NCBI RefSeq assembly: GCF_016428595.1
Contig: NZ_JAELVQ010000007.1
Coordinates: 124,001 to 188,000 of the forward strand
Direction of reading: 5' to 3'
Origin: Snuella sedimenti
GTDB lineage: Bacteria; Bacteroidota; Bacteroidia; Flavobacteriales; Flavobacteriaceae
Length of the DNA stretch: 64,000 nucleotides
Shown: positions 1-64,000 of the stretch, piece after piece
Layout: each line of letters begins with the position of its first letter
Numbering within the stretch: the stretch's first letter is position 1
The notes under the pieces: generated by a model
Database searches by the model: none
Seen by the model: only the letters and a program-made list of their open reading frames with translations
Told to the model about the DNA's origin: nothing
Program-made: the position numbers and the translations under genes

Positions 1-162
1 ATATTTTGAAATTTTATAGGTATCAATGTGCCCGCTTACAATTACCCAACCGAATGGCATATTTTTATTGGGAGATATTTCAGGGAGGTGGACGTAATGC
101 CATCCACCTTTCCCTGGGAATTTCTGTATCTTACATGCTTTGTTTATAATAAATTTGGTCAT
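1..162 (-). CDS. DUF1905 domain protein, partial at window edge
   Basis: Only the first 54 codons are inside the window; the gene continues past base 1. The visible part carries the DUF1905 signature (PGKGGWHYVHLP near residues 16-27, then FGWVIVSGHIDTYKISK). DUF1905 proteins are small soluble beta-barrels of unknown function, often annotated YdeI/OmpD-associated. The ATG at 162-160 follows the stop of the upstream gene by one base (TAAAATG), so the two are almost certainly co-transcribed and translationally coupled. The family call comes from motif recognition; function is unknown. Confidence 0.75.
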   Translation of the reverse strand, partial: MTKFIINKACKIQKFPGKGGWHYVHLPEISPNKNMPFGWVIVSGHIDTYKISKY

Positions 163-163
163 T

Positions 164-796
164 TTATGCTATTAAATACCAAAAATCTAATTCCATAGTT
201 GTGTCGTCGGCCATTTCCAGCATTGGTTTGCAATATTCATTTTCTGTGTAGCCGAAACATATTTCTTTGGTTTTGCCTAAAGTATTGCCCAATGTTACTT
301 CAGAAAAGCGATTTTCAGCAATTTTACCGATAAAATGAGCTTGGGTATTACTTGCTTTAAAAAGGTATTCGGTTTCAATGGTATTGGAGGTGTTTAGTAA
401 GGCTTGGTAATTGCTTTTATCCTTTAGTGAAAAGCTACCATATTCTATACAGGAAAAGTACTTTGGAATTGAAAAGTTTTCTTTTTCAATAGTCTGAAAG
501 TTCATTTGGACAGAATCTGTTTTAATCAGGTCGAAAAAATCCTGAGCAGATGTGTTATTTTGTATGGTTTTTTCCATTTCCTTTAAGACTTCCATATCTT
601 CTACAAACAATACATTTGCGTAGTTGTTATTTAAATTTCTAACGAGACAATGAAACACAATGCCTTTTTGGTTAGACAAAAAAGCATTTTCAAACTGCAT
701 AACCGTTCTAATTAGTTCGTCGTCTGAGACATGGTCTTTTTTTGTAAAAGAGGTAAACTCCATTGCTTTTGCATTTTTGTTAAGTTGTTTTATCAT
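164..796 (-). CDS. Hypothetical protein, 210 aa
   Basis: An intact ORF of 210 residues with no signal peptide or membrane segment. I do not recognise the family. The alternation of short strands and helices (for example IVFHCLVRNLNNNYANVLFVEDMEVLKEMEK) vaguely recalls dimeric alpha/beta-barrel proteins, but this is a guess. It is the first gene of a two-gene unit with the DUF1905 protein, whose start codon lies one base after this stop. A second ATG at codon 12 is a possible alternative start. A group II intron remnant lies about 100 bp upstream. Confidence 0.6.
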   Translation of the reverse strand: MIKQLNKNAKAMEFTSFTKKDHVSDDELIRTVMQFENAFLSNQKGIVFHCLVRNLNNNYANVLFVEDMEVLKEMEKTIQNNTSAQDFFDLIKTDSVQMNFQTIEKENFSIPKYFSCIEYGSFSLKDKSNYQALLNTSNTIETEYLFKASNTQAHFIGKIAENRFSEVTLGNTLGKTKEICFGYTENEYCKPMLEMADDTTMELDFWYLIA

Positions 797-896
797 TTTA
801 TATATTTTTCTGTTAACAAAGCAAAAATAGAATGGGGGTGAGACAACCCTATGTCAACAGGTTTTTTGTTTTTTAAAAAATTGACCGTTCTATAAT

Positions 897-1280
897 ATGG
901 GTGAGCCTACACCGAAACTATGAGGTCGGGTGAGTTGGCACATAGCTGTGATGTCCAAAATACCGTAAGGTAAGTGCCAAAGTAACAGATATGGCACGAT
1001 TGGAAGTAACCCGAGCGTAAAAGGAAAAACGATTTAAGAATTAGAAATTACGATTAACAATTAATGAAAGATTCATTTCACGAACTACCAGAACACTGTC
1101 CAGATTCTTTGAAAAAGGTGATTTAAGCACAGTGCTATACTACAAAGATTAATGTCATTTTTGAACTGCCTTATACACAATCCGCTGGGTTTACCCTGAG
1201 GAGCATCTATAGACCCAGCCGAAGGTTGCGGTGGTGTGAGAGATTAACCCAGCTAGTTAGTAGCGAAGCCGTCTACTTGT
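897..1280 (+). mobile_element. ORF-less remnant of a group II intron
   Basis: Two blocks match the complete intron at 61025-62866 (read on the minus strand). The first, about 897-1020, contains CTATGAGGTCGG and AGATATGGCA, the domain I region. The second, about 1150-1280, contains CATTTTTGAACTGCC, GCGGTGGTGTGAGAG and GCCGTCTACT, matching domains V-VI and the intron 3' end. The 5' end and the whole reverse transcriptase ORF are missing. An extra hairpin (CTGGGT...ACCCAG, about 1185-1220) sits where the domain V loop should be. The remnant runs on the plus strand while the surrounding genes are on the minus strand. Confidence 0.75.
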
Positions 1281-1455
1281 CTTACAAAAGTATATTCAAC
1301 CAACTTACTTTCTATACTATCTTTCCATTCCAAGGATTATACAGAAAGTTTTTAATCCGTATGCAAATGTTCAGCTACCACCTATGGGGTTTCGGGTGTT
1401 TTTGTTTTCGCATGGAATAATCCATCATGCGTAAATTCCGTTAGCAAAGAATATC

Positions 1456-1974
1456 TTACTCAAATCTTGTTTGTTGGTTTAGTTTTAATAACAATTCATC
1501 TAGTTTCTCAAGTGTTGCGATCATACCTTCTTCCATTCCCATATTGATTACTGCTTCAAGGTCATTTAACGAATCATAAGTTACAACGGTAGTTACAGTA
1601 GAATTTTCGCCTTTATCTTTAAAAGTCACGAGCCATTTCGCTTTGGGCAGGTCTTCATTAATTGTCCCTTCACTATCACAAAATACATCGATTGTACGGT
1701 AGAAGTCAATAGGGTTTATATCGTGGTATTTTGTGTAGCCCCAATATTCTGTGCCTTCTGGGTCAACCATTGCGTAGTGCCAATGTCCGTCATTACTAAA
1801 ATCCATCGATTTTGTTTTAGTGGTAAAAGGTTTTGGTGCAAACCATTGGTCCAAAAATTCTTGTTTGGTGTAGCAGTCCCAAACTAATTGTCTTTCGGCA
1901 TTGAACTCACGTACAATAGTTAGTGTGTTATTTTCCTTATTTACAAGGAAGTCAAATTGCAGATTACTTTTCAT
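1456..1974 (-). CDS. SRPBCC/AHSA1-like domain protein
   Basis: A 172-aa soluble protein with the START-like helix-grip fold of the AHSA1 (activator of Hsp90 ATPase homologue) group. The opening [29 protein letters not shown] (residues 22-50) is the typical START of the family, and it ends in a long helix (residues about 145-165). Such proteins bind hydrophobic ligands; the substrate is unknown. It is the second gene of a pair with the ArsR regulator, overlapping its end by 11 bp, an arrangement common across bacteria. The neighbour probably controls its expression. Confidence 0.85.
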
Positions 1975-2296
1975 TTTTTTTGTTTTTAAGTGTTGTTAAT
2001 AAATTGTCAAGTTGATCAAAACGGGTTTCCCAAATTTTTCTGAATTGTTCCAACCATTTATCAATTTCTTTCATTTTTTCGATTTTCAGCTCGTAGTAAA
2101 TTTCCCGACCCTGTTGATTTGATTCAACGAGGTCACATTCGCTCAAAATTTGAATGTGCTTTGAAATAGTAGGTCGTGCTGCATCAAAATTGTTGGCTAT
2201 TGCTCCTGCTGTCATAGCCTGTGAAGTTAGTAATACTAAAATCGCTCGTCTAGTTGGGTCTGAAATTGCTTGAAATATATCTCTTCTTAATTTCAT
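1964..2296 (-). CDS. ArsR-family transcriptional regulator
   Basis: A 110-aa winged-helix regulator. It starts [20 protein letters not shown] and continues with the recognition helix region [20 protein letters not shown] (residues about 38-57) and the wing [11 protein letters not shown]. No metal-binding cysteine pair is visible, so it probably does not sense metals. It belongs to the ArsR subgroup paired with AHSA1-domain proteins, and it overlaps that gene. It probably represses its own operon; the operator would lie in the AT-rich stretch just upstream of 2296. Confidence 0.85.
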
Positions 2297-2433
2297 TATG
2301 AAGTTATTTGACTACAAATATAAATGAAGTTATTTGGCTACGCAAATAATTTTGCAAAATTTTAATCACTTCATGTTCATAGCCTATAACCTTAATAAGT
2401 ATATGAAGTTCATAGAAAGACACAGTAAAAGTG

Positions 2434-2620
2434 GGGCGGGCAGACCTGTCTAATGTCCGTTTTGCCTTTAAAACTATCCTAAAGTGCGTTTTACGTCTTT
2501 TTAAGCCCCATGGTTTTAGGGTGCAAGATATTTATACGGCAAAATAAAAGCCCTAAAAAGGGCTTATTTGTATCTTGTTTATAGAAAATTAAGGGCTTGT
2601 GCAACGGTTACTATCTTTGT
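2434..2620. repeat. Long direct repeat, copy 1 (left of toxin-antitoxin pair)
   Basis: A core of about 90 bp (2453-2544) is repeated at 3553-3644, exactly 1100 bp away, with only one or two differences. In both copies the core is followed by a copy-specific hairpin (here AAGCCCT/AGGGCTT, about 2547-2565). After the hairpin comes a second shared block (atttgt..cttgtttt.tagaaaattaa.ggcttgtgcaac). The repeat brackets the HigBA-type module. Its nature is unknown; it could be a duplicated cassette junction. Confidence 0.8.
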
Positions 2621-2637
2621 TGTGGTGCGTAATTTTT

Positions 2638-2922
2638 TTAAGCTGAAGTTGGATTCACTTGAATTTGTCCTCCGATTGCTTTTAATACTTTCATAATTGT
2701 CGCAAATTGAGGTTTTGCTCCATCAGATAATGCTTTGTATAAACTTGGTCTACTTAACCCAGTTTCCTCTGCAATTTTTGTCATTCCAATTGCTTTTGCA
2801 ATATGTCCAATTGCATTAATTATATCTGCATTATTTCCTTCTTCTAAAACAGTATTAAGGTATTCTGCAATCATCTCTTTGTTGTCTAAATAATCGGCTA
2901 TTTCAAATCTTGAAGTTCCCAT
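2638..2922 (-). CDS. HigA-type antitoxin (addiction module antidote)
   Basis: A 94-aa DNA-binding protein of the addiction module antidote family. It contains the helix-turn-helix MTKIAEETGLSRPSLYKALS (residues about 48-67) and the family ending KVLKAIGGQIQV. It should neutralise the toxin encoded immediately upstream and autorepress the operon. Toxin stands before antitoxin, as in higBA and unlike relBE. The stop codon of the toxin and this start are separated by 3 bp. The module lies between two long direct repeats, typical of a mobile or cassette-borne unit. Confidence 0.85.
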   Translation of the reverse strand: MGTSRFEIADYLDNKEMIAEYLNTVLEEGNNADIINAIGHIAKAIGMTKIAEETGLSRPSLYKALSDGAKPQFATIMKVLKAIGGQIQVNPTSA

Positions 2923-2925
2923 TTT

Positions 2926-3225
2926 TTATTTATTTAATTTTTTCCAAATTTCTTTTGCTTTAGCAATGTCTTTCTGTTGAGTAGATTTATCTCCACCAAT
3001 AAGTAAAACAATGATTTTTCCGTCTTTTTCTTTAAAGTAAACTCTGTAGCCTTTTGCAAAATTTATTCGCATTTCTCGAATTCCATCACCAATTGTTTTA
3101 CAATCGCCAAAATGTTTGTAAGTTTCTAATTTTTGAATTCTGAACAAAATTTTTGCTTTTGCTTTAAAGTCTTTAAGCTTTCTCAGCCATTTGTCAAATT
3201 CATTTGTTTTCTCAATAAAAAACAT
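2926..3225 (-). CDS. HigB/RelE-ParE superfamily toxin
   Basis: A 99-aa protein of the addiction module killer group in the RelE/ParE superfamily. The N-terminal FFIEKTNEFDKWLRKLKD and the central GDGIREMRINFAKGYRVYF followed by IIVLLIGGDKSTQQKDI are hallmarks. Members are usually ribosome-dependent mRNA interferases; which activity this one has cannot be told from sequence. It forms a toxin-first pair with the antitoxin 3 bp downstream. Promoter-like AT-rich DNA lies upstream (3226-3270). Confidence 0.87.
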   Translation of the reverse strand: MFFIEKTNEFDKWLRKLKDFKAKAKILFRIQKLETYKHFGDCKTIGDGIREMRINFAKGYRVYFKEKDGKIIVLLIGGDKSTQQKDIAKAKEIWKKLNK

Positions 3226-3442
3226 AAATTATGTATCTACTTGGATACAAAATTAAGAAAAATATTTGAATAAATTCAGTCCAGGTTGGTTTTTCAGTAG
3301 AGTGAGTTTTTATGAACCACAGCGTTCTCGGTTATGATTTCGTTGCGGAAAAATCCGCAGTATTCTTTCCGCTGTATCCGAAAGATAGCAAATTTGCGTT
3401 GAATTCCGATTAGGAATTCAACCGCAATGAATGATAGTCATT

Positions 3443-3537
3443 GTGGGTATCCTTTCGTGTCAATGTGCGATTTTTCTAGAGGGTGCAAGTCCCTTATGGG
3501 TAGGGGTATCGCCTTTAACCATTAGTAAGTCGCAAGG
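3443..3537 (+). mobile_element. 5'-end fragment of a group II intron
   Basis: About 75 bp, from GTGCGATTTTTCTAGAGG (3465) through GTGCAAGTCCCTTATGGG to AGTAAGTCGCAAGG, matches the 5' region of the complete intron at 62760-62866 (minus strand) almost base for base. The matching 5' end begins near 3443 but lacks the GCCCAGCATGGGC hairpin of the full copy. Homology stops abruptly where repeat copy 2 begins. It lies on the plus strand, opposite to the neighbouring genes. Confidence 0.75.
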
Positions 3538-3720
3538 TGGGCGGCATGTCCGATGTCCGTTTTGCCTTTAAAACTATCCTAAAGTGCGTTTTACGTCTTT
3601 TTAAGCCCCATGGTTTTAGGGTGCAAAATATTTATACGGCAAAAGAAGAGGCTGCCTTTTTGGACAGCCTCTATTTGTGTCTTGTTTTTAGAAAATTAAT
3701 GGCTTGTGCAACTATTACTG
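3534..3720. repeat. Long direct repeat, copy 2 (right of toxin-antitoxin pair)
   Basis: Second copy of the repeat at 2434-2620. The shared core is 3553-3644. The central hairpin differs completely in sequence (GAGGCTGCC/GGACAGCCTC, about 3648-3671), but the flanks on both sides of it are conserved. An ORF of 90 codons crosses this copy; it is an artefact of the repeat and has no support as a gene. Confidence 0.8.
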
Positions 3721-3842
3721 GTATTGTAAGGTGGCTTTTTTTATTTTTGATCGTTGGCAAAGGCATACTCTTTTACAGTTTGGGTTTAGCTTGGATGGCG
3801 CGACTGTGAAAGTGTATGGCTCGTAGCGTTGGGATTTCAGGA

Positions 3843-4154
3843 CTATGCTTTAATCTGAAAGTTTAATTTAATGAATGAACCATCTTCATTTTTGTAAACT
3901 GTTCCATATTCCATTTTAGAGCCAGACGGATTGTCAAGTCTTGCAGAATTTTTTAAATATTGTTTGAACTTATTGAAGTCAATTAAATGATAGCAAAGCA
4001 TTTCTGCATTTGGTTTAATAATGATAATTCCACCGACTATATCATATTTTCCAGACCATACTGCTTTTGAAGTCATTCCTAAAGCAGCCTCAACCAAAAA
4101 GTTCACTAACCTATATTCGTAAAATTTATGTCCTTGGGTAAGGTCATAATTCAT
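3843..4154 (-). pseudogene. C-terminal fragment resembling HpaII-type restriction endonuclease
   Basis: The 103-codon ORF resembles the C-terminal third of HpaII-family restriction enzymes: LTQGHKFYEYRLVNFL, AALGM, GKYDIVGGIIIIK, CYHLIDFNKFKQYL, then a run ending in KLNFQIKA. Similar sequence continues upstream of the ATG in the same frame (INEVIEKIRKDNP), then meets a stop. The gene is therefore missing its N-terminal two thirds. No partner methyltransferase is adjacent. The family assignment is from memory of conserved blocks and needs a profile search. Confidence 0.5.
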
Positions 4155-4189
4155 TGGATTGTCTTTCCTGATTTTTTCAATTACTTCGT

Positions 4190-4546
4190 TTATTCCTCGA
4201 AGTCAATCCAATTATAACACTCAATTGCGTACTCGTCAGGAAATGTCAGATGAAAATATTCGTAGGGTTTGTTCTTTTTTAAAAATCCGAGTAATTTTTC
4301 TTTTCGTAATACTTTTGCTTTTCTCAAGTCGAATTGTATAGTCTTGCTTTCTTTGAGGATTTTCAATGCTTTTTCATTGAGTATATATTCATTTATAGAG
4401 TGCAAAATATCATTGAGTTTGTTAAATTCAACATCGTCATACATTTTACAGACTGCAATATATTGTCCATTGATTTTTTTATAATCAACGTCCTCAATTG
4501 CCCCAGAATCGTCGACGTGAAATGTAAAGTACTTCATTTTCTTCAA
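4190..4546 (-). CDS. Hypothetical protein, 118 aa, first gene after an attC-like site
   Basis: An acidic, soluble protein that I do not recognise. It begins MKKMKYFTFHVDDSGAIEDV and ends FPDEYAIECYNWIDFEE; a start at codon 4 is equally possible. Its ATG lies only a few bases past the GTTACCTACC end of an attC-like site on the same strand. That is where the first gene of an integron cassette sits. Downstream is the truncated restriction-enzyme-like ORF, so its original cassette partner may be lost. Confidence 0.55.
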   Translation of the reverse strand: MKKMKYFTFHVDDSGAIEDVDYKKINGQYIAVCKMYDDVEFNKLNDILHSINEYILNEKALKILKESKTIQFDLRKAKVLRKEKLLGFLKKNKPYEYFHLTFPDEYAIECYNWIDFEE

Positions 4547-4551
4547 ATGGT

Positions 4552-4645
4552 AGGTAACTAGTTATATGCGGAATTATTATACGTATTTATCATCTTTAGT
4601 TTCCGGATAAGAGGAACTTTTGTTCCCCATTATAACTTACAGGCT
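4552..4645 (-). other. attC-like recombination site, minus orientation
   Basis: Read on the minus strand, the arm AGTTATAATGGGG pairs imperfectly with CCGCATATAACTA and is followed by the core GTTACCT (4558-4552). The interior GGAACAAAAGTTCCTCTTATCCGG and flanks are nearly identical to the site at 54774-54863, which lies on the other strand. The 118-aa gene starts just past the core, as in a cassette. No matching far end of this cassette was found, so the array here seems eroded. Confidence 0.55.
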
Positions 4646-5016
4646 ATAAATATAAATAAAAGCTTACAATAGTTGTACAGAGCATTCCTTCTTTCTGTAA
4701 AATGCTCTCAGACAATTTTTTAAAAGCCCATACCATCAAATTGAGTAAAAAAATGCTTTAATGAATACTTTTCAAATCGATAGCTATTAACGTGAATAAT
4801 GCTTAAGACTTCTAATGTCTCCTCCAGTGAAATTTTGGAAGAATTTAGTACTTCGACAAAGCCCGTATCGAGTTTATCGAGATGCTCAGTAGAGCTATCT
4901 ATAAACACTTTTAGCTGGGAATTTATTTGTTTTCGATACACCAAATCACAGATTTGGCTCTCAAACTGACATAAATTCCTTATCCATTATTCACGTTATT
5001 ATATATCGTTGTCATC
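4646..5016. other. Intergenic region without a supported gene
   Basis: It holds a hairpin (GAGCATT/AATGCTC, about 4681-4707) and a 74-codon minus-strand ORF (4720-4944). The ORF's motif HLDKLDTGFVEVL looks like translation of a non-coding dispersed repeat common in flavobacterial genomes (cttcgacaaagcccgtatcgag). I see no ribosome binding site or domain, and I do not call it a gene. Confidence 0.5.
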
Positions 5017-5112
5017 GGTATTGTACCTTCTCTATTTGGCTAATCGACTAAGGGGCGTGTCAGTCAGTATGGCATTCTTGTAGGGCTTACAGACCAGATG
5101 AACGCTTAGTTA
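5017..5112 (-). mobile_element. End of an IS91-family element, remnant
   Basis: The minus strand from 5112 (TAACTAAGCGTTCATCTGG, then TCTGTAAG and GTCGATTAGCC) is clearly homologous to the left end of the complete IS91-type element at 57509-57605 (TAACTAAGTGTTCATGTGG and so on). The transposase gene is absent. The match starts exactly at TAACTAAG in both places, which fixes that end of the element family. Confidence 0.65.
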
Positions 5113-5125
5113 CTAGCTCTATTTT

Positions 5126-5545
5126 TTATTCCAGAAGTTGCATTAGTATTCCAAATATTCCAATTATCAAACATAAGGGCGAAAAGAATTTGGTGTCCAA
5201 TTTACCAAAATCAGTTTTCTTTACGCTTTTAAAAAATCCGACATATTTAAATTCGCCAATTGCACGTAAAATAAATATGATTGGAATTATCCAACTTCCG
5301 TATTTCATAATCCATTCGGGTAAATTGTGTTCAATAAGTTCAGATTTAAGAATATAAAAAAATCCGAATGCAGTTAATCCAATTCCAACTATCGCACTAT
5401 CAATTTTTTTCGGATTTAATACTCTATCTCCGTTTTCCTTGGTAGGTAAGGATGCCGAAAAACCAAATGTTCCTCCGATAACCCAATTAAAATGAAGTAA
5501 TCCAAGTCCAATTAGTATTAAGCTTAATATTATCGAGATAATCAT
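5126..5545 (-). CDS. DUF3995 family membrane protein
   Basis: A 139-aa integral membrane protein with four predicted hydrophobic segments (residues about 2-20, 50-67, 80-97, 120-137). It shows DUF3995 signatures: LLHFNWVIGGTFG, SLPTKENGDRVLNP, LRAIGEFKYVGFFKSV and LDTKFFSPLCL. Function is unknown. A related gene type is often found as a lone gene in accessory regions. Here it sits between an IS91-type end (downstream) and a tyrosine recombinase fragment (upstream), so it was probably acquired. Confidence 0.8.
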   Translation of the reverse strand: MIISIILSLILIGLGLLHFNWVIGGTFGFSASLPTKENGDRVLNPKKIDSAIVGIGLTAFGFFYILKSELIEHNLPEWIMKYGSWIIPIIFILRAIGEFKYVGFFKSVKKTDFGKLDTKFFSPLCLIIGIFGILMQLLE

Positions 5546-5550
5546 AGTTT

Positions 5551-5670
5551 TCAGTTGATTGCTCTTAAATTGGTACTATCGTTCAAAAAGTGTGTTGCAA
5601 ACGAATGCCTTAAAGTGTGTACTGTGACAGGAACATAAATCCTCACTTTCTTTTGAGGTATTATAACAAT
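5551..5670 (-). pseudogene. Tyrosine recombinase C-terminal fragment
   Basis: A minus-strand reading frame translates to PQKKVRIYVPVTVHTLRHSF followed by ATHFLNDSTNLRAIN and a stop. This contains the HxLRHSFATH box with the catalytic Arg of tyrosine recombinases. A stop lies just upstream in frame, and the downstream LGH..Y block is missing, so only about 40 codons survive. It sits at the border between the accessory region and the conserved chromosome. Whether it came from an integron integrase or a Xer-like/IS-borne recombinase cannot be decided. Confidence 0.75.
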
Positions 5671-5718
5671 TCATCTCATATTTTTAAGAGGCTGTGAATT
5701 TAAAAAGCGCTATGTCGC

Positions 5719-6618
5719 TTACTTCCGTTCATAGGTTAAGAACGAGTAATTATGTTCGTTCTTTTCATCTTTCTCGTAAAAAGTTTTAGTAGTTTCTTTC
5801 CATACCGTTGTATCTATTTCTGGGAAGAACGTATCGGCTTCGAAGTTGGCATGAACACGTGTTAGCTCAATCTTATCGGCGATGTGCATGGCTTGTTTGT
5901 AAATTTCGCCGCCACCTATTATAAATGGCTGGTTGTCGTCTTTAGAGGCATCAATAGCGTCCTCCAGGTTATTAACCACAATCACACCATCTGGAACCGT
6001 GTAATTACTTTGTCTTGTAATGACCACATGGGTGCGGTTTGGAAGTGGCTTGGGAAAACTCTCAAAGGTTTTGCGCCCCATAATAATATGATGACCGTTT
6101 GTTAGGTTTTTAAAGTGTTTTAGGTCGTCGCTTAAATGCCAAATTAATTTATTGTCTTTGCCTATCGCGTTATTTTCGGCAGCAGCAACAATAATAGTGA
6201 GTTCCATGTCTTTCTTGGGAGGTATTTTTTTTGTCACTTCTTTATTGGGCATATCGTTTTCAACTTTAGCCTTAAGTTTGGCTATGCGTTCTTGTTGTAA
6301 GCTTACTAGTTTTGCTAATTGCGCCTGTTCCCAGGCTTTGCCCATAAATTTATGAGTGATAAACACATTAAATGTGTGATACAGTAAAACAAATAACCAG
6401 ATAACAATGGCATGTACAAACCATTCTTTTTCAAAAAAAGTGATGTCCTTACCAATGCCCAGTACGGTATTGGCACCAATTAAAAAGAGCGACCCAATTA
6501 AAAATAGGACAAAATGAATATATAGGCGCTTTTTTTGTTTAATGCGGCGTTGCGCCGTTTCAATAAGTGCCAATTGTTCTTTATCTATTTGTGGTGTTGA
6601 TTTCTTTTTTCCAAACAT
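5719..6618 (-). CDS. 2TM-domain / dihydrofolate reductase fusion
   Basis: The 299-aa protein joins two parts. Residues about 20-105 are a 2TM domain with membrane segments near 33-53 and 67-88. Residues 138-299 are a complete dihydrofolate reductase (ELTIIVAAAENNAIG; IWHLSDDLKHFK with the catalytic Asp near 165; IMGRKTFES; IIGGGEIYKQA). The DHFR part reduces dihydrofolate to tetrahydrofolate with NADPH, closing the cycle opened by thymidylate synthase 0.6 kb away. A helical linker (100-136) joins them. The fusion would tether the enzyme to the inner membrane. An internal Met at 138 could start a soluble DHFR. Confidence 0.9.
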   Translation of the reverse strand: MFGKKKSTPQIDKEQLALIETAQRRIKQKKRLYIHFVLFLIGSLFLIGANTVLGIGKDITFFEKEWFVHAIVIWLFVLLYHTFNVFITHKFMGKAWEQAQLAKLVSLQQERIAKLKAKVENDMPNKEVTKKIPPKKDMELTIIVAAAENNAIGKDNKLIWHLSDDLKHFKNLTNGHHIIMGRKTFESFPKPLPNRTHVVITRQSNYTVPDGVIVVNNLEDAIDASKDDNQPFIIGGGEIYKQAMHIADKIELTRVHANFEADTFFPEIDTTVWKETTKTFYEKDEKNEHNYSFLTYERK

Positions 6619-6900
6619 ATCAATAAAATAATGTGGTAAAGTTAATGCTTTTTAATGATATGGTTGTATTAAAAATCGTTCTTAAGAACAATGGAAAGGT
6701 ATATATATGAACAAGTTAGTGAAAGAAAATTAGTTCAATTGATTTGTTGATCCCATAATTTTTATATAGGAATATTATGTACTTTAAATTAATGTTAAGC
6801 CTTATTATTAAATTGATAATTCTTTTATTCAAAGCGAATTAAATGCTGAGTTTTAGGCTATTGTTCTTTAATTTTGTGCCAAACAACACACTTATTTATT

Positions 6901-7197
6901 ATGGCAATAACAAAACAATACTTAAAAAGTAAACCCGTATGTAAAGTCACTTTCTCTATCCTTGCTAAGGAAGCAAGTGATGTATCTGTAGTTGGAAGTT
7001 TTAACGAATGGGATACGAAAGCGGCGCCGCTTAAAAAGTTAAAAAATGGCACGTTTAAAGGCACAATAAACTTAGATAAGGATGCTTCCTATGAGTTTAA
7101 ATACGTTGTAGATGGTAACTATGTTAACGACGAAGCTGCCGATGCTTACGCATGGAACGATTACGCTGCAGCTGAAAACAGTGTAGTGAACGTATAA
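6901..7197 (+). CDS. Glycogen-recognition (CBM48/isoamylase N-terminal) domain protein
   Basis: A 98-aa single-domain protein starting at MAITKQYLKS; an upstream ATG exists, but this start gives the compact domain. The fold is the CBM48 / AMPK-beta glycogen-binding type: VTFSILAKEASDVSVVGSFN, EWDTKAAPLKK, YEFKYVVDGNYVNDEAADAY. Such stand-alone domains probably bind alpha-glucans or act as small adaptors; the partner is unknown. It converges with thyA onto a shared terminator hairpin at 7221-7249. Confidence 0.85.
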   Translation: MAITKQYLKSKPVCKVTFSILAKEASDVSVVGSFNEWDTKAAPLKKLKNGTFKGTINLDKDASYEFKYVVDGNYVNDEAADAYAWNDYAAAENSVVNV

Positions 7198-7220
7198 TTT
7201 TAGGATTAATAAAAAAAGAT

Positions 7221-7249
7221 AAGCGCTTTCTTGAACTAAGAAAGCGCTT
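7221..7249. terminator. Bidirectional terminator between CBM48 gene and thyA
   Basis: Perfect hairpin AAGCGCTTTCTT / AAGAAAGCGCTT with a 5-nt loop, flanked by A and T runs on both sides, between two convergent genes. Confidence 0.9.
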
Positions 7250-7252
7250 TTT

Positions 7253-8077
7253 TTATATTGCTACCGAACCTTTAATATGGGGGTGCGGATCGTAATCGAC
7301 TAAAGTGAAATCCTCGAAGGTAAAATCAAAAATATCTTTAATATCGGGGTTTAATACCATTTTTGGTAAAGGGCGAAGGTCTCTGGACAATTGTAACTCT
7401 AATTGTTCGAAATGGTTGCTGTAAATATGGGCATCGCCAAAGGTGTGTATAAAGTCACCGGCCTCGTAACCACAAACCTGTGCCACCATCATGGTAAGCA
7501 ATGCATAAGAAGCGATGTTAAACGGTACACCCAAAAAGATATCGGCACTACGTTGGTAAAGCTGACATGATAGTTTGCCATTGGCCACGTAAAACTGGAA
7601 AAAAGCATGGCATGGAGGTAAAGCAGCTTTGCCTTTAGCAACATTTTCACTAAAGGATATGGAAGTGTCGGGTAAAACCGAGGGATTCCAAGCCGATACG
7701 AGCATACGTCTACTATCGGGGTTGTTTTTTAGTGTTTGGATAACGTCTTTAATCTGATCGATCTCATCACTGTTCCAGTTACGCCATTGGTGTCCATAAA
7801 CAGGTCCCAAATTCCCATTTTCGTCGGCCCATTCGTTCCAGATACGTACGCCGTTTTCGGTTAAATATTTTATGTTTGTATCCCCCTTTAAAAACCAAAG
7901 CAATTCATATATAATCGATTTTAAATGTAATTTTTTTGTGGTTACCATGGGAAACCCTTCGCTTAAATCGAAACGCATCTGGTAACCAAAAACACTTTTG
8001 GTACCGGTTCCCGTACGATCTTCTTTTAAATTGCCGTTCTCTAAAACATGCTTTACAAGGTCGTGATATTGCTTCAT
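7253..8077 (-). CDS. thyA: Thymidylate synthase
   Basis: A 274-aa ThyA that makes dTMP from dUMP with methylenetetrahydrofolate, releasing dihydrofolate for the nearby DHFR. Visible hallmarks are [23 protein letters not shown], the catalytic Cys in [11 protein letters not shown] (C156), [20 protein letters not shown] and the C-terminal dUMP contact region [12 protein letters not shown]. It carries about ten extra residues before the PPCH box ([13 protein letters not shown]), making it slightly longer than E. coli ThyA. It is cytosolic and ends at the bidirectional terminator. Confidence 0.97.
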
Positions 8078-8207
8078 GTTATCTGCTTTTCTTCAATGTT
8101 ACAAATATATAAAAGCTTGCACCCAATTACATTTGGAAGTTGCTTTTCTGTAAAAAAGTTATTAACTGTCTCGAATAGCTTTTGGCTTTTGGGTATTAGG
8201 TGTTGTG

Positions 8208-9950
8208 CTAACCTATTATCATGCCTGCTATGGTAGCAGAAATCAAGGAAGCAATAGAGCCTCCAATGAGTGCTTTCATGCCAAATTGGGATAAGGTTTT
8301 ACGCTGACCGGGAGCCAGCGAGCCTATACCACCTATTTGAATACCTATAGAAGCAAAGTTGGCAAATCCGCACAGCATATAAGTAGCCATGATAATCGAT
8401 TTTTCGTAATTTAAATGAATGCTGTTGGCAACATTTTTTAAATCGCTTAGTTGTATGTATCCTATAAATTCACTAGCGGCTAGTTTAATGCCAAGCAATT
8501 GTCCCATTAAGGTCATGTCTTCTTTGGCAACCCCTATAAGCCACATTAAAGGCGCAAAGCAGTAGCCTAATATAAATTCCAAAGACAAACTATTGTATGT
8601 TGTATGATTGGCTATAACTTGGTTAAGCGACATGAAATGCCAATCGATATTGAGTGCAGTAATGGTAATGCCATTAAAGTCTGCAACAGTTGCCAAAATG
8701 CCATTAAGCATTGCTATAAAGGCAATAAAGACCAAAAGCATGGCACCAACATTAACAGCCAATCGTAACCCCTCGGTGGTGCCGTTCGCAATTGCATCTA
8801 ATATATTAGTTCCTATTTTATCTTGGGAAATAGTAACATCCGTATTTATGGGATTTGTTTGCGGGTATAGTATTTTTGAAATAACAATAGCTCCCGGAGC
8901 AGCCATAACCGATGCCGCTAAAAGGTGCTTCGCATAAAATAAGCGTAAGGCATCATCTTCACCTCCTAAGAAGCCAATGTAAGCAGCTAATACTGCTCCG
9001 GCTACTGTTGCCATACCGCCAATCATGACAAGTAGCATTCCAGACTTATTCATTTTCTCTAAGTAAGCCTTAATTAATAGTGGCGCTTCAGTTTGTCCCA
9101 AAAAAATATTCCCTACAACGCTTAAACTTTCAGCTCCTGATATTTTAAGTGCTTTGCTTAATAACCAAGCAAGGCCTTTTACCACTTTTTGTATGATGCC
9201 TAAATAGAAAAGGACTGAGGTGAGCGCCGAAAAGAAAATAATGGTAGGCAAAACCTGAAAGGCAAAAATAAAACCAAACGTATCCATATCTACCACGAGG
9301 CCTTCAAAAAGAAATTTACTGCCTGCCTGTGTGAAATCCAAGACCTTTACAAACAGTTTGCCAACCAGTTCAAACATAGATTTTATAGCCTCAACCTTAA
9401 GCACACCAATAGCAATTGATAGTTGAAAGAGTAAACCAATACCAACAAGTTTCCAGTTAATGGCTTTTCGGTTACTACTAAAGGAAAAAGCAATTAAAAT
9501 TAAAACGGCCATACCTAATACACCTCGCCAGATACTATGAAATGAAAGGCCTTGACTGGCTATCATCGCTGTTGTTGTAAGGGAAGGAGTTGTTGGGGGA
9601 GGAGCGGCTTTAAAGTGATATGACGTGTACTTTTCTGTTAAGGTAAACGTTGTATCGGTTAGCTTAGAAATGCGAAAGTTGCGAACGGTATCATAAGGTG
9701 TTGTTACATATAATAGGAGCAGCTTGTTTTGATGTATATAATGGCCCGACGTGTTTGCGTTTTCTAAGGCTATAGAGAAATGGAATGCGCCTTGGTCTAG
9801 TTTTAAGCGGTCTCCAACTGCTGCATTAAAAAAGCTTGTGTGCCCTTGGTTCGCAATACGATCCAGTAACCATGTTTTTTCTATATCCTGAGCTAAACAA
9901 AAAGTAAATCCAAATAAAACAGTTAGTATTAGCAATAAAAACTGTTTCAT
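8208..9950 (-). CDS. NupC/CNT-family nucleoside transporter with secreted N-terminal domain
   Basis: The 580-aa protein starts with a signal peptide (cleavage probably after CLAQ, residue 21) and about 110 residues of soluble domain ending in a Pro-rich linker (PPPTTPSLTT). The concentrative nucleoside transporter core follows from about residue 135: GLLFQLSIAIGVL, the gate motif FFSALTSVLFYLG, FLGQTEAPLLI, MIGGMATVAGAVLAAY, AAPGAIVISKILYPQT and TYMLCGFANFASIGIQIGG. It should import nucleosides by H+ or Na+ symport. Close proximity to thyA and DHFR fits nucleotide salvage. The N-terminal extension is seen in Bacteroidota homologues. Confidence 0.92.
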   Translation of the reverse strand: MKQFLLLILTVLFGFTFCLAQDIEKTWLLDRIANQGHTSFFNAAVGDRLKLDQGAFHFSIALENANTSGHYIHQNKLLLLYVTTPYDTVRNFRISKLTDTTFTLTEKYTSYHFKAAPPPTTPSLTTTAMIASQGLSFHSIWRGVLGMAVLILIAFSFSSNRKAINWKLVGIGLLFQLSIAIGVLKVEAIKSMFELVGKLFVKVLDFTQAGSKFLFEGLVVDMDTFGFIFAFQVLPTIIFFSALTSVLFYLGIIQKVVKGLAWLLSKALKISGAESLSVVGNIFLGQTEAPLLIKAYLEKMNKSGMLLVMIGGMATVAGAVLAAYIGFLGGEDDALRLFYAKHLLAASVMAAPGAIVISKILYPQTNPINTDVTISQDKIGTNILDAIANGTTEGLRLAVNVGAMLLVFIAFIAMLNGILATVADFNGITITALNIDWHFMSLNQVIANHTTYNSLSLEFILGYCFAPLMWLIGVAKEDMTLMGQLLGIKLAASEFIGYIQLSDLKNVANSIHLNYEKSIIMATYMLCGFANFASIGIQIGGIGSLAPGQRKTLSQFGMKALIGGSIASLISATIAGMIIG

Positions 9951-9956
9951 GAGCTA

Positions 9957-10577
9957 TTATTTACGTTTGGATATTTCGTCGCGAATATGGGCAGCCGTTT
10001 CATAATCTTCATTGGCTACAGCCTCGTTTAGAAGTTTATGAAGTTCGTCAAGTGATTTCGATTGATAGTTTTCGCGGGGTGTGGTGGATTCAAGTTCGCC
10101 AGCTAGGGTATCATCCATTAAAACGGTATCTTCACCTTCATTTTCCTCATCTTTTTTCGGGCTTACTTTTAAATAAATACCAGCTTTATCCAAAATGTTT
10201 TTGTAGGTGAAAATAGGCGCTTGAAAACGAAGTGCCAAAGCAATGGCATCACTGGTTCTGGCATCAATGATTTCTTCAATTTTATCGCGTTCACATATTA
10301 GACTGGAATAAAAAACGCCATCGACCAATTTGTGAATAATAACTTGTTTGACTACAATATCAAATCGATCTGCAAAATTTTTAAATAAATCGTGAGTTAA
10401 GGGCCTTGGAGGGCGAATTTCTTTTTCAAGCGCAATGGCAATAGATTGTGCTTCGAATGCACCAATTACAATAGGTAATTTGCGCTCGCCATCAACCTCA
10501 TTTAGTATTAGTGCATAAGCCCCGTTTTGGGTTTGACTATAGGATATTCCCTTTATATTTAATCTTACTAAGCTCAT
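9957..10577 (-). CDS. Bifunctional nuclease (BFN/DUF151) with UVR motif
   Basis: A 206-aa protein with the BFN domain in residues 1-130 (NGAYALILNEVDGERKLPIVIGAFEAQSIA; LTHDLF; IDARTSDAIALALRFQAPIF). An acidic linker follows, then a C-terminal UvrB/UvrC-type coiled-coil motif (LHKLLNEAVANEDYETAAHIRDEISKRK). Plant BFN homologues have DNase and RNase activity; the bacterial role is uncertain. It lies 6 bp upstream of nupC on the same strand, so the two probably form an operon. Confidence 0.9.
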   Translation of the reverse strand: MSLVRLNIKGISYSQTQNGAYALILNEVDGERKLPIVIGAFEAQSIAIALEKEIRPPRPLTHDLFKNFADRFDIVVKQVIIHKLVDGVFYSSLICERDKIEEIIDARTSDAIALALRFQAPIFTYKNILDKAGIYLKVSPKKDEENEGEDTVLMDDTLAGELESTTPRENYQSKSLDELHKLLNEAVANEDYETAAHIRDEISKRK

Positions 10578-10698
10578 AATTTATAAAAACGCAAAGAACT
10601 GTTTAAATTAGGACTTTACCAAATACCAGCAAATAGTTTGTAGGGAAAAGCGCTAATTTAAACAGCCTTATTGTTACTACAATGTAGCAAAAAATAAT

Positions 10699-11658
10699 TT
10701 ATTGTTGGGCTTTAAATGCTTTTAATTTTTCGATTAATTGTGGTACGACCTCAAAGGCATCACCCACAACACCATAGTCGGCCGCCTTAAAGAATGGTGC
10801 ATCTGCGTCATTATTAATAACCACTTTTACTTTTGAGGCATTAATACCTGCTAGGTGCTGAATGGCTCCTGAAATACCAATGGCAATATATAAGTTAGAA
10901 GCAACAGGTTTACCAGTTTGGCCAACGTGCTCGGCATGAGGTCTCCATCCTAAATCGGAAACAGGTTTCGAACATGCTGTTGCAGCTCCCAAAACATCGG
11001 CAAGTTCCTCTATCATACCCCAGTTTTCAGGCCCTTTAAGACCACGACCACCAGATACTACAATTTCGGCATCAGCAATGCTTACTTTGTCGGTAGCCTT
11101 ATCAACCGATTCCACCGTAACGGTTAAATCGGGAATTGAAGGTGAAAAGTCTTCGGCAGTAGCTTGTGCATTATTCTCAACCAGACCAAATGAATTATTT
11201 GAAATACTCACAATTTTAATGTCTGTGTTTATTTGTGTTAATTCAAAAGCTTTATTGGTAAACGCATTACGTTTTACGGTAAATGGGCTTGTGCTTTCTG
11301 GTGCTTCAATAACATTGGTTACGTAGCCCGCATTTAGGTCAATGGCTAAAAGTGGTGCTAAATATTTACTGTTGGCACTAGAACTAACTATAATGACTTT
11401 AGCAGCTTCCTTTTCGGCAGCTTGTTTAATAACAGCTGCGTAGCCTTTGGCATTAAAATTGGATAATTGATCATGCGATACTTTTAAAACCTTATCTACG
11501 CCATAATTGGCTAAAGCCGAAGTGTCTTCAGTATTTATGGTTACGGCCGTTACTGTTGTTCCCAATTGGTTTGCAACTGCTTTGGCATACGAAGCAACTT
11601 CTAAAGCTATTTTTTTAAAGGATCCTTGCTCTGATTCTGTATATACTAAAACTGACAT
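10699..11658 (-). CDS. etfA: Electron transfer flavoprotein alpha subunit
   Basis: A 319-aa FAD-carrying ETF subunit. The C-terminal FAD domain is intact: SGGRGLKGPENWGMIEELAD, GAATACSKPVSDLGW, HAEHVGQTGKPVASNLYIA and GISGAIQHLAGI. It takes electrons from acyl-CoA dehydrogenases and passes them to the respiratory quinone pool via an ETF oxidoreductase encoded elsewhere. etfB lies 100 bp upstream on the same strand in the usual etfB-etfA order. Confidence 0.97.
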   Translation of the reverse strand: MSVLVYTESEQGSFKKIALEVASYAKAVANQLGTTVTAVTINTEDTSALANYGVDKVLKVSHDQLSNFNAKGYAAVIKQAAEKEAAKVIIVSSSANSKYLAPLLAIDLNAGYVTNVIEAPESTSPFTVKRNAFTNKAFELTQINTDIKIVSISNNSFGLVENNAQATAEDFSPSIPDLTVTVESVDKATDKVSIADAEIVVSGGRGLKGPENWGMIEELADVLGAATACSKPVSDLGWRPHAEHVGQTGKPVASNLYIAIGISGAIQHLAGINASKVKVVINNDADAPFFKAADYGVVGDAFEVVPQLIEKLKAFKAQQ

Positions 11659-11758
11659 ATTGTTCTTTTTTGTAATCCTGAACTTGTTTCAGGAACTTAT
11701 TAAACTTTCCTTATAATTTCATAAGATTCCGAAACCCGTTCCGGAATGATTTAGATGC

Positions 11759-12505
11759 TTAAATTACTTTGGCTTCGTTGTGAAGTAAATTTATTAATTC
11801 GTCTAAGTTATCTGGCGATACTAATTTAACAGCGCCTTTTGCTGCTGGTTTTTCAAATTTAATAGAGGTTGTTTCTGGTGTAGTCTCGGTAGCTTCTACT
11901 ACGGTTAAAGGTTTTTTACGAGCCATCATAATCCCACGCATGTTAGGGATACGTAAATCACTTTCTTCTACCAAACCTTTTTGTCCGCCAATAACCACTG
12001 GTAGCGTTGTTGAAACGGTCTCTTTTCCGCCATCTATTTCTCTTAAGGCAGTAACGGATGAGCCTTCCACTGTAAGGCCAATACATTTGTTTACAAAATT
12101 AGCATTGGTTAAACCAGCAACCATGCCCGGAACCATACTCCCGTTATAGTCTATAGACTCGCGGCCCGCAATTACCAGATCGTAGCCTCCTTCTTTAACG
12201 ACATTGGCTAATTGTTTGGCTACAGAAAAACCATCGGTAGCCTGCATGTTTACACGTATCGCTGCATCGGCACCAATGGCCAAAGCTTTACGTAATGTAG
12301 GTTCGGTTTCTTGCCCGCCAACATTTACAACGGTTACATTAGCTCCTTGTTGCTCTTTAAACCACATGGCTCGGGTCAATCCAAATTCATCATTCGGATT
12401 AATTACAAATTGCACGCCATTGGTGTCGAACTTCGAATTATCATCGGTGAAATTAATCTTGGATGTCGTATCAGGAACATGGCTAATGCACACTAATATT
12501 TTCAT
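11759..12505 (-). CDS. etfB: Electron transfer flavoprotein beta subunit
   Basis: A 248-aa partner of EtfA, carrying AMP at the interface. Recognisable by KILVCISHVPDTTSKINF, FVINPNDEFGLTRAMW, VVNVGGQETEPTLRKALAIG and LVIAGRESIDYNGSMVPGMVA. It heads the etfBA transcription unit. The shared upstream region (12506-12710) also carries the promoter of divergent pdhB. Confidence 0.97.
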   Translation of the reverse strand: MKILVCISHVPDTTSKINFTDDNSKFDTNGVQFVINPNDEFGLTRAMWFKEQQGANVTVVNVGGQETEPTLRKALAIGADAAIRVNMQATDGFSVAKQLANVVKEGGYDLVIAGRESIDYNGSMVPGMVAGLTNANFVNKCIGLTVEGSSVTALREIDGGKETVSTTLPVVIGGQKGLVEESDLRIPNMRGIMMARKKPLTVVEATETTPETTSIKFEKPAAKGAVKLVSPDNLDELINLLHNEAKVI

Positions 12506-12632
12506 AATATTCTGGTATTAATTTGGTATAAGATTATTGAAGCCACGAAGTTAATTATTTTATTTCAAAAATTTATTATGCATGCATAATAAATTTTAAA
12601 TAATTCATGTAAAAGGATAATTCATTTATTGT

Positions 12633-12640
12633 TATTTTTG
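12633..12640 (+). promoter_or_regulatory. Bacteroidota -7 promoter element of pdhB
   Basis: TATTTTTG fits the TAnnTTTG consensus and lies 70 bp before pdhB. No clear TTG box at the expected distance. Confidence 0.5.
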
Positions 12641-12710
12641 CAGTTCGAGTGAAAAATAGATTCAATATAAACTTAAAAAGTTCTTTCTTTGTGGAAGACA
12701 GAAGATAATA

Positions 12711-13688
12711 ATGAAGACAATTCAATTTAGAGAGGCTGTTTGTGAAGCCATGAGCGAAGAAATGCGTCGTGATGAAAGCATTTATTTAATGGGAGAGGAA
12801 GTAGCTGAATATAATGGAGCTTATAAGGCCTCAAAAGGAATGTTAGACGAATTTGGACCTAAACGTGTTATCGATACACCTATTGCAGAGCTAGGATTTG
12901 CTGGTATTGCAGTAGGATCGACTATGACAGGTAACCGTCCTATTGTTGAGTATATGACGTTTAACTTTTCTCTGGTTGGAATTGATCAAATTATAAATAA
13001 TGCTGCCAAAATAAGACAAATGTCTGGAGGGCAATTTAAATGCCCAATCGTTTTTCGTGGGCCTACGGCATCTGCAGGACAGTTAGGAGCAACGCATTCA
13101 CAGGCTTTTGAAAATTGGTTTGCAAACACTCCGGGACTAAAAGTGGTTGTGCCGTCAACACCTTACGATGCTAAAGGTTTGTTAAAGGCTGCGATTCGTG
13201 ATGACGATCCGGTAATTTTTATGGAGAGTGAGCAAATGTACGGCGATAAAGGGGAAGTGCCAGAGGGCGAGTATGTTATCCCTTTAGGTGTGGCCGATAT
13301 TAAGCGTGAAGGTAGTGATGTTACTATTGTGTCGTTTGGGAAAATCATTAAAGAAGCTCATAAGGCTGCAGATGAATTGGCTAAAGAAGGTATTTCTTGT
13401 GAAATTATCGATTTGCGTACTGTTAGACCAATGGACAAAAAAGCCATTTTAGACTCTGTTAAGAAAACCAATAGGCTGGTTGTTTTGGAAGAAGCTTGGC
13501 CATTTGCCAACGTTGCTTCAGAGATAACATATGTAGTACAAAATGAGGCGTTCGATTATTTGGATGCACCTGTTATAAAAATTAATACAGCAGATACGCC
13601 CGCACCATATTCGCCTGTTTTGTTGGAAGAATGGTTGCCAAATAGTAACGATGTTATTAAAGCTGTAAAAAAAGTTTTGTATAAATAA
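12711..13688 (+). CDS. pdhB: Pyruvate dehydrogenase E1 component, beta subunit
   Basis: A 325-aa E1-beta that with PdhA decarboxylates pyruvate and acetylates the E2 lipoyl groups. Motifs: FREAVCEAMSEEMRRDESIYLMGEEV, YKASKGMLDEFG, DTPIAELGFAGIAVG, QMSGGQFKCPIVFRGP and LVVLEEAWPFANVASEI. Its alpha subunit and E2 are encoded 25 kb away (39070-41694), the split arrangement usual in flavobacteria. A strong hairpin terminator follows the stop at 13713-13746. Confidence 0.95.
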   Translation: MKTIQFREAVCEAMSEEMRRDESIYLMGEEVAEYNGAYKASKGMLDEFGPKRVIDTPIAELGFAGIAVGSTMTGNRPIVEYMTFNFSLVGIDQIINNAAKIRQMSGGQFKCPIVFRGPTASAGQLGATHSQAFENWFANTPGLKVVVPSTPYDAKGLLKAAIRDDDPVIFMESEQMYGDKGEVPEGEYVIPLGVADIKREGSDVTIVSFGKIIKEAHKAADELAKEGISCEIIDLRTVRPMDKKAILDSVKKTNRLVVLEEAWPFANVASEITYVVQNEAFDYLDAPVIKINTADTPAPYSPVLLEEWLPNSNDVIKAVKKVLYK

Positions 13689-13712
13689 AAGTCAATTTTT
13701 TACGTTATATAG

Positions 13713-13746
13713 ACTTCATCAACAGTTATGTTGATGAAGTTTTTTG
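13713..13746 (+). terminator. Terminator after pdhB
   Basis: Hairpin ACTTCATCAAC / GTTGATGAAGT followed by six T. It ends only about 5 bp before the next start codon, so the downstream gene may use a promoter overlapping it or depend on read-through. Confidence 0.85.
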
Positions 13747-13750
13747 TATT

Positions 13751-16255
13751 ATGAACATAAGACTACTTAGTATATTTTTTTTCTTAGGAACCCTTTTTAT
13801 AGTAGCCCAGACGAAGGTGAGTGGACGGGTGTTTGACGACAATGATGTCCCCATTTCGTTTGCCAATGTTATTTTTAAAGGCTCAACACAAGGTACCATT
13901 ACTGATGAAAATGGCACGTTTTATTTGGAATCCGAAGAAACTTGGTCGGCAATAACCGTTTCGTTTTTGGGCTATGAGACTTTAGATGTTTTGTTGGATA
14001 AAAAGGTAACTTATAAAATGAAGGTCGTACTTTCCGAAACGGCCTCCGAACTCGATGCAGTCGTGATTATTTCGGGGAAGCAATCCAAAAAGAACAACCC
14101 TGCAATCGATTTGTTACGTAAAATATGGGAACATAAACGTAAAAATGGATTAAACCTCTATAAGCAATACGAGTACGATAAATACGAAAAAGTAGAGTTC
14201 GATATCAATACCATAGATAGTGCACTTATAAACAGTAAGTTGTTTCGAGGTATGGAGTTTGTGTTTGATAAGGTCGATACTTCAAGAGTAACAGGGAAAA
14301 CGTATTTACCTATTTTCATAAACGAATCCGTTTCCAAGGTTTATGGAGACAACATTATCAATAAAAGAAAGGAAGTACTAAAAGGGAATAAAAATTCTGG
14401 GTTTAGCGATAATCAAGTGATTATTGACTTTGTAGACGACTTGTATTCCGACTTTAATGTCTACGATAATTATTTGAAATTTTTTGATAAGAGTTTTGTA
14501 AGCCCTTTGTCTAGAACCGGGATTAACACCTATAATTATGTGCTTACCGATAGTGCTTATATAGATAACAAATGGTGCTATAACATTATTTACTACCCAA
14601 GGCGTAAAAACGAATTGACTTTTAAAGGGGATTTTTGGGTAGCCGACTCAACTTATGCCATTAAAGAAATTAGCTTAAGAGCTTCTAAAAGTGCTAATAT
14701 CAACTGGGTAAAGGATATTTATATTGAACAAGAATTTGAGGTTTTGGACGATTCCTTGTTTTTGGTCAAACGCGATTATATGATGTCGGATTTTGCTTTT
14801 AAAAAGAAGGAAGAGTCGCGTGGTGTTTATGGTAAGCGAACCACCTTATACCATAATTACGAATTCGATAGGGTAAAAGATAAGAAGTTTTATGATGCTG
14901 AGGTGTATAACTATAGTGAAGATGCATTTGATAGGGATGATGCCTTTTGGAATGAAAACCGTTTAGAAGCGTTAAACAAAGACGAATTGGGTATCTATAA
15001 AATGCTAGATACCTTAAAAACAGTTAAAAAGTTTAAACGGCTTTATAACTTGGGAAGCATTCTGGCTTCGGGATATGTAGAGTTCAATACCTTGCCTTTA
15101 GATTATGGTCCCATCTTTTCGACTTTCGGATTCAATGAGGTTGAAGGTTTACGCTTGCGTACTGGTGGACGTACTTATTTTGGTCGTAATGATTTGTGGC
15201 GTTTGGAAGGTTTTTTGGCTTATGGACTCAGGGACGATAAATTTAAGTATGGTATTTCGGGGAAATGGTTACTGGATAAAAAGAGCCGCCTTATAGTTTC
15301 GGGAGGTAACCGACGGGATGTAGAACAAATAGGAGCTAGCTTAACAACTAGTACAGATGTTTTAGGGCGCAGTTTAGCTTCTTCATCGGTTGTAGGAACT
15401 GGTGCTAACGATAAGTTAACGTCTATTAGTCTTACTAGTCTCGCACTTGAAGTAGAACCTGTGCGCAATGTAGTTATTAGATTAGGTGGAACGTATCGAA
15501 CTTTAGAGTCGGCATCGCCAACTTTTAGCTTAGATTACAATACTGATACGGGTGTAGATTCAGAGATAAAACAGTATGAATCCACATTGTCCTTGTTCTA
15601 TTTCCCAAAGCGAAAGATGACTGGTTTTGGAGTTGAGCGTTACGAGGCAAACGACGATTTTGCACGTCTTTTTGCACAAGTTGGCCGAGGTGATAAAGAT
15701 TTGTTTAATAGTGATTTTAGCTATACAAAGCTCCAGTTTTCGTATACGCAACCTTGGCAGATTGGAGGTTTTGGACGTTTATATACTACAGTAGAGGCCG
15801 GTAAGACCTTTGGTGAAGTGCCTTTGGGCTTATTAAGCGTTATTCCCGGAAACCAGACCTACTTTTCTATTTATAATACCTTTTCGCAGTTAGACTTCTA
15901 TGAGTTTGTAAGCGATACCTATGCCTCGTTTCATTTAGAACATAATTTTAATGGACGATTATTTTCCAGAATACCTTTCTTGAGAAAGTTCAACCTTAGG
16001 GAAATAGTTAGTGTAAGAGGTGTTTGGGGCGATATTTCGCAGAAGAATATCGATTTAAATAAAACGGACAATCCGAATACAATTCCTTTAATCGCACCAA
16101 ACGATAAACCTTATTACGAATACAGTTTAGGGATTGGTAATATTTTTAAGGTATTTCGTTTGGACTTTAATTTTAGGGGGAACTATAAAGATGAGGTTTT
16201 AAATCCTGATGCTAGAAAATTTGGTATTACGGGAAGCTTTGGATTTTATTTTTAA
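13751..16255 (+). CDS. DUF5686 / carboxypeptidase-like regulatory domain outer-membrane protein
   Basis: The 834-aa protein has a signal peptide (residues 1-20, ending FIVAQ) and a CarboxypepD_reg-like domain at about 22-105 (VSGRVFDDNDVPISFANVIFKG). A long DUF5686 region follows, rich in aromatic beta-strands to the C-terminal Phe (GFYF), typical of an outer-membrane beta-barrel. Function is unknown; the family is widespread in Bacteroidota next to housekeeping genes. A 13-aa-long hairpin terminator of pdhB abuts its start. Confidence 0.85.
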   Translation: MNIRLLSIFFFLGTLFIVAQTKVSGRVFDDNDVPISFANVIFKGSTQGTITDENGTFYLESEETWSAITVSFLGYETLDVLLDKKVTYKMKVVLSETASELDAVVIISGKQSKKNNPAIDLLRKIWEHKRKNGLNLYKQYEYDKYEKVEFDINTIDSALINSKLFRGMEFVFDKVDTSRVTGKTYLPIFINESVSKVYGDNIINKRKEVLKGNKNSGFSDNQVIIDFVDDLYSDFNVYDNYLKFFDKSFVSPLSRTGINTYNYVLTDSAYIDNKWCYNIIYYPRRKNELTFKGDFWVADSTYAIKEISLRASKSANINWVKDIYIEQEFEVLDDSLFLVKRDYMMSDFAFKKKEESRGVYGKRTTLYHNYEFDRVKDKKFYDAEVYNYSEDAFDRDDAFWNENRLEALNKDELGIYKMLDTLKTVKKFKRLYNLGSILASGYVEFNTLPLDYGPIFSTFGFNEVEGLRLRTGGRTYFGRNDLWRLEGFLAYGLRDDKFKYGISGKWLLDKKSRLIVSGGNRRDVEQIGASLTTSTDVLGRSLASSSVVGTGANDKLTSISLTSLALEVEPVRNVVIRLGGTYRTLESASPTFSLDYNTDTGVDSEIKQYESTLSLFYFPKRKMTGFGVERYEANDDFARLFAQVGRGDKDLFNSDFSYTKLQFSYTQPWQIGGFGRLYTTVEAGKTFGEVPLGLLSVIPGNQTYFSIYNTFSQLDFYEFVSDTYASFHLEHNFNGRLFSRIPFLRKFNLREIVSVRGVWGDISQKNIDLNKTDNPNTIPLIAPNDKPYYEYSLGIGNIFKVFRLDFNFRGNYKDEVLNPDARKFGITGSFGFYF

Positions 16256-16378
16256 CGTGATGAAAGAAACTCATTTGGTTTCGATACAAAATTCTCTTGG
16301 AATTTCAATCTGACATGAATTTCATTCAAATGGATAGTTTTTGAATATCGGTTGAATTACATCGTACACATGATAATT

Positions 16379-16870
16379 TTAGTAATATAGTCCATTTTTT
16401 GTGATGGATCGTATTGCTTTTTCTTCATGAGCTATAAGAAAATCGTATGCTTTTTTATCCAGATTGCTTTTAGCTCCTATAAATTTCATAGAGTAGCTCG
16501 CCAAAATTGTTTCAAAAATTAGTTTCACCCTTTTTAAATGGTAATCTGATGTTATTACGGTCAAGCGAATGTTTTTCAATTTAGAAATAATAGCTAATGT
16601 TTTTACAGCGTCGTCTACGGTATGTTGTGATAGGGCAAAATCGAGAAAAGCACTTTCTGGAATGCCTTGTGTTATGAGATATTGTTTAGCGCAGAAGGCA
16701 TGTGCTTGCTCAGTTATATTAAAATGTGCCCCCCAACCACCAGTGCAAAGCACTAACATGTCCTTTTCATAGTGTTTTACACAACAATTTAGTCTGCTTA
16801 TAGCAGTGTCGCTTAACACGCCTTCGGAGTTGTTAGGAGATCCTAAAACGATTAATACATCGGTTAGCAT
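16379..16870 (-). CDS. YdcF/ElyC family (DUF218) protein
   Basis: A 163-aa single DUF218 domain without membrane anchor. Motifs: VLIVLGSPNNSEGVLSDTAISRL, VLCTGGWG, ESAFLDFALSQHTVDDAVKTL and LTVITSDYHLKRVKLIF. Family members such as SanA and ElyC act in envelope homeostasis, and others bind S-adenosylmethionine; the role here is unknown. It is 5 bp downstream of the cytochrome c peroxidase gene and probably co-transcribed with it. Confidence 0.85.
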   Translation of the reverse strand: MLTDVLIVLGSPNNSEGVLSDTAISRLNCCVKHYEKDMLVLCTGGWGAHFNITEQAHAFCAKQYLITQGIPESAFLDFALSQHTVDDAVKTLAIISKLKNIRLTVITSDYHLKRVKLIFETILASYSMKFIGAKSNLDKKAYDFLIAHEEKAIRSITKNGLYY

Positions 16871-16875
16871 AACAA

Positions 16876-18075
16876 TTAATTAATATTGCCTCCAACCATA
16901 AGGCCGCTAGGGACTTTATCTGGAATTGTTTTATCGAAGCTATCATCATTCAGTGTGTTTAAAAAGGATATTATGGGCGCCATGTCCTTAACTTTAAGCG
17001 TGAGTTTTTTAGCTAGGCTATCAACGTTACTAGTAGCTACTTTAGGGTTTCTGGATTTATTAAACGAGAGGTCTTCATAAAATTCCAATACACGTTCTAA
17101 TGTTGGGAGGGTTCCGTTATGCATGTAAGGAGCTGTAAACCTTAAATTGCGAAGGGTGGGTGTGCGAAATCCAAATTGTTGTTCGAAACCGTCATCGGCT
17201 TTTGTAAGCTTTGTGTTTTCGGGAACACTTAGGGTGTGAATTTTATAATCGGAAAGCATCGGGCCGTTATGACAATTTATACAGCCTACCTTTTTAAAGG
17301 TATCAAAGCCTTCTTTTTCAGAGAGGGATAAAGCATCATTATCACCACGCATGTACTTGTCGAAACGGGAATTATTGGTTACTAAAGTGCGTTCGTATGC
17401 AGCAATGGCTTTTCCTATGTTATCAATAGTTATAGGCGTATCTTCCTTAAATACATCTTTAAACAATTTTTGATATTCTGGAATAGCTTTTAATCGGGAA
17501 ACAACTTCTTTTAAAATGTCTTCTTCCGAATACTTTAATCCGCGCATTTCTTCCAGTGCTTTTATGGGTTCTATGGCTTGGGTTTCTAAACTGTTTACTC
17601 TAGAATCCCAAAACATGGGAGCGTTTTGGGGTGCGTATTGATTTGATGGGGTTATGCCGTTATAAGCAGTGTTTAAAACAGTATGGGCGTTGCGTTTTAC
17701 AAACGGAATATGGTTTGGGGTTTTAAAAAAGCGTTTGCTGCCAAAACCCTTACCATTAGCTCCAATGGAGAGATCCCTAAATTCTGCATAACCATTTTTA
17801 GGGTGATGGCATGTTGCACAGGCCACATCTTTATCGCCCGATAAAATAGGGTCGAAAAAAAGAAGCCTCCCTAGATGTGTTTTTTCCTCAGAATGAGGGT
17901 TGTCTACAGGTGTTTTTATTTTTAAAGGCAGTGCGTTAATACGTGTATCAATACGAGCAACAGGTTTAAGAGGTGTGCTAGTTTTGGAGGTTTTTTTGTT
18001 GCAGCTTAATAATACCATTAAAATCAAAATAGGTAAGTTTTTATATAGCATGTTTCTGTTGCGCACTTCCTTCAT
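16876..18075 (-). CDS. Di-haem cytochrome c peroxidase, lipoprotein
   Basis: A 399-aa MauG/CcpA-type protein. Haem sites: CATCHH (C86-H90) and CINCH near residue 248. PFVKRNAHTVLNTAYNG and TLRNLRFTAPYMHNGTLPTLERVLEFY are family blocks, the latter carrying the distal Met region. It reduces H2O2 using cytochrome c in the periplasm. The lipobox MVLLSC suggests the true start is the second Met (codon 10, base 18048), making a lipoprotein. It is followed by the YdcF gene and preceded by the DUF1080 lipoprotein gene on the same strand. Confidence 0.93.
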   Translation of the reverse strand: MKEVRNRNMLYKNLPILILMVLLSCNKKTSKTSTPLKPVARIDTRINALPLKIKTPVDNPHSEEKTHLGRLLFFDPILSGDKDVACATCHHPKNGYAEFRDLSIGANGKGFGSKRFFKTPNHIPFVKRNAHTVLNTAYNGITPSNQYAPQNAPMFWDSRVNSLETQAIEPIKALEEMRGLKYSEEDILKEVVSRLKAIPEYQKLFKDVFKEDTPITIDNIGKAIAAYERTLVTNNSRFDKYMRGDNDALSLSEKEGFDTFKKVGCINCHNGPMLSDYKIHTLSVPENTKLTKADDGFEQQFGFRTPTLRNLRFTAPYMHNGTLPTLERVLEFYEDLSFNKSRNPKVATSNVDSLAKKLTLKVKDMAPIISFLNTLNDDSFDKTIPDKVPSGLMVGGNIN

Positions 18076-18094
18076 TATTGTAATAGCAATTTTG

Positions 18095-18886
18095 TTAATC
18101 TAATTCTTTAATAAATATATCTTTAAAGGCAACACCTTGTCCTTCGGCTTGTAGTCCTATGTAGCCTTCTTTAAGTGGTGTTCCATCTATTTTTATAGCA
18201 GGATTAAATCGGTTGGCAACACCACCACCAATAGTTGGTTTGCTGTACTGTAATACAGTGTCTTTATTTACAATATGGACAATAAGGGAATCTTTATAAA
18301 CAATTAATTCACCGTTTACCCATACGTCCCATTTATAGGTTTTAGAAGAGGAATTGATGCAATGTCGTGGGTCGAGCTCGTTATTGTAAATTACATCTGT
18401 CCCGGGAGAACACATATTACCTGTAGGACGCGGGTTGCCATCACCAGCATCTGCCAGCATCTGGTATTCAACAGAAATGGGCCAATCCTGTTCTTTTAAA
18501 ATTGTTTTTGGATCTTGAGAATGGAACATAATACCACTATTTCTATAAGTATAAGAAGGTGCATCTTCAAGCCATTGATTGGTAAATCGGTATTTGAACT
18601 TTAAGTGGTATGATGAAAATGATTTTTTATAGAATAGGTGGCCATAACGTTCGTTAAATGTATCGTAATCGTCATAGCTAACCTGAATAGCACCATCTTT
18701 TACCCTAAATGTGTTAGCGTAATTATCTCCTACTTCATGATGGTGGATTTTGGGAATCCAGCCATCTAAATCCTTACCGTTAAATAGAACTTGCCAGTCA
18801 TTGGTACTTTTTTTGGAGTTGTTGTTGCCACATGAAAAAATTAGTAAGGCACCAGTAAATAAAAGGAAACGTTTTAATGGGATCAT
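18095..18886 (-). CDS. DUF1080 / 3-keto-disaccharide hydrolase-type lipoprotein
   Basis: A 263-aa lipoprotein (lipobox LLIFSC, Cys 19) with one DUF1080 concanavalin-like beta-sandwich: WQVLFNGKDLDGWIPKI, FKYRFTNQW, YRNSGIMFHSQDP, SVEYQMLADAG and EGYIGLQAEGQGVAFKDIFIKEL. Characterised relatives hydrolyse 3-keto-glycosides, and many bind sugars at the surface. It is first in the DUF1080-peroxidase-YdcF cluster. Confidence 0.9.
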   Translation of the reverse strand: MIPLKRFLLFTGALLIFSCGNNNSKKSTNDWQVLFNGKDLDGWIPKIHHHEVGDNYANTFRVKDGAIQVSYDDYDTFNERYGHLFYKKSFSSYHLKFKYRFTNQWLEDAPSYTYRNSGIMFHSQDPKTILKEQDWPISVEYQMLADAGDGNPRPTGNMCSPGTDVIYNNELDPRHCINSSSKTYKWDVWVNGELIVYKDSLIVHIVNKDTVLQYSKPTIGGGVANRFNPAIKIDGTPLKEGYIGLQAEGQGVAFKDIFIKELD

Positions 18887-18935
18887 TTTAAGCTATTTTT
18901 AGTATTATCGATTATTATTTTATAAGTGGTTTGTA

Positions 18936-19254
18936 TTATTGTTTGGCTTTAAAAGTGTCGAATTCTGAAGCGGATTCTGTTTTAAGAAATGTATTATTTG
19001 TTGTGTTTGTATCGGCAAATTCAAAATTGGGGTCTAAGTTAACTTTCGTTACTTCTTTTTCTTTTACGAACGTTTTTTTGATTTCGTATTCATTTCAATA
19101 TGCTTTACTTGGAGCACTGCTAGTTGTCCTATTAAGTATTAGGTGGTGTTATTAGGTTGTCGATAGGTTCAAATTTTCCTTGCCAGGGAAGATTTTGCCC
19201 GTAAGTATTGCAAATAAGTAACAAGGCTAATAGCCTAAATGAATGATGTCGCAT
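18936..19254 (-). pseudogene. Possible broken small secreted protein gene
   Basis: From the ATG at 19254 a frame encodes a signal peptide and short mature part (MRHHSFRLLALLLICNTYGQ, then NLPWQGKFEPIDNLITPPNT) and stops after 40 codons. In another frame, after one further stop, coding-like sequence resumes (YEIKKTFVKEKEVTKVNLDPN... to FDTFKAKQ) and ends at 18936. One frameshift plus one nonsense codon would explain this. It could also be two unrelated short ORFs. No homologue is recognised. Confidence 0.35.
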
Positions 19255-19306
19255 GCTGTTATGGGTTAGTAAGGCAATATAACAAAATAATAATATAAAA
19301 CGATGC

Positions 19307-19314
19307 TATTTTTG
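19307..19314 (+). promoter_or_regulatory. Bacteroidota -7 promoter element of ppa
   Basis: TATTTTTG, 49 bp before the ppa start codon, matches TAnnTTTG. The -33 box is not obvious. Confidence 0.5.
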
Positions 19315-19363
19315 TTGTTTAAAGTCTAAGTGTTCAGTACATTTGCAAGCCTAAAATTAAACT

Positions 19364-19891
19364 ATGAGTAAGAAAGCATCCTTAACATTCGATGTGTTAA
19401 TTGAAATACCAAAAGGTAGTAGAAATAAGTACGAATACGATTTTACATTGCATAAGATACGTTTCGATCGCACGTTGTTTTCATCTATGATGTATCCAGG
19501 TGATTATGGGTTTGTTCCAGAAACACTAGCGTTAGACCAAGATCCGTTGGATGTTTTGGTTTTAGGGACCGAACCAACTTATCCAATGGTCGTTATGGAG
19601 GTAAGGCCGATAGGAGTATTTCATATGGCTGATGAAAAAGGACCAGATGAGAAAATAATCTGTGTGCCGGTTTCTGACCCTGTATGGAGTAAAAGAAAAG
19701 ATATTTCTGATTTGAATCCCCATAGATTGAAAGAAATAGAACATTTTTTTCAGGTGTATAAGGATTTAGAGAAAAAGAAAGTAGATGTAGGAGGTTGGGG
19801 AAATGCCGACGAAGCTGTTAAGATTTACCTAGAGTGTGTAAAGCGTTACGATGAAAGTGCACACAAGAAAAAAAGAACATTTACAATCTAA
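19364..19891 (+). CDS. ppa: Inorganic pyrophosphatase (soluble, family I)
   Basis: A 175-aa cytosolic enzyme that hydrolyses pyrophosphate with Mg2+. Active-site motif DQDPLDVLVLG, with upstream MYPGDYGFVPETLA and K/R-rich entry FDVLIEIPKGSRNKYEYD. It is directly followed by a terminator hairpin and then by the membrane-bound pyrophosphatase gene. The cell thus has both a soluble and an ion-pumping route for pyrophosphate side by side. Confidence 0.97.
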   Translation: MSKKASLTFDVLIEIPKGSRNKYEYDFTLHKIRFDRTLFSSMMYPGDYGFVPETLALDQDPLDVLVLGTEPTYPMVVMEVRPIGVFHMADEKGPDEKIICVPVSDPVWSKRKDISDLNPHRLKEIEHFFQVYKDLEKKKVDVGGWGNADEAVKIYLECVKRYDESAHKKKRTFTI

Positions 19892-19925
19892 TTAAGGGAT
19901 TAATAATTTTACTGTAAAAAAAATG

Positions 19926-19953
19926 AACCATCTTAAATTTAAGGTGGTTTTTT
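19926..19953 (+). terminator. Terminator after ppa
   Basis: Hairpin AACCATCTTAAA / TTTAAGGTGGTT followed by a run of eight T. Confidence 0.85.
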
Positions 19954-20021
19954 TTATCACTTATATTTTCCTATTTTTAGCCGAATTAAAAAATAAATAA
20001 TTTTTAAACCAACTAATTAAT

Positions 20022-22361
20022 ATGGAATTAATAGTAAAATTTTTACCGCTTTTTGGTGTTTTGGCACTAGCGTTTGTATTTATTAAAAGTTCTTGGGTAT
20101 CGAAACAAGACCAAGGCAATGAACGGATGATTAAAATAGCAAAGAACATTGCTGATGGGGCCATGTCCTTTTTAAAGGCTGAATATAAGATCTTATCAAT
20201 TTTTGTCATTGCTGTTGCCATTTTGTTATACTTTAAGGGAAATTCGGAAACAGGATCAAATGGTATGGTTGCAGTATCTTTTATTGTAGGTGCTATATGT
20301 TCTGCACTTGCCGGATTTATAGGAATGAAAGTCGCTACCAAAGCAAATGTTAGAACTACCAGTGCAGCTAGAAACTCTTTAGGTAAAGCTTTAGAAGTAG
20401 CTTTTGCAGGTGGTGCGGTAATGGGATTAGGTGTTGTTGGTTTAGGTGTTTTAGGATTGAGTGGTTTGTTTATGGTTTATCAGAATTTATGGCCTGGACC
20501 AGAAAACTTAACTATGGTGCTTAACGTACTTTCAGGATTTTCATTGGGAGCTTCCTCAATTGCCTTATTTGCGCGTGTTGGTGGGGGTATTTATACTAAG
20601 GCAGCCGATGTAGGAGCCGATTTGGTTGGAAAGGTCGAAGCGGGTATCCCAGAAGATCATCCTTTAAATCCTGCTACCATTGCCGATAATGTAGGTGATA
20701 ATGTGGGTGATGTCGCAGGAATGGGTGCCGATCTATTCGAATCGTACGTAGGTTCTATAATTGGTACTATGGTATTGGGAGCATTAATAACCACTACGGA
20801 TTTTGGTGGTTTAGGGGCTGTATATTTGCCTTTGGTATTGGCAGCAATCGGTATTATTATGTCTATTATAGGTACCTTTTTTGTAAAAGTAAAAGATGGC
20901 GGTTCACCCCATAGAGCATTGAATATAGGTGAGTTTGGATCAGCTGGGTTAATGGTTGTTGCTTCCTATTTTATTATTGAGGCTTTTATTCCTGAGTCAT
21001 ATGTCTTTAAAGGTGTAGAATATACATCTATGGGCGTGTTTTGGGCAACAATTGCCGGATTGGTAGCAGGGTTGCTTGTAGGTAAGGTAACCGAGTATTA
21101 TACTGGTACAGGAACTAAGCCTGTAAATGCTATTGTTAGACAATCGGAAACGGGTGCTGCTACCAACATTATTGCAGGGCTAGGAACCGGAATGATGTCT
21201 ACTATGATACCAATTCTTTTAATAGCATGTGCTATTTTAGTGTCACATCATTTTGCAGGTCTGTACGGTATAGCAATCGCTGCTGTGGGTATGTTAGCGA
21301 ATACAGGCATTCAGTTGGCGGTTGATGCATATGGACCAATATCAGATAACGCTGGAGGTATAGCAGAAATGGCTGAGTTACCAAGTGAGGTGCGCGAGCG
21401 TACCGATAAATTGGATGCTGTTGGTAATACTACGGCAGCCATTGGAAAAGGTTTTGCCATTGCTTCGGCTGCTTTAACCGCTTTGGCTTTGTTTGCTGCA
21501 TTTATGGAAACAGCAAATGTTACGGCTATTGATGTGTCTCGACCAGATATTATGGCTGGTTTGTTAGTAGGAGGTATGCTGCCATTTGTATTTTCGGCTT
21601 TGTCGATGAATGCGGTGGGGCGTGCTGCAATGGCAATGATTGAAGAAGTACGTCGTCAATTTAATGATATACCTCAGTTAAAAGCAGCTTTAGGGATTAT
21701 GAGAAAGTATGATTCCGATATGAGTAAGGCTTCAAAAGAAGATCGTGCCATATTTGATGCTGCCGATGGTTATGCTGAATACGAAAAATGTGTAGCTATT
21801 TCTACGCAAGCTTCTATAAAAGAAATGGTATTGCCAGGTTTATTAGCTATTGCTGTTCCTGTAGCAGTGGGCTTTATTGGAGGTGCCGAAATGTTAGGAG
21901 GCCTTTTAGCGGGTGTTACTACTTGTGGTGTGTTAATGGCTATTTTCCAGTCGAATGCTGGAGGAGCATGGGATAATGCAAAGAAAACTATTGAAGAGCA
22001 AGGCAGAAAAGGTACCGATGCACATAAAGCGGCTGTTGTGGGCGATACTGTAGGAGATCCTTTTAAGGATACATCGGGGCCATCATTGAATATTTTGTTA
22101 AAGTTGATGTCGGTAGTGGCCCTGGTAATTGCCCCTAGTATTGCTTTGTCTCCAGATGCAGTAACAGCTTATGTAACTAATAGTAATGATACAGCTACTG
22201 AAATTGTTGAGGTTTCAAAAGACGTAACGACAGATGTGAATGTAAACGAAAGTGGTACTGAAACGGTTGTTTATAGATCGTTGGAAGTGAAAGTACAAGA
22301 GGGTGATGCTTTAAAAGTTTCTGAAACTGTTCAAGCAGTAGAAACTGGAGGAGAGTTGTAA
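20022..22361 (+). CDS. hppA: Membrane ion-translocating pyrophosphatase
   Basis: A 779-aa integral membrane protein with about 16 helices. It couples pyrophosphate hydrolysis to H+ or Na+ export. Motifs: [57 protein letters not shown] and [15 protein letters not shown]. The sequence [13 protein letters not shown] has Ala at the position that is Lys in K+-independent enzymes, which points to the K+-dependent group, many of which pump Na+. A charged tail of about 60 residues follows the last helix. A terminator follows at 22384-22420. Confidence 0.96.
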
Positions 22362-22383
22362 GATAAGTAAGAGATTGCTTAAT

Positions 22384-22420
22384 AAAACAAAAACACGCCT
22401 CTTGGGCGTGTTTTTGTTTT
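22384..22420. terminator. Terminator between hppA and the S9 peptidase gene
   Basis: Long hairpin AAAACAAAAACACGCC / GGGCGTGTTTTTGTTTT with loop TCTT. It serves both convergent genes. Confidence 0.9.
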
Positions 22421-22445
22421 ATTGGATATTTGTGTTTTTTATCCT

Positions 22446-24959
22446 TTATCCTTTTTTAGGGGTATCCCTATTCATTTCTGTAATGTCGGTGCTGGTAGCT
22501 TCAATACCCAGCAAATGCTTACTAAAATAATCGGCTTTTAGCCAAAAGAAATATTCTGTCATCTTACCAAAGCCATGACGTTGTCCAGGCATAAGCATAA
22601 AATCAAAACGTTTATTGGCTTTGATTAAGGCATCCGCCACCCTAATGGTCGAGCCCGGGTGTACATTGTTGTCTATATCGCCTGTAACTAGCATAAGTTT
22701 GCCTTTTAGGTTTTTAGCCAGCGATTGATTTTTGTCAATGGCGTATTTATAAGAGATTTTACCTTCTGCATCTTTTTCTTCTTTTATGCCGTGATGGGTT
22801 TCACTCCACCAACTATTATAAATGGTATTGTCGTGATTGCCAGCAGAAGACACAGCTACTTTAAAGAAATCAGGATAAACCAGCATGGCAGCAGTAGACA
22901 TGAAGCCCCCTCCTGAGTGTCCGAAAATACCAACTTTATCAATATCAATAAAATCGTATTTATCAGCCAATTGCTCGGCTACATATTTTTTATCGGCTAA
23001 TCCGTAATCTCTTAAATTACCATAGCCATAAGTGTGGTACCATTTCGATCTATCTGGGTGTCCGCCCCTGTTGCCTAGGGTGACAACAATAAAACCAACT
23101 TGGGCCATTCTGTCTGTTCTGTTCATGCTTACGGAAAACGATTTACTAACAGCTTCAGTTTGTGGTCCTGGATATACATATTCTATTAATGGGTATTTTT
23201 TTGTTTCATCGAAATCAAAAGGTTTGTACATGACACCATATATATCGGTAATGCCATCATCGGCTTTCATTTTAAAAGGTTCAGGAAATTTGTAACCTGT
23301 AGCCATAAGTTGTGAAAGGTCGGCTGTTTCCAAATTCAAAATGATCTGTCCATTATTATCTCTTAATTCTGATTTGGGAATTGTGTTTACGCGAGAATAA
23401 TTGCTAACAAAGAAGCTATTGGAATCGGACACACTAATGCTGGTATTATAATCGCCTTTGTTTAAGTTTTTAAATCCAGAACCATTTAAATTGATCTTGT
23501 ATAAATGCGCATAATAAGGATCTATATCTTTATTAACACCATTTGCGGTAAAGTAAAGCGTTCGTGTTTTTTCATCGATGCCTTCAAAGTTATCCACGTG
23601 AAACTCGCCGTTTGTTATCTGATTTTTTAAGTTTCCGTTGGCATCGTATAAGTAAAAGTGCGCCCAGCCATCACGTTCGGACCAATGTAATATTTCGGTT
23701 TCGTTATTAAATAAAACGATGTCTCTTTTCTCAATGTAGGTGTTAAAGTGTTCGCTGATAAGTGTTTTTACTTCACCTGAGCTAATATCTGCTACATGAA
23801 TGTCTAATTTTTTACGATCACGGCTAACGGTATTGAAGTAAATCTTATTCTTTTTAGATAGTAACAATCTTGGTTTATGTTTGCTTGTGTTCGATTTTTT
23901 ATACCGGTGTGCATAAACCGATATGCTTTGTTGAACAGCCGTGTCTATTTTAACTGTTGTAACTTCTTTAGAGGGCATATCAAAAACCAAAAGATTGGTT
24001 TTGTAAAACTCCTGTTCTCCTGCCATATGGTATTTATAGGTTTCTAACGAAGGACGGCTGGAGGTAACGGAATTGATTACCCATAGGTCTTTAATGTGCC
24101 TGGAGTCTGATTTTTGAAATACAAATTTTTTAGAATCGTGGGACCAAAAGCCGTAAATGGATTCTCTTTTGTCTTCTTCTTTCTTTTCTTCTTTATCGCT
24201 AAAGGTTCTATGATTGCCACCATAGCCAAAATGTTTTACACCATCGGTTGTCCATTGGTGCTCTACAATGGTTGAGTCTTTAGGATCCTTTACAGCTTTT
24301 AAAAAATTGGCTTTGTCCATCCAAAATAGGTTGTAGTTTTTAGAGAACAGAACGATAGTGCTATCTGGGGCTACGTTGGCCCATTTTTCCCATTCTTTTT
24401 TGGGTTCTTTTTTGTTATTCAATACAGTTAAGGAATTACTGCCTAATTTGTATTGAAGGTAGTATTCCTTTTTTTCCATTTTAGGTTTTTCCTTTTTTTC
24501 TTTTTTTGTTGAAGTGGAGTCTTTTTGAGTGTCTTCTTTTTCCTCTTTAGCGATTTCTACTTCTTCGGTGGATGTAACCCTAAAACGAATGGCAGTTTCG
24601 TTATTTACAAATTCAAAATCAAAGCGGGGTAAATGTTTTGCGGTATATGGGTCTTTGGTTATTTCGGTTAACCATTTGGCCATTTTAGCGTTATCAAACA
24701 ATTTTGTTTTGGATTTTTTATCGGCATCTACCAAGTAGTAATTAGAACCTTCGGTGGTTTTATATTGGTACCAAAAGCGGTTGCCGTTTTTTAGCCAATG
24801 TGGTGTAACCGTAGTGGAGTGTACCAGTTTTGCTAGGTTTTTGGGAGAAAACTTAGCGGCTAATCTATAATTAGGCGATGGGGTTTGTTGTGTTTCTTCT
24901 TGAGAAAATAATACATTGCAGCTTATAAATAAAGCGATAATAAGAGAAGTTTGTTTCAC
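22446..24959 (-). CDS. Prolyl oligopeptidase-family (S9/DPP IV-like) peptidase
   Basis: The 837-aa secreted peptidase has a signal peptide (residues 1-20), an N-terminal beta-propeller region with a Lys/Glu-rich insert (about 140-165), and a C-terminal alpha/beta hydrolase. The nucleophile Ser lies in GIFGHSGGGFMS, the acid in TGDIDNNVHPGS and the His in MPGQRHGFG. It should cleave short peptides, preferentially after Pro, in the periplasm. It is monocistronic and bounded by the terminator shared with hppA. Confidence 0.93.
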   Translation of the reverse strand: MKQTSLIIALFISCNVLFSQEETQQTPSPNYRLAAKFSPKNLAKLVHSTTVTPHWLKNGNRFWYQYKTTEGSNYYLVDADKKSKTKLFDNAKMAKWLTEITKDPYTAKHLPRFDFEFVNNETAIRFRVTSTEEVEIAKEEKEDTQKDSTSTKKEKKEKPKMEKKEYYLQYKLGSNSLTVLNNKKEPKKEWEKWANVAPDSTIVLFSKNYNLFWMDKANFLKAVKDPKDSTIVEHQWTTDGVKHFGYGGNHRTFSDKEEKKEEDKRESIYGFWSHDSKKFVFQKSDSRHIKDLWVINSVTSSRPSLETYKYHMAGEQEFYKTNLLVFDMPSKEVTTVKIDTAVQQSISVYAHRYKKSNTSKHKPRLLLSKKNKIYFNTVSRDRKKLDIHVADISSGEVKTLISEHFNTYIEKRDIVLFNNETEILHWSERDGWAHFYLYDANGNLKNQITNGEFHVDNFEGIDEKTRTLYFTANGVNKDIDPYYAHLYKINLNGSGFKNLNKGDYNTSISVSDSNSFFVSNYSRVNTIPKSELRDNNGQIILNLETADLSQLMATGYKFPEPFKMKADDGITDIYGVMYKPFDFDETKKYPLIEYVYPGPQTEAVSKSFSVSMNRTDRMAQVGFIVVTLGNRGGHPDRSKWYHTYGYGNLRDYGLADKKYVAEQLADKYDFIDIDKVGIFGHSGGGFMSTAAMLVYPDFFKVAVSSAGNHDNTIYNSWWSETHHGIKEEKDAEGKISYKYAIDKNQSLAKNLKGKLMLVTGDIDNNVHPGSTIRVADALIKANKRFDFMLMPGQRHGFGKMTEYFFWLKADYFSKHLLGIEATSTDITEMNRDTPKKG

Positions 24960-25212
24960 ACGTTTAAATTTTAGTAATTAATTGATTTTATTGTAATTAT
25001 AAAATTAAGAACGTGTGCAACCACTCCTTACACTCGTTCTCTCATTAAAAATTTTAAACATTTCCTTTTGTGAAGTAATTTTTAAAATTTCTTAATGCTC
25101 GTTTCATGACTTTAATATAAAAGATAAGGTCACGAAAATAATAATTATCTCATGGGAGGTTTATAATTAAATGTTAAAGTAAATGCTTTGTGTGGTTTGA
25201 GGATATAAACAA

Positions 25213-25827
25213 TTAAAATAAACCGTTGATTTCGGCATCTATGGTATTGATAACGTTACCCAAATCTTCCGGATTGTCAACAAAGTTTAATTTATCCACA
25301 TCTACTATTAATAATTTGCCTTTAGTGTATCCGTGTATCCAAGCTTCGTAACGTTCATTTAATCGGCTTAGGTAATCTATGCTAATGGAGTTTTCGTATT
25401 CACGACCTCGCTTATGGATTTGAGATACTAAATTAGGTATTGAACTCCTTAGATATATTAATACGTCGGGGCCTTGAATTAAGGATTCCATTAAGTCGAA
25501 AAGTGATTTGTAGTTTTCGTAATCGCGATTGGTCATTAACCCCATAGCATGTAGGTTAGGAGCAAAAATGTGTGCGTCTTCGTAAATAGTTCGGTCTTGA
25601 ATAATATCTTTTCCGCTTTTGCGAATTTGTAATATTTGTCTAAAGCGGCTATTTAAAAAATATACTTGCAGGTTAAAACTCCAGCGCTCCATTTGATTGT
25701 AAAAATCGTCCAGGTAGGGGTTATCTACCACATCTTCTAGTTGTGACTCCCAACCATAGTGTTTAGAAAGTAATTTTGTAAGCGTTGTTTTTCCGGAACC
25801 AATATTTCCTGCAATCGCAATATGCAT
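25213..25827 (-). CDS. Deoxynucleoside kinase
   Basis: A 204-aa kinase of the dGK/dCK type that phosphorylates salvaged deoxynucleosides. P-loop IAGNIGSGKTTLT at residues 5-17, the substrate-binding ERW motif context (QMERWSFNLQVYFLNSRF), the DRTIYEDAHIF motif and the lid arginines in HKRGREYENSIS. It stands 4 bp downstream of a secreted propeller-like protein gene on the same strand. It complements nupC and thyA in nucleotide metabolism. Confidence 0.93.
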   Translation of the reverse strand: MHIAIAGNIGSGKTTLTKLLSKHYGWESQLEDVVDNPYLDDFYNQMERWSFNLQVYFLNSRFRQILQIRKSGKDIIQDRTIYEDAHIFAPNLHAMGLMTNRDYENYKSLFDLMESLIQGPDVLIYLRSSIPNLVSQIHKRGREYENSISIDYLSRLNERYEAWIHGYTKGKLLIVDVDKLNFVDNPEDLGNVINTIDAEINGLF

Positions 25828-25831
25828 AGTG

Positions 25832-26611
25832 TTAGTTAATTAATATTTGGTATTCACTTAGGGTTTTGTCATTGTAAATATACAAGGTTTCATTCGTTAC
25901 AAAAAACTGTTTTATTAATAATTTTGGAGTTATGATCGGACGGAATACCTCAGTATTTTTCTTTAAAAAATAGAGCGAATTGTCTTTTTTTAAAACAAGG
26001 TTGCCATTAGTTTCGACCATTGAAGTAAAGCCGTTGTTTTTAATCTTTTGTACGAGGCTACCAAAATAATTGTATACATATAAATGGGTATTGGTAAGTG
26101 CCCAGCAATAGTTGTAATTACTTTTTAAGTCAATAACAGTACTTGCTATAGGTACGGTTTTGGTTCGTGTGGTGTTGGTTTTGTAATCGTACAGTTCAAG
26201 TTGTTGGTTGTCCTGATTAAAAACCCAGAGCGTATTGTCATATCCGGTAGAAACATGCGAAATACTTTTATAGGATGTTATGTTATTGAAGTCTATTTTA
26301 AATATTTCAGCGAGGCGGTTGTCAAGAATTACAACGGTGTTAAAGGCTCTATAGAATATATTTATTTTTAATGGGTTATAGGCGTTTACGGAGGTAACAT
26401 CTCCTAATTGAATATTGCTGTAAGTAATTGTTTTGTTGGAATCTTTTTTTTCTAGAACAGATGTGTTTAAAAGGTAAAACGTTTTAAAATTATCTATGCC
26501 TACAAGGGTTTCAGCTTGTAAGTGCGTTGTTTTTATAAACTTAGTATCAATTGGTTGTTGGGCACTTATGGTAAGTGTCAACATTAATAATAAAAGGTTA
26601 AAGTGTCTCAT
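25832..26611 (-). CDS. Secreted beta-propeller-like hypothetical protein
   Basis: About 259 residues from the Met of MRHFNLLLLMLTLTISAQ, chosen because a clean signal peptide then starts at residue 1; an upstream Met adds six residues. The mature part consists of repeating beta-strand blocks (TLWVFNQDNQQLELYDYK, YCWALTNTHLYVYNYFG, TLYIYNDKTLSEYQI), suggesting a six- or seven-bladed propeller. No family is recognised by name. The gene is widely linked to the deoxynucleoside kinase gene in flavobacteria as far as I recall; the reason is unknown. Confidence 0.7.
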   Translation of the reverse strand: MRHFNLLLLMLTLTISAQQPIDTKFIKTTHLQAETLVGIDNFKTFYLLNTSVLEKKDSNKTITYSNIQLGDVTSVNAYNPLKINIFYRAFNTVVILDNRLAEIFKIDFNNITSYKSISHVSTGYDNTLWVFNQDNQQLELYDYKTNTTRTKTVPIASTVIDLKSNYNYCWALTNTHLYVYNYFGSLVQKIKNNGFTSMVETNGNLVLKKDNSLYFLKKNTEVFRPIITPKLLIKQFFVTNETLYIYNDKTLSEYQILIN

Positions 26612-26830
26612 GCGACTTGAAAAATACAAAATTCAAATCATATTTGGAATGCATAACTTTTTGGTAATCTTATTTATTATACTATTATGTTGAAATGCTT
26701 AGGGCATAGCAAAATTAGTTTAAGGAAGATTTTAACAGGTCTTAATTAAACCAATTCAAGATGGTAATGTCTAAATAAGAGTAAAAAACTGTAGTTTTAG
26801 ACACTATTTAAAAATCAAATCCTTTTTCCT

Positions 26831-27667
26831 ATGCACCTTAAATATATAAAACAGCTAACGGTATACACTTTATTTTCAATAAGCTTTATTTCTTTTGCCC
26901 AAAAAGATTTCCAAGGAAAAGCATATTACGAAACCAAAGTGACTTTAGATATGGATAATTTTGGAGGGGGCAACTTGTCTGAAGAACGTAAAAAAATGAT
27001 AGCAGATAGAATGCGAAGTAGGCTAGAGAAAACTTATGTTCTTACCTTTAATCAGTTCGAATCTTTGTATAAGGAAGAAGGGCGTGCAGATGACAATGCA
27101 CCAAGTTGGGGTCGTTTTGGTATGGCTGGGAATGTAACACAAGGGCCTGAATATAAAAATATAAAAGCATCCAGATTACTACAGGAAAACGATCTTTTTG
27201 GAAAGCAATTTTTAATTGATGATGTATTACCTGAGTTTGAATGGAAGCTGGAATCAGAAACCAAGACAATAGGGGAGTATCTTTGCTTTAAGGCAACGAC
27301 CGTAAAAAAAGTACCAGAAAGTATGTTTGGTTTTGGTAGGAGAAGCAGGGAGGGGAACCGTTCCCAAGAGAATGAAGGCCAAGAAAGAGAAATAACCGTT
27401 ACAGCTTGGTATACACTGCAGGTGCCATTGCGTCAAGGTCCTGGGGATTATTGGGGCTTGCCTGGTTTGATTTTGGAAATAAATGAAGGAAGGAATACTG
27501 TCTATTGTTCAAAACTAGTATTGAATACCAATGAAATATCAGAGATAGAAAAACCCTCTAAAGGGAAAAAGGTAACCAAACAAGAATACGATGCTATTGT
27601 AAAAAAGAAAATGACAGAAATGCGTGAAATGTATAGACGTGATGGAGGAGGAGACAGAAGGCGCTAA
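26831..27667 (+). CDS. GLPGLI family protein
   Basis: A 278-aa secreted protein with a signal peptide (residues 1-23, ending FISFAQ). It carries the Bacteroidota-specific GLPGLI signature in the form YWGLPGLILEINEGRNTVYCSKL near residue 210. The C terminus is strongly charged (MREMYRRDGGGDRRR). A Gly/Arg-rich loop precedes the signature (FGRRSREGNRSQENEGQ). Function is unknown; the family is often periplasmic and sometimes linked to TonB-dependent systems. No partner gene is adjacent; tRNA-Tyr follows. Confidence 0.9.
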   Translation: MHLKYIKQLTVYTLFSISFISFAQKDFQGKAYYETKVTLDMDNFGGGNLSEERKKMIADRMRSRLEKTYVLTFNQFESLYKEEGRADDNAPSWGRFGMAGNVTQGPEYKNIKASRLLQENDLFGKQFLIDDVLPEFEWKLESETKTIGEYLCFKATTVKKVPESMFGFGRRSREGNRSQENEGQEREITVTAWYTLQVPLRQGPGDYWGLPGLILEINEGRNTVYCSKLVLNTNEISEIEKPSKGKKVTKQEYDAIVKKKMTEMREMYRRDGGGDRRR

Positions 27668-27728
27668 GTTGTTTTGAGGTAAGTTTTGTAGAAATTAAGT
27701 GTGATCGTAATTTTTGTTGATTTTTATT

Positions 27729-27758
27729 TTGTACAGTTCAATAACAATGATATATTTG
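27729..27758 (+). promoter_or_regulatory. Promoter of tRNA-Tyr
   Basis: TTG (27729-27731), 19-bp spacer, TATATTTG (27751-27758): an exact match to the Bacteroidota sigma-A consensus TTG-N19-TAnnTTTG. Confidence 0.85.
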
Positions 27759-27769
27759 CGCTCGGTTTT

Positions 27770-27851
<82 letters not shown>

Positions 27852-27859
27852 CAAGAAAC

Positions 27860-27889
27860 AAAAAAGCAAGCCTAAAGAGCTTGCTTTTT
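27860..27889 (+). terminator. Terminator of tRNA-Tyr
   Basis: Hairpin AAAAAGCAAGC / GCTTGCTTTTT with a 7-nt loop, immediately after the tRNA. Confidence 0.85.
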
Positions 27890-28069
27890 ACTTTTAAGAT
27901 AATGCTCTTCTTGATTGTAGTCTAACATAAGGTGTGTTTTCCATACATCAAATTGTTGATTCGATTTCTTAACAGTATTTTGCTTGTTCATTGTTCGCGT
28001 TAATTTATATCTTTAGGTTTCTTTTGTGTAAAGAAAATCTGAGGAGACTTTATTATTAAATAATAAATT

Positions 28070-28840
28070 ATGATTGTAAGTGATATAAGGAACAAGTATA
28101 AGGATATTTTTAAGTCGTACGATAGTCCTTCGTTAGAAGAGCACATTCAAAAAATTATTGAGCTGGATGTATATTTACCGTATAGTTCTACTTTTTTCTG
28201 TATTACCAATACCCAAGACCTTAGCTTTGAATATGTAAGTAAGAACATGAGTGCTTGCTTAGGTTTGGATAAAGATATGCTACTAACAAGGGGAATGCGC
28301 TACTTTTGGAGTCGAATGCACCCTGATGATGTTGAGCAATGGCTGCAGGCTCTCAATGAATTGATGGCGTTTACATTAGAACATATTACAATTCAAGAAA
28401 GGAACGCAATGAGTTATACATGGAATTATAGGGTGAAGAACGGTAGGGACGAGTATGTTAATGTAATTCAAAATACAACACCGTTGGAGTTTGATGCTAG
28501 TGGTAAGCCCATTATAGGATTGGCCCATTATACTGTGTTAGACCCTAAAATAAAGTTACAAGTTTGTGCTACTGCTAAAAAGTTAAATGATAAAAACGAA
28601 TACGAGACCGTTTATTTCAATAACTTTTCACAAAAGTTGTTGTCCGAAGGAATAAGCAATCGAGAGCGGGACATTATAAGGTTATTAGTTTTAAATTACT
28701 CCAGTAAGATCATTGCCGAAAAGCTTAATATTAGTTCGAACACGGTAGATACCCATCGTAGGAACATTCTAAAGAAATTAAACATTTCTTCAACAGGCGA
28801 GCTTATAGGCTTACTTAAAATGAATAACCTTATCATATAG
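28070..28840 (+). CDS. PAS-domain LuxR-type regulator
   Basis: The 256-aa regulator has an N-terminal PAS-like sensor (residues about 45-165: FFCITNTQDLSFEYVSKNMS, WSRMHPDDVEQW, YTWNYRVKNGRDEYVNVIQNT) and a C-terminal LuxR helix-turn-helix (SNRERDIIRLLVLNYSSKIIAEKLNISSNTVDTHRRNILKKL, residues about 197-238). The ligand or signal of the PAS domain is unknown. It is monocistronic; the target genes cannot be seen here. Confidence 0.88.
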   Translation: MIVSDIRNKYKDIFKSYDSPSLEEHIQKIIELDVYLPYSSTFFCITNTQDLSFEYVSKNMSACLGLDKDMLLTRGMRYFWSRMHPDDVEQWLQALNELMAFTLEHITIQERNAMSYTWNYRVKNGRDEYVNVIQNTTPLEFDASGKPIIGLAHYTVLDPKIKLQVCATAKKLNDKNEYETVYFNNFSQKLLSEGISNRERDIIRLLVLNYSSKIIAEKLNISSNTVDTHRRNILKKLNISSTGELIGLLKMNNLII

Positions 28841-29211
28841 GTTTTTTATAGAGAATGTAGAATCTTTATTATAACTATTGTAAAGCGTAACGCCTTCCTT
28901 TAGTGAGGTAACCTAAAAATACTCAAATTGAGTATTGTACTTCACGTATAAGAATTGGAAATTTACTAAGCTATTAATTAATTCTTAAGGAGAATTTGTT
29001 ACGAAAGGAGTGCCTTTATAATTGTTTTTAAAATACTATTGTAAATGGTGCTTCTTTTCTTTGTAATATGAAGTCCTGTTTAAGATAAGGGCAGTAATTT
29101 GTATATCCACTTGATAAAGATAAGTCTCCATTACGGAGACTTACTTTTGGTTATCTACACTTTTTAAAATATATAGTAGTAACCGGGTGACTAACTAAAA
29201 TAATTGCTTTG
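28841..29211. other. Intergenic region without a supported gene
   Basis: About 370 AT-rich bases. The only structure I see is a hairpin TAAGTCTCC / GGAGACTTA at 29121-29143, terminator-like but with a weak T tract. No ORF or promoter is convincing. Confidence 0.5.
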
Positions 29212-29454
29212 TTACCAAAACTCAATTGCTATATTATTGTTGCCTTGTGCCTTTAGGCTTACGTTACTAGGTACCTCTTGACAGAGTTTCGCTAATTGAA
29301 TAATTTGGTGTTTCACCAATGGTTCGTTAACTTGTGTAACGAGACCATTTTCAAAACCGAGAAGTTGAGCTGGTGTGTCTTTTTGAATTTCGGTTTTAAA
29401 GATGTGTCTAAAACCGTCTTCAATCTTTTTGTGATGCTTCTTTTTGATTGCCAT
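29212..29454 (-). CDS. Small hypothetical protein, 80 aa
   Basis: A short protein with a basic N terminus (MAIKKKHHKKIEDGFRHIFK) and an amphipathic remainder ending NNNIAIEFW. No signal peptide or membrane segment is visible and I recognise no family. It lies between two other small genes near an HTH gene, on the minus strand, with its own spacing. Confidence 0.55.
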   Translation of the reverse strand: MAIKKKHHKKIEDGFRHIFKTEIQKDTPAQLLGFENGLVTQVNEPLVKHQIIQLAKLCQEVPSNVSLKAQGNNNIAIEFW

Positions 29455-29531
29455 TTTGTTGATATTAAGTAGGTTATGTTTAGATTATCGAAATGTCGAA
29501 AAGTAATAGTATGAGGCTAATGAAAAAACAC

Positions 29532-29810
29532 CTATTCCATACGTAAATTATCTTTTAAGCGATTTGAAACCGTTTTGTATTCATTTGCTATTTCTACAAT
29601 AGCATTAAATACCAAAATATTTTTGCTAATGCCCCCTTTTATGTTTCTAACAGATTGCGAGTCGGTATATATACCTTGTCTTTTAAGTTTTTGAATAACA
29701 AGCGAAGTATACTCTTTTGGAAGATGATTTGTAAGTAAATCGCTTAAAGTATCGCGCTCTTTTTGGGAGCGAACATCATATAATGCATATAATTTGTTTA
29801 AATTTGTCAT
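29532..29810 (-). CDS. Small hypothetical protein divergent from HTH gene
   Basis: About 92 residues from MTNLNKLYALYDVRSQKERD; the longer frame upstream would add a hydrophobic AT-rich artefact, so this start is preferred. The segment PKEYTSLVIQKLKRQGIYTD followed by SQSVRNIKGG resembles a helix-turn-helix with a recognition helix, so a DNA-binding role is possible. It is divergent from the HTH gene at 29924, with only about 110 bp of AT-rich DNA between them, suggesting shared control. Confidence 0.5.
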   Translation of the reverse strand: MTNLNKLYALYDVRSQKERDTLSDLLTNHLPKEYTSLVIQKLKRQGIYTDSQSVRNIKGGISKNILVFNAIVEIANEYKTVSNRLKDNLRME

Positions 29811-29923
29811 TATTTGTATAATTTTATGTGATGTGTTGAATGAAATTACATACAAATATATATAAATAATTAAATAAAATGTAAAAAAATTAATCATTTT
29901 TATAATTTATAATTGTTCCAAAT

Positions 29924-30226
29924 ATGCAATTCGACGAAAAACTGAAACAATTAATTAAAAGCAAGTATGATAGACTGGGCGATTTGGCCGAAAAGTTTGA
30001 GATGAACTATAGTCAGCTTTCACAATATGTTAATGGTAAAAAGGTGTCTATTGAATTTTTGAATAAAATCATTCAGGAATTTCCAGAAGTAGACCTTAAT
30101 TGGTTGCTAAGGGACGATGAAGATATGGTGCAAGAACATTCGGAAGCCTATAAAGTTATATTAACCAACGAGCAAATTGTTAATAGAATTGAAATGTTGC
30201 TAAAAGATTTAAAAAAACAAATGTAA
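29924..30226 (+). CDS. XRE-type helix-turn-helix protein
   Basis: A 100-aa protein with a Cro/C1-type helix-turn-helix in residues about 17-60 (RLGDLAEKFEMNYSQLSQYVNGKKVSIEFLNKIIQEFPEVDLNWLL). A C-terminal coiled tail (NEQIVNRIEMLLKDLKKQM) probably dimerises. It stands divergent to a small possible DNA-binding protein. This might be a residual prophage-like or stand-alone regulatory pair, but no phage genes are near. Confidence 0.8.
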   Translation: MQFDEKLKQLIKSKYDRLGDLAEKFEMNYSQLSQYVNGKKVSIEFLNKIIQEFPEVDLNWLLRDDEDMVQEHSEAYKVILTNEQIVNRIEMLLKDLKKQM

Positions 30227-30248
30227 ACTCTTTAGTATGTATTCACGT

Positions 30249-31538
30249 TTAAGCCACATTAAAAAGAGCTATAATTCGTTCCAAAGCCATGCCTCTTGAT
30301 CCTTTAACCAAAAAGGTTGTATCATTCATTAGAGAGGGGTCAAAGTACTTTTTAAAATCTATAAACGATTTGAATTTCATAGCTTTTTTCGAATCGATTT
30401 TAGATCGATTAAAGTTTTCCCCAATAAAAATAAGCCTATCAATATTTAATGAAGTAGCCAGGTCTATAATTCTTTGGTGTTCTGTTGCTGCACCAGCACC
30501 AAGTTCGAACATGTCTCCTAAAATAGCTGTTTTGCTTCCAGATTGCTTTTCCAAATTAAGCAGGGCAGCTTGCATACTGGTAGGATTGGCATTGTAGGCA
30601 TCGAGAATTATTTGGTTGGTGCCCTTAAGGATAATTTGTGACCTATTGTTGGTAGGGGTGTAGTTTTCTATAGCCGTTTTAATGGATGTATCATCTACTT
30701 TAAAATAATTCCCAATTGCTATAGCAGCAGCTATGTTGTTAAAATTGTAATCGCCAATGAGCTGACTGTGGATTTCCTTATTGTTATAAAGACACTTAAC
30801 ATACGGCAGAGCACTTATAAAGTCAATTTTAATATTAGAGGACGAATGAGTATTCCCAAACGAAAAGGTATTTGCTTTTATGGTTCTTTTAATTTGAATA
30901 GAATCATTGGCATTTATAAATATGGTCTTGTTGTTTTTAATTAAGTGGCTATACATTTCACTTTTTCCTAAAATAACACCCTCAACACTTCCGAAACCTT
31001 CTAAATGGGCTTTTCCAAAATTGGTAATATAACCATAATCCGGTTTTGCGATAGTGCATAAAAATGCAATTTCCTTTAAATGGTTGGCGCCCATTTCTAC
31101 AATACCTATTTCTGTGTTTTTGTCCATCGATAAGAGTGTTAAAGGGACACCAATATGGTTGTTTAAATTTCCAAGGGTTGCAGAAGTATTATATTTTCTG
31201 GATAAAACGGCATTTATCAATTCTTTGGTCGTGGTTTTTCCATTGCTTCCAGTAAGTGCTATAATGGGAATATTTAAATACGTTCTGTGAAAAGTAGCTA
31301 AGGCTTGTAGTGTTTCAAGAACGTCTTTAACTAAGATTGTTTGGGGAGAGGTATTATACGTCTTGTCATCTATAATAGCATAAGCAGCACCATTTTTAAT
31401 GGCTGATTCTGCATAAGCATTACCATTAAAATTAGGGCCTTTAAGAGCAAAGAACATAGCATTTTTAACAATCGTCCTTGTGTCTGTACATGCCGAATGG
31501 CATTGAAGAAAAAGCTGGTGTATCTTATCTATTTTCAA
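30249..31538 (-). CDS. murF: UDP-N-acetylmuramoyl-tripeptide--D-alanyl-D-alanine ligase
   Basis: A 429-aa Mur ligase that adds D-Ala-D-Ala to the peptidoglycan precursor in the cytosol. The ATP site is IALTGSNGKTTTKELINAVL (about residue 95). Other blocks: NLNNHIGVPLTLL, IGIVEMGANHLKEI, ILDAYNANPTSMQAAL and ILGDMFELG. It is downstream of gldJ on the same strand, separated by a terminator. This gldJ-murF adjacency is common in flavobacteria. Confidence 0.95.
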   Translation of the reverse strand: MKIDKIHQLFLQCHSACTDTRTIVKNAMFFALKGPNFNGNAYAESAIKNGAAYAIIDDKTYNTSPQTILVKDVLETLQALATFHRTYLNIPIIALTGSNGKTTTKELINAVLSRKYNTSATLGNLNNHIGVPLTLLSMDKNTEIGIVEMGANHLKEIAFLCTIAKPDYGYITNFGKAHLEGFGSVEGVILGKSEMYSHLIKNNKTIFINANDSIQIKRTIKANTFSFGNTHSSSNIKIDFISALPYVKCLYNNKEIHSQLIGDYNFNNIAAAIAIGNYFKVDDTSIKTAIENYTPTNNRSQIILKGTNQIILDAYNANPTSMQAALLNLEKQSGSKTAILGDMFELGAGAATEHQRIIDLATSLNIDRLIFIGENFNRSKIDSKKAMKFKSFIDFKKYFDPSLMNDTTFLVKGSRGMALERIIALFNVA

Positions 31539-31576
31539 GTCTGAATAATCTAAATATTTGAAAAATAAAAATATTA

Positions 31577-31609
31577 AAAAAGTCCCAACTTGTGTCAGGA
31601 CTTTTTTTA
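31577..31609 (-). terminator. Terminator of gldJ
   Basis: Hairpin AAAAGTCC / GGACTTTT with an 14-nt loop, followed on the minus strand by a T run; lies between gldJ and murF. Confidence 0.75.
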
Positions 31610-31630
31610 TGTTATAAACAAAACTGTTAT

Positions 31631-33313
31631 TTAGTTTTTAGTTTTGTGCTTTCTTTTGGTTTTGGAGCCTACTCTAGACATAGCACATCTAAAACCAATA
31701 TAATCTGTAGCCATATCTTCAGGGTAGTAACGTCTTTGTGCAGGATCTAACCAGTACTCTCGGTCTTTCCATGAACCTCCTTTGTATACTCTTACTTTAT
31801 CGTTAATTAAAGAAGTTCTGGAGCTGCTTTTATCGTATTCCCGTATTAAGTTTCCTAATGAATCCCTTTCAACGCGATGTTGTGGAGAGTTATACATTTT
31901 TCTGGTTTCAGTTTCTGTATTACGTTCTTCTTCCTCATTAAAGCTTTCAAAATACCTAGAAGATCTTTTGTCTCCATCTCTAAAGTTTATTTCGTTGCTT
32001 CTGTCGAAATTGGTTCTCAAGTATGTTTCGTTTTCATCTACAGGAACTTGTAAAATTTCTCCCGGTAGATTTCTTGCTACTAATCTACCAGTAGATAAAG
32101 TGTCATAAACAATATCTTCTGTAGTAACCACTTTAACAGTACCATCTTCATCAATGGCGTTTTTAGTGTAAATGTTACCACGGTAGTAGTTAAAATCGTT
32201 AAATTCATCATCAACAATGGGTCTGTAAACATCGGCAACCCATTCAGCCACATTACCGGCCATATCGTATAAACCATAATCGTTAGGATCGTACGATTTT
32301 ACTTCGTTAGTAATGTCGGCGCCATCGTCGGACCATCCAGCTATTCCGCCGTAATCTCCTTTTCCTTGTTTAAAGTTAGCTAATTGGTCGCCACGAACAC
32401 GTCGTTTTCCAGCACGTGTATATTTACCGTCCCAGGGGTATTTTTTACGTCCGCGATACACATTGTAGCTTCGTATTTCACTCAAACCTAAGGCGGCATA
32501 TTCCCATTCTGCTTCAGTGGGAAGCCTATATTTTAGAGGAATGACTCCAGTTTCTCTTTTTGCGTAAATGTTAACAGGGTTGCCATCTGCATCTACTTGG
32601 GCATTTCTATTTCTACCTCCCTCTGGATTAATAACCTCTTCGTTTCCTCCATAGGTTAGTGTTGGGGCATTAATGTAAGTATCGATATTAAAAGTAGCAT
32701 CGGCAGATACATCGGTAAGATGAGATCCTCTTTTAGTGTAACCTTCCTTTTGTAAGGCCATTTCCCCTACACGGTCTGAGCGCCAGTTGGCGAACTCAAC
32801 AGCTTGTATCCAACTTACCCCTACAACAGGATATTCGGCATAACCCGGATGGCGTAAGTAGTTTTCGGTCATGATTTCATTAAACCCTAAACGGTTTCTC
32901 CAAACTAAAGTGTCGGGAAGGGCACCGTTATAGATTGCTCTAAAATTCTCATCCGTTGGAGGGTAAACACGTTTAATCCAATCTAGATACTCAAGGTACA
33001 TAACATTGGTAACCTCAGTTTCGTCCATATAGAATGACTGTACGTGTTGTTGGTTGGGAGTGTTGTTCCAATCGTGCATCACATCGTCATTAACACGCCC
33101 CATTGTAAAGGTTCCACCTTCTATAAAAACAAGACCCGGAGCAGTTTCCTGCTCTGAAAAACTTGTGTTGTATTGAAAGCCGCCTTCTCTGTCATTTATT
33201 TGCCATCCTGTAGCTCTTGAACTGTTTTTAGAGCTTGTTGATTTTTTACAGCTTAGAGCCGCTAAAAACAACATTAGGACCAACAGCGTCTTGATTGTTA
33301 ATACTTTTTTCAT
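31631..33313 (-). CDS. gldJ: Gliding motility lipoprotein GldJ
   Basis: About 560 residues from MKKVLTIKTLLVLMLFL, which gives a lipoprotein signal (LAALSC); 41 extra codons upstream are not used. It carries a formylglycine-generating-enzyme/sulfatase-modifying fold (FIEGGTFTMGRVNDD, SFYMDETEVTNVMYLEYLDW, YPVVGVSWIQAVEFANWRS, YRLPTEAEWEYAALG, YDMAGNVAEWVADV, GFRCAMS). GldJ is an outer-membrane-associated lipoprotein needed for gliding and for type IX secretion. It is divergent from porU, as in other flavobacteria. Confidence 0.95.
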   Translation of the reverse strand: MKKVLTIKTLLVLMLFLAALSCKKSTSSKNSSRATGWQINDREGGFQYNTSFSEQETAPGLVFIEGGTFTMGRVNDDVMHDWNNTPNQQHVQSFYMDETEVTNVMYLEYLDWIKRVYPPTDENFRAIYNGALPDTLVWRNRLGFNEIMTENYLRHPGYAEYPVVGVSWIQAVEFANWRSDRVGEMALQKEGYTKRGSHLTDVSADATFNIDTYINAPTLTYGGNEEVINPEGGRNRNAQVDADGNPVNIYAKRETGVIPLKYRLPTEAEWEYAALGLSEIRSYNVYRGRKKYPWDGKYTRAGKRRVRGDQLANFKQGKGDYGGIAGWSDDGADITNEVKSYDPNDYGLYDMAGNVAEWVADVYRPIVDDEFNDFNYYRGNIYTKNAIDEDGTVKVVTTEDIVYDTLSTGRLVARNLPGEILQVPVDENETYLRTNFDRSNEINFRDGDKRSSRYFESFNEEEERNTETETRKMYNSPQHRVERDSLGNLIREYDKSSSRTSLINDKVRVYKGGSWKDREYWLDPAQRRYYPEDMATDYIGFRCAMSRVGSKTKRKHKTKN

Positions 33314-33509
33314 ATCCATACGTTTAAGTAAGCTAAATATTTTTGGTGCTGCAATATAAGAATTAAACCCAAGATAGCAAGCGAATTTTTGCATTTTGAC
33401 TAAAAAAACGTGTATTTCATCCTGTTTTTGCAGCATTACGTCGATGATTTTATCGATTTTAAAGATGATTTAGTGTTCTATAAACGTACTTTTTACTAAA
33501 TTATTATTG

Positions 33510-33517
33510 TATTTTTG
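33510..33517 (+). promoter_or_regulatory. Bacteroidota -7 promoter element of porU
   Basis: TATTTTTG, 66 bp before porU, fits TAnnTTTG; the -33 box is unclear. Confidence 0.4.
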
Positions 33518-33582
33518 ATACATATTTTAAAATTGTTGCTTTTTGTTTATACAAATATGGCCTCAGAGACGTTATTTCACTA

Positions 33583-36500
33583 ATGAAGCAAAAAATATCA
33601 CTTTTACTTTTTATTATTTCTTTTTCGTTGTTTTCGCAACAAAAACGGTTTGACATTGTTTGGGATGGCGTTCAAGTGATTTCTGGAGGAACCTATAAAA
33701 TTAAGATCCCTGCTTTTAATCACGAAAATTTTAGTTATAGTTTTGAAGAAGGATTGCAATTTATTGCACAATGGGAAACATTACGAACTGTTAGTGAAAG
33801 TTCGGTAACATTGAGCAATGTTGCGTACGAATATATTTCTAAACAGGATTTAAGGGATTTGGATTTGAGTAAGATTCCTAATGCGTTGAATTTTAGTTTA
33901 AAGAATTCGAACGCTAGAGATCAGCTATATGCATTTTTAGAATTGTCGCCTATTATAAAAGAGGCCAATGGCGTTTATAAAAAGGTAGTATCCTTTCAAG
34001 TAAATTATAAAGAAGGGAATGATACGAGTCGTAATGCCTTAAGTAAGATGGCTAATTCAAAAGGAATAACGAATTCCGTTTTACGTTCGGGATCATGGTA
34101 TCGATTTTATGTCGACACAACTGGCGTTTTTAAATTATCTAAGAACTTTTTGCAGGAATTGGGGGTAAATGTTAATGCAGTTGACCCAAGAACTATTAAG
34201 ATATATGGTAATGGCGGACAGATGATTCCCTATGCCAATTCAGAACCTTATCCGTTGGATATAGTCGAAAACGCTATTAAGGTCGTTGGAGAAAGTGATG
34301 GTGAATTTAACAATGCCGATTATATATTGTTTTATGCTCAAGGACCGAAAGCGTTTAATGAAGAAAGCAATACCCATATTAATTGTTATACCGATAAAAC
34401 GTATTATTACCTTAATATAAGCTCTGGTTTTGGAAAGCGTATTCAGCCACTTGTTCAACCAGCAGGTGCCATTGATATGGCAATAACAACCTTTGAAGAT
34501 TATAAGTTTCATGAGGTTGATGAACATAACATTGCTTTTATGGGAAGACGTTGGTTTGGTGAACGTTTTGATATAGATAACAACAGAATATTTACGTTCG
34601 ATTTTCCAGATTTAGTCGTTTCCGAACCCATACAGCTTAAAGTTTATGCCGCTTCAGCTTCTTCCACACAAAGTGCCATGCAAATTAATGTTAACGGTGT
34701 TTCAGTAGCAAACTTAACAGCGCCAGGAGCTAATCAACCTAATTTAGCAAGAGACATTTCGTTTATTGGAGATGTTAATGTAAATACATCTAAAATAGAT
34801 ATAAATATTAGTTTTGATAACCTTGGAAATCCAAGTGGCTTGGGATATTTAGACTATGTGTCCATTCAGGCCAAAAGGTTATTAAAGTTTTACAATAAGC
34901 AGTTTCAGTTTAAGAATAGTGCCGTAGCTTTAACTTCGGGTATTGGACAATATACCATAAATAATACAGCACAACTTTCAGAGATTTGGGATGTAACAGA
35001 TTTATATAACGTGACTGGTCTTGAAAATACCGATGCGACTTCTAACCTTAGCTTTACAGTTCCGTTAGGAATGTTAAGAACCTATGTTGCAGTAACACCT
35101 TTAGATTATTTTGAGCCTAAAATAGATGATAATAGATCAATTTCTAATCAAGATATAAAAGGTGCCATCTTTTTAAGTGATCAAGGCGTATTTCAAGATA
35201 TAGACTACATTATTGTATCTCCCAATAACATGCTTAATGAAGCCGAGCGTCTGGCTCAGATAAACCGAGATCAGTACGGCTTAAATGTTAAGGTTTTGGG
35301 GCTAGATGAAATTTATAATGAGTTTAGTTCTGGAAACCAAGATATTGGAGCTATAAGAAATATGGTGAAATATGTATACGATAATGCAAGCGTACCTGAA
35401 AAACGCATAAAATACCTGTGCTTATTTGGGGACGGGTCGTTCGATTATAAGGACAGGATTCAAAACAACACAAACATAGTGCCTTCTTGGTATGCTTACA
35501 ATAGTTTCAATTTAACCAGTTCGTATGTGTCTGACGATTTTTATGGTATGATGGATGCTAATGAAGGCACCATGGCAACAAGTGATAAACTAGATATAGC
35601 AGTAGGTAGGATATTGGTAGAAACACCACAACGCGCAAAAGAAATGGTAGATAAAGTAGCATTGTATTATGCAAAGGAAGCTTTTGGTAGTTGGCGTAAT
35701 AATTTCGTGGTAGTTTCTGATGATGTTGACGAAGATTGGGAAGGTGTTTTGCAAAAAACAACAGATAGTATTGGTAATGTTGTTGCTCAGGAAAAACCAT
35801 TCATAAATGTAACAAAAATTCATTCCGATGCCTTTAAGCAAGAGTCCAGTGCCGGGGGTGAAACCTATCCACAGGTCACAAAAGAATTTGTTGATGCAGT
35901 CGATAATGGTGCCTTGGTGCTAAATTATTTTGGTCATGGAGGAGAAGATGGCCTGGCCAGTGAACGTATTTTGTTAAAGCCAAATGTACAGGAGTTAAGG
36001 AATTTTTGTAAGCTTAATTGCTTTGTAACAGTAACTTGTGAATACACGAAGTTCGATAATCCATTTAGGCAAACAGCAGGAGAATTTACTTATTGGAACA
36101 AGCAAGCTGGGGCTATTGGTCTCATTACTACAACCCGGCAAGTATTTGTTAATTTTGGGATTAGATTCAATATTGTTTTAGAGGAGTATCTGTTTTCGTT
36201 TAGTAATAATGATTCGTTTAATGATGACGAATACCCTACCATGGCCGAGGCATTACGATTGACGAAAAATGATCCTCAGATTTCAAATTCCAGTCAGAAA
36301 CGATTAGTCTTTTTTATAGGCGATCCAGCCATGAAGTTGGCATTTCCAAAGCCAAACATACGACTCACAAAAATTAATGATGTTCCCATAACGCAAACTA
36401 CAGATACATTAAAGGCTTTAAGCTATGTAAAACTAGCGGGCGAAGTTACCGATGTATCCGGAAACGTATTAACAAATTATAATGGCGCACTTTCCACGAC

Positions 36501-37464
36501 CATTTACGACAAATCGATAAGCAGGGAAACATTAGCGAATGATGGAACACGATTAAATGGAACATTGGTAAAGCTTGATTTTTCAACATTGGGAGAAATT
36601 ATTTTTAGAGGTCAGGCATCAGTTACCAATGGACAATTTGAGTTTGATTTTGTTGTGCCTAAGGATATTGGAGTGCCTGTTGGATTCGGTAAGGTGAGCT
36701 TTTATGCTAAAAACGAGGCTTTATTGCAAGATCAGGCCGGCGCAAGTATTAATACGGTAAAGATAGGAGGGGTAAACCAAAATGCAGCAGAAGACAATAT
36801 TGGCCCGGTAATTACATTGTATATGAACGATGAAAATTTCGTGTCGGGCGGTATTACCAGTGAATCACCAACTTTATTGGCCAAATTAGAAGATGCTAAT
36901 GGTATTAATACAGCTAGTGGTATTGGTCATGATATTGTAGCTATAATCGATGGCGATGAAACCAATCCCTTTGTATTAAACGATTATTATCAAACCGAAT
37001 TAGACGATTATCAAAAGGGTGTGGTTAGCTATCCATTTAGGGATTTAGAACCCGGGCTACATACCTTAACCCTAAAAGCTTGGGACGTATATAACAATTC
37101 TTCGGTTGCTGAAATTCAGTTTGTTGTACACGATAAAGACCAAGAGTTAGTAATAAACAATGTGCTTAATTATCCTAATCCTTTTGTTAATTATACAGAA
37201 TTTTGGTTTAACCACAATAGTTTAGATCCTTTAGACGTTTCTATACAAGTGTTCACCGTTTCGGGAAAGCTGGTTAGAACCCTAACCGGGCAAACAAATT
37301 CGGGACTTAAAGCAACAAGTTCCCTGTCTAGGGATGTTGTTTGGGACGGTAGGGACGATTTTGGAGATAAAATAGGAAAAGGTGTTTATATTTATAAACT
37401 TACAGTGTATTCCAAACTATTGAACAAAAAAGTGGAAAAGATAGAGAAACTTGTAATTCTTTAA
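33583..37464 (+). CDS. porU: Type IX secretion sortase PorU
   Basis: A 1293-aa C25 gingipain-like cysteine peptidase with a signal peptide (residues 1-18). It removes the C-terminal signal of T9SS cargo at the cell surface and attaches the cargo. The catalytic His is in LNYFGHGGEDGLASER and the Cys in FVTVTCEYTKFDNP. A C-terminal T9SS-type domain is present (LNYPNPFVNYTEFWFNH ... GVYIYKLTVYS). It is followed by porV 100 bp downstream and is divergent from gldJ, the conserved order. Confidence 0.96.
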   Translation: MKQKISLLLFIISFSLFSQQKRFDIVWDGVQVISGGTYKIKIPAFNHENFSYSFEEGLQFIAQWETLRTVSESSVTLSNVAYEYISKQDLRDLDLSKIPNALNFSLKNSNARDQLYAFLELSPIIKEANGVYKKVVSFQVNYKEGNDTSRNALSKMANSKGITNSVLRSGSWYRFYVDTTGVFKLSKNFLQELGVNVNAVDPRTIKIYGNGGQMIPYANSEPYPLDIVENAIKVVGESDGEFNNADYILFYAQGPKAFNEESNTHINCYTDKTYYYLNISSGFGKRIQPLVQPAGAIDMAITTFEDYKFHEVDEHNIAFMGRRWFGERFDIDNNRIFTFDFPDLVVSEPIQLKVYAASASSTQSAMQINVNGVSVANLTAPGANQPNLARDISFIGDVNVNTSKIDINISFDNLGNPSGLGYLDYVSIQAKRLLKFYNKQFQFKNSAVALTSGIGQYTINNTAQLSEIWDVTDLYNVTGLENTDATSNLSFTVPLGMLRTYVAVTPLDYFEPKIDDNRSISNQDIKGAIFLSDQGVFQDIDYIIVSPNNMLNEAERLAQINRDQYGLNVKVLGLDEIYNEFSSGNQDIGAIRNMVKYVYDNASVPEKRIKYLCLFGDGSFDYKDRIQNNTNIVPSWYAYNSFNLTSSYVSDDFYGMMDANEGTMATSDKLDIAVGRILVETPQRAKEMVDKVALYYAKEAFGSWRNNFVVVSDDVDEDWEGVLQKTTDSIGNVVAQEKPFINVTKIHSDAFKQESSAGGETYPQVTKEFVDAVDNGALVLNYFGHGGEDGLASERILLKPNVQELRNFCKLNCFVTVTCEYTKFDNPFRQTAGEFTYWNKQAGAIGLITTTRQVFVNFGIRFNIVLEEYLFSFSNNDSFNDDEYPTMAEALRLTKNDPQISNSSQKRLVFFIGDPAMKLAFPKPNIRLTKINDVPITQTTDTLKALSYVKLAGEVTDVSGNVLTNYNGALSTTIYDKSISRETLANDGTRLNGTLVKLDFSTLGEIIFRGQASVTNGQFEFDFVVPKDIGVPVGFGKVSFYAKNEALLQDQAGASINTVKIGGVNQNAAEDNIGPVITLYMNDENFVSGGITSESPTLLAKLEDANGINTASGIGHDIVAIIDGDETNPFVLNDYYQTELDDYQKGVVSYPFRDLEPGLHTLTLKAWDVYNNSSVAEIQFVVHDKDQELVINNVLNYPNPFVNYTEFWFNHNSLDPLDVSIQVFTVSGKLVRTLTGQTNSGLKATSSLSRDVVWDGRDDFGDKIGKGVYIYKLTVYSKLLNKKVEKIEKLVIL

Positions 37465-37567
37465 AATAAGAAATGCTATTGTGCATATAATCGACAATTT
37501 TAGCAGGTTGAAGAAATAAAGAACAGGTTTTAAAATAAAAATTATATTTGTTAACTAAAATTGATTT

Positions 37568-38776
37568 ATGAAGAATAAGATCCTACTGCTATTTGTGTTT
37601 GCTTTTGTTGTGAAAATTGATGCACAAGAAACAATCATTACATCAGGAGAAGATAAAAGAGTTATAACAACAGGGATGCCCTTTGGACTGATAGCTCCAG
37701 ATGCTAGAGGAGCAGGCTTGGGAGATATGGGCGTAGCGACATCGGTAGATGCCTTTTCACAGCATTGGAATCCGTCTAAATATGTGTTTTCTGAGACAAA
37801 ATCGGGCTTTTCAATAAGTTATACACCCTATTTGAAAAAATTGGTAAACGATATAGGGATTGGTTATTTGACTTATTTTAATCGTTTGGACGAACGTAGT
37901 GCATTTGCAGCTAGTTTAAAATATTTTGGATTAGGTGAGATAGAATTTATTTTAAATGAAACAGATCAGCCTAATATTCAAAAACCTAATGAATTTGCAT
38001 TGGATTTATCGTATGCCCTGAGATTATCAGATCAGTTTGCTATGTCCGTAGCTATGCGGTATTTGCGATCCGATTTAAGGCTGAACTACGACAATAGCGA
38101 TGCGAGTGCAGCAAATACATTTGGAGTAGATATTTCTGGGTATTACCAAAGTGAAGAAGAAGTATATAACGATTATAACGGTCGCTGGCGTATGGGGTTT
38201 GCCATTCAAAATGTAGGGCCAAAGTTTAAGTACGATGACGGAGGACAGGATAATTTTCAACCTACAAATTTGAGGTTGGGAGGCGGATTTGATTTTATTT
38301 TTGATGATTACAATACAATTGCAGTAACCCTTGAAGTTGCAAAATTATTGGTTCCTACACCGCCAGTTATAGGGTTCGATGATTTAAATGGTGATGGACA
38401 ACAGGCTACCGATGGGAGTGAGCCTGAATATATTATCAAAGGTAAATCGCCAGATGTAAACTTTTTATCAGGTGTATTTCAGTCGTTTGGAGATGCTCCA
38501 GATGGTTTTAGTGAAGAGTTAAAAGAATTTACATGGGCACTAGGGGCAGAATATTTATACCAAGATGCCTTTGCATTTAGAGCAGGGTATTTTAATGAAA
38601 GTGAAGAAAAAGGTGCAAGAAAGTTCTTGGCTTTGGGAGCGGGATTTAAATACAATGTTGTTAATGTTGATATGTCATATTTGTTTTCAACTTCTAAAGT
38701 GCAAAGCCCTTTGGAAGGGACTTTGCGTTTCTCTTTAACCTTTAACATTGGAGCAGGAGAATATATGGAATACTAG
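37568..38776 (+). CDS. porV: Type IX secretion shuttle protein PorV
   Basis: A 402-aa outer-membrane beta-barrel of the FadL-like PorV family with a signal peptide (residues 1-19). Typical features: FGLIAPDARGAGLGDMGVATSVDAFSQHWNPSKYVF near residues 40-75, LRNLGG-like barrel strands, and a C-terminal aromatic-alternating strand. PorV carries cargo from the SprA translocon to PorU, matching its position directly after porU. A terminator follows. Confidence 0.95.
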   Translation: MKNKILLLFVFAFVVKIDAQETIITSGEDKRVITTGMPFGLIAPDARGAGLGDMGVATSVDAFSQHWNPSKYVFSETKSGFSISYTPYLKKLVNDIGIGYLTYFNRLDERSAFAASLKYFGLGEIEFILNETDQPNIQKPNEFALDLSYALRLSDQFAMSVAMRYLRSDLRLNYDNSDASAANTFGVDISGYYQSEEEVYNDYNGRWRMGFAIQNVGPKFKYDDGGQDNFQPTNLRLGGGFDFIFDDYNTIAVTLEVAKLLVPTPPVIGFDDLNGDGQQATDGSEPEYIIKGKSPDVNFLSGVFQSFGDAPDGFSEELKEFTWALGAEYLYQDAFAFRAGYFNESEEKGARKFLALGAGFKYNVVNVDMSYLFSTSKVQSPLEGTLRFSLTFNIGAGEYMEY

Positions 38777-38798
38777 TATGGTTAAAATAAAAGTATAA

Positions 38799-38829
38799 CA
38801 AAAAGCCATTGCATTGCAATGGCTTTTTG
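38799..38829 (+). terminator. Terminator after porV
   Basis: Hairpin AAAAAGCCATTGC / GCAATGGCTTTTT followed by T-rich DNA. Confidence 0.88.
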
Positions 38830-39033
38830 TTTTTGTGACGATGGATTGGGCGAAAAGACGCCTTTTAGGTTGTTATTTTTGAGTTGAAATGGCAATATGT
38901 GAAATTCTTATTTTTTAGGGTTTACTTTTTGTGAAAAGCAAAAATGAACTTTCTATAACGTTATAGTTTGTAATGTTAAAGTTATAGAAGCTAATTTTTA
39001 TAATATTCAGTTTTTCATTAATATCTAAAGTAT

Positions 39034-39041
39034 TACTTTTG
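39034..39041 (+). promoter_or_regulatory. Bacteroidota -7 promoter element of pdhA-pdhC
   Basis: TACTTTTG, 28 bp before the pdhA start, fits TAnnTTTG. Confidence 0.5.
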
Positions 39042-39069
39042 TTGTTCGTTTATTTAATTAACGTTGAAA

Positions 39070-40068
39070 ATGCAAAAAATTACAAAAGAGGTTTACCTTA
39101 AATGGTATGAAGACATGTTGTTCTGGAGAAAGTTTGAAGACAAACTTGCTGCAGTTTATATTCAACAAAAGGTTAGAGGATTTCTTCATTTATATAACGG
39201 TCAAGAAGCTATATTAGCAGGAGCGCTACACGCCATGGATTTGACCAAGGATAAAATGATAACAGCTTATAGAAACCATGTGCAACCCATAGGGATGGGA
39301 GTTGATCCCAGACGTGTTATGGCTGAGTTGTATGGTAAAGCTACCGGAACGTCTCAAGGTCTTGGAGGTTCGATGCATATTTTTTCAAAAGAACATCGTT
39401 TTTATGGTGGTCATGGTATTGTTGGTGGACAAATTCCTTTAGGAGCAGGTATTGCCTTTGGTGATAAGTACCATGGTAGTGATGCCGTAACCTTGTGTTG
39501 TTTTGGTGATGGTGCTGCACGTCAAGGTTCGCTACATGAAACCTTTAATTTGGCTATGCTATGGAAATTACCTGTTGTCTTTGTTTGTGAGAACAATGGT
39601 TATGCGATGGGAACCTCTGTAGAACGTACAGCAAATCATACCGAAGTTTGGAAATTAGGTAAAGGTTACGAAATGCCTTGCGGCCCTGTAGATGGTATGA
39701 ACCCTATTAAAGTTGCAGAAGCGTTCGATGAAGCAATTCAACGTGCCCGTCGTGGTGAGGGGCCAACATTCCTTGAGTTGAAAACATACCGTTATAGAGG
39801 GCATTCTATGAGTGATGCACAACATTATAGAACAAAAGCAGAAGTAGAAGAATACAAGAAAATTGATCCGATAACGCAGGTTAAGGATATTATACTTGAA
39901 AAGAAATATGCTACTGAAGCCGATATTAAAGTAATTGACAAGCGCGTAAAGGAAAGAGTGGCTGAGTGTGAAAAGTTTGCTGAAGAATCGCCATTCCCAG
40001 ACAAGAACGTGATGTACGATGTTGTTTACGAACAAGAAGATTATCCATTCATACAACATAAATTATAA
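39070..40068 (+). CDS. pdhA: Pyruvate dehydrogenase E1 component, alpha subunit
   Basis: A 332-aa thiamine-diphosphate-binding E1-alpha, starting at the Met of MQKITKEVYLKWYEDM; a Met two codons upstream is also possible. Motifs: YIQQKVRGFLHLYNGQEA, TAYRNHVQPIGMG, GKATGTSQGLGGSMHIFSKE, and the TPP motif GDGAARQGSLHETFNLAMLWKLPVVFVCENNGYAMGT. It pairs with PdhB (encoded 26 kb upstream). Four bp separate it from pdhC, so they form an operon. Confidence 0.97.
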   Translation: MQKITKEVYLKWYEDMLFWRKFEDKLAAVYIQQKVRGFLHLYNGQEAILAGALHAMDLTKDKMITAYRNHVQPIGMGVDPRRVMAELYGKATGTSQGLGGSMHIFSKEHRFYGGHGIVGGQIPLGAGIAFGDKYHGSDAVTLCCFGDGAARQGSLHETFNLAMLWKLPVVFVCENNGYAMGTSVERTANHTEVWKLGKGYEMPCGPVDGMNPIKVAEAFDEAIQRARRGEGPTFLELKTYRYRGHSMSDAQHYRTKAEVEEYKKIDPITQVKDIILEKKYATEADIKVIDKRVKERVAECEKFAEESPFPDKNVMYDVVYEQEDYPFIQHKL

Positions 40069-40071
40069 GCT

Positions 40072-41694
40072 ATGGCAGAGATTATTAATATGCCGCGTTT
40101 AAGCGACACCATGGAAGAAGGTACTGTTGCTACTTGGTTAAAAAAAGTTGGGGACAAAGTTGAAGAAGGCGATATTTTAGCCGAAATTGAAACAGATAAA
40201 GCAACTATGGAGTTTGAGTCGTTTTACGAAGGTACCTTGCTCCATATAGGTGTACAAGAAGGCGAAACAACAAAAGTGGATGCGCTTTTGGCTATTATAG
40301 GTGATGAAGGAGAAGATGTTTCGGCTTTGTTAAGTGGATCTGGAGAAGTGGCTTCAACGCCTGAAGCACCCAAAGAAGAACAACAAGTAGAGAATACTCA
40401 AGCAGAGACTGTAGATGTAGATATACCAGAAGGTGTTGTGGTGGTTACTATGCCACGTTTAAGCGACACGATGGAAGAAGGTACTGTTGCTACTTGGCTT
40501 AAGCATGTTGGGGATACGGTTGAAGAAGGTGATATTCTTGCTGAAATAGAAACCGATAAAGCAACTATGGAGTTTGAATCTTTCCAATCTGGAACATTGT
40601 TGCACGTTGGGCTGCAAGAAGGCGAATCTGCTAAAGTAGATGCCTTGTTGGCTATTATAGGGCCAGCGGGAACAGACGTGTCGGCTGTGGCGAGTAATTT
40701 TAAAGTAGCTGGAGCATCAGCAAAAGTAGAGGAAGCGCCTAAAAAAGAAGCGGCTCCTAAGGTTGAAACACCTGTTTCAAAACCCGCTGCTGTAGCTGTT
40801 GAAGCACCAAAGGCAGCAACTCAGACAACAGCTTCAAACGGTAGGGTATTTGTTTCGCCTTTAGCTAAAAAAATAGCAACAGAAAAGGGGATCGATCTAA
40901 ATCAGGTACAAGGTTCTGGAGAACACGGGCGCATCATAAAACGCGATATAGAAAACTTTACACCAGTTACACAGTCAGCTGCTACTGTAGGTAAATTTGT
41001 GCCAGCTGGACAAGAAGATTTTGAGGACGTGCCAAATTCGCAAATGCGTAAAGCAATAGCGAAAGCATTAACAAACTCCAAATTTACGGCACCACACTAC
41101 TACTTGAATGTAGAGTTCGATATGGAAAATGCCATTGCATTCCGTACCCAGTTCAACTCTATTCCAGATACTAAAATATCGTATAACGATATGGTGGTTA
41201 AGGCTTGTGCTTTAGCGTTAAAACAGCATCCACAGGTAAACTCACAGTGGTTTGCTGATAAAATGCGTTTGAACAACCATGTGCATATTGGGGTAGCTGT
41301 TGCAGTACCAGATGGTTTGGTTGTGCCTGTTGTAAGGTTTGCTAACGAGCAGTCTTTACCTCAAATAGGTGCAGCAGTTAAAGAACTAGCTGGTAAGGCT
41401 AGAAACAAGAAATTAACGCCAGCAGAAATGGAAGGTAGTACCTTTACCGTTTCTAATTTAGGAATGTTTGGCATTGATACCTTTACATCTATCATTAACC
41501 AGCCAAATTCAGCTATTCTTTCGGTTGGGAATATCGTAGAAAAACCAGTTGTAAAGAACGGACAGATTGTTGTGGGGCACACTATGAAATTATCGTTAGC
41601 TTGCGATCATAGAACCATTGATGGCGCTACAGGAGCACAATTCCTTCAAACATTAAAAGGATACATAGAAAACCCTGTAACCATGCTAGTGTAA
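40072..41694 (+). CDS. pdhC: Pyruvate dehydrogenase E2, dihydrolipoamide acetyltransferase
   Basis: The 540-aa E2 has two lipoyl domains (residues about 2-78 and 122-200), each with EIETDKATMEFESF as lipoylation site. An Ala/Pro-rich linker leads to a peripheral-subunit-binding domain (about 262-300, VFVSPLAKKIATEKGIDL). The catalytic acetyltransferase domain (about 320-540) carries the His in LACDHRTIDGATGAQFL. It transfers acetyl from E1 to CoA. The two lipoyl repeats are almost identical at DNA level, indicating a recent duplication or gene conversion. The E3 gene is not in the window. Confidence 0.96.
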   Translation: MAEIINMPRLSDTMEEGTVATWLKKVGDKVEEGDILAEIETDKATMEFESFYEGTLLHIGVQEGETTKVDALLAIIGDEGEDVSALLSGSGEVASTPEAPKEEQQVENTQAETVDVDIPEGVVVVTMPRLSDTMEEGTVATWLKHVGDTVEEGDILAEIETDKATMEFESFQSGTLLHVGLQEGESAKVDALLAIIGPAGTDVSAVASNFKVAGASAKVEEAPKKEAAPKVETPVSKPAAVAVEAPKAATQTTASNGRVFVSPLAKKIATEKGIDLNQVQGSGEHGRIIKRDIENFTPVTQSAATVGKFVPAGQEDFEDVPNSQMRKAIAKALTNSKFTAPHYYLNVEFDMENAIAFRTQFNSIPDTKISYNDMVVKACALALKQHPQVNSQWFADKMRLNNHVHIGVAVAVPDGLVVPVVRFANEQSLPQIGAAVKELAGKARNKKLTPAEMEGSTFTVSNLGMFGIDTFTSIINQPNSAILSVGNIVEKPVVKNGQIVVGHTMKLSLACDHRTIDGATGAQFLQTLKGYIENPVTMLV

Positions 41695-41724
41695 AGCATG
41701 GATTAGGATAAAATTGCAATAATG

Positions 41725-41760
41725 AAAAAACCTGTTTCAATTATTTGAAACAGGTTTTTT
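41725..41760. terminator. Bidirectional terminator between pdhC and DUF4242 gene
   Basis: Hairpin AAAAAACCTGTTTCAA / TTGAAACAGGTTTTTT with a 4-nt loop, between convergent genes. Confidence 0.92.
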
Positions 41761-41765
41761 CATCG

Positions 41766-42041
41766 TTATAATTCGGCAGTTACTGGATCTATTACTGTTG
41801 CAACTTCATTAATAGAACTAATAGGGAAATCACCCTGTTTTGCATGTTCTTCTATTAACGCTTTATTGGGTGATATGTATACACAGTAAATTTTATCACC
41901 TGTTACATAGCTGTGTAACCAGTTAATTTGTGGCCCTAGGTTTTCTAAAACCTTACACGAGGTTTGAGAAATACTTTTAAGCTGTTCTTGCGTTAGTTGC
42001 CCTGCTCCAGGCAATGCTCTTTCAATTACATACTTTGGCAT
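41766..42041 (-). CDS. DUF4242 family small protein
   Basis: A 91-aa protein of the DUF4242 (SCO4226-like, ferredoxin-like fold) family: PKYVIERALPGAGQLTQEQL, WLHSYVTGDKIYCVYISPN and ALIEEHAKQGDFPISSINEV. A Streptomyces member binds nickel; the role here is unknown. It lies 28 bp downstream of a truncated haemoglobin gene on the same strand, so they are likely an operon. Confidence 0.85.
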   Translation of the reverse strand: MPKYVIERALPGAGQLTQEQLKSISQTSCKVLENLGPQINWLHSYVTGDKIYCVYISPNKALIEEHAKQGDFPISSINEVATVIDPVTAEL

Positions 42042-42069
42042 GACATCAATTGTTTTAGTTAATACATAT

Positions 42070-42444
42070 TTATTTCGCGATTATCATCCCTTTAAGGGAC
42101 CATAAAATAGCTAATACATCCTTTTTTGTGTCCTCATCTATGGCGTTTTTGTCTAAAGCCATAAAAATATCGTCTATTACATGCATGTATTCTTCGGGGT
42201 TTATATTCATTCCGGTGTGGGCGGTTATCATGTCCCTGCCCGAATAAACAGCTGGGCCGCCACTACCAGCGTTGAAAAAGTCTATGCTATGCTGTTTAAT
42301 GGAGGCAAGGTGTTCTGGGCGCTCTTTGTAAGGAAGAAAACGTGCATTGATTTTTGGGTTGTTCATATGGTTTTCAATAGCATCATCTACAATAGAAGCG
42401 ATACCATCACTGCCTCCTAAGCGATCAAAAAGTGATTTGCTCAT
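42070..42444 (-). CDS. Truncated haemoglobin, group I
   Basis: A 124-aa 2-on-2 globin. It shows LFDRLGGSDGIASIVDDAIENHMNNP, the CD region RFLPYKERPEHLASIKQHSIDFF, and the proximal haem His in DMITAHTGMNINPEEYMHVIDD. Group I members bind O2 or NO and often detoxify NO. It is upstream of the DUF4242 gene in a two-gene unit. Confidence 0.93.
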   Translation of the reverse strand: MSKSLFDRLGGSDGIASIVDDAIENHMNNPKINARFLPYKERPEHLASIKQHSIDFFNAGSGGPAVYSGRDMITAHTGMNINPEEYMHVIDDIFMALDKNAIDEDTKKDVLAILWSLKGMIIAK

Positions 42445-42909
42445 AATTTCGTGTTTGGTTGTACTTTAAAGTAGGCATCAGTTATGAAAAAGGAGCGTAT
42501 ACTTAATCTATTTATATTAAAGAAAACTTTAGTTTATTTGAGTTTAATAAGCGTTTGCAATACCATTTTCAAATAAAGTAGGATAGTATCCTAAGTCCTT
42601 GTTTCTGGATTTGTAATAGGATGTATACAAATTAGTGATTTTTAATTGGTTGTGCAATAATTGTGAGAGGTTTGTTAATAAAGTAACTTAAATTTTAACT
42701 TGTAGGTTGTAGTTTTTATCTTTAAGCGATAATAAAGAAGTGGTTTAACCTTTTTGGATTGAAGCGAAAATTGATTGGATTTGTGTCCAGATAAAGGTTT
42801 TTTGAGCCGCATAGCAGGGCTACGTGACGATAAAAAGACAAGATGCCGGTGCAAAGCGGCAATTTTTTAGCCAATTTGTAAAAGTTTAAATTATTTCAAA
42901 ATAATAAAC
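42445..42909. other. Intergenic region without a supported gene
   Basis: 465 bases with no coding signal. A short GC-richer stretch at about 42810-42870 (GATGCCGGTGCAAAGCGGCA) can form a weak hairpin. It would hold the promoters of the divergent globin and peptidase genes. Confidence 0.5.
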
Positions 42910-43860
42910 ATGAGACATATTGTAATAATACTTATTTCAATCCTTATTTGTAGTTGCAAGGTAAGTAAGGGAAGCGACGTTGTAGACAATTCTAAAATTA
43001 TAACAGATTCAAATGTAAGGAAGTTGTTGACATATTTGGCTTCAGACGAACTGGAGGGCAGGAAAACAGGAACAGAAGGCATTGAAAAGGCAGCCGTGTT
43101 TATAGAAAATGAGTTTAAAAAGTATGAAGTAAAACCGTATTTCAAAACCTATCGGGATAGTTTTAATTTAAATGGTCTTATAGGTTATAATATTGTTGGG
43201 TATATTGAAGGTGTAGATCCGAAATTAAAAAATGAATTTGTTATTTTGGGAGCACATTACGACCATATTGGTGTAATACATCCTGTTGCGGGAGATAGCA
43301 TTGCAAATGGGGCTAATGACGATGCCTCGGGGACAGTGGCCGTTTTAGAGTGGGCTAGGTATTTTTCGAAATCGAAAAGCAATAAACGAAGTATCCTTTT
43401 TACCCTATATTCAGCAGAAGAAATGGGGCTTAAAGGATCGGGGCACCTTGCTAAGCGACTTAAATCAGAGAATATGAATTTGTACACCATGATAAATTTT
43501 GAAATGATAGGTGTAGCAAGAAATGCTAATGAACCAATGGCGTTTATTTCAGGTTATGATAAATCTAATATGGCAGAACGGTTAAACAATTATGCCGGTA
43601 ATGAGATTATAGGGTTTCTTCCATTGGCCAAGCAACACGATTTGTTTATGCGTTCTGATAATTATCCGTTTTATGAAATTTTTAAAGTACCCGCACATGC
43701 AATTGCTACCTACGATTTTACGAACTTCGATTATTACCATCATGTAGACGATGAGGTGGAACAAATGGATTTGAAACATATGGCACGCTTTATAAAACAA
43801 ATGATTCCTGGTTTGGAGGGAATGATAAATGCGGCAACAAAAGAAATAACATTGAATTAA
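42910..43860 (+). CDS. M28-family zinc aminopeptidase, lipoprotein
   Basis: A 316-aa lipoprotein (lipobox ILICSC, Cys 16) with an M28 catalytic domain. Zinc ligands are visible in LGAHYDHIG, NGANDDASGTVAVLE, the catalytic Glu in LYSAEEMGLKGSG and the terminal His in FDYYHHVDDEVEQMD. It should remove N-terminal residues from peptides in the periplasm. Its stop overlaps the next gene (TAATG), so translation is coupled to the SDR. Confidence 0.93.
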   Translation: MRHIVIILISILICSCKVSKGSDVVDNSKIITDSNVRKLLTYLASDELEGRKTGTEGIEKAAVFIENEFKKYEVKPYFKTYRDSFNLNGLIGYNIVGYIEGVDPKLKNEFVILGAHYDHIGVIHPVAGDSIANGANDDASGTVAVLEWARYFSKSKSNKRSILFTLYSAEEMGLKGSGHLAKRLKSENMNLYTMINFEMIGVARNANEPMAFISGYDKSNMAERLNNYAGNEIIGFLPLAKQHDLFMRSDNYPFYEIFKVPAHAIATYDFTNFDYYHHVDDEVEQMDLKHMARFIKQMIPGLEGMINAATKEITLN

Positions 43861-44543
43861 TGCAAAAAAATATAATTATTACGGGAACAAGTCGAGGTAT
43901 CGGCTTTGAGTTGGTAAAACTATTGGCTAATGCCGGTCATAGGGTTTTGGCATTGTCTAGAAACGATAAGCCTGTTTCAGAGCTTAAGTTGGAAAATGTA
44001 ACTGCGCTCACTTTCGATTTGAGTAAGCAGGTCGATTATACCAAGGTAACAGATTTTATTAAGGATAATTGGCAGCAAGTAGATGTTTTGGTTAATAATG
44101 CGGGATTGTTGATGAATAAACCTTTTTCAGAATTGAGCATGCAAGATTTTGAAGCGGTCTATAAAACCAATGTGTATGGGGTAGCCGAGTTAACGCGTAC
44201 GGTTATACCGTTTATGGAAAAAGAAGGTCATGTGGTTACCATTAGTTCTATGGGAGGTGTGCAAGGAAGTATGAAATTCCCAGGATTGGCAGCATATAGC
44301 TCTAGTAAAGGAGCCGTTATTACTTTAACCGAACTGTTGGCCGAGGAATATAAGGAAACCGGGCCGTGTTTTAATGTTTTGGCATTAGGAGCCGTACAAA
44401 CCGAAATGTTGCAAGAGGCTTTTCCAGGTTATCAGGCTTCAACCACAGCTTTAGAAATGGCCGAGTATATTCAAAATTTTGCCCTTACAGGAAGTAAATA
44501 TTACAACGGAAAGCTTTTGCAAGTGTCTAATTCGACGCCTTAA
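43860..44543 (+). CDS. Short-chain dehydrogenase/reductase
   Basis: A 227-aa classical SDR. The Rossmann cofactor motif is ITGTSRGIGFELVKLL (residues 7-22), the NNAG motif VLVNNAGLL, and the catalytic Tyr-Lys in YSSSKGAVITLTE with Ser in VTISSMGG. The substrate is unknown. The start codon ATG overlaps the stop of the M28 peptidase gene. An inverted outer-membrane protein pseudogene follows convergently. Confidence 0.92.
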   Translation: MQKNIIITGTSRGIGFELVKLLANAGHRVLALSRNDKPVSELKLENVTALTFDLSKQVDYTKVTDFIKDNWQQVDVLVNNAGLLMNKPFSELSMQDFEAVYKTNVYGVAELTRTVIPFMEKEGHVVTISSMGGVQGSMKFPGLAAYSSSKGAVITLTELLAEEYKETGPCFNVLALGAVQTEMLQEAFPGYQASTTALEMAEYIQNFALTGSKYYNGKLLQVSNSTP

Positions 44544-44556
44544 ACGAGGTGTTTTT

Positions 44557-45293
44557 TTAGTTTAACAGAAACGTTAAGCCCAAGGCAGTAGCACCGCTAA
44601 ATTGTTCCATTGAGGCGTATTAATAGTATGTTAATTCAAATTCAACATTATTACTGCGGCCCAGTGCTAACCCCAAGGAAAAGGGAATGTGCATGAGCAG
44701 TCCCTTCTTTTGCTTGTTTATATTGGGTAAATAGGTTTTGAAAGAACCCAAGGAGGTGCCAATCCCTATTTCAAAATAATGAGCAACCCAGGGGATGGGC
44801 GCGCATATACGCACTTTACCGCCAAGTAACAAGGCTTTGGAAGTTGCTTCGTATTCAGTTAAGAGACTGTTTAAAATTCGTTTTTGAAATTTGTTATAGG
44901 TCATTTTTTTGCCAATTAAGGCTTTAAAACCGGAGTTTAGCAGCGCTAAATGAGGATTTTCATAACGAAAAGTGGTGAAAAAAGGGGTATAACAAAACCA
45001 AAAGGTGGAATTTAAACAGTCTCTAAATCCCTATCGGTTAAATCTTTATCGGGAGATGTTGAAATAAACCCGGTATAAGGTCGTACTCCAAACCATTTGG
45101 TTAGGTTGATTACATACTCACCTTGTAGATAAAATCCAGAGCCTACAACATCGATGTCTTCATAGGGAGCGCTCATACCATATCCTATAGAAGCATTAAT
45201 AAATTTACCCTTTGAAATTTGGGCATTACCAATAATTGAAAGTGAAAAAGTTAAAAGTAAAGCAGCAAAAAGGTTGCGAAATGTATAGGGCAT
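44557..45293 (-). pseudogene. Outer-membrane beta-barrel protein gene, disrupted
   Basis: The start codes a signal peptide (MPYTFRNLFAALLLTFSLSI, to NAQ) and barrel strands up to LTDRDLETV. A 161-bp inverted-repeat element then interrupts the frame. The barrel resumes after it (TEYEATSKALLLGGKVRICAP ... HIPFSLGLALGRSNNVEFELTYY). A stop codon cuts it there, although the same frame continues to a typical C-terminal end (YASMEQFSGATALGLTFLLN). So two independent lesions exist. The intact protein would be about 190 aa. Two shorter ORFs (44620-44904, 45012-45293) are pieces of this gene. Confidence 0.8.
44863..45023. mobile_element. 161-bp MITE with TAA target duplication
   Basis: Terminal inverted repeats GAGACTGTTTAAA and TTTAAACAGTCTC bound a 161-bp stretch with no transposase. 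TAA at 44860-44862 is repeated at 45024-45026, a 3-bp TNA-type duplication such as IS5-family (IS1031 group) elements make. Removing it restores the reading frame junction LETV/TEYEAT of the host gene. Confidence 0.8.
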
Positions 45294-45384
45294 ATCTTTA
45301 ATAATTTGGATGGCAATATCGTTAATTTTTGTATAAAACCAGAAAACAGATAATAAATAAAATGCTTTTTTTATTTTAGCCTAT

Positions 45385-48300
45385 ATGAAGAATATTCTTT
45401 CGGTTTTATTCGTGTTAAGCATAAGCATTTTACAGGCACAAATAACCTTAACCCATAACGTTGGAACAACGCCTATAGAGACTGATATGTATTCCTGTGA
45501 AAGAGATGAAGGTTGGTCACGGGTATTTAGATTATTAGATTTCGGAATTGCAGTAAACGAGCAATTTGTTATTAAGTCGGGACAGGTGGCCTTGAGTAGG
45601 TCTAATAGTGGGGCTTTTTTACAGTTTAATGTTTACAGTATTGATAGCAATTTTCCTGTTTTTTTTCATTCATTATATCCAAGAACGTTACTTGGGTCTC
45701 GTGGAATTGGCCAAGCACCTAGTATTAGTGGTGCCCCGGAAATTATACAGGTTGATTTTGAGGAGCCTATTATTGTTCCAGCTGGGGTTGAGAGGATTTT
45801 AGTTTCCGTCAAAAAGATTGAAGATTTTTATAACCCCGAGTCGGCTCAGGTTTTTATAGCAGGAACAGGAGAAGATACAGGGGTCTCATGGTATGAGGGG
45901 TGTGAGGATAACTATAGTTTGACGCCTACTATTGATTTAACTATTCCAGTGCCAGAGGCAAATTTTTATATCAATGTTACAGGAGAAGTGTTTAGCGTGC
46001 AAACTTCTGGTGCAACAACGAGGTTATCTCATAACCTTTGTGATGATATAATAGAAACAAATATACATTCCTGTACTTCATCATACATATATTGGGCAAG
46101 ATCATTTACATTGGAAGAATTTGGAATATCAACAAATGAAGAGTATGAGATTACTTCAGGTCAAGTAGGGGTTAATAAAACGGGCTGGCTACCAGAAATT
46201 AGATTTAATATTTATAAAATAGACGACAATTTTCCCGCTTCTTTTTCCGAAACGGATTTGATAGGTAGTAGTCAATATCAGCAACTGTCACCTAATATAG
46301 ACCGTACTTCCCAAATTATACAGGTTGACTTCGAAGCGCCAATAGTTATTCCAGCAGATGTTGAGCGAATTTTGGTAGAAGTGCATAAAGGAATAGTGTA
46401 TGGAGATGGTGTTGCTTTTATTGCTGGTTCAGTTCATGATAATGGTGTATCATGGCAAAGAGGGTGTACAAATGTTGCTGGAGGAACTACTTTTGATTAT
46501 AATGAGTATGTTTCTACAGCTGACTTTGGAAGACCCGATGCCAACTTTTATATAAACGTAACAGGAAACGTAAACCATGTTACCAATAACTTCGAGATGA
46601 ACATTTCGAACATTTGTTCGGAGTTTTTAAAAGAGTTTAGTGTGGAACAAAAAGCAAATGTTGCTTCGGTAGTTTGGGATTTTGGTGATCCAAATTCAGG
46701 AGTAAACAATATATCTACAGATGTGTCGCCCTTTCACGATTTTTCTGCTGACGGTACTTATACCATTACGGCCACTGTAACGGGCAATGATGCAAGTGTT
46801 GAGGTGTTAACAGAAACCATTGATGTTAAAGAGCCGCCTACAGCTTACGGGATTGATAATGTGTATGCCTGTGAAGATGTAGAGGGCACTGGTTTTTCAT
46901 CGTCTTTTGATGTTTCCGGTATTTATGATCAGGTGTTGGGAGGTCAAACAGGTAAGATCGTAAAGTTTGTAGATGGTGTAGGGAATGAGTATAACGTATT
47001 GCCCAGTCCATTTATAAATAGTATAAAAGACAGGGAGACTATTACGGTTAGGGTGAGTCATCAGGATAATCCTTGTTGCTATTCCGAAGCCACTTTCGAT
47101 TTGATTGTAAACCCAATGCCCGATCTAGATGATTTAGACGACCAGTATGAGTGCGACGATAATTATGACGGGGTAACTCAGTTTAATCTGTTAAAGATAA
47201 AAAATGATATTCTGAACGGAGCTACTAATTTACAGGTAACGTTTTTTCATGAAAACGGTCAAAGTATACCAGATTCAAATCTGGAAACTGTCGAAAATAA
47301 GGAGGTAGATATAGAAGAATTAAAGATAGTTGTTACTAATACCGATACGGGGTGCTCGGTGGAAAAGACCTTTACCATAATTGTCAATTTTAAACCCAGA
47401 GCCTTTGAGTTGACTGATTTGTTAGGTTGTGATGATAATAACGATGGTATTTCGGAGTATTTTAATACCTCGAATATTGAGACTGAAGTAATGGGAAATC
47501 AATCGGGGATGGAGATAAGTTATTTTGATGTAAATGGCAATCCATTACCCAGTCCTTTACCAAATCCGTTTAAAAATACAGAGCCCTTTCAGCAGGAAAT
47601 AACCGTTCGTGTAAAAAGTCCAGTTACAGAATGCTATGCGGAAACAACTTTGGTTTTAAAAACATCCGACAAACCACAGATCGATACGCCCCAGGATATC
47701 TATGCATGCGATGAAGGCGAAGGTTTTGCAGGTTTTGATCTGTTTGGCATCGAAAGTACGATCACTGGAGGTCAAAGTGATATGAATGTCTCTTATTATG
47801 ATGATTTGGGTAATGATATTACCAATGAGATCTCGGCTAATTATCAGAATACGGAACCTTGGGCACAAACCATACATGTAAAGGTAGAAAATGCCTTAAG
47901 TCCTTTGTGTGTTTCTGAAACGCACTTTAACTTGATTGTTAACGCCTTGCCAGAGGTAAATATGGAAAGCGATTATTTTTTGTGCAACCTGGAACCTTCG
48001 TTATATCTGGCGGTAGAGAATAGTTTTGGAACTTATGAATGGGAATTTCAAGATGGAAGCATTGTTTCTAATAGTTTTGAGGCTACCTTGGTTGAAGCTG
48101 GTAATTATAGTTTAATTGTAGGGAGGACTGAAAATGCATTGTATTGTGAAGACATATTTCATTTTGAGTTGGTAAGATCGGTATTACCTAAAATTACTGA
48201 AGTGACCTATCAGGAGCTTTCCGATAATAATTTCATAACGATTATTGCAGATGGCGATGGTGATTTTGAATATTCTATAGACGGAATTAATTATCAGGAT

Positions 48301-48651
48301 TCCAATACTTTTGAAGGTGTCTTGGGAGGTGTCTATACTGTATATGTTAAAGATAAACTGGGGTGTGGGGACGATTCTCAAAATGTAACCCTAATTGATT
48401 ATCCAAAATTTTTTACGCCTAATGGAGATGGGGTAAACGATTACTGGCAAGTGCGTGGTATTACGGACTATCCAGATGCAGAAATCTATATTTATGACAG
48501 GTATGGTAAGCTATTAAAACATTTAAGTCCTCAAGTAAAAGGCTGGGATGGTACTTATGGAGGTGAAAATATGGCTAATTCAGATTATTGGTTCGTTGTA
48601 AACCTAAATGAAGGGCCTAAATTCACAGGGCATTTTTCATTAAAACGCTGA
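45385..48651 (+). CDS. Large surface protein with T9SS type B sorting domain
   Basis: The 1088-aa secreted protein has a signal peptide (residues 1-18). Residues about 20-205 and 207-400 are two copies of a jelly-roll-like domain (each with ETxxxSC, GxxxTGVSW/DNGVSW and ANFYINVTG). A PKD domain follows (about 410-480, VWDFGDPNSGVNN). Then come several Cys-containing repeats of about 90 residues beginning with a YxCDD/ACDEGEG motif. The gliding motility-associated C-terminal domain ends it (FFTPNGDGVNDYWQVRGI). It should be secreted by the type IX system whose PorU/PorV are encoded in this window. Adhesion or matrix role is inferred. Confidence 0.9.
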   Translation: MKNILSVLFVLSISILQAQITLTHNVGTTPIETDMYSCERDEGWSRVFRLLDFGIAVNEQFVIKSGQVALSRSNSGAFLQFNVYSIDSNFPVFFHSLYPRTLLGSRGIGQAPSISGAPEIIQVDFEEPIIVPAGVERILVSVKKIEDFYNPESAQVFIAGTGEDTGVSWYEGCEDNYSLTPTIDLTIPVPEANFYINVTGEVFSVQTSGATTRLSHNLCDDIIETNIHSCTSSYIYWARSFTLEEFGISTNEEYEITSGQVGVNKTGWLPEIRFNIYKIDDNFPASFSETDLIGSSQYQQLSPNIDRTSQIIQVDFEAPIVIPADVERILVEVHKGIVYGDGVAFIAGSVHDNGVSWQRGCTNVAGGTTFDYNEYVSTADFGRPDANFYINVTGNVNHVTNNFEMNISNICSEFLKEFSVEQKANVASVVWDFGDPNSGVNNISTDVSPFHDFSADGTYTITATVTGNDASVEVLTETIDVKEPPTAYGIDNVYACEDVEGTGFSSSFDVSGIYDQVLGGQTGKIVKFVDGVGNEYNVLPSPFINSIKDRETITVRVSHQDNPCCYSEATFDLIVNPMPDLDDLDDQYECDDNYDGVTQFNLLKIKNDILNGATNLQVTFFHENGQSIPDSNLETVENKEVDIEELKIVVTNTDTGCSVEKTFTIIVNFKPRAFELTDLLGCDDNNDGISEYFNTSNIETEVMGNQSGMEISYFDVNGNPLPSPLPNPFKNTEPFQQEITVRVKSPVTECYAETTLVLKTSDKPQIDTPQDIYACDEGEGFAGFDLFGIESTITGGQSDMNVSYYDDLGNDITNEISANYQNTEPWAQTIHVKVENALSPLCVSETHFNLIVNALPEVNMESDYFLCNLEPSLYLAVENSFGTYEWEFQDGSIVSNSFEATLVEAGNYSLIVGRTENALYCEDIFHFELVRSVLPKITEVTYQELSDNNFITIIADGDGDFEYSIDGINYQDSNTFEGVLGGVYTVYVKDKLGCGDDSQNVTLIDYPKFFTPNGDGVNDYWQVRGITDYPDAEIYIYDRYGKLLKHLSPQVKGWDGTYGGENMANSDYWFVVNLNEGPKFTGHFSLKR

Positions 48652-48852
48652 TTAATATAGGGCTAGTGTTAACAGTAAAATGTTAATATTTTTTTGTTTT
48701 TTTTATACGATGGGCTAATTGTAATAATTATCTTGCGCTTACCTAAAAATAAATGATATTTTGAAATGCCCATTAACAAAAAGTTGCAAACCCAACCGAT
48801 ATGATAATTTAGGCATCGCATCTGATCACTTAAAAACAATAAATATTAACAG

Positions 48853-51636
48853 ATGAAAACTATTAACCTTATAGTTTTCGCATGCTTTCTCTCACTTTTT
48901 GCGAAAATTCAAGCGCAATGTAATCAGGTTGAAACGATTACAGTATGCGATATGACCATTGTTGATGGCGATGGTAATGGCTCTCCGGATGGGATTATTA
49001 ATTTGTACGATGAATACAACGTACTAACTGGAGGCTCTATTTCTTTGGCAACCGGAACCTGGTTCGATCCGGGTTATAATTTTGCTCTTGATGAGTCGAC
49101 AGGTGATTTACATTTATGGGATCTTGATAATGCGTCAGAAACCTTGACAGATTACCAATTCGAGCTAGTCGATTCCAGTTCTGGTTGCCCAGGAGGCGTT
49201 TTAATAAGTCTTAATGTAGTTGTAGGGCCGTTTTCAGGCGTTGCTGTACCAACTATTAATAATAGTGATGTTAATATTGAGATTTGCGATTTTGGTATTG
49301 ATCCGTGTGGGTCTTCTTCCAACTTTGATTTATTCCATGCGTTTTTATCGGCACCAACAGCCCACGCCAATGGAACCTGGCGTTACGAGGGTAGTAGTCC
49401 GAATTTTATAGAAATAAATGCGAATAGATACTTAAGGGTAGATATTCCTTATCAGCCAGGGTCTCCTTTAGTGGACGACGAAACTTTTGAATTGATTTAT
49501 TCTGTGCCTGGTATAGCATCGTGCCCCTCAGTAGAAACCCGTGTAAAAGTATCGGTAATACGCGAGGTGTTTTCAGGAGCAGCAAATCATTATAATATTT
49601 GTGAAACAGAATTGTTGGCAGGTAATTATGATTCCGATTTAAACTTGAGGGATGATGCTTTTTTGGTAAACGAAGATATTGAGGGCATATGGTTAAGTAA
49701 TATTGACCCAACCGGACAGATTACAGGCCCGGCAGACGATGTTGTAAACTTGAGAACCATTTATAACGATCTGTATCAATCCAATCAGCGGTTTGGCTGT
49801 AGCACTTATGAGTTTTCGTATTTTGTGGAAAGCCGTTCGGCAATATGTACAGATAAGACCAGTACTGTTAGTTTTACATTTTTTGAGTATTTAAGGCCGT
49901 TTCAACAAGATGGATCGGCACCAGAGTTTTGTGTTGACGCCCCAAGTACGCCAAGTGGACTTGATTTAAATAGCTTGTTAGAGTTTACAACCGAAAATGG
50001 TGTGTTGTATAGGTATCCGCCAAAAAGCATTTTTGGAACGCAGGTAACAAGCTGGCAGTTGGTTTCTGGACCCTCCGATCTTAATTTGGATGATTATTGG
50101 GGGACAATAAACCTGTCGAATATTACAAACGCGCATGCTGGCACTTATGTTTTTAGGTATACAGTATCTGCCGGATATCACTGTCCAACGTTTGATCCTA
50201 ATTTTAGACAAGAAACCATCCACGCTGTACCTGATGGTTGTATTGCGAATTATAATAACAATCATCCATGTCAGTCAAGAATGGCCGAGGTAAGTATTGT
50301 AATCCACCCTAAAAATTATGCAGGAGAAGATACCTCGGGATTAACCTTTTGTGAAGACAATCCGATAATAGCTAGTCCTTTGGATTTATTTACCTTGCTT
50401 GATACAAATGGTGTGGACGACCCTATTTATCAAGGACCAATGGGGACATGGACCGATAATGCTACGGGAAATGTTATTGCAGATCCAACGGCTTTTACTT
50501 TACCAACAATTAATGATCAGCACCTATTTGATTTCACCTATACAACCACCACGGTTAATGGCTGTGAGGATACAGCTAATTTAACGTTTACAGTATACGA
50601 AGCCTATCAAGCAGGTGTGGGGACGACTATAGATGTTTGTAATACCAATGCCACTATCGATCTTTTTGATAGTTTAACTGGGGCTCCTAATACTACAGGA
50701 ACGTGGATAGGGGCTAACGGTTATACAACAACCGACCACCATGCCACGTTCAATCCGGCCACGTCGGAAGCAGGAACTTATACTTATACGGTTCCCGACA
50801 ATGTGTTGTGTACGGGAAATCAAACAACTGTAACGGTTGTGCTACATCAAAGTCCGGATGCAGGTAGTGATATGCAAGGTGCTGTATGTCGATCGGATTT
50901 ACAAATAGATTTAACCAACTATTTAGATGCTACAGCCGATTCGGGAGGCGTTTTTGTCGATCTAGATGCTACCAATGTCCTTTCAGGAAATAGTCTCGAT
51001 GTATCGCAGTTGACAGCAGGTACTTATCGTTTTGAATACCAAATACAAGGGCATGCGTCTTGTGATTTGGCCACAGCTATAATTGCCATAACCGTCGAAG
51101 AGGTTGCTATGCCAGTAACTGCCAATCAGACCTTCTGTACCAGTGATGGTGCAACGGTTGCAGACCTAGAGGCATCGGGTGCCCAAGATTATAATTGGTA
51201 TGCAACGGTGGATGCTTTGGAGACTTTGCCTTTTGGGGAGGTATTGGTTGACGGTGAAGATTATTATGTGGCTGCTGTTGATAGTAATGGTTGTGAATCG
51301 CAACGCGTGTCAATGCTTGTAACGCTATTACCATTGGATCATGTAGATTGCGATGATTGTATTAAAGATGGTATTTCGGTTAACGGCGATAACCAAAATG
51401 ATGCGTTCGATCTCTGTAACTTGCCTGTGGCATTTCCCAATTTTGAGATCAATATCTATAACCGCTATGGTAATATCGTTTATAAAGGTAATAAGAGTAC
51501 AGAATACTTTAATGGTGTGTCGAATGTCTCTTTAACACTGGGTAAAGCATTGCCCTCGGGTGTATATTTTTATGTGTTTGATCCCAAGGATGGGAAGACA
51601 TCACCGTTTCAAGGAAATTTTTATTTAAGCAGATAA
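48853..51636 (+). CDS. Large surface protein with T9SS type B sorting domain (SprF-linked)
   Basis: The 927-aa secreted protein has a signal peptide (residues 1-21, ending KIQAQ). It carries repeated Cys-rich beta-sandwich modules with motifs such as FCEDNPI, DVCNTNATIDLFDSL, AVCRSDLQIDLTNYL and FCTSDGATV. The type B sorting domain at the end starts CIKDGISVNGDNQNDAFDL. It is followed 10 bp later by a porP/sprF-family gene. That linkage is typical of SprB-like adhesins, which need a SprF-type partner for secretion or attachment. Confidence 0.9.
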   Translation: MKTINLIVFACFLSLFAKIQAQCNQVETITVCDMTIVDGDGNGSPDGIINLYDEYNVLTGGSISLATGTWFDPGYNFALDESTGDLHLWDLDNASETLTDYQFELVDSSSGCPGGVLISLNVVVGPFSGVAVPTINNSDVNIEICDFGIDPCGSSSNFDLFHAFLSAPTAHANGTWRYEGSSPNFIEINANRYLRVDIPYQPGSPLVDDETFELIYSVPGIASCPSVETRVKVSVIREVFSGAANHYNICETELLAGNYDSDLNLRDDAFLVNEDIEGIWLSNIDPTGQITGPADDVVNLRTIYNDLYQSNQRFGCSTYEFSYFVESRSAICTDKTSTVSFTFFEYLRPFQQDGSAPEFCVDAPSTPSGLDLNSLLEFTTENGVLYRYPPKSIFGTQVTSWQLVSGPSDLNLDDYWGTINLSNITNAHAGTYVFRYTVSAGYHCPTFDPNFRQETIHAVPDGCIANYNNNHPCQSRMAEVSIVIHPKNYAGEDTSGLTFCEDNPIIASPLDLFTLLDTNGVDDPIYQGPMGTWTDNATGNVIADPTAFTLPTINDQHLFDFTYTTTTVNGCEDTANLTFTVYEAYQAGVGTTIDVCNTNATIDLFDSLTGAPNTTGTWIGANGYTTTDHHATFNPATSEAGTYTYTVPDNVLCTGNQTTVTVVLHQSPDAGSDMQGAVCRSDLQIDLTNYLDATADSGGVFVDLDATNVLSGNSLDVSQLTAGTYRFEYQIQGHASCDLATAIIAITVEEVAMPVTANQTFCTSDGATVADLEASGAQDYNWYATVDALETLPFGEVLVDGEDYYVAAVDSNGCESQRVSMLVTLLPLDHVDCDDCIKDGISVNGDNQNDAFDLCNLPVAFPNFEINIYNRYGNIVYKGNKSTEYFNGVSNVSLTLGKALPSGVYFYVFDPKDGKTSPFQGNFYLSR

Positions 51637-51646
51637 GAGATATAGC

Positions 51647-52564
51647 ATGACAATTAAAATTAGACTCATTATAGTGTTCGTTATTTGTGGAATATCTGCA
51701 TACGCACAGCAAACACCACAGTACACCCAGTACATGTACAATATGAACATGGTGAATCCTGGGTATATGCTTAACGAACCCGGACTCGTACAAATAGGGA
51801 GCTTGTACCGCACCCAGTGGACGGGCATTAAGGGTGCGCCAAAAACGGCTAATGTTTTTGCCAACATACCCTTAAACGATAGGATAGAATTAAGTGTAAA
51901 CTATCTTAACGATTTTATTGGGGATCCTGTTAATTTAAGTGAAAACTTGTTTAATATCGATGCAGCTTACAAAATAAGCCTCAATAATGATTTAAACGTG
52001 GCATTTGGGTTAAAAACCGGTTTTCAGCATATAAACTTTAGCACTCTTGGAAGTAATGTGGGTAACGATCCCTTATTTGAAAATACAAGTAAGACTGTTC
52101 TGAACATTGGAGCAGGGGTGTTTGTTTTTAAGGATCAGTATTATGTGGGGCTGTCATCTCCCAATTTAATTCCCGGTAACCTGGAAACTAACGACGATGT
52201 GTTCTATGCCAACAAACCGCATGTGTTTTTAATAGGGGGCTATGTGTTTAATGTGGGTAGCGACCTTAAATTAAAGCCGTCTACAGTGCTTAAATACGTA
52301 AACGGTACACCGCTGTCGTTCGATGTATCAGCTAATGCCCTATATCTGGATCGTTTTGAGTTGGGCGTGTCTTATAGGTATCAAGATGCGCTTTCGGGGT
52401 TGGCAGGGATTAACATTTCGCAAAATCTTAAAATAGGCTATGCCTACGATTTTAATACCAGTAAACTTAAAAGCTACAATAATGGTAGCCATGAGTTTGT
52501 ATTACTTTATACGTTTGATGTATTGGGCTTAAGTAAAAAATATTCATCTCCAAGATTCTATTAA
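51647..52564 (+). CDS. PorP/SprF family type IX secretion membrane protein
   Basis: A 305-aa outer-membrane barrel with a signal peptide (residues 1-22). The family signature QQTPQYTQYMYNMNMVNPGY is at residues 22-41, followed by RTQWTGIKGAPKTANV. SprF supports export of the cognate surface adhesin encoded just upstream. One base pair separates its stop and the next start, giving a three-gene operon. Confidence 0.94.
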   Translation: MTIKIRLIIVFVICGISAYAQQTPQYTQYMYNMNMVNPGYMLNEPGLVQIGSLYRTQWTGIKGAPKTANVFANIPLNDRIELSVNYLNDFIGDPVNLSENLFNIDAAYKISLNNDLNVAFGLKTGFQHINFSTLGSNVGNDPLFENTSKTVLNIGAGVFVFKDQYYVGLSSPNLIPGNLETNDDVFYANKPHVFLIGGYVFNVGSDLKLKPSTVLKYVNGTPLSFDVSANALYLDRFELGVSYRYQDALSGLAGINISQNLKIGYAYDFNTSKLKSYNNGSHEFVLLYTFDVLGLSKKYSSPRFY

Positions 52565-52565
52565 T

Positions 52566-54599
52566 ATGATAAAGAACATAACATTTATTATACTGACCTT
52601 GTTTGTTATGAAGGTGTCTTTCGGACAAGGGAAAACACGAGCTGATAGGTTTTTTGAAAAGGGGGATTATAGCAATGCGGCTAAGTACTACGAAGAAACC
52701 ATAGCAAAAGAACGCCATAAAAGTGATGTAGAACGTATTGCTATTTGTTATTATAACACGTTTCAATACAAGAAAGCCGCCCGTTACTTAAAACTGCTGG
52801 TCAATGGTAGGTTTGGTGAAAAAGACAAAAGCTACGACAACATATATAATTTTAAATTGTATCAGGTATTATCGGCTTTAGGCGACTATGAAACGGGCTT
52901 GGATTATTTTAAGCGCTACAAAGAAAATATATCGGAAGTTCTAGATAAAAATGATGCTATTGATATTATAGAAACGTTTAAATTAAAGACACCCGATTAT
53001 AAAGTAGAGAAAGTCCGGTTTAACTCCGAAGCATCCGATTTTGGAGCTGTAAAAGTGGGAGATAGTGTTTATTTTACGTCCGATAGGGATACCAAACAAT
53101 TGTTTGGAAAAACGTATAAATGGACACACCAACCGTTTTTGGATATCTATGCGGTTAAGGTAGATGCCAAAATGGATACGGTTGGGGCTGTAAACGTTTT
53201 GCCTAAATCCATCAATTCTAAACTGCACGAAGGTAATTTTTGTTTTAGTAAGGATGGTAATACCCTGTATATTTCTAGAAGTAATTATACCAATGGGAAA
53301 AAGGAATTTAACGTGCAATCCAATAACAATATCCATTTGTATAAAACAACCAGAGTTAATGGTAAATGGGGGGCTTTGGAAAAGTTGCCGTTTAATGTAA
53401 ATGGCTTTTCCTATCAGCATCCAGCTTTAAGTCCAGATGGGAAGCGGCTTTATTTTTCATCCGATATGGAAGGTGGTTTTGGGAGTTTCGATCTGTATTA
53501 TGTCAATATTAATGTGGATGATACTTATGGCGACCCGGTTAATTTGGGGGAGGCTATCAATACGTCCAATCGTGAACACTTTCCCTTTATATCCCAACAA
53601 GGGCATTTGTTTTTTGCATCTAACGGTCATCTAGGCTTGGGGATGTTGGATAATTTTGTCTCCGAATGGGTAGATAACACGTTTTCAGAACCAGTAAACT
53701 TGGGAGTGCCTGTCAATTCACCGTACGATGATTTTAACCTGAATTATTACAGTGAGACGCAAGGCTTTTTTAGTTCTAATAGAAAACGGGCCAATGACGA
53801 TATCTACAGCTTTACGCAAAATGGGGAAATCTTTTTAAGGGAGTATATCAACACCTTTGAGGTTCGGGATTTTGAAACCAAAGCTTACGTTCCGAATGCA
53901 CAGGTAAGATTTTTAGATAGAAGGGATAGTGTTTTATATACTAACACCCTAGATTCTATTGCTGCTTTTAATATGAATTTGTTGGCAGGTAATTATCAGC
54001 TTAAAGCAAAGGCCGAAAATTATTTTCCGGGGAATTTACAGGTAGCGGTTTTAGAAGAACAAGACCAAAAACATGTACTGTACTTAAAGAAAGTGCCACC
54101 GCCACCACCAGTGGAAGTAGATCCTGTAGAAGCCGTTATTGCAGAAAAGAAGATTGATAAAAAATTAGAAAAGGAAGATCCCAAGCGTTTTGAAATGTTA
54201 ACGGATGTGGAGGGACCACCGATTGTTGAAAAAGAAGGTAAGTTATTCTTTGAGTTGGAACCTATTTATTTTGATTTTGATATGTGGAACATTCGAGCCG
54301 ATTCTAAGAAAGTGCTTGATGCCCTAGCAGCTAAGTTAGAGCGTTATCCTAATATCCACTTAAAGATTAGCGCACATACCGATAGTCGCGGTACGGTACG
54401 TTATAACCAGATCCTGTCTGAGCGTCGTGCCGAAGCCACGCGCAACTATCTGGCTTTAGAGGGGTATGTTAATGCCCGACGTATGAAGTTTCAGGGATAT
54501 GGTGAGCTACAGCCTATTGTACCATGTCCTATGTTAGACTGTACTGACGAGGAGCACCAGCTAAACCGCAGGAGTGAGTTTGAGATCATAGCATATTAG
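52566..54599 (+). CDS. OmpA-family protein with TPR and PD40 repeats
   Basis: The 677-aa protein has a signal peptide (residues 1-20), TPR-like helices (about 25-130), WD40-like PD40 beta-propeller blocks (about 160-400: YFTSDRD, LSPDGKRLYFSSDMEGGFGSFDLYYV), a carboxypeptidase-regulatory-like insert (about 430-510), a Pro-rich spacer, and a C-terminal OmpA domain that binds peptidoglycan (YFDFDMWNIRAD, ISAHTDSRGTVRYNQILSERRAEA). It is the last gene of the adhesin-sprF operon, anchoring the system to the cell wall. PorE of the type IX system is related in design. The accessory array begins 170 bp later. Confidence 0.92.
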   Translation: MIKNITFIILTLFVMKVSFGQGKTRADRFFEKGDYSNAAKYYEETIAKERHKSDVERIAICYYNTFQYKKAARYLKLLVNGRFGEKDKSYDNIYNFKLYQVLSALGDYETGLDYFKRYKENISEVLDKNDAIDIIETFKLKTPDYKVEKVRFNSEASDFGAVKVGDSVYFTSDRDTKQLFGKTYKWTHQPFLDIYAVKVDAKMDTVGAVNVLPKSINSKLHEGNFCFSKDGNTLYISRSNYTNGKKEFNVQSNNNIHLYKTTRVNGKWGALEKLPFNVNGFSYQHPALSPDGKRLYFSSDMEGGFGSFDLYYVNINVDDTYGDPVNLGEAINTSNREHFPFISQQGHLFFASNGHLGLGMLDNFVSEWVDNTFSEPVNLGVPVNSPYDDFNLNYYSETQGFFSSNRKRANDDIYSFTQNGEIFLREYINTFEVRDFETKAYVPNAQVRFLDRRDSVLYTNTLDSIAAFNMNLLAGNYQLKAKAENYFPGNLQVAVLEEQDQKHVLYLKKVPPPPPVEVDPVEAVIAEKKIDKKLEKEDPKRFEMLTDVEGPPIVEKEGKLFFELEPIYFDFDMWNIRADSKKVLDALAAKLERYPNIHLKISAHTDSRGTVRYNQILSERRAEATRNYLALEGYVNARRMKFQGYGELQPIVPCPMLDCTDEEHQLNRRSEFEIIAY

Positions 54600-54773
54600 G
54601 TTTAAAGTAGGATTACCATACCTTTAATATGAAGTAAAGGTGAAGGAGATATGAAGGAAAGGTGAAGGAGTAGCTTTTTTTGACCCGTCCTAAAATAACT
54701 ATATAAGACAAGACAGTTATTTAAATCACGATAATATATTACATATTTGTAGGGTTTTGTATAAACTTTTATC

Positions 54774-54863
54774 ATGCAAGTTATAATGAGGAACAAAAGT
54801 TCCTCTTATCCGGAAAATGAAGATGATAAACAGGATAATAATGCCACATATAACGAGTTACCT
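54774..54863 (+). other. attC-like site opening the cassette array
   Basis: Arm GCAAGTTATAATGAGG pairs imperfectly with TGCCACATATAACGAG, ending in the core GTTACCT (54857-54863). The interior (GGAACAAAAGTTCCTCTTATCC) matches the minus-oriented site at 4552-4645 almost exactly. It lies between the last chromosomal gene and cassette A. Confidence 0.6.
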
Positions 54864-54879
54864 TGCATTAAGACTTATC

Positions 54880-55158
54880 ATGGGAAAAATAGAGCATATA
54901 ATTTTTATTGACAATAAATTAGAGCTTGAATTAGAGTCGGCTGGCTTATACGATACACTTTCTCCTTACAGATGGGTAGCTAATTCTTTTTTTAATTTTA
55001 ATCAAAGAATTAAAAACGGTAGTTCTATTCGAATAATTAGTTATGGTAAGGAATATGAAATTAAAACCGAGCAAGAATTTAGGGATTGGATAAAAAAGAA
55101 ATTCAATTCTGTCAGTAACGGTGGATTTCAAGAATATTTGAACAAAAAAATCGATTAG
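54880..55158 (+). CDS. Cassette A hypothetical protein, 92 aa
   Basis: The cassette begins at GTTACCTTGC (54857), so the start is the ATG of MGKIEHIIFIDNKLELELES, not ATGs further upstream that lie in the attC site. The protein is soluble and unrecognised: YDTLSPYRWVANSFFNF and a Lys-rich end (DWIKKKFNSVSNGG). It is the first of two genes in this cassette. Confidence 0.6.
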   Translation: MGKIEHIIFIDNKLELELESAGLYDTLSPYRWVANSFFNFNQRIKNGSSIRIISYGKEYEIKTEQEFRDWIKKKFNSVSNGGFQEYLNKKID

Positions 55159-55189
55159 TTATATCCAATTAAACCAAACAGAATATAAA

Positions 55190-55387
55190 ATGTTAGAAAA
55201 AGCTAGAAAATTACCAATACTGACAAAAATTATTTTGACAATAATACTCTCCTTGATTTGGATTTTCATTGCATCAAGTTTTGACTTAGATATAAAATCG
55301 AATTGGATATTATCTGTCTTTGTGATTGCTGGAATATCAAGTATCTTCTTCCCTTTCAGTACGAAAAATAAATCGGCTGACAAATAA
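55190..55387 (+). CDS. Cassette A small membrane protein, 65 aa
   Basis: Two hydrophobic segments (about residues 12-29 and 38-55) with a short Asp-containing loop (SSFDLDIKSNW) suggest a two-helix inner-membrane hairpin. No family recognised. It lies 31 bp after the first gene of cassette A and 73 bp before the attC site, so the two are probably expressed together. Confidence 0.6.
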   Translation: MLEKARKLPILTKIILTIILSLIWIFIASSFDLDIKSNWILSVFVIAGISSIFFPFSTKNKSADK

Positions 55388-55460
55388 AAGATTGTGTTCT
55401 CAATTTGACTGACCAAAAATTCCGAATGAAAAATTATATAGAAGTTGATGAAAAAATAAC

Positions 55461-55595
55461 GCAAGGTAACAAAGTATAAAAATAATGCTAAATTAGGTGC
55501 TTAATCAAAGGTTAGTGCACTTTTGGTCACTCTGATTTTCCTGCGGAAAATCCTCGGACACAAAACCGCACTATTCTTATACGTAAACGTTAGGG
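55461..55595 (+). other. attC-like site of cassette A (135 nt)
   Basis: It begins GCAAGGTAAC, the exact reverse complement of the ten bases opening cassette A (GTTACCTTGC, 54857-54866). The arm AAAGTATAAAAATAATGC (55471-55488) pairs with GCACTATTCTTATACG (55568-55583). It ends in the core GTTAGGG (55589-55595), which opens cassette B. A further internal hairpin lies in the loop (TTTTCCTGCGGAAAA). Confidence 0.85.
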
Positions 55596-55694
55596 TGCAT
55601 TTTAAAAAACCTCTCGCTTGACCTTCAAAATCCTAATAAAACAGACTGATTTTATTCCTCACAGAAAATAAATTAAACTTATTTAGCTTTTTTA

Positions 55695-55724
55695 TTGCTC
55701 ACAGAAATAATTTGTGTATATTTG
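55695..55724 (+). promoter_or_regulatory. Promoter of the retron RNA and operon
   Basis: TTG (55695-55697), 19-bp spacer, TATATTTG (55717-55724): the exact spacing and consensus of a Bacteroidota housekeeping promoter, same as at tRNA-Tyr. Transcription would start about 55729-55731, just before the msr region. Confidence 0.85.
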
Positions 55725-55752
55725 CATTGTAGTTCTTTGAAATGTTTGTGTA

Positions 55753-56004
55753 GTGAACCCAAGAGTTTTTTATTAAACTATTGAAGAGGGATTTTCCCTC
55801 CACCCATAATGGGTATTTGTAACGGCAACAAGAGACCTAATGACCGAACGGACGTACAACTAAAAGAAGTACAGAAGCAGACTGATTTGGATTGATTCAA
55901 CCCCTTGCAAAATTGCTTAAAGAGGAAACTAATTATTATTAGAGGTTTTTTTATTTAAGCAGGAACTTGAGAAGTGTTTAGGACTGTATCCTATATGGGT
56001 TCAC
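55753..56004 (+). ncRNA. Retron msr-msd non-coding RNA
   Basis: The pair GTGAACCCA (55753-55761) and TGGGTTCAC (55996-56004) forms the a1/a2 closing stem about 250 nt apart, the layout of retron RNAs. After a1 come two compact msr-type hairpins, GAGGGA/TCCCTC (55786-55800) and ACCCAT/ATGGGT (55802-55814). Further on, an AT-rich arm GCTTAAA/TTTAAGC with inner CTAAT/ATTAG (about 55916-55961) is a candidate for the msd hairpin that is reverse transcribed. A consensus promoter sits just upstream, and a retron RT lies downstream. The boundaries and branch guanosine are inferred. Confidence 0.75.
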
Positions 56005-56078
56005 GCAGCTAATTAAGCAGGTAGCATAGTGCTCCCCTAGTTTATTTTAAACTAGTTAATTAAATTATACGATATAGT

Positions 56079-56315
56079 ATGAAACACAAACACAGAGTTG
56101 ACCAACTCCAGAACGGAGTGAGGTCACTACTCGCAAAGAGCGGGTACGCGTTCTCGGAAGAGGATAAAGCTTTACTAGAAGCAATTTTAGTAGAGTTGGA
56201 AGAGATGTCAAACAACGAAAAGGACAACAGTCCGGACCAGATTTTGAAGGTTCTCTCCTTACTTTTAAGATTTCTGAAATTCTTCGGGATTGATGATATC
56301 ACAGGTTTATTCTAA
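56079..56315 (+). CDS. Retron-associated 78-aa protein, candidate effector or partner
   Basis: First ORF after the msr-msd RNA. The N-terminal half is charged and helical (SLLAKSGYAFSEEDKALLEA, ILVELEEM). Residues 53-70 form a strongly amphipathic to hydrophobic helix (DQILKVLSLLLRFLKFFG), which could insert into a membrane. I know no family for it. Its codon use is GC-richer than the neighbours at the 5' end. It lies 38 bp before the HTH gene. Because retrons pair the RT and msDNA with a third component, it is a candidate effector; this is inference. Confidence 0.65.
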   Translation: MKHKHRVDQLQNGVRSLLAKSGYAFSEEDKALLEAILVELEEMSNNEKDNSPDQILKVLSLLLRFLKFFGIDDITGLF

Positions 56316-56353
56316 TTCCACACTTCTCATTTTTTTTAAAATCAAATATTGAT

Positions 56354-56644
56354 ATGAATATAGGTAATGCCATAAAAGATTTAAGACAGCAAAAAGGTTT
56401 CAAACAAACTGATTTTGCTGTCGAATGTGGTTTGTCACAATCTTACCTTTCTTCAATTGAGAAAGGCAGAAAAGAACCGACCTTAAGTATTCTAAAGCAA
56501 ATCGCTACTGCTCTTTCTATACCAATGCCAGTATTAGTCTTCTTTTCACTTGACCAAGAAGATATAGCCGAATCCAAGCAAGAGGCGTTTAAAATGTTAG
56601 AACCTTCAATCAAAGGTCTAATAAGTGATGTTTTCATTTCATAA
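56354..56644 (+). CDS. Retron-associated XRE helix-turn-helix protein
   Basis: A 96-aa Cro/C1-type DNA-binding protein: IGNAIKDLRQQKGFKQTDFA, then VECGLSQSYLSSIEKGRKEPTLSILKQIATAL (residues about 5-55), followed by a short C-terminal helix region. It may repress the operon, act as antitoxin for the 78-aa protein, or be the retron's own accessory component. Some described retron types do carry an HTH protein. It lies 9 bp before the reverse transcriptase gene. Confidence 0.85.
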   Translation: MNIGNAIKDLRQQKGFKQTDFAVECGLSQSYLSSIEKGRKEPTLSILKQIATALSIPMPVLVFFSLDQEDIAESKQEAFKMLEPSIKGLISDVFIS

Positions 56645-56653
56645 TTTTTTGAA

Positions 56654-57508
56654 ATGAAGAAAAGAGTAAAAGATTTAGCTTATACCTTAAAAATAGATAA
56701 AGGATTACTTTTAAAACTATCTTCCTCTCTTGATTCAAACGAAAGTAGTTTTTACAAAAATTGGGATGAACCTAAAACTGACGAAAAAGGACAGCCAAGG
56801 TTTGAAAATGGCAAACCATTAACAAGACCAATAAACGCCCCCATCAACAAATTGAAATTTGTTCAATCTAGATTATTGAACAATGTCTTGTATAAATTAA
56901 AACTACCTGAATATTTTTTTGGAGGCTTAAAGAAAAAAGATGCCGTTTTAAACGCACGATATCATCAAGGAAACAAGTATTTTTTCCTTACCGATTTAAA
57001 AGATTTTTACCCATCCGTTCATTTTTCTAGTGTCGAAACAGCCTTGAGAAAAGAAGGCTTTTATCCAGATGTAGCAAAGTTAATAACTCGTATTTCTACT
57101 AAAGAAGGAGCTATTCCCCAAGGATGTCCAACTTCTTCATTTTTAGCCTCATTAGTTGTTTTTCACAGTTGTGGTGACCTATTTGAAAAATATAAGAATG
57201 ACGGACTGAAAGTTTCTGTTTATGTAGATGATATAACAATTTCAAGTCCGATTGATTTCAAAGAAAGGACACCTCAAATATTAGAGGAACTGCGAAATCG
57301 TGGTTTGAAAATAAATTTTAAAAAGACTCATTATTGTACCCATAATCCGATAGTTACGGGAATTCAAGTTAAAAATAACGGAATTAGTCCATTGCCTCAC
57401 ACATTTGAAAGGTCAGTTGATTTGACTAGAAGTGTAGCTTCTAGAAATGGACATATTGAACGAATAAAATATGTAAAAAGAATAGCGGACAAAAAAAACG
57501 CACCCTAA
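56654..57508 (+). CDS. Retron reverse transcriptase
   Basis: A 284-aa RT with retron hallmarks: NAxxH as NARYH (100-104), the first catalytic Asp in FLTDLKDFYPSVHF (D114), IPQGCPTSS (154-162), YVDDI (190-194) with the catalytic pair, and VTG (234-236) in the msr-recognition region. It would prime on the msr-msd RNA encoded about 650 bp upstream to make msDNA, which with its partners senses phage. It is at the short end for the family, ending soon after the IKYVKRI segment. Its last codons and stop (TAA, 57506-57508) lie inside the attC site, so the recombination site supplies the C terminus. Confidence 0.9.
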   Translation: MKKRVKDLAYTLKIDKGLLLKLSSSLDSNESSFYKNWDEPKTDEKGQPRFENGKPLTRPINAPINKLKFVQSRLLNNVLYKLKLPEYFFGGLKKKDAVLNARYHQGNKYFFLTDLKDFYPSVHFSSVETALRKEGFYPDVAKLITRISTKEGAIPQGCPTSSFLASLVVFHSCGDLFEKYKNDGLKVSVYVDDITISSPIDFKERTPQILEELRNRGLKINFKKTHYCTHNPIVTGIQVKNNGISPLPHTFERSVDLTRSVASRNGHIERIKYVKRIADKKNAP

Positions 57509-57769
57509 TAACTAAGTGTTCATGTGGTCTGTAAGACCAAACAAGAACACCGTGTTGACTGAACCGGTTTTGGTCGGTTAGCCTACTATGGGGATTGCCT
57601 TGTTTTTTGTGAAGGCTTCTTCGGGACTCTCTGGCCACATGGTGTTTTGCCCTGCATATAAAATAACAAGCATTAAGCTAAATACGATCTCGCCTTTCCG
57701 GCCTGTTGCATTTGCTGGGCTTTTCCCTGCCTTTATTTACATTTTGACCAATAGCTGCCTGTTACGTGC

Positions 57770-58906
57770 TTAGCAACGTTGCTTTTTTGGGGGCATATTT
57801 AGTTTTTCCAACCAATAGTTTGGTGGCCCCCGAGCCGTAAAAGTCGTGACCGTCATTAAGTTCCCTATGTTGCATATTGGACATTTACGGTGTCGTAAAG
57901 GCTCTTTTTTTTTAAAAGTTACCGGGGGCAGCATTCTTTGTATTTCTTTGAGGCCTATCCTTTTGTGGTATGAGCTTAGCATCCCATAATGGCGTATCCG
58001 AACAAACCCCTTGGGCAACACGTGCAATGCAAACCGTCTGATGAACTCGGCATCTGATAAGCGCATAGTTCTACGTTTTCCTCCATGACGGTAATCTTTA
58101 ATAGAAAAGGTAACCTGCCCATGGTCTATTGCCCGTATACGATGATTACTAATGGCTATTTTATGGGTGTAACGCCCTAAGTATTCTATCACCTGCTGCG
58201 GCCCTAAAAAGGGGCGCTTACAGTACACCACCCAATGCTTTTTAAATAAGCTATCGTAAAAACCTGATGCGACCTTAACATTTGGTTCTTTTCGTAATTG
58301 CACCACAAAGCGCGCCCTGAACACCTTGCTCATGGCTTTTACCGGGAACAGGTACTTCCCTTTATGCTTTACGGGTTTCCATCGCCCAGAAGGAGTTAGC
58401 CCGCCCCCGGGAACGATACAATGTAGATGTGGATGCAACGATAAATTTTGACCCCAGGTATGCAGTACAGCAATCATGCCCGGTCGGGCCCCCAGAAATT
58501 TTGGATTGTTCCCAAAGCCATAAATAACCTGCCAGGCGACTTTAAAGAGCATGCTATAAAGTGTTTTTGGCCTGTAAAGGCACAAGCGGTTGAGCTCTTG
58601 TGGCAGGGTAAACACCACATGAAAATAAGGTACCGGTAGCAGTTCGGCCTCACGGGCCCGTACCCATTGTTCTTTCTGGTGCCCCTGGCACTTGGGACAA
58701 TGACGGTTTCGGCAACTGTTGTAGCTCAGGTGCAAGGTTTGGCACTTCGGGTTGTTACAGCGGTCTATATGGCCGCCCATGGCCAGGGTCCTGCACTTTC
58801 GTATGGCATGTAAGGTCCTTAACTGCCAACCGGTATTGCAATATTCTGATAATTGCCCCTGATTCCTCTCTAACACCTGAGCTACCTCGTAGGTAGCGCG
58901 ATGCAC
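57770..58906 (-). CDS. IS91-family transposase (HUH/Y2)
   Basis: The 378-aa transposase has an N-terminal zinc-ribbon region (HIDRCNNPKCQTLHLSYNSC then RNRHCPKCQ, residues about 45-75). The HUH motif HPHLHCIVPGGG is near residue 160. The catalytic Tyr region YLGRYTHKIAISNHR is near residue 245. The C-terminal Zn-like CPICNIGNLMTV follows. It would move by single-strand rolling-circle transfer. It starts 2 bp after the recombinase stop. Confidence 0.93.
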   Translation of the reverse strand: MHRATYEVAQVLERNQGQLSEYCNTGWQLRTLHAIRKCRTLAMGGHIDRCNNPKCQTLHLSYNSCRNRHCPKCQGHQKEQWVRAREAELLPVPYFHVVFTLPQELNRLCLYRPKTLYSMLFKVAWQVIYGFGNNPKFLGARPGMIAVLHTWGQNLSLHPHLHCIVPGGGLTPSGRWKPVKHKGKYLFPVKAMSKVFRARFVVQLRKEPNVKVASGFYDSLFKKHWVVYCKRPFLGPQQVIEYLGRYTHKIAISNHRIRAIDHGQVTFSIKDYRHGGKRRTMRLSDAEFIRRFALHVLPKGFVRIRHYGMLSSYHKRIGLKEIQRMLPPVTFKKKEPLRHRKCPICNIGNLMTVTTFTARGPPNYWLEKLNMPPKKQRC

Positions 58907-58908
58907 AA

Positions 58909-59748
58909 CTACTCCGTATATAGCCGGTCCAGCGGACTAAAGGGCCTTTGCCTACCCAATTGTGCCACATGAAGGTAGACAAGCGTGGTCTGGATATCAG
59001 CGTGCCCCAAAAGTTCTTTGATACTGATAATATCTAATCCCATCTCCAGTAAATGAGTGGCATAACTATGCCGAAAACTGTGTGTGGTAACCTGTTTTTT
59101 GATCCCGCTATGCTTTCGGGCCTCCCGGATGACCCACTGTATCCCCCGGGTGGACAGGGGCACTGCTTTTCCTTCCGCATGATTGCCATTAAAACACCAA
59201 ATGTTAGGATGTTCTGCGGCCATATACTTTTTAAGGCCACGGATCTGCATGGCCGACAATGGAACGTAACGGTCCTTATGGCCTTTTCCCTGGCGGACAT
59301 GGAGCATCTTGCGATCGAAATCCAAATCCTTCAATTGAAGGTTACGGAGTTCAAAACAGCGCAATCCACATCCATATAACATGGCAAGTACCAAACGGTG
59401 CTTTAATAACTTTGGCGTTTTAAGGAGTAACCTGACCTCTCGGCGGCTTAGCACCACAGGCAGTTTGTTTGGGCGTTTAATCGATGGGAGCACCACCCGC
59501 ATCTCACTAAGTCCATAGACGCGATAGAGGTACCTTAGCCCATAAACCGTATGCTTAAAGAAACTGTCTGAGGGGGTCTTGGACCGGGACTTTAAAACGT
59601 GCAGGTAGTCCAATACCTGTTCTTCGTCCAGAACCAGTGGACTACAATTAAAATGTAACGTAATGTGTGCCAGGCAACGGGCATAATTGGTAAGGGTGCT
59701 TTGGCTTTTTCCTGAAAGTTCGACAGAGCGCCTTAACTTTCGGTACAA
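58909..59748 (-). CDS. Tyrosine recombinase of the IS91-family element
   Basis: A 279-aa integrase with an N-terminal SAM-like core-binding domain (residues about 5-95) and a C-terminal catalytic domain. Catalytic residues: Arg in YGCGLRCFELRNLQ, Lys in RQGKGHKDRYVPL, HxxR in HSFRHSYATHLLEMG and the Tyr in LLGHADIQTTLVYLHV. It is the first gene of the element and overlaps nothing. Its role in transposition is not established. It is not an integron integrase: it sits inside the insertion and lacks the extra patch typical of IntI as far as I can see. Confidence 0.9.
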   Translation of the reverse strand: MYRKLRRSVELSGKSQSTLTNYARCLAHITLHFNCSPLVLDEEQVLDYLHVLKSRSKTPSDSFFKHTVYGLRYLYRVYGLSEMRVVLPSIKRPNKLPVVLSRREVRLLLKTPKLLKHRLVLAMLYGCGLRCFELRNLQLKDLDFDRKMLHVRQGKGHKDRYVPLSAMQIRGLKKYMAAEHPNIWCFNGNHAEGKAVPLSTRGIQWVIREARKHSGIKKQVTTHSFRHSYATHLLEMGLDIISIKELLGHADIQTTLVYLHVAQLGRQRPFSPLDRLYTE

Positions 59749-60090
59749 TTCTTTAAACCCAGGAACAGAATTGCACGCCTTTTCAATCAGAGTAAGACTT
59801 TTTTTTCATAATTTTAAGCTTAAGATATTTACGAATACTTAAAGGTAGCCAAAAGTGAGAGTATTTCACCCGAAAGCTACCTTTAGGTTTAGTTCAACAC
59901 GGTATATAGCAAATAGGGCGTTCTGAGGTTCACGAAAGTCTAGTGCTATTAACCAACAACGCCAAAACAAAGTTTTGACGTTTAACAAAAGAAAATTAAA
60001 AGCAAAACACAATGATTTGGCTCAGTGCAAACACGAAAGTTTACCGCTTTCTACTGCCCTACTTGCCATATACTAAACGTTGTACACCAT

Positions 60091-60606
60091 TTGAGAAAAG
60101 CATTTGTAATCATATTAACCTTTATCGGATTTTTGTCATTTGGACAAGAAACGGAACTGAATTCGATTGAAAAAAGCGAGTTGGACAGTATTTATGTCAG
60201 AGCGTTAAATAATAGGTTTGACCTTTTACTTTCGAGCGGTTGGAAATATATTGAACTCAATGAAAATGGACAACGGATTTCCAAACTGAACGTATCTGAC
60301 CGATATAAATTTTTGACCAATGAGGAACTAATTAATTTGTCAATTAAAGAAAAAAAGACAATTCGGGTTTTGCGTCTGACTCACAAAATAATTGGAATTG
60401 ACACAGTTGACGTGAATTTTGGAATTGTAAATGTTACTGGAAAGCGGAAAATACATTTCAACAATGGTCTGAAATTTAAAAAGGCAGATTTTGCATTAGA
60501 TTGTGGCGGAACAAATGGCTATTTTCCTGATATGAGATTTGTGTTTGACCGAAAAAAAAATAATTGGGAATTAATCGATGGAAAGTATAAAATACCAGCT
60601 AAATAA
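60091..60606 (+). CDS. Cassette C secreted hypothetical protein (TTG start)
   Basis: Starting from TTG at 60091 the protein is about 172 aa with a clean signal peptide (RKAFVIILTFIGFLSFGQ, cleavage after FGQ). The ATG further upstream lies inside the attC site and would give a nonsensical N terminus, so it is rejected. The mature part is soluble and unrecognised: NRFDLLLSSGWKYIELNENG, HKIIGIDTVDVNFGIVNV and GGTNGYFPDMRFVFD. The start lies 12 bases past the attC core, leaving no room for a usual Shine-Dalgarno site, common in Bacteroidota. Confidence 0.6.
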   Translation: MRKAFVIILTFIGFLSFGQETELNSIEKSELDSIYVRALNNRFDLLLSSGWKYIELNENGQRISKLNVSDRYKFLTNEELINLSIKEKKTIRVLRLTHKIIGIDTVDVNFGIVNVTGKRKIHFNNGLKFKKADFALDCGGTNGYFPDMRFVFDRKKNNWELIDGKYKIPAK

Positions 60607-60609
60607 TAT

Positions 60610-61011
60610 ATGAGATATGTTATCAAAATTTGGTTATTTACAATAATCGTTTCGCCTCTTTTATTAGCATTAATATTAGGTGCTATTATAAATGATTCGA
60701 GTTTTAAGAGTATATTAAATTCTTACGAAATAATATTTGTAATGATTATTGTCGGCTTTCTTTCGTCAATTCCTGCAATGGTAATATTTTGGTTAATTAA
60801 AAGGTTTTTGAAAAATAAATACTCAACCCTAACCGCGAAGATTATATTATCAATTTATGGCTTTCTATCGGTTTGGATTACATTTTTCATCGTAGATAGC
60901 GGATTTATTACAAGATGGTCTGAACAAACAATTTGGGTTTTGATATATTCGCTAACAATAGTGATAGGAGTTTGGATTTTTAAAAACAATAATAAAGAAA
61001 TAACTGAATAA
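60610..61011 (+). CDS. Cassette C membrane protein, 133 aa
   Basis: Four predicted membrane helices (about residues 5-27, 40-64, 76-98, 108-125), no recognised family. It is 3 bp after the secreted protein gene, so co-translated. Its stop is 5 bp before the attC site. Such small membrane proteins are common cargo in cassette arrays. Confidence 0.65.
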   Translation: MRYVIKIWLFTIIVSPLLLALILGAIINDSSFKSILNSYEIIFVMIIVGFLSSIPAMVIFWLIKRFLKNKYSTLTAKIILSIYGFLSVWITFFIVDSGFITRWSEQTIWVLIYSLTIVIGVWIFKNNNKEITE

Positions 61012-61024
61012 AAAACGGTGTACA

Positions 61025-62866
61025 ATCGAGTAGGCGGCCGTGAACGATAAGTCCACGGTGCACCTCTCACACCACCGTACGTACGGGTCGCGTATACGGC
61101 GGTTCAAAAATGATATTGACCTTTGTAGTATGTTAGCATACTTAGGTAGCCTCTTTTATGAAGTTTTGATTGCGTTATCGTGGTTCGCAAAATAGGACTT
61201 TGAGCTACTGCCCATCCTCCCATATTTGTTCTACTCCATGCATAGGCTTGCCCTTGGGGCACGCCCAACCGAATTAGGTTTTTCCGCTTTCGTTCGAGCT
61301 TCTTCCAGTCATGCCAAATGCAGTACCGTATGCGATTTCGCAACCATTCGTCCAACTTTTTGAGTTTCCCTTGTATGGAAGCTGGTTTAAAATAATTAAC
61401 CCAGCCCCGTATTAGTAGATTTAGTTTACCTATGCGCTCATCAAAGCTCATGGGCAGCGTTTTCTTGGTCAAGTATTTCAGCGAACGCTTAAAACTTTCC
61501 CATTTGTCCTTAGCTACCACGGCTTGATATTTCCCTTTTTCGTTTTTCTTGTAGGTCGGCACAAATCCAAAGCCTAACATTGTAAACGATTGGGGGCGAC
61601 ACACCTTACTTTTGCTGCGGTTGATCGGTAATTTTAATTCGTCCCGTAGGTATTTGTAAACACTATTCCCTACTCGTTTTGCACTTGCCCTGCTCTTAAC
61701 GTAGATGCTAAAATCATCTGCATAACGTACATAACGCAGTCCTCGTTGCTCTAAGACCTTATCCAACTCGTTGAGCAGGATGTTGGACAGCAATGGACTT
61801 AACGGTGAGCCCTGTGGCACACCTTTCTTGCGCTTATGTAGCTTTCCGTTAATTTGGATGGGCGCTCGCAAGAATTGACGGATTAATTTTAGCAAGTAAA
61901 CACACTTTACCTGTTTGTATATCAGTTCCAAAAGGATATAGTGTTCCACATTATCGAAAAACGACTCTAGGTCAATATCGACAATATACTGATAGCCTTG
62001 GTTGATATATTCGAGGGATTGACGCAAGGCTTGGTGTGCATTGCGTTTAGGTCGAAAACCATAACTGTGATTTTGGAAATCTTGCTCGAATATGGGCTGC
62101 AATACTTGTTGTATCGCTTGCTGAAAGACCCTATCGACAACCGTAGGAACCCCCAAAAGGCGCACCTTTCCGTTGGCTTTAGGAATTTCAATACCCAGTA
62201 TTGGCGATGGCTGGTAATTTCCTTCTCGAATACCCTTGAGGTATGCCCGTTGGTGCAACTTTAAGTGTGGCAGTAAATCTTTTACGGATTTACCATCAAC
62301 TCCTGATGCACCCTTATTGGCATATACCCGTCGGTACGCTAGTTGTAGGTTTTCTTTCTCTAATACGCTTTCTATCATACTAACTTGTTAACTGTTCCGC
62401 TTGTACCATGGCTACAAGTGCCCAGACCCCTGTCCGTAACGACACCTTGCTCCGTAGTCCATTAAGAACCATTTTTGTTTGGTCCTTCGTACTATTCCAG
62501 CTTCCTAGTACTACTATGACCGCTGCTGACTTCTCCCATAGACCAACCCGTGGTTTGGGAGACCTCCCCAGGTAAGAGCATCCTCTTTCTTTCGATCCCT
62601 GCCATATCTACTATTTCGGCGCTTATCCCTTAAAGATATTTAGGACTTCACAGTTATGTGCCTGCTCATCCGACCTCATAGCCTCGGTATATGGTTCGTG
62701 TTCCTCAGTACCGAAATTTGCAGTCTCGCTTCCTTCAGTCCCAGCTTCACAACTAGCGACCTTGCGACTTGCTAATGGTTCAAGGCGTTACCCCTGCCCA
62801 TAAGGGACTTGCACCCTCTAGAAAAATTCGTACATTAGCACGAATGGATGCCCATGCTGGGCACAC
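61025..62866 (-). mobile_element. Group IIC-attC intron, apparently complete
   Basis: 1842 bp on the minus strand. The 5' end is GTGTGCCCAGCATGGGC (GUGYG-type); the 3' end is CCTACTCGAT before the exon. Domain V reads roughly GCCGTATACGCGACCCGTACGTACGG, followed by GTGTGAGAGG and domain VI. It encodes one intron RT with maturase. Insertion is in TTGT/TGTAC on the strand opposite to the cassettes, the target known for group IIC-attC introns. No obvious damage, so it may be active. Confidence 0.88.
61104..62378 (-). CDS. ltrA: Group II intron reverse transcriptase/maturase
   Basis: A 424-aa intron-encoded protein. RT blocks: GASGVDGKSVKDL, IEIPKANGKVRLLGVPTVVDRVFQQAI, YGFRPKRNAHQAL, IVDIDLESFFDNVEH, VPQGSPLSPLLSNILLNELD and YVRYADDFSIYVKS (YADD). 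A GIIM maturase domain follows (about 290-385, LIRGWVNYFKPAS ... RNRIRYCIWHDWKKLERK). No HNH endonuclease is present, as in bacterial class C. It splices the intron and carries out retrohoming. The name in other genomes is ltrA. Confidence 0.95.
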   Translation of the reverse strand: MIESVLEKENLQLAYRRVYANKGASGVDGKSVKDLLPHLKLHQRAYLKGIREGNYQPSPILGIEIPKANGKVRLLGVPTVVDRVFQQAIQQVLQPIFEQDFQNHSYGFRPKRNAHQALRQSLEYINQGYQYIVDIDLESFFDNVEHYILLELIYKQVKCVYLLKLIRQFLRAPIQINGKLHKRKKGVPQGSPLSPLLSNILLNELDKVLEQRGLRYVRYADDFSIYVKSRASAKRVGNSVYKYLRDELKLPINRSKSKVCRPQSFTMLGFGFVPTYKKNEKGKYQAVVAKDKWESFKRSLKYLTKKTLPMSFDERIGKLNLLIRGWVNYFKPASIQGKLKKLDEWLRNRIRYCIWHDWKKLERKRKNLIRLGVPQGQAYAWSRTNMGGWAVAQSPILRTTITQSKLHKRGYLSMLTYYKGQYHF

Positions 62867-62993
62867 ACAATGTATAAAAATAATAGCTATTTAATCGCTA
62901 AAACGATAGAAAGTAAATTTAATAAAGGTCTGTGTTTAACTGAAAAGTTAGTGTGTGTAAATCCGCTACTATTCTTATACTAGACCGTTAGCC

Positions 62994-63147
62994 ACAAGCT
63001 GAAAAAAAAATCAGCCGCACATTTTGCACATTTGGTTTTTGCCGACAAAAAAGCCAAACCTCAAAACGAAAAGAGCTGAAATTTTTCCAATGCACAACTT
63101 GAATATTGATAAAATTATTTTAGATTTGTCAAAAAATGACAAGTCTT
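62994..63147 (+). other. 5' region of cassette D
   Basis: About 155 bases between the attC core and the HTH gene. It contains a short palindromic hairpin AGCTGAAAAAAAAATCAGC (62998-63015 approximately) and no ORF. It may carry the promoter or operator for the restriction-modification operon. Confidence 0.4.
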
Positions 63148-63477
63148 ATGAAAACCACATTTGGCGAATACATCCGACTTTTAAGAACCAAAAAGGAACT
63201 AACATTAACTCAACTCGCGGCTAAACTGAATTTGGACTCTGCAAATTTGAGCAAAATAGAAAATGGAATACGAGACTTTGACGAAAAAAGACTTCCGAAA
63301 TTGGCGAAAATATTTGGACTCAATTTAAAAGAGTTACGAAACGAATATATTACAGACCAGCTCGGTAAAAAAATTTACGAAACAAATTGCACAAAGCAAC
63401 TTTTGAAAGTAGCCGAAGAAAAAGCAGAATATCGTAGAAACCTAAATAAAAACCTTCAAACAGAAAAAGCAGTATGA
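63148..63477 (+). CDS. XRE helix-turn-helix protein of cassette D
   Basis: About 109 residues from [18 protein letters not shown]; a Met four codons upstream is also possible. The Cro/C1-type helix-turn-helix is residues about 6-58 ([39 protein letters not shown]). Its last codons overlap the methyltransferase start (ATGA), so the two are translationally coupled. It may be a controller protein of the restriction-modification system, but is larger than typical C proteins. Confidence 0.85.
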
Positions 63478-64000
63478 AAATAGTATCATTTTTTGCAGGA
63501 GCAGGCGGACTTGACCTTGGATTTCAAAAAGCAGGTTTTGATGTGATTTGGGCTAATGAGTATGATAAAGAAATTTGGGAAACCTATGAGAAAAACCACC
63601 CAAGCACAACTTTAGACAGAAGAAGCATTGTAGATGTTCCAGCTGACGAAGTGCCAGAATGTGATGGAATTATCGGAGGTCCACCTTGCCAAAGTTGGAG
63701 TGAAGCGGGTTCATTACGTGGAATTAATGATAAACGTGGGCAGTTATTTTTCGACTTTATTAGAATTTTGGAAGCTAAACAACCTAAATTTTTCCTTGCA
63801 GAAAATGTAAGTGGAATGCTTTTAGACAGGCATAGTGAGGCTTTAAAAAACATTAAAGAACTGTTTAAAAATGCAGGAATTGGGTATGAGCTGTCATTTA
63901 AATTGCTCAATGCATCTGACTTTGATGTCCCTCAAGACAGAAAAAGAGTGTTTTTTGTGGGTATAAGAAAAGATCTTGGATTTAAGTTTCAATTTCCAAA
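63474..64000 (+). CDS. DNA cytosine-5 methyltransferase, HaeIII-like, partial at window edge
   Basis: The first 175 codons are visible. It starts [20 protein letters not shown] (motif I FAGAGG), then the catalytic Cys in [16 protein letters not shown] (motif IV), AENVSGM (motif VI, ENV) and [15 protein letters not shown] (motif VIII QDRKRV). These blocks match M.HaeIII more closely than other C5 enzymes I recall, suggesting GGCC methylation. The target recognition region lies beyond the edge. A restriction enzyme gene probably follows. Confidence 0.9.

Follow-up and report, generated by a model that had tools for sequence, protein, structure and literature searches.

The window, a 64,000-nucleotide stretch of Snuella sedimenti DNA, carries a complete class C group II intron inserted in an attC-type site. 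Very probably this is a mobile intron that works like the known group IIC-attC introns and comes from a Bacteroidota clade whose specialisation on a Bacteroidota attC family was separate from that of the proteobacterial IIC-attC introns. The observations behind this reading are the anatomy of the intron, its open frame, an empty site, attC structure with covariation, target statistics, EBS1/IBS1 covariation and a separate reverse transcriptase (RT) clade. The titles and abstract openings listed by literature searches contained nothing on group II introns in Bacteroidota attC sites.

Intron anatomy and insertion site

The intron and its parts are as follows (window positions; throughout, a slash in a sequence marks a cut or boundary).

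61025..62866, minus strand: complete class C (IIC) group II intron, 1842 nt, GTGTG...CTCGAT (ends, Rfam domains, empty site in genome G157)
62577..62756, minus strand: Rfam group-II-D1D4-3 region (109.8 bits)
62482..62557, minus strand: Rfam group-II-D1D4-1 region (40.9 bits)
61104..62378, minus strand: intron-encoded RT/maturase, 424 aa, open frame, YADD (TIGR04416, RVT_1, GIIM)
61025..61104, minus strand: domains V-VI (Rfam RF00029, Intron_gpII DV/DVI, 40.1 bits, gathering 40)

The ends were read directly, with the intron running from 62866 to 61025: the 5' exon closes ACATTGT, the intron begins GTGTGCCCAGC (GTGTG start) and ends CCTACTCGAT (...CTCGAT), and the 3' exon opens TGTACACC. The GUGYG 5' end, AY 3' end and catalytic domains V-VI of class C were all found (GTGTG...AT; Rfam), the domain V/VI score lying barely above threshold (40.1 versus gathering 40). 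In this lineage the domain V apex is short and departs from the Rfam consensus loop, with CGACC in the window and AGACC in most of the relatives inspected. The encoded protein scored 395 bits against TIGR04416 (cut-off, 300), contained RVT_1 and GIIM only (RT and X, without an endonuclease domain), and had the GsI-IIC RT as its best PDB match (E, 5e-104). A preliminary description of this DNA had called the RT intact-looking, both ends defined to the base, and the intron strand opposite to the cassettes; the open YADD frame, the ends at 62866 and 61025 with exact restoration of the site, and the insertion in the attC bottom strand bear this out.

The surroundings of the insertion comprise the following (R1 is the covariance model described below).

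61017..61024, plus strand: R'' part of the interrupted attC (GGTGTACA/AC, completed by 62867-62868; complement of 60079-60088; uninterrupted in G157)
62867..62993, minus strand: rest of the interrupted attC, with both hairpin arms and the G/TT boundary at 62987/62988 (R1, 81.6 bits over 62857-62993)
60080..61024, plus strand: host cassette body, two open frames, one within 60025-60606 and one at 60610-61011 (frames; G157 homology)
59888..60085, minus strand: preceding attC, same orientation (R1, 52.3 bits)
55460..55595, minus strand: further attC, same orientation (R1, 55.1 bits)

The intron was inserted at TTGT/T, on the bottom strand of the site and opposite in orientation to the cassettes. 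G/TTGTACACC (60079/60080) opens the host cassette; its end, GGTGTACA/AC, is the exact complement of this start and is split by the intron. With the intron removed, the sequence reads GGTGTACAAC and exactly complements the start of the cassette itself (GTTGTACACC, 60079-60088); the remaining part of the attC (62867-62987) has the arms GTATAAAAATAATAGC and GCTACTATTCTTATAC, which are complementary at 14 of 16 positions, and is followed by G/TTAGCC. A natural empty site exists in G157, which belongs to another genus of the same family: there a homologous cassette (95.4% identical over 960 nt) has the site GGTGTACAACAATGG uninterrupted, reading GGTGTACAACAATG. The proposal in the preliminary description that the intron splits the attC box at TTGT/T and that its removal restores the box agrees with both the complement at 60079-60088 and the G157 site, which also supplies the empty site that the description had suggested looking for. 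Because the intron splits the R box, the window cassette should be frozen for attC recombination while the intron stays, and would remain so unless the intron were lost.

Neither open frame of the host cassette had a Pfam or NCBIfam match. Between the two neighbouring attC sites, an HTH gene is followed by a 284-aa retron-like RT (56354-57508; NF038233, 113.9 bits, below the cut-off of 235). A tyrosine recombinase adjoins an IS91-family transposase (57770-59748); this recombinase scored below the IntI cut-off, and no test ties it to attC. The next cassette (63136-64000) opens with an HTH gene and a C5 cytosine methyltransferase, the latter cut by the window edge, and is perhaps a restriction-modification cassette.

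Homologous cassettes of different genera agree from R' to R'' and hardly at all in the attC arms (window 60080-61024 versus L216; L218 10952-11711 versus L230-L232). An intron-mediated swap of attC, through recombination of one intron copy with another, was considered, as the G157 cassette body is 95.4% identical, the attC arms are far less alike, and the break falls at the intron; the arms of the two sites are related but different (alignment score, 86; 300 shuffles, mean 50.4, standard deviation 5.6, none as high). The idea was dropped because an intron-less, VapC-like G157 cassette, with 82-83% homologues in G010, G214 and G175, shows the same stop in similarity at or near R''.

The attC family

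R1 was trained on 23 insertion sites of relatives with the window site held out, and the held-out site matched it at 81.6 bits (E, 4.5e-16). At least one kept two-sided change was present in 18 of the 23 pairs of the model. Further matches in the window were the two same-strand attC sites at 59888-60085 and 55460-55595 and a weak one at 3317-3452 (E, 0.0037). A scan of 46 loci at E ≤ 0.01 gave 60 matches, all on the intron strand and located in 28 of 38 loci with introns of the clade (a subset of the 80 best among 507 relatives; training sites are present in 14 of the 38); R1 was silent in the other 10 and had zero matches in 8 control loci. Outside the clade, R1 had no match even at E ≤ 1 across the 118,538 bases of 23 loci, among them class 1 integron loci and those of four terminator-type sister introns; as judged by this model, the attC family of these introns is thus distinct from class 1 attC.

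At E ≤ 0.001, R1 matched in 85 of 100 Flavobacteriaceae genomes, with 12 matches in the genome of the window itself (G000), under strict filters and with at most 33 candidates scored per genome. A DNA query combining the window attC part and the start of the next cassette matched 189 of 299 genomes at E ≤ 1e-4; among the matches listed, most span the attC part and some only the next-cassette part.

The window site has the R box AAC/GTT, the L box hairpin, the G/TT boundary and the R''/R' complementarity of integron cassettes. By these sequence criteria, it is an attC site of an integron cassette, and recombination at it is predicted. Quite unlikely, in our judgment, is that the sites form a Bacteroidota-specific intergenic inverted repeat other than attC, bounding "cassettes" that are not those of integrons. 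Such a repeat would fit the silence of R1 in the tested class 1 integron loci, where the cassettes point to attC sites, and the absence of an integron integrase above cut-off from the own genome and 17 other genomes with RT relatives; in addition, attC arms are expected to travel with their cassette, and here they fail to do so among homologous cassettes. It fits poorly with an AAC/GTT box showing spacer asymmetry and covariation, with arrays on the same strand, with R''/R' complementarity and homologous cassettes bounded at G/TT in different genera, and with a recombinase at array heads.

Target choice

Insertion sites were read with a strict attC grammar, which required an AAC-type box, a spacer, 11 or more of the 12 outer stem positions and a cut no more than a few bases away, with 38-150 nt allowed. 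From 135 site records in 114 loci (113 with a 5' exon), 85 sites were used, leaving out 5' exons shorter than 150 nt, unrecognised intron starts, repeats of the same exon and proteobacterial plasmid introns. The grammar was passed by 64 of the 85, compared with 44 of 425 shuffles and 53 of 600 random TGT/T positions in the named loci; setting aside L020, a sister-clade site that passes, and a tandem site of L122 that fails leaves 63 of 83. The preliminary description had taken an occurrence mostly after terminators as a sign against its assignment, and the sites of the relatives are instead mainly attC hairpins. The box-to-cut distance was 120-124 nt in 45 of the 64 passing sites and at most 60 nt in 14, and by this measure there are two attC types at insertion sites, long and short; the length uniformity of an earlier 47-site set was a product of the filter and is no evidence. 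The grammar was missed by 21 sites, some of them since the 150-nt stretch cuts a longer attC, and at least one clade site (L158) resembles a terminator. A first hairpin score was rejected as non-discriminating (46 of 60 shuffled sequences lay above the threshold that 83 of 91 sites passed) and was replaced by the grammar and the covariance model.

Pairing next to the cut involves two short elements.

62657..62659, minus strand: proposed EBS1 "ACA", intron positions 208-210 (covariation with the 5' exon, 88 parsed introns)
62867..62869, minus strand: proposed IBS1 (TGT), end of the 5' exon (exon reading, covariation)

The loop GCACAUAAC at intron positions 206-214 contains the ACA complementary to the TGT before the cut. 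The 88 parsed introns (one additional intron was unparsed) comprised 77 TGT-ACA, 6 GGT-ACC, 1 GGT-ACA, 1 TGT-ACC, 2 GAT-ACA and 1 CGT-ACA pairs of 5' exon and EBS1, with ACC at 6 of the 7 GGT sites. The six GGT-ACC introns are from five Hymenobacteraceae and one Nafulsella; because the covariation thus lies mostly in one clade, it amounts to few independent events, and the Fisher p of 1.1e-7 is overstated. Both GAT-ACA introns lie directly behind the 3' end of another intron, and the pairing is broken in L100 and L121. Tandem insertions, in which the 5' exon is the 3' end of another intron (..CTCGAT/GTG), occur in L122 and L154, and L203 (genome G125) has three introns within about 6 kb.

Position -4 was variable (T 46, G 22, C 18, A 9, a count that includes a few reference introns). 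The TTGT/T rule of the preliminary description, which is given as the consensus of the described IIC-attC class in extracts of one report (PMC7923331), stands at the window site and loosens to (N)TGT/T across the relatives.

RT phylogeny and distribution

In trees with the GsI-IIC and 7uim RTs, the window RT fell inside class C, the placement on which the preliminary description had staked its assignment. A 63-row tree put it in a 31-row Bacteroidota clade (support, 100/100) that adjoins the early-branching L180 (100/99) and then a five-member Bacteroidota clade (93/75, weak); four of the five sites of this sister clade are behind U-rich terminators, and the fifth (L020) is behind an attC-like hairpin. 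Four proteobacterial integron-borne introns formed their own clade (100/100), nested with GsI-IIC and other class C introns in a wider group (100/99). Forcing both attC groups into one clade was 95 log units worse (p-AU, 4e-35), and a joint clade with L180 added was 34 log units worse (p-AU, 3.6e-4), the groups for the AU test having been named after seeing a tree. The proteobacterial references were the plasmid introns L078, L079, L080 and L169, taken as possible representatives of the named introns S.ma.I2 and Geobacter Ge.s.I1.

Among 507 relatives in the named genomes, the best 80 were retained; 77 of these are Bacteroidota by record title, and the other three are MAG contigs filed under Saccharospirillaceae, a cyanobacterium and Marinimicrobia. 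At E ≤ 1e-60, RT relatives were present in 15 of the family's 299 genomes, counting the own genome, and in 22 of 395 genomes of the phylum, the latter including other, more distant types. In the tree, G640, a genome of this family, has an RT identical to that of Psychroflexus longus (L097), and the family is accordingly taken to be Flavobacteriaceae.

The group IIC-attC introns of proteobacterial integrons (the S.ma.I2 type) share with the window intron a class C RT-X protein without endonuclease, the attC bottom strand as target, the orientation opposite to the cassettes, and the cut at ..TGT/T. The window intron nevertheless sits in an RT clade separate from L078, L079, L080 and L169, and its target is a Bacteroidota attC family whose model matches no class 1 integron locus tested. 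Position -4 is free (T, G, C or A) in the Bacteroidota clade, unlike in the proteobacterial introns; the EBS1 region is mostly ACAU, versus ACAA in L078-L080; and the intron start is GTG(T/C)G, versus GTACG. That the window intron is a horizontally acquired member of the proteobacterial lineage is hardly credible: the target rule and orientation are identical, and L078-L080 likewise have ACAA in the EBS1 region opposite TTGT, yet RT identity is 37-41% to the four integron-borne plasmid introns and 60-72% to the best 80 of 507 named relatives, and the rejection of a joint clade already contradicts such an origin.

Extracts of the same report (PMC7923331) describe attC targeting by group IIC introns as the property of a specific lineage. 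With separate clades and a joint clade rejected, the window element is, on sequence grounds, an IIC-attC intron by function (target) and not by lineage. The name given in the preliminary description is thus right for target and orientation and unsupported for descent: membership in the group that it described as known mostly from Proteobacteria finds no support.

Terminator-type class C introns (GsI-IIC relatives; L181-L184 in Bacteroidota) resemble the window intron in their class C RT, similar 5' end and insertion behind a hairpin, but follow U-rich terminators, whereas its clade follows attC. It is conceivable, if somewhat unlikely, that the ancestor of class C already targeted attC and that the terminator-type lineages gave this up, the two attC clades then being relics. 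The ACA-type EBS1 and the cut position common to both clades would suit such a history, as would the attC-like hairpin upstream of L020 inside the terminator-type sister clade. Terminator-type introns, however, sit on both sides of the tree, with four of the five sister-clade sites behind a U-rich terminator and L083 and L084, on the GsI-IIC side, behind terminator-like hairpins, so several losses would be required. Convergence of the two attC clades is the favoured reading of the tree.

Other intron copies in the genome

A 449-nt copy of the 3' end of the window intron on contig C20 is 99.8% identical, which suggests recent copying of the intron. Further fragments lie on C14, on C36 and within the window, where two are old, degenerate remnants of the same intron.

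3444..3538, plus strand: 5' remnant of a second intron copy, behind the weak attC match at 3317-3452 (blastn, 89.6%; R1, 25.1 bits, E 0.0037)
908..1184, plus strand: degenerate remnant of a third intron copy, two pieces (blastn, 79% and 83%)

C36 has three ORF-less intron copies (A, B and C; L007 4222-4679, 7293-8053 and 13585-13937) with one common deletion, joined at about intron 205/1650, and with 368-374 positions in agreement over the first 375-380 nt. Each begins at a ..TGT/ junction behind a different attC or attC-like hairpin; R1 matched at the first copy (A) only (L007 4092-4231), and the hairpins at B and C were judged by eye. All three have an insert in domain I and have lost EBS1 (position 208) through the deletion; a REP-like insert in the domain V loop is complete in the first and broken off in the others. 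The upstream flanks of A and B have a short similarity beyond 200 shuffles, and those of A-C and B-C little or none. Because the common deletion removes EBS1, gene conversion between copies already resident is no less likely than mobilisation in trans, and a reading of the C36 copies as autonomous mini-introns was set aside. The REP-like element (about 48 nt) occurs at 16 other places in the genome (e.g., C55:204884-206637 and several places on C1), and the second and third C36 copies continue into further repeated sequence.

Recombinases at attC arrays

No IntI (TIGR02249) scored above cut-off in the 57 contigs of G000, which therefore shows no complete integron; the same held for 17 further genomes containing RT relatives, of which G013 and G448 are outside the 31-row clade. 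A tyrosine recombinase was found at E ≤ 1e-30 in 11 of these 17 genomes (13 listed genes), versus 0 of 14 control genomes. Where at least 3 kb of contig lies downstream, eight of nine recombinases precede attC matches and are oriented as the cassettes (L199, L200, L204-L207, L213 and L214); the ninth, L210, has no attC matches downstream. For the remaining four (L208, L209, L211 and L212), no more than about 1 kb of contig is left downstream; L212 shows a truncated partial match (E 0.017). Two weak opposite-strand R1 matches, in L205 and L207, mirror strong ones. Two examples are as follows.

L199 2520-3641, cassette orientation: N-extended Xer-type recombinase preceding an attC array (attC matches downstream)
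L200 7941-9074, cassette orientation: N-extended Xer-type recombinase preceding an attC array (attC matches downstream)

All eight array-head recombinases (six of them read stop to stop) are Xer-type with an N-terminal extension, and none has the block found in IntI1 ahead of the HxLRHSFAT motif. Two were compared with NCBIfam, and both surpass the cut-off of NF040815, "site-specific tyrosine recombinase/integron integrase". The arrays are like CALIN and chromosomal integron arrays in having same-strand attC sites and cassettes bounded at G/TT, and unlike them in lacking an IntI above cut-off in the 18 genomes tested and in having, at the array heads seen, an N-extended Xer-type recombinase oriented like the cassettes.

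Integrons in Bacteroidota are not new, since two papers list the phylum among integron carriers; extracts on IntegronFinder 2.0 (PMC9024848) mention In0 elements, taken from an earlier study, and, for Bacteroidetes proper, one complete integron.

Proposed mechanism and significance

A ribonucleoprotein of intron RNA and RT/maturase would recognise the folded bottom strand of the attC hairpin, exposed when the DNA is single-stranded. The hairpin would stand in for IBS2, while the pairing of EBS1 (ACA) with TGT and the T at +1 would fix the cut. The intron RNA would then reverse-splice into the single-stranded attC bottom strand, and the RT would copy it into DNA, probably primed at the replication fork because the protein is without an endonuclease domain. 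These steps are modelled on known En-minus IIC introns; splicing, reverse splicing into single-stranded DNA, fork priming and present-day activity are all inferred.

The natural switch from ACA/TGT to ACC/GGT points to a ready-made way of retargeting. A second clade with the same short pairing rule on another attC family would make IIC target choice (hairpin plus 3-nt EBS1) a comparative, testable matter. The intron sites also serve as markers, revealing many Flavobacteriaceae attC arrays with an unusual candidate integrase. Tentatively, and with slightly more doubt than confidence, we propose that Flavobacteriaceae, and probably other Bacteroidota, may possess a near-universal integron-like system missed by standard criteria, with its own attC family (85 of 100 genomes), N-extended Xer-type recombinases without the IntI insert at the array heads in cassette orientation, and class C introns that would have specialised on it independently of the proteobacterial IIC-attC introns.
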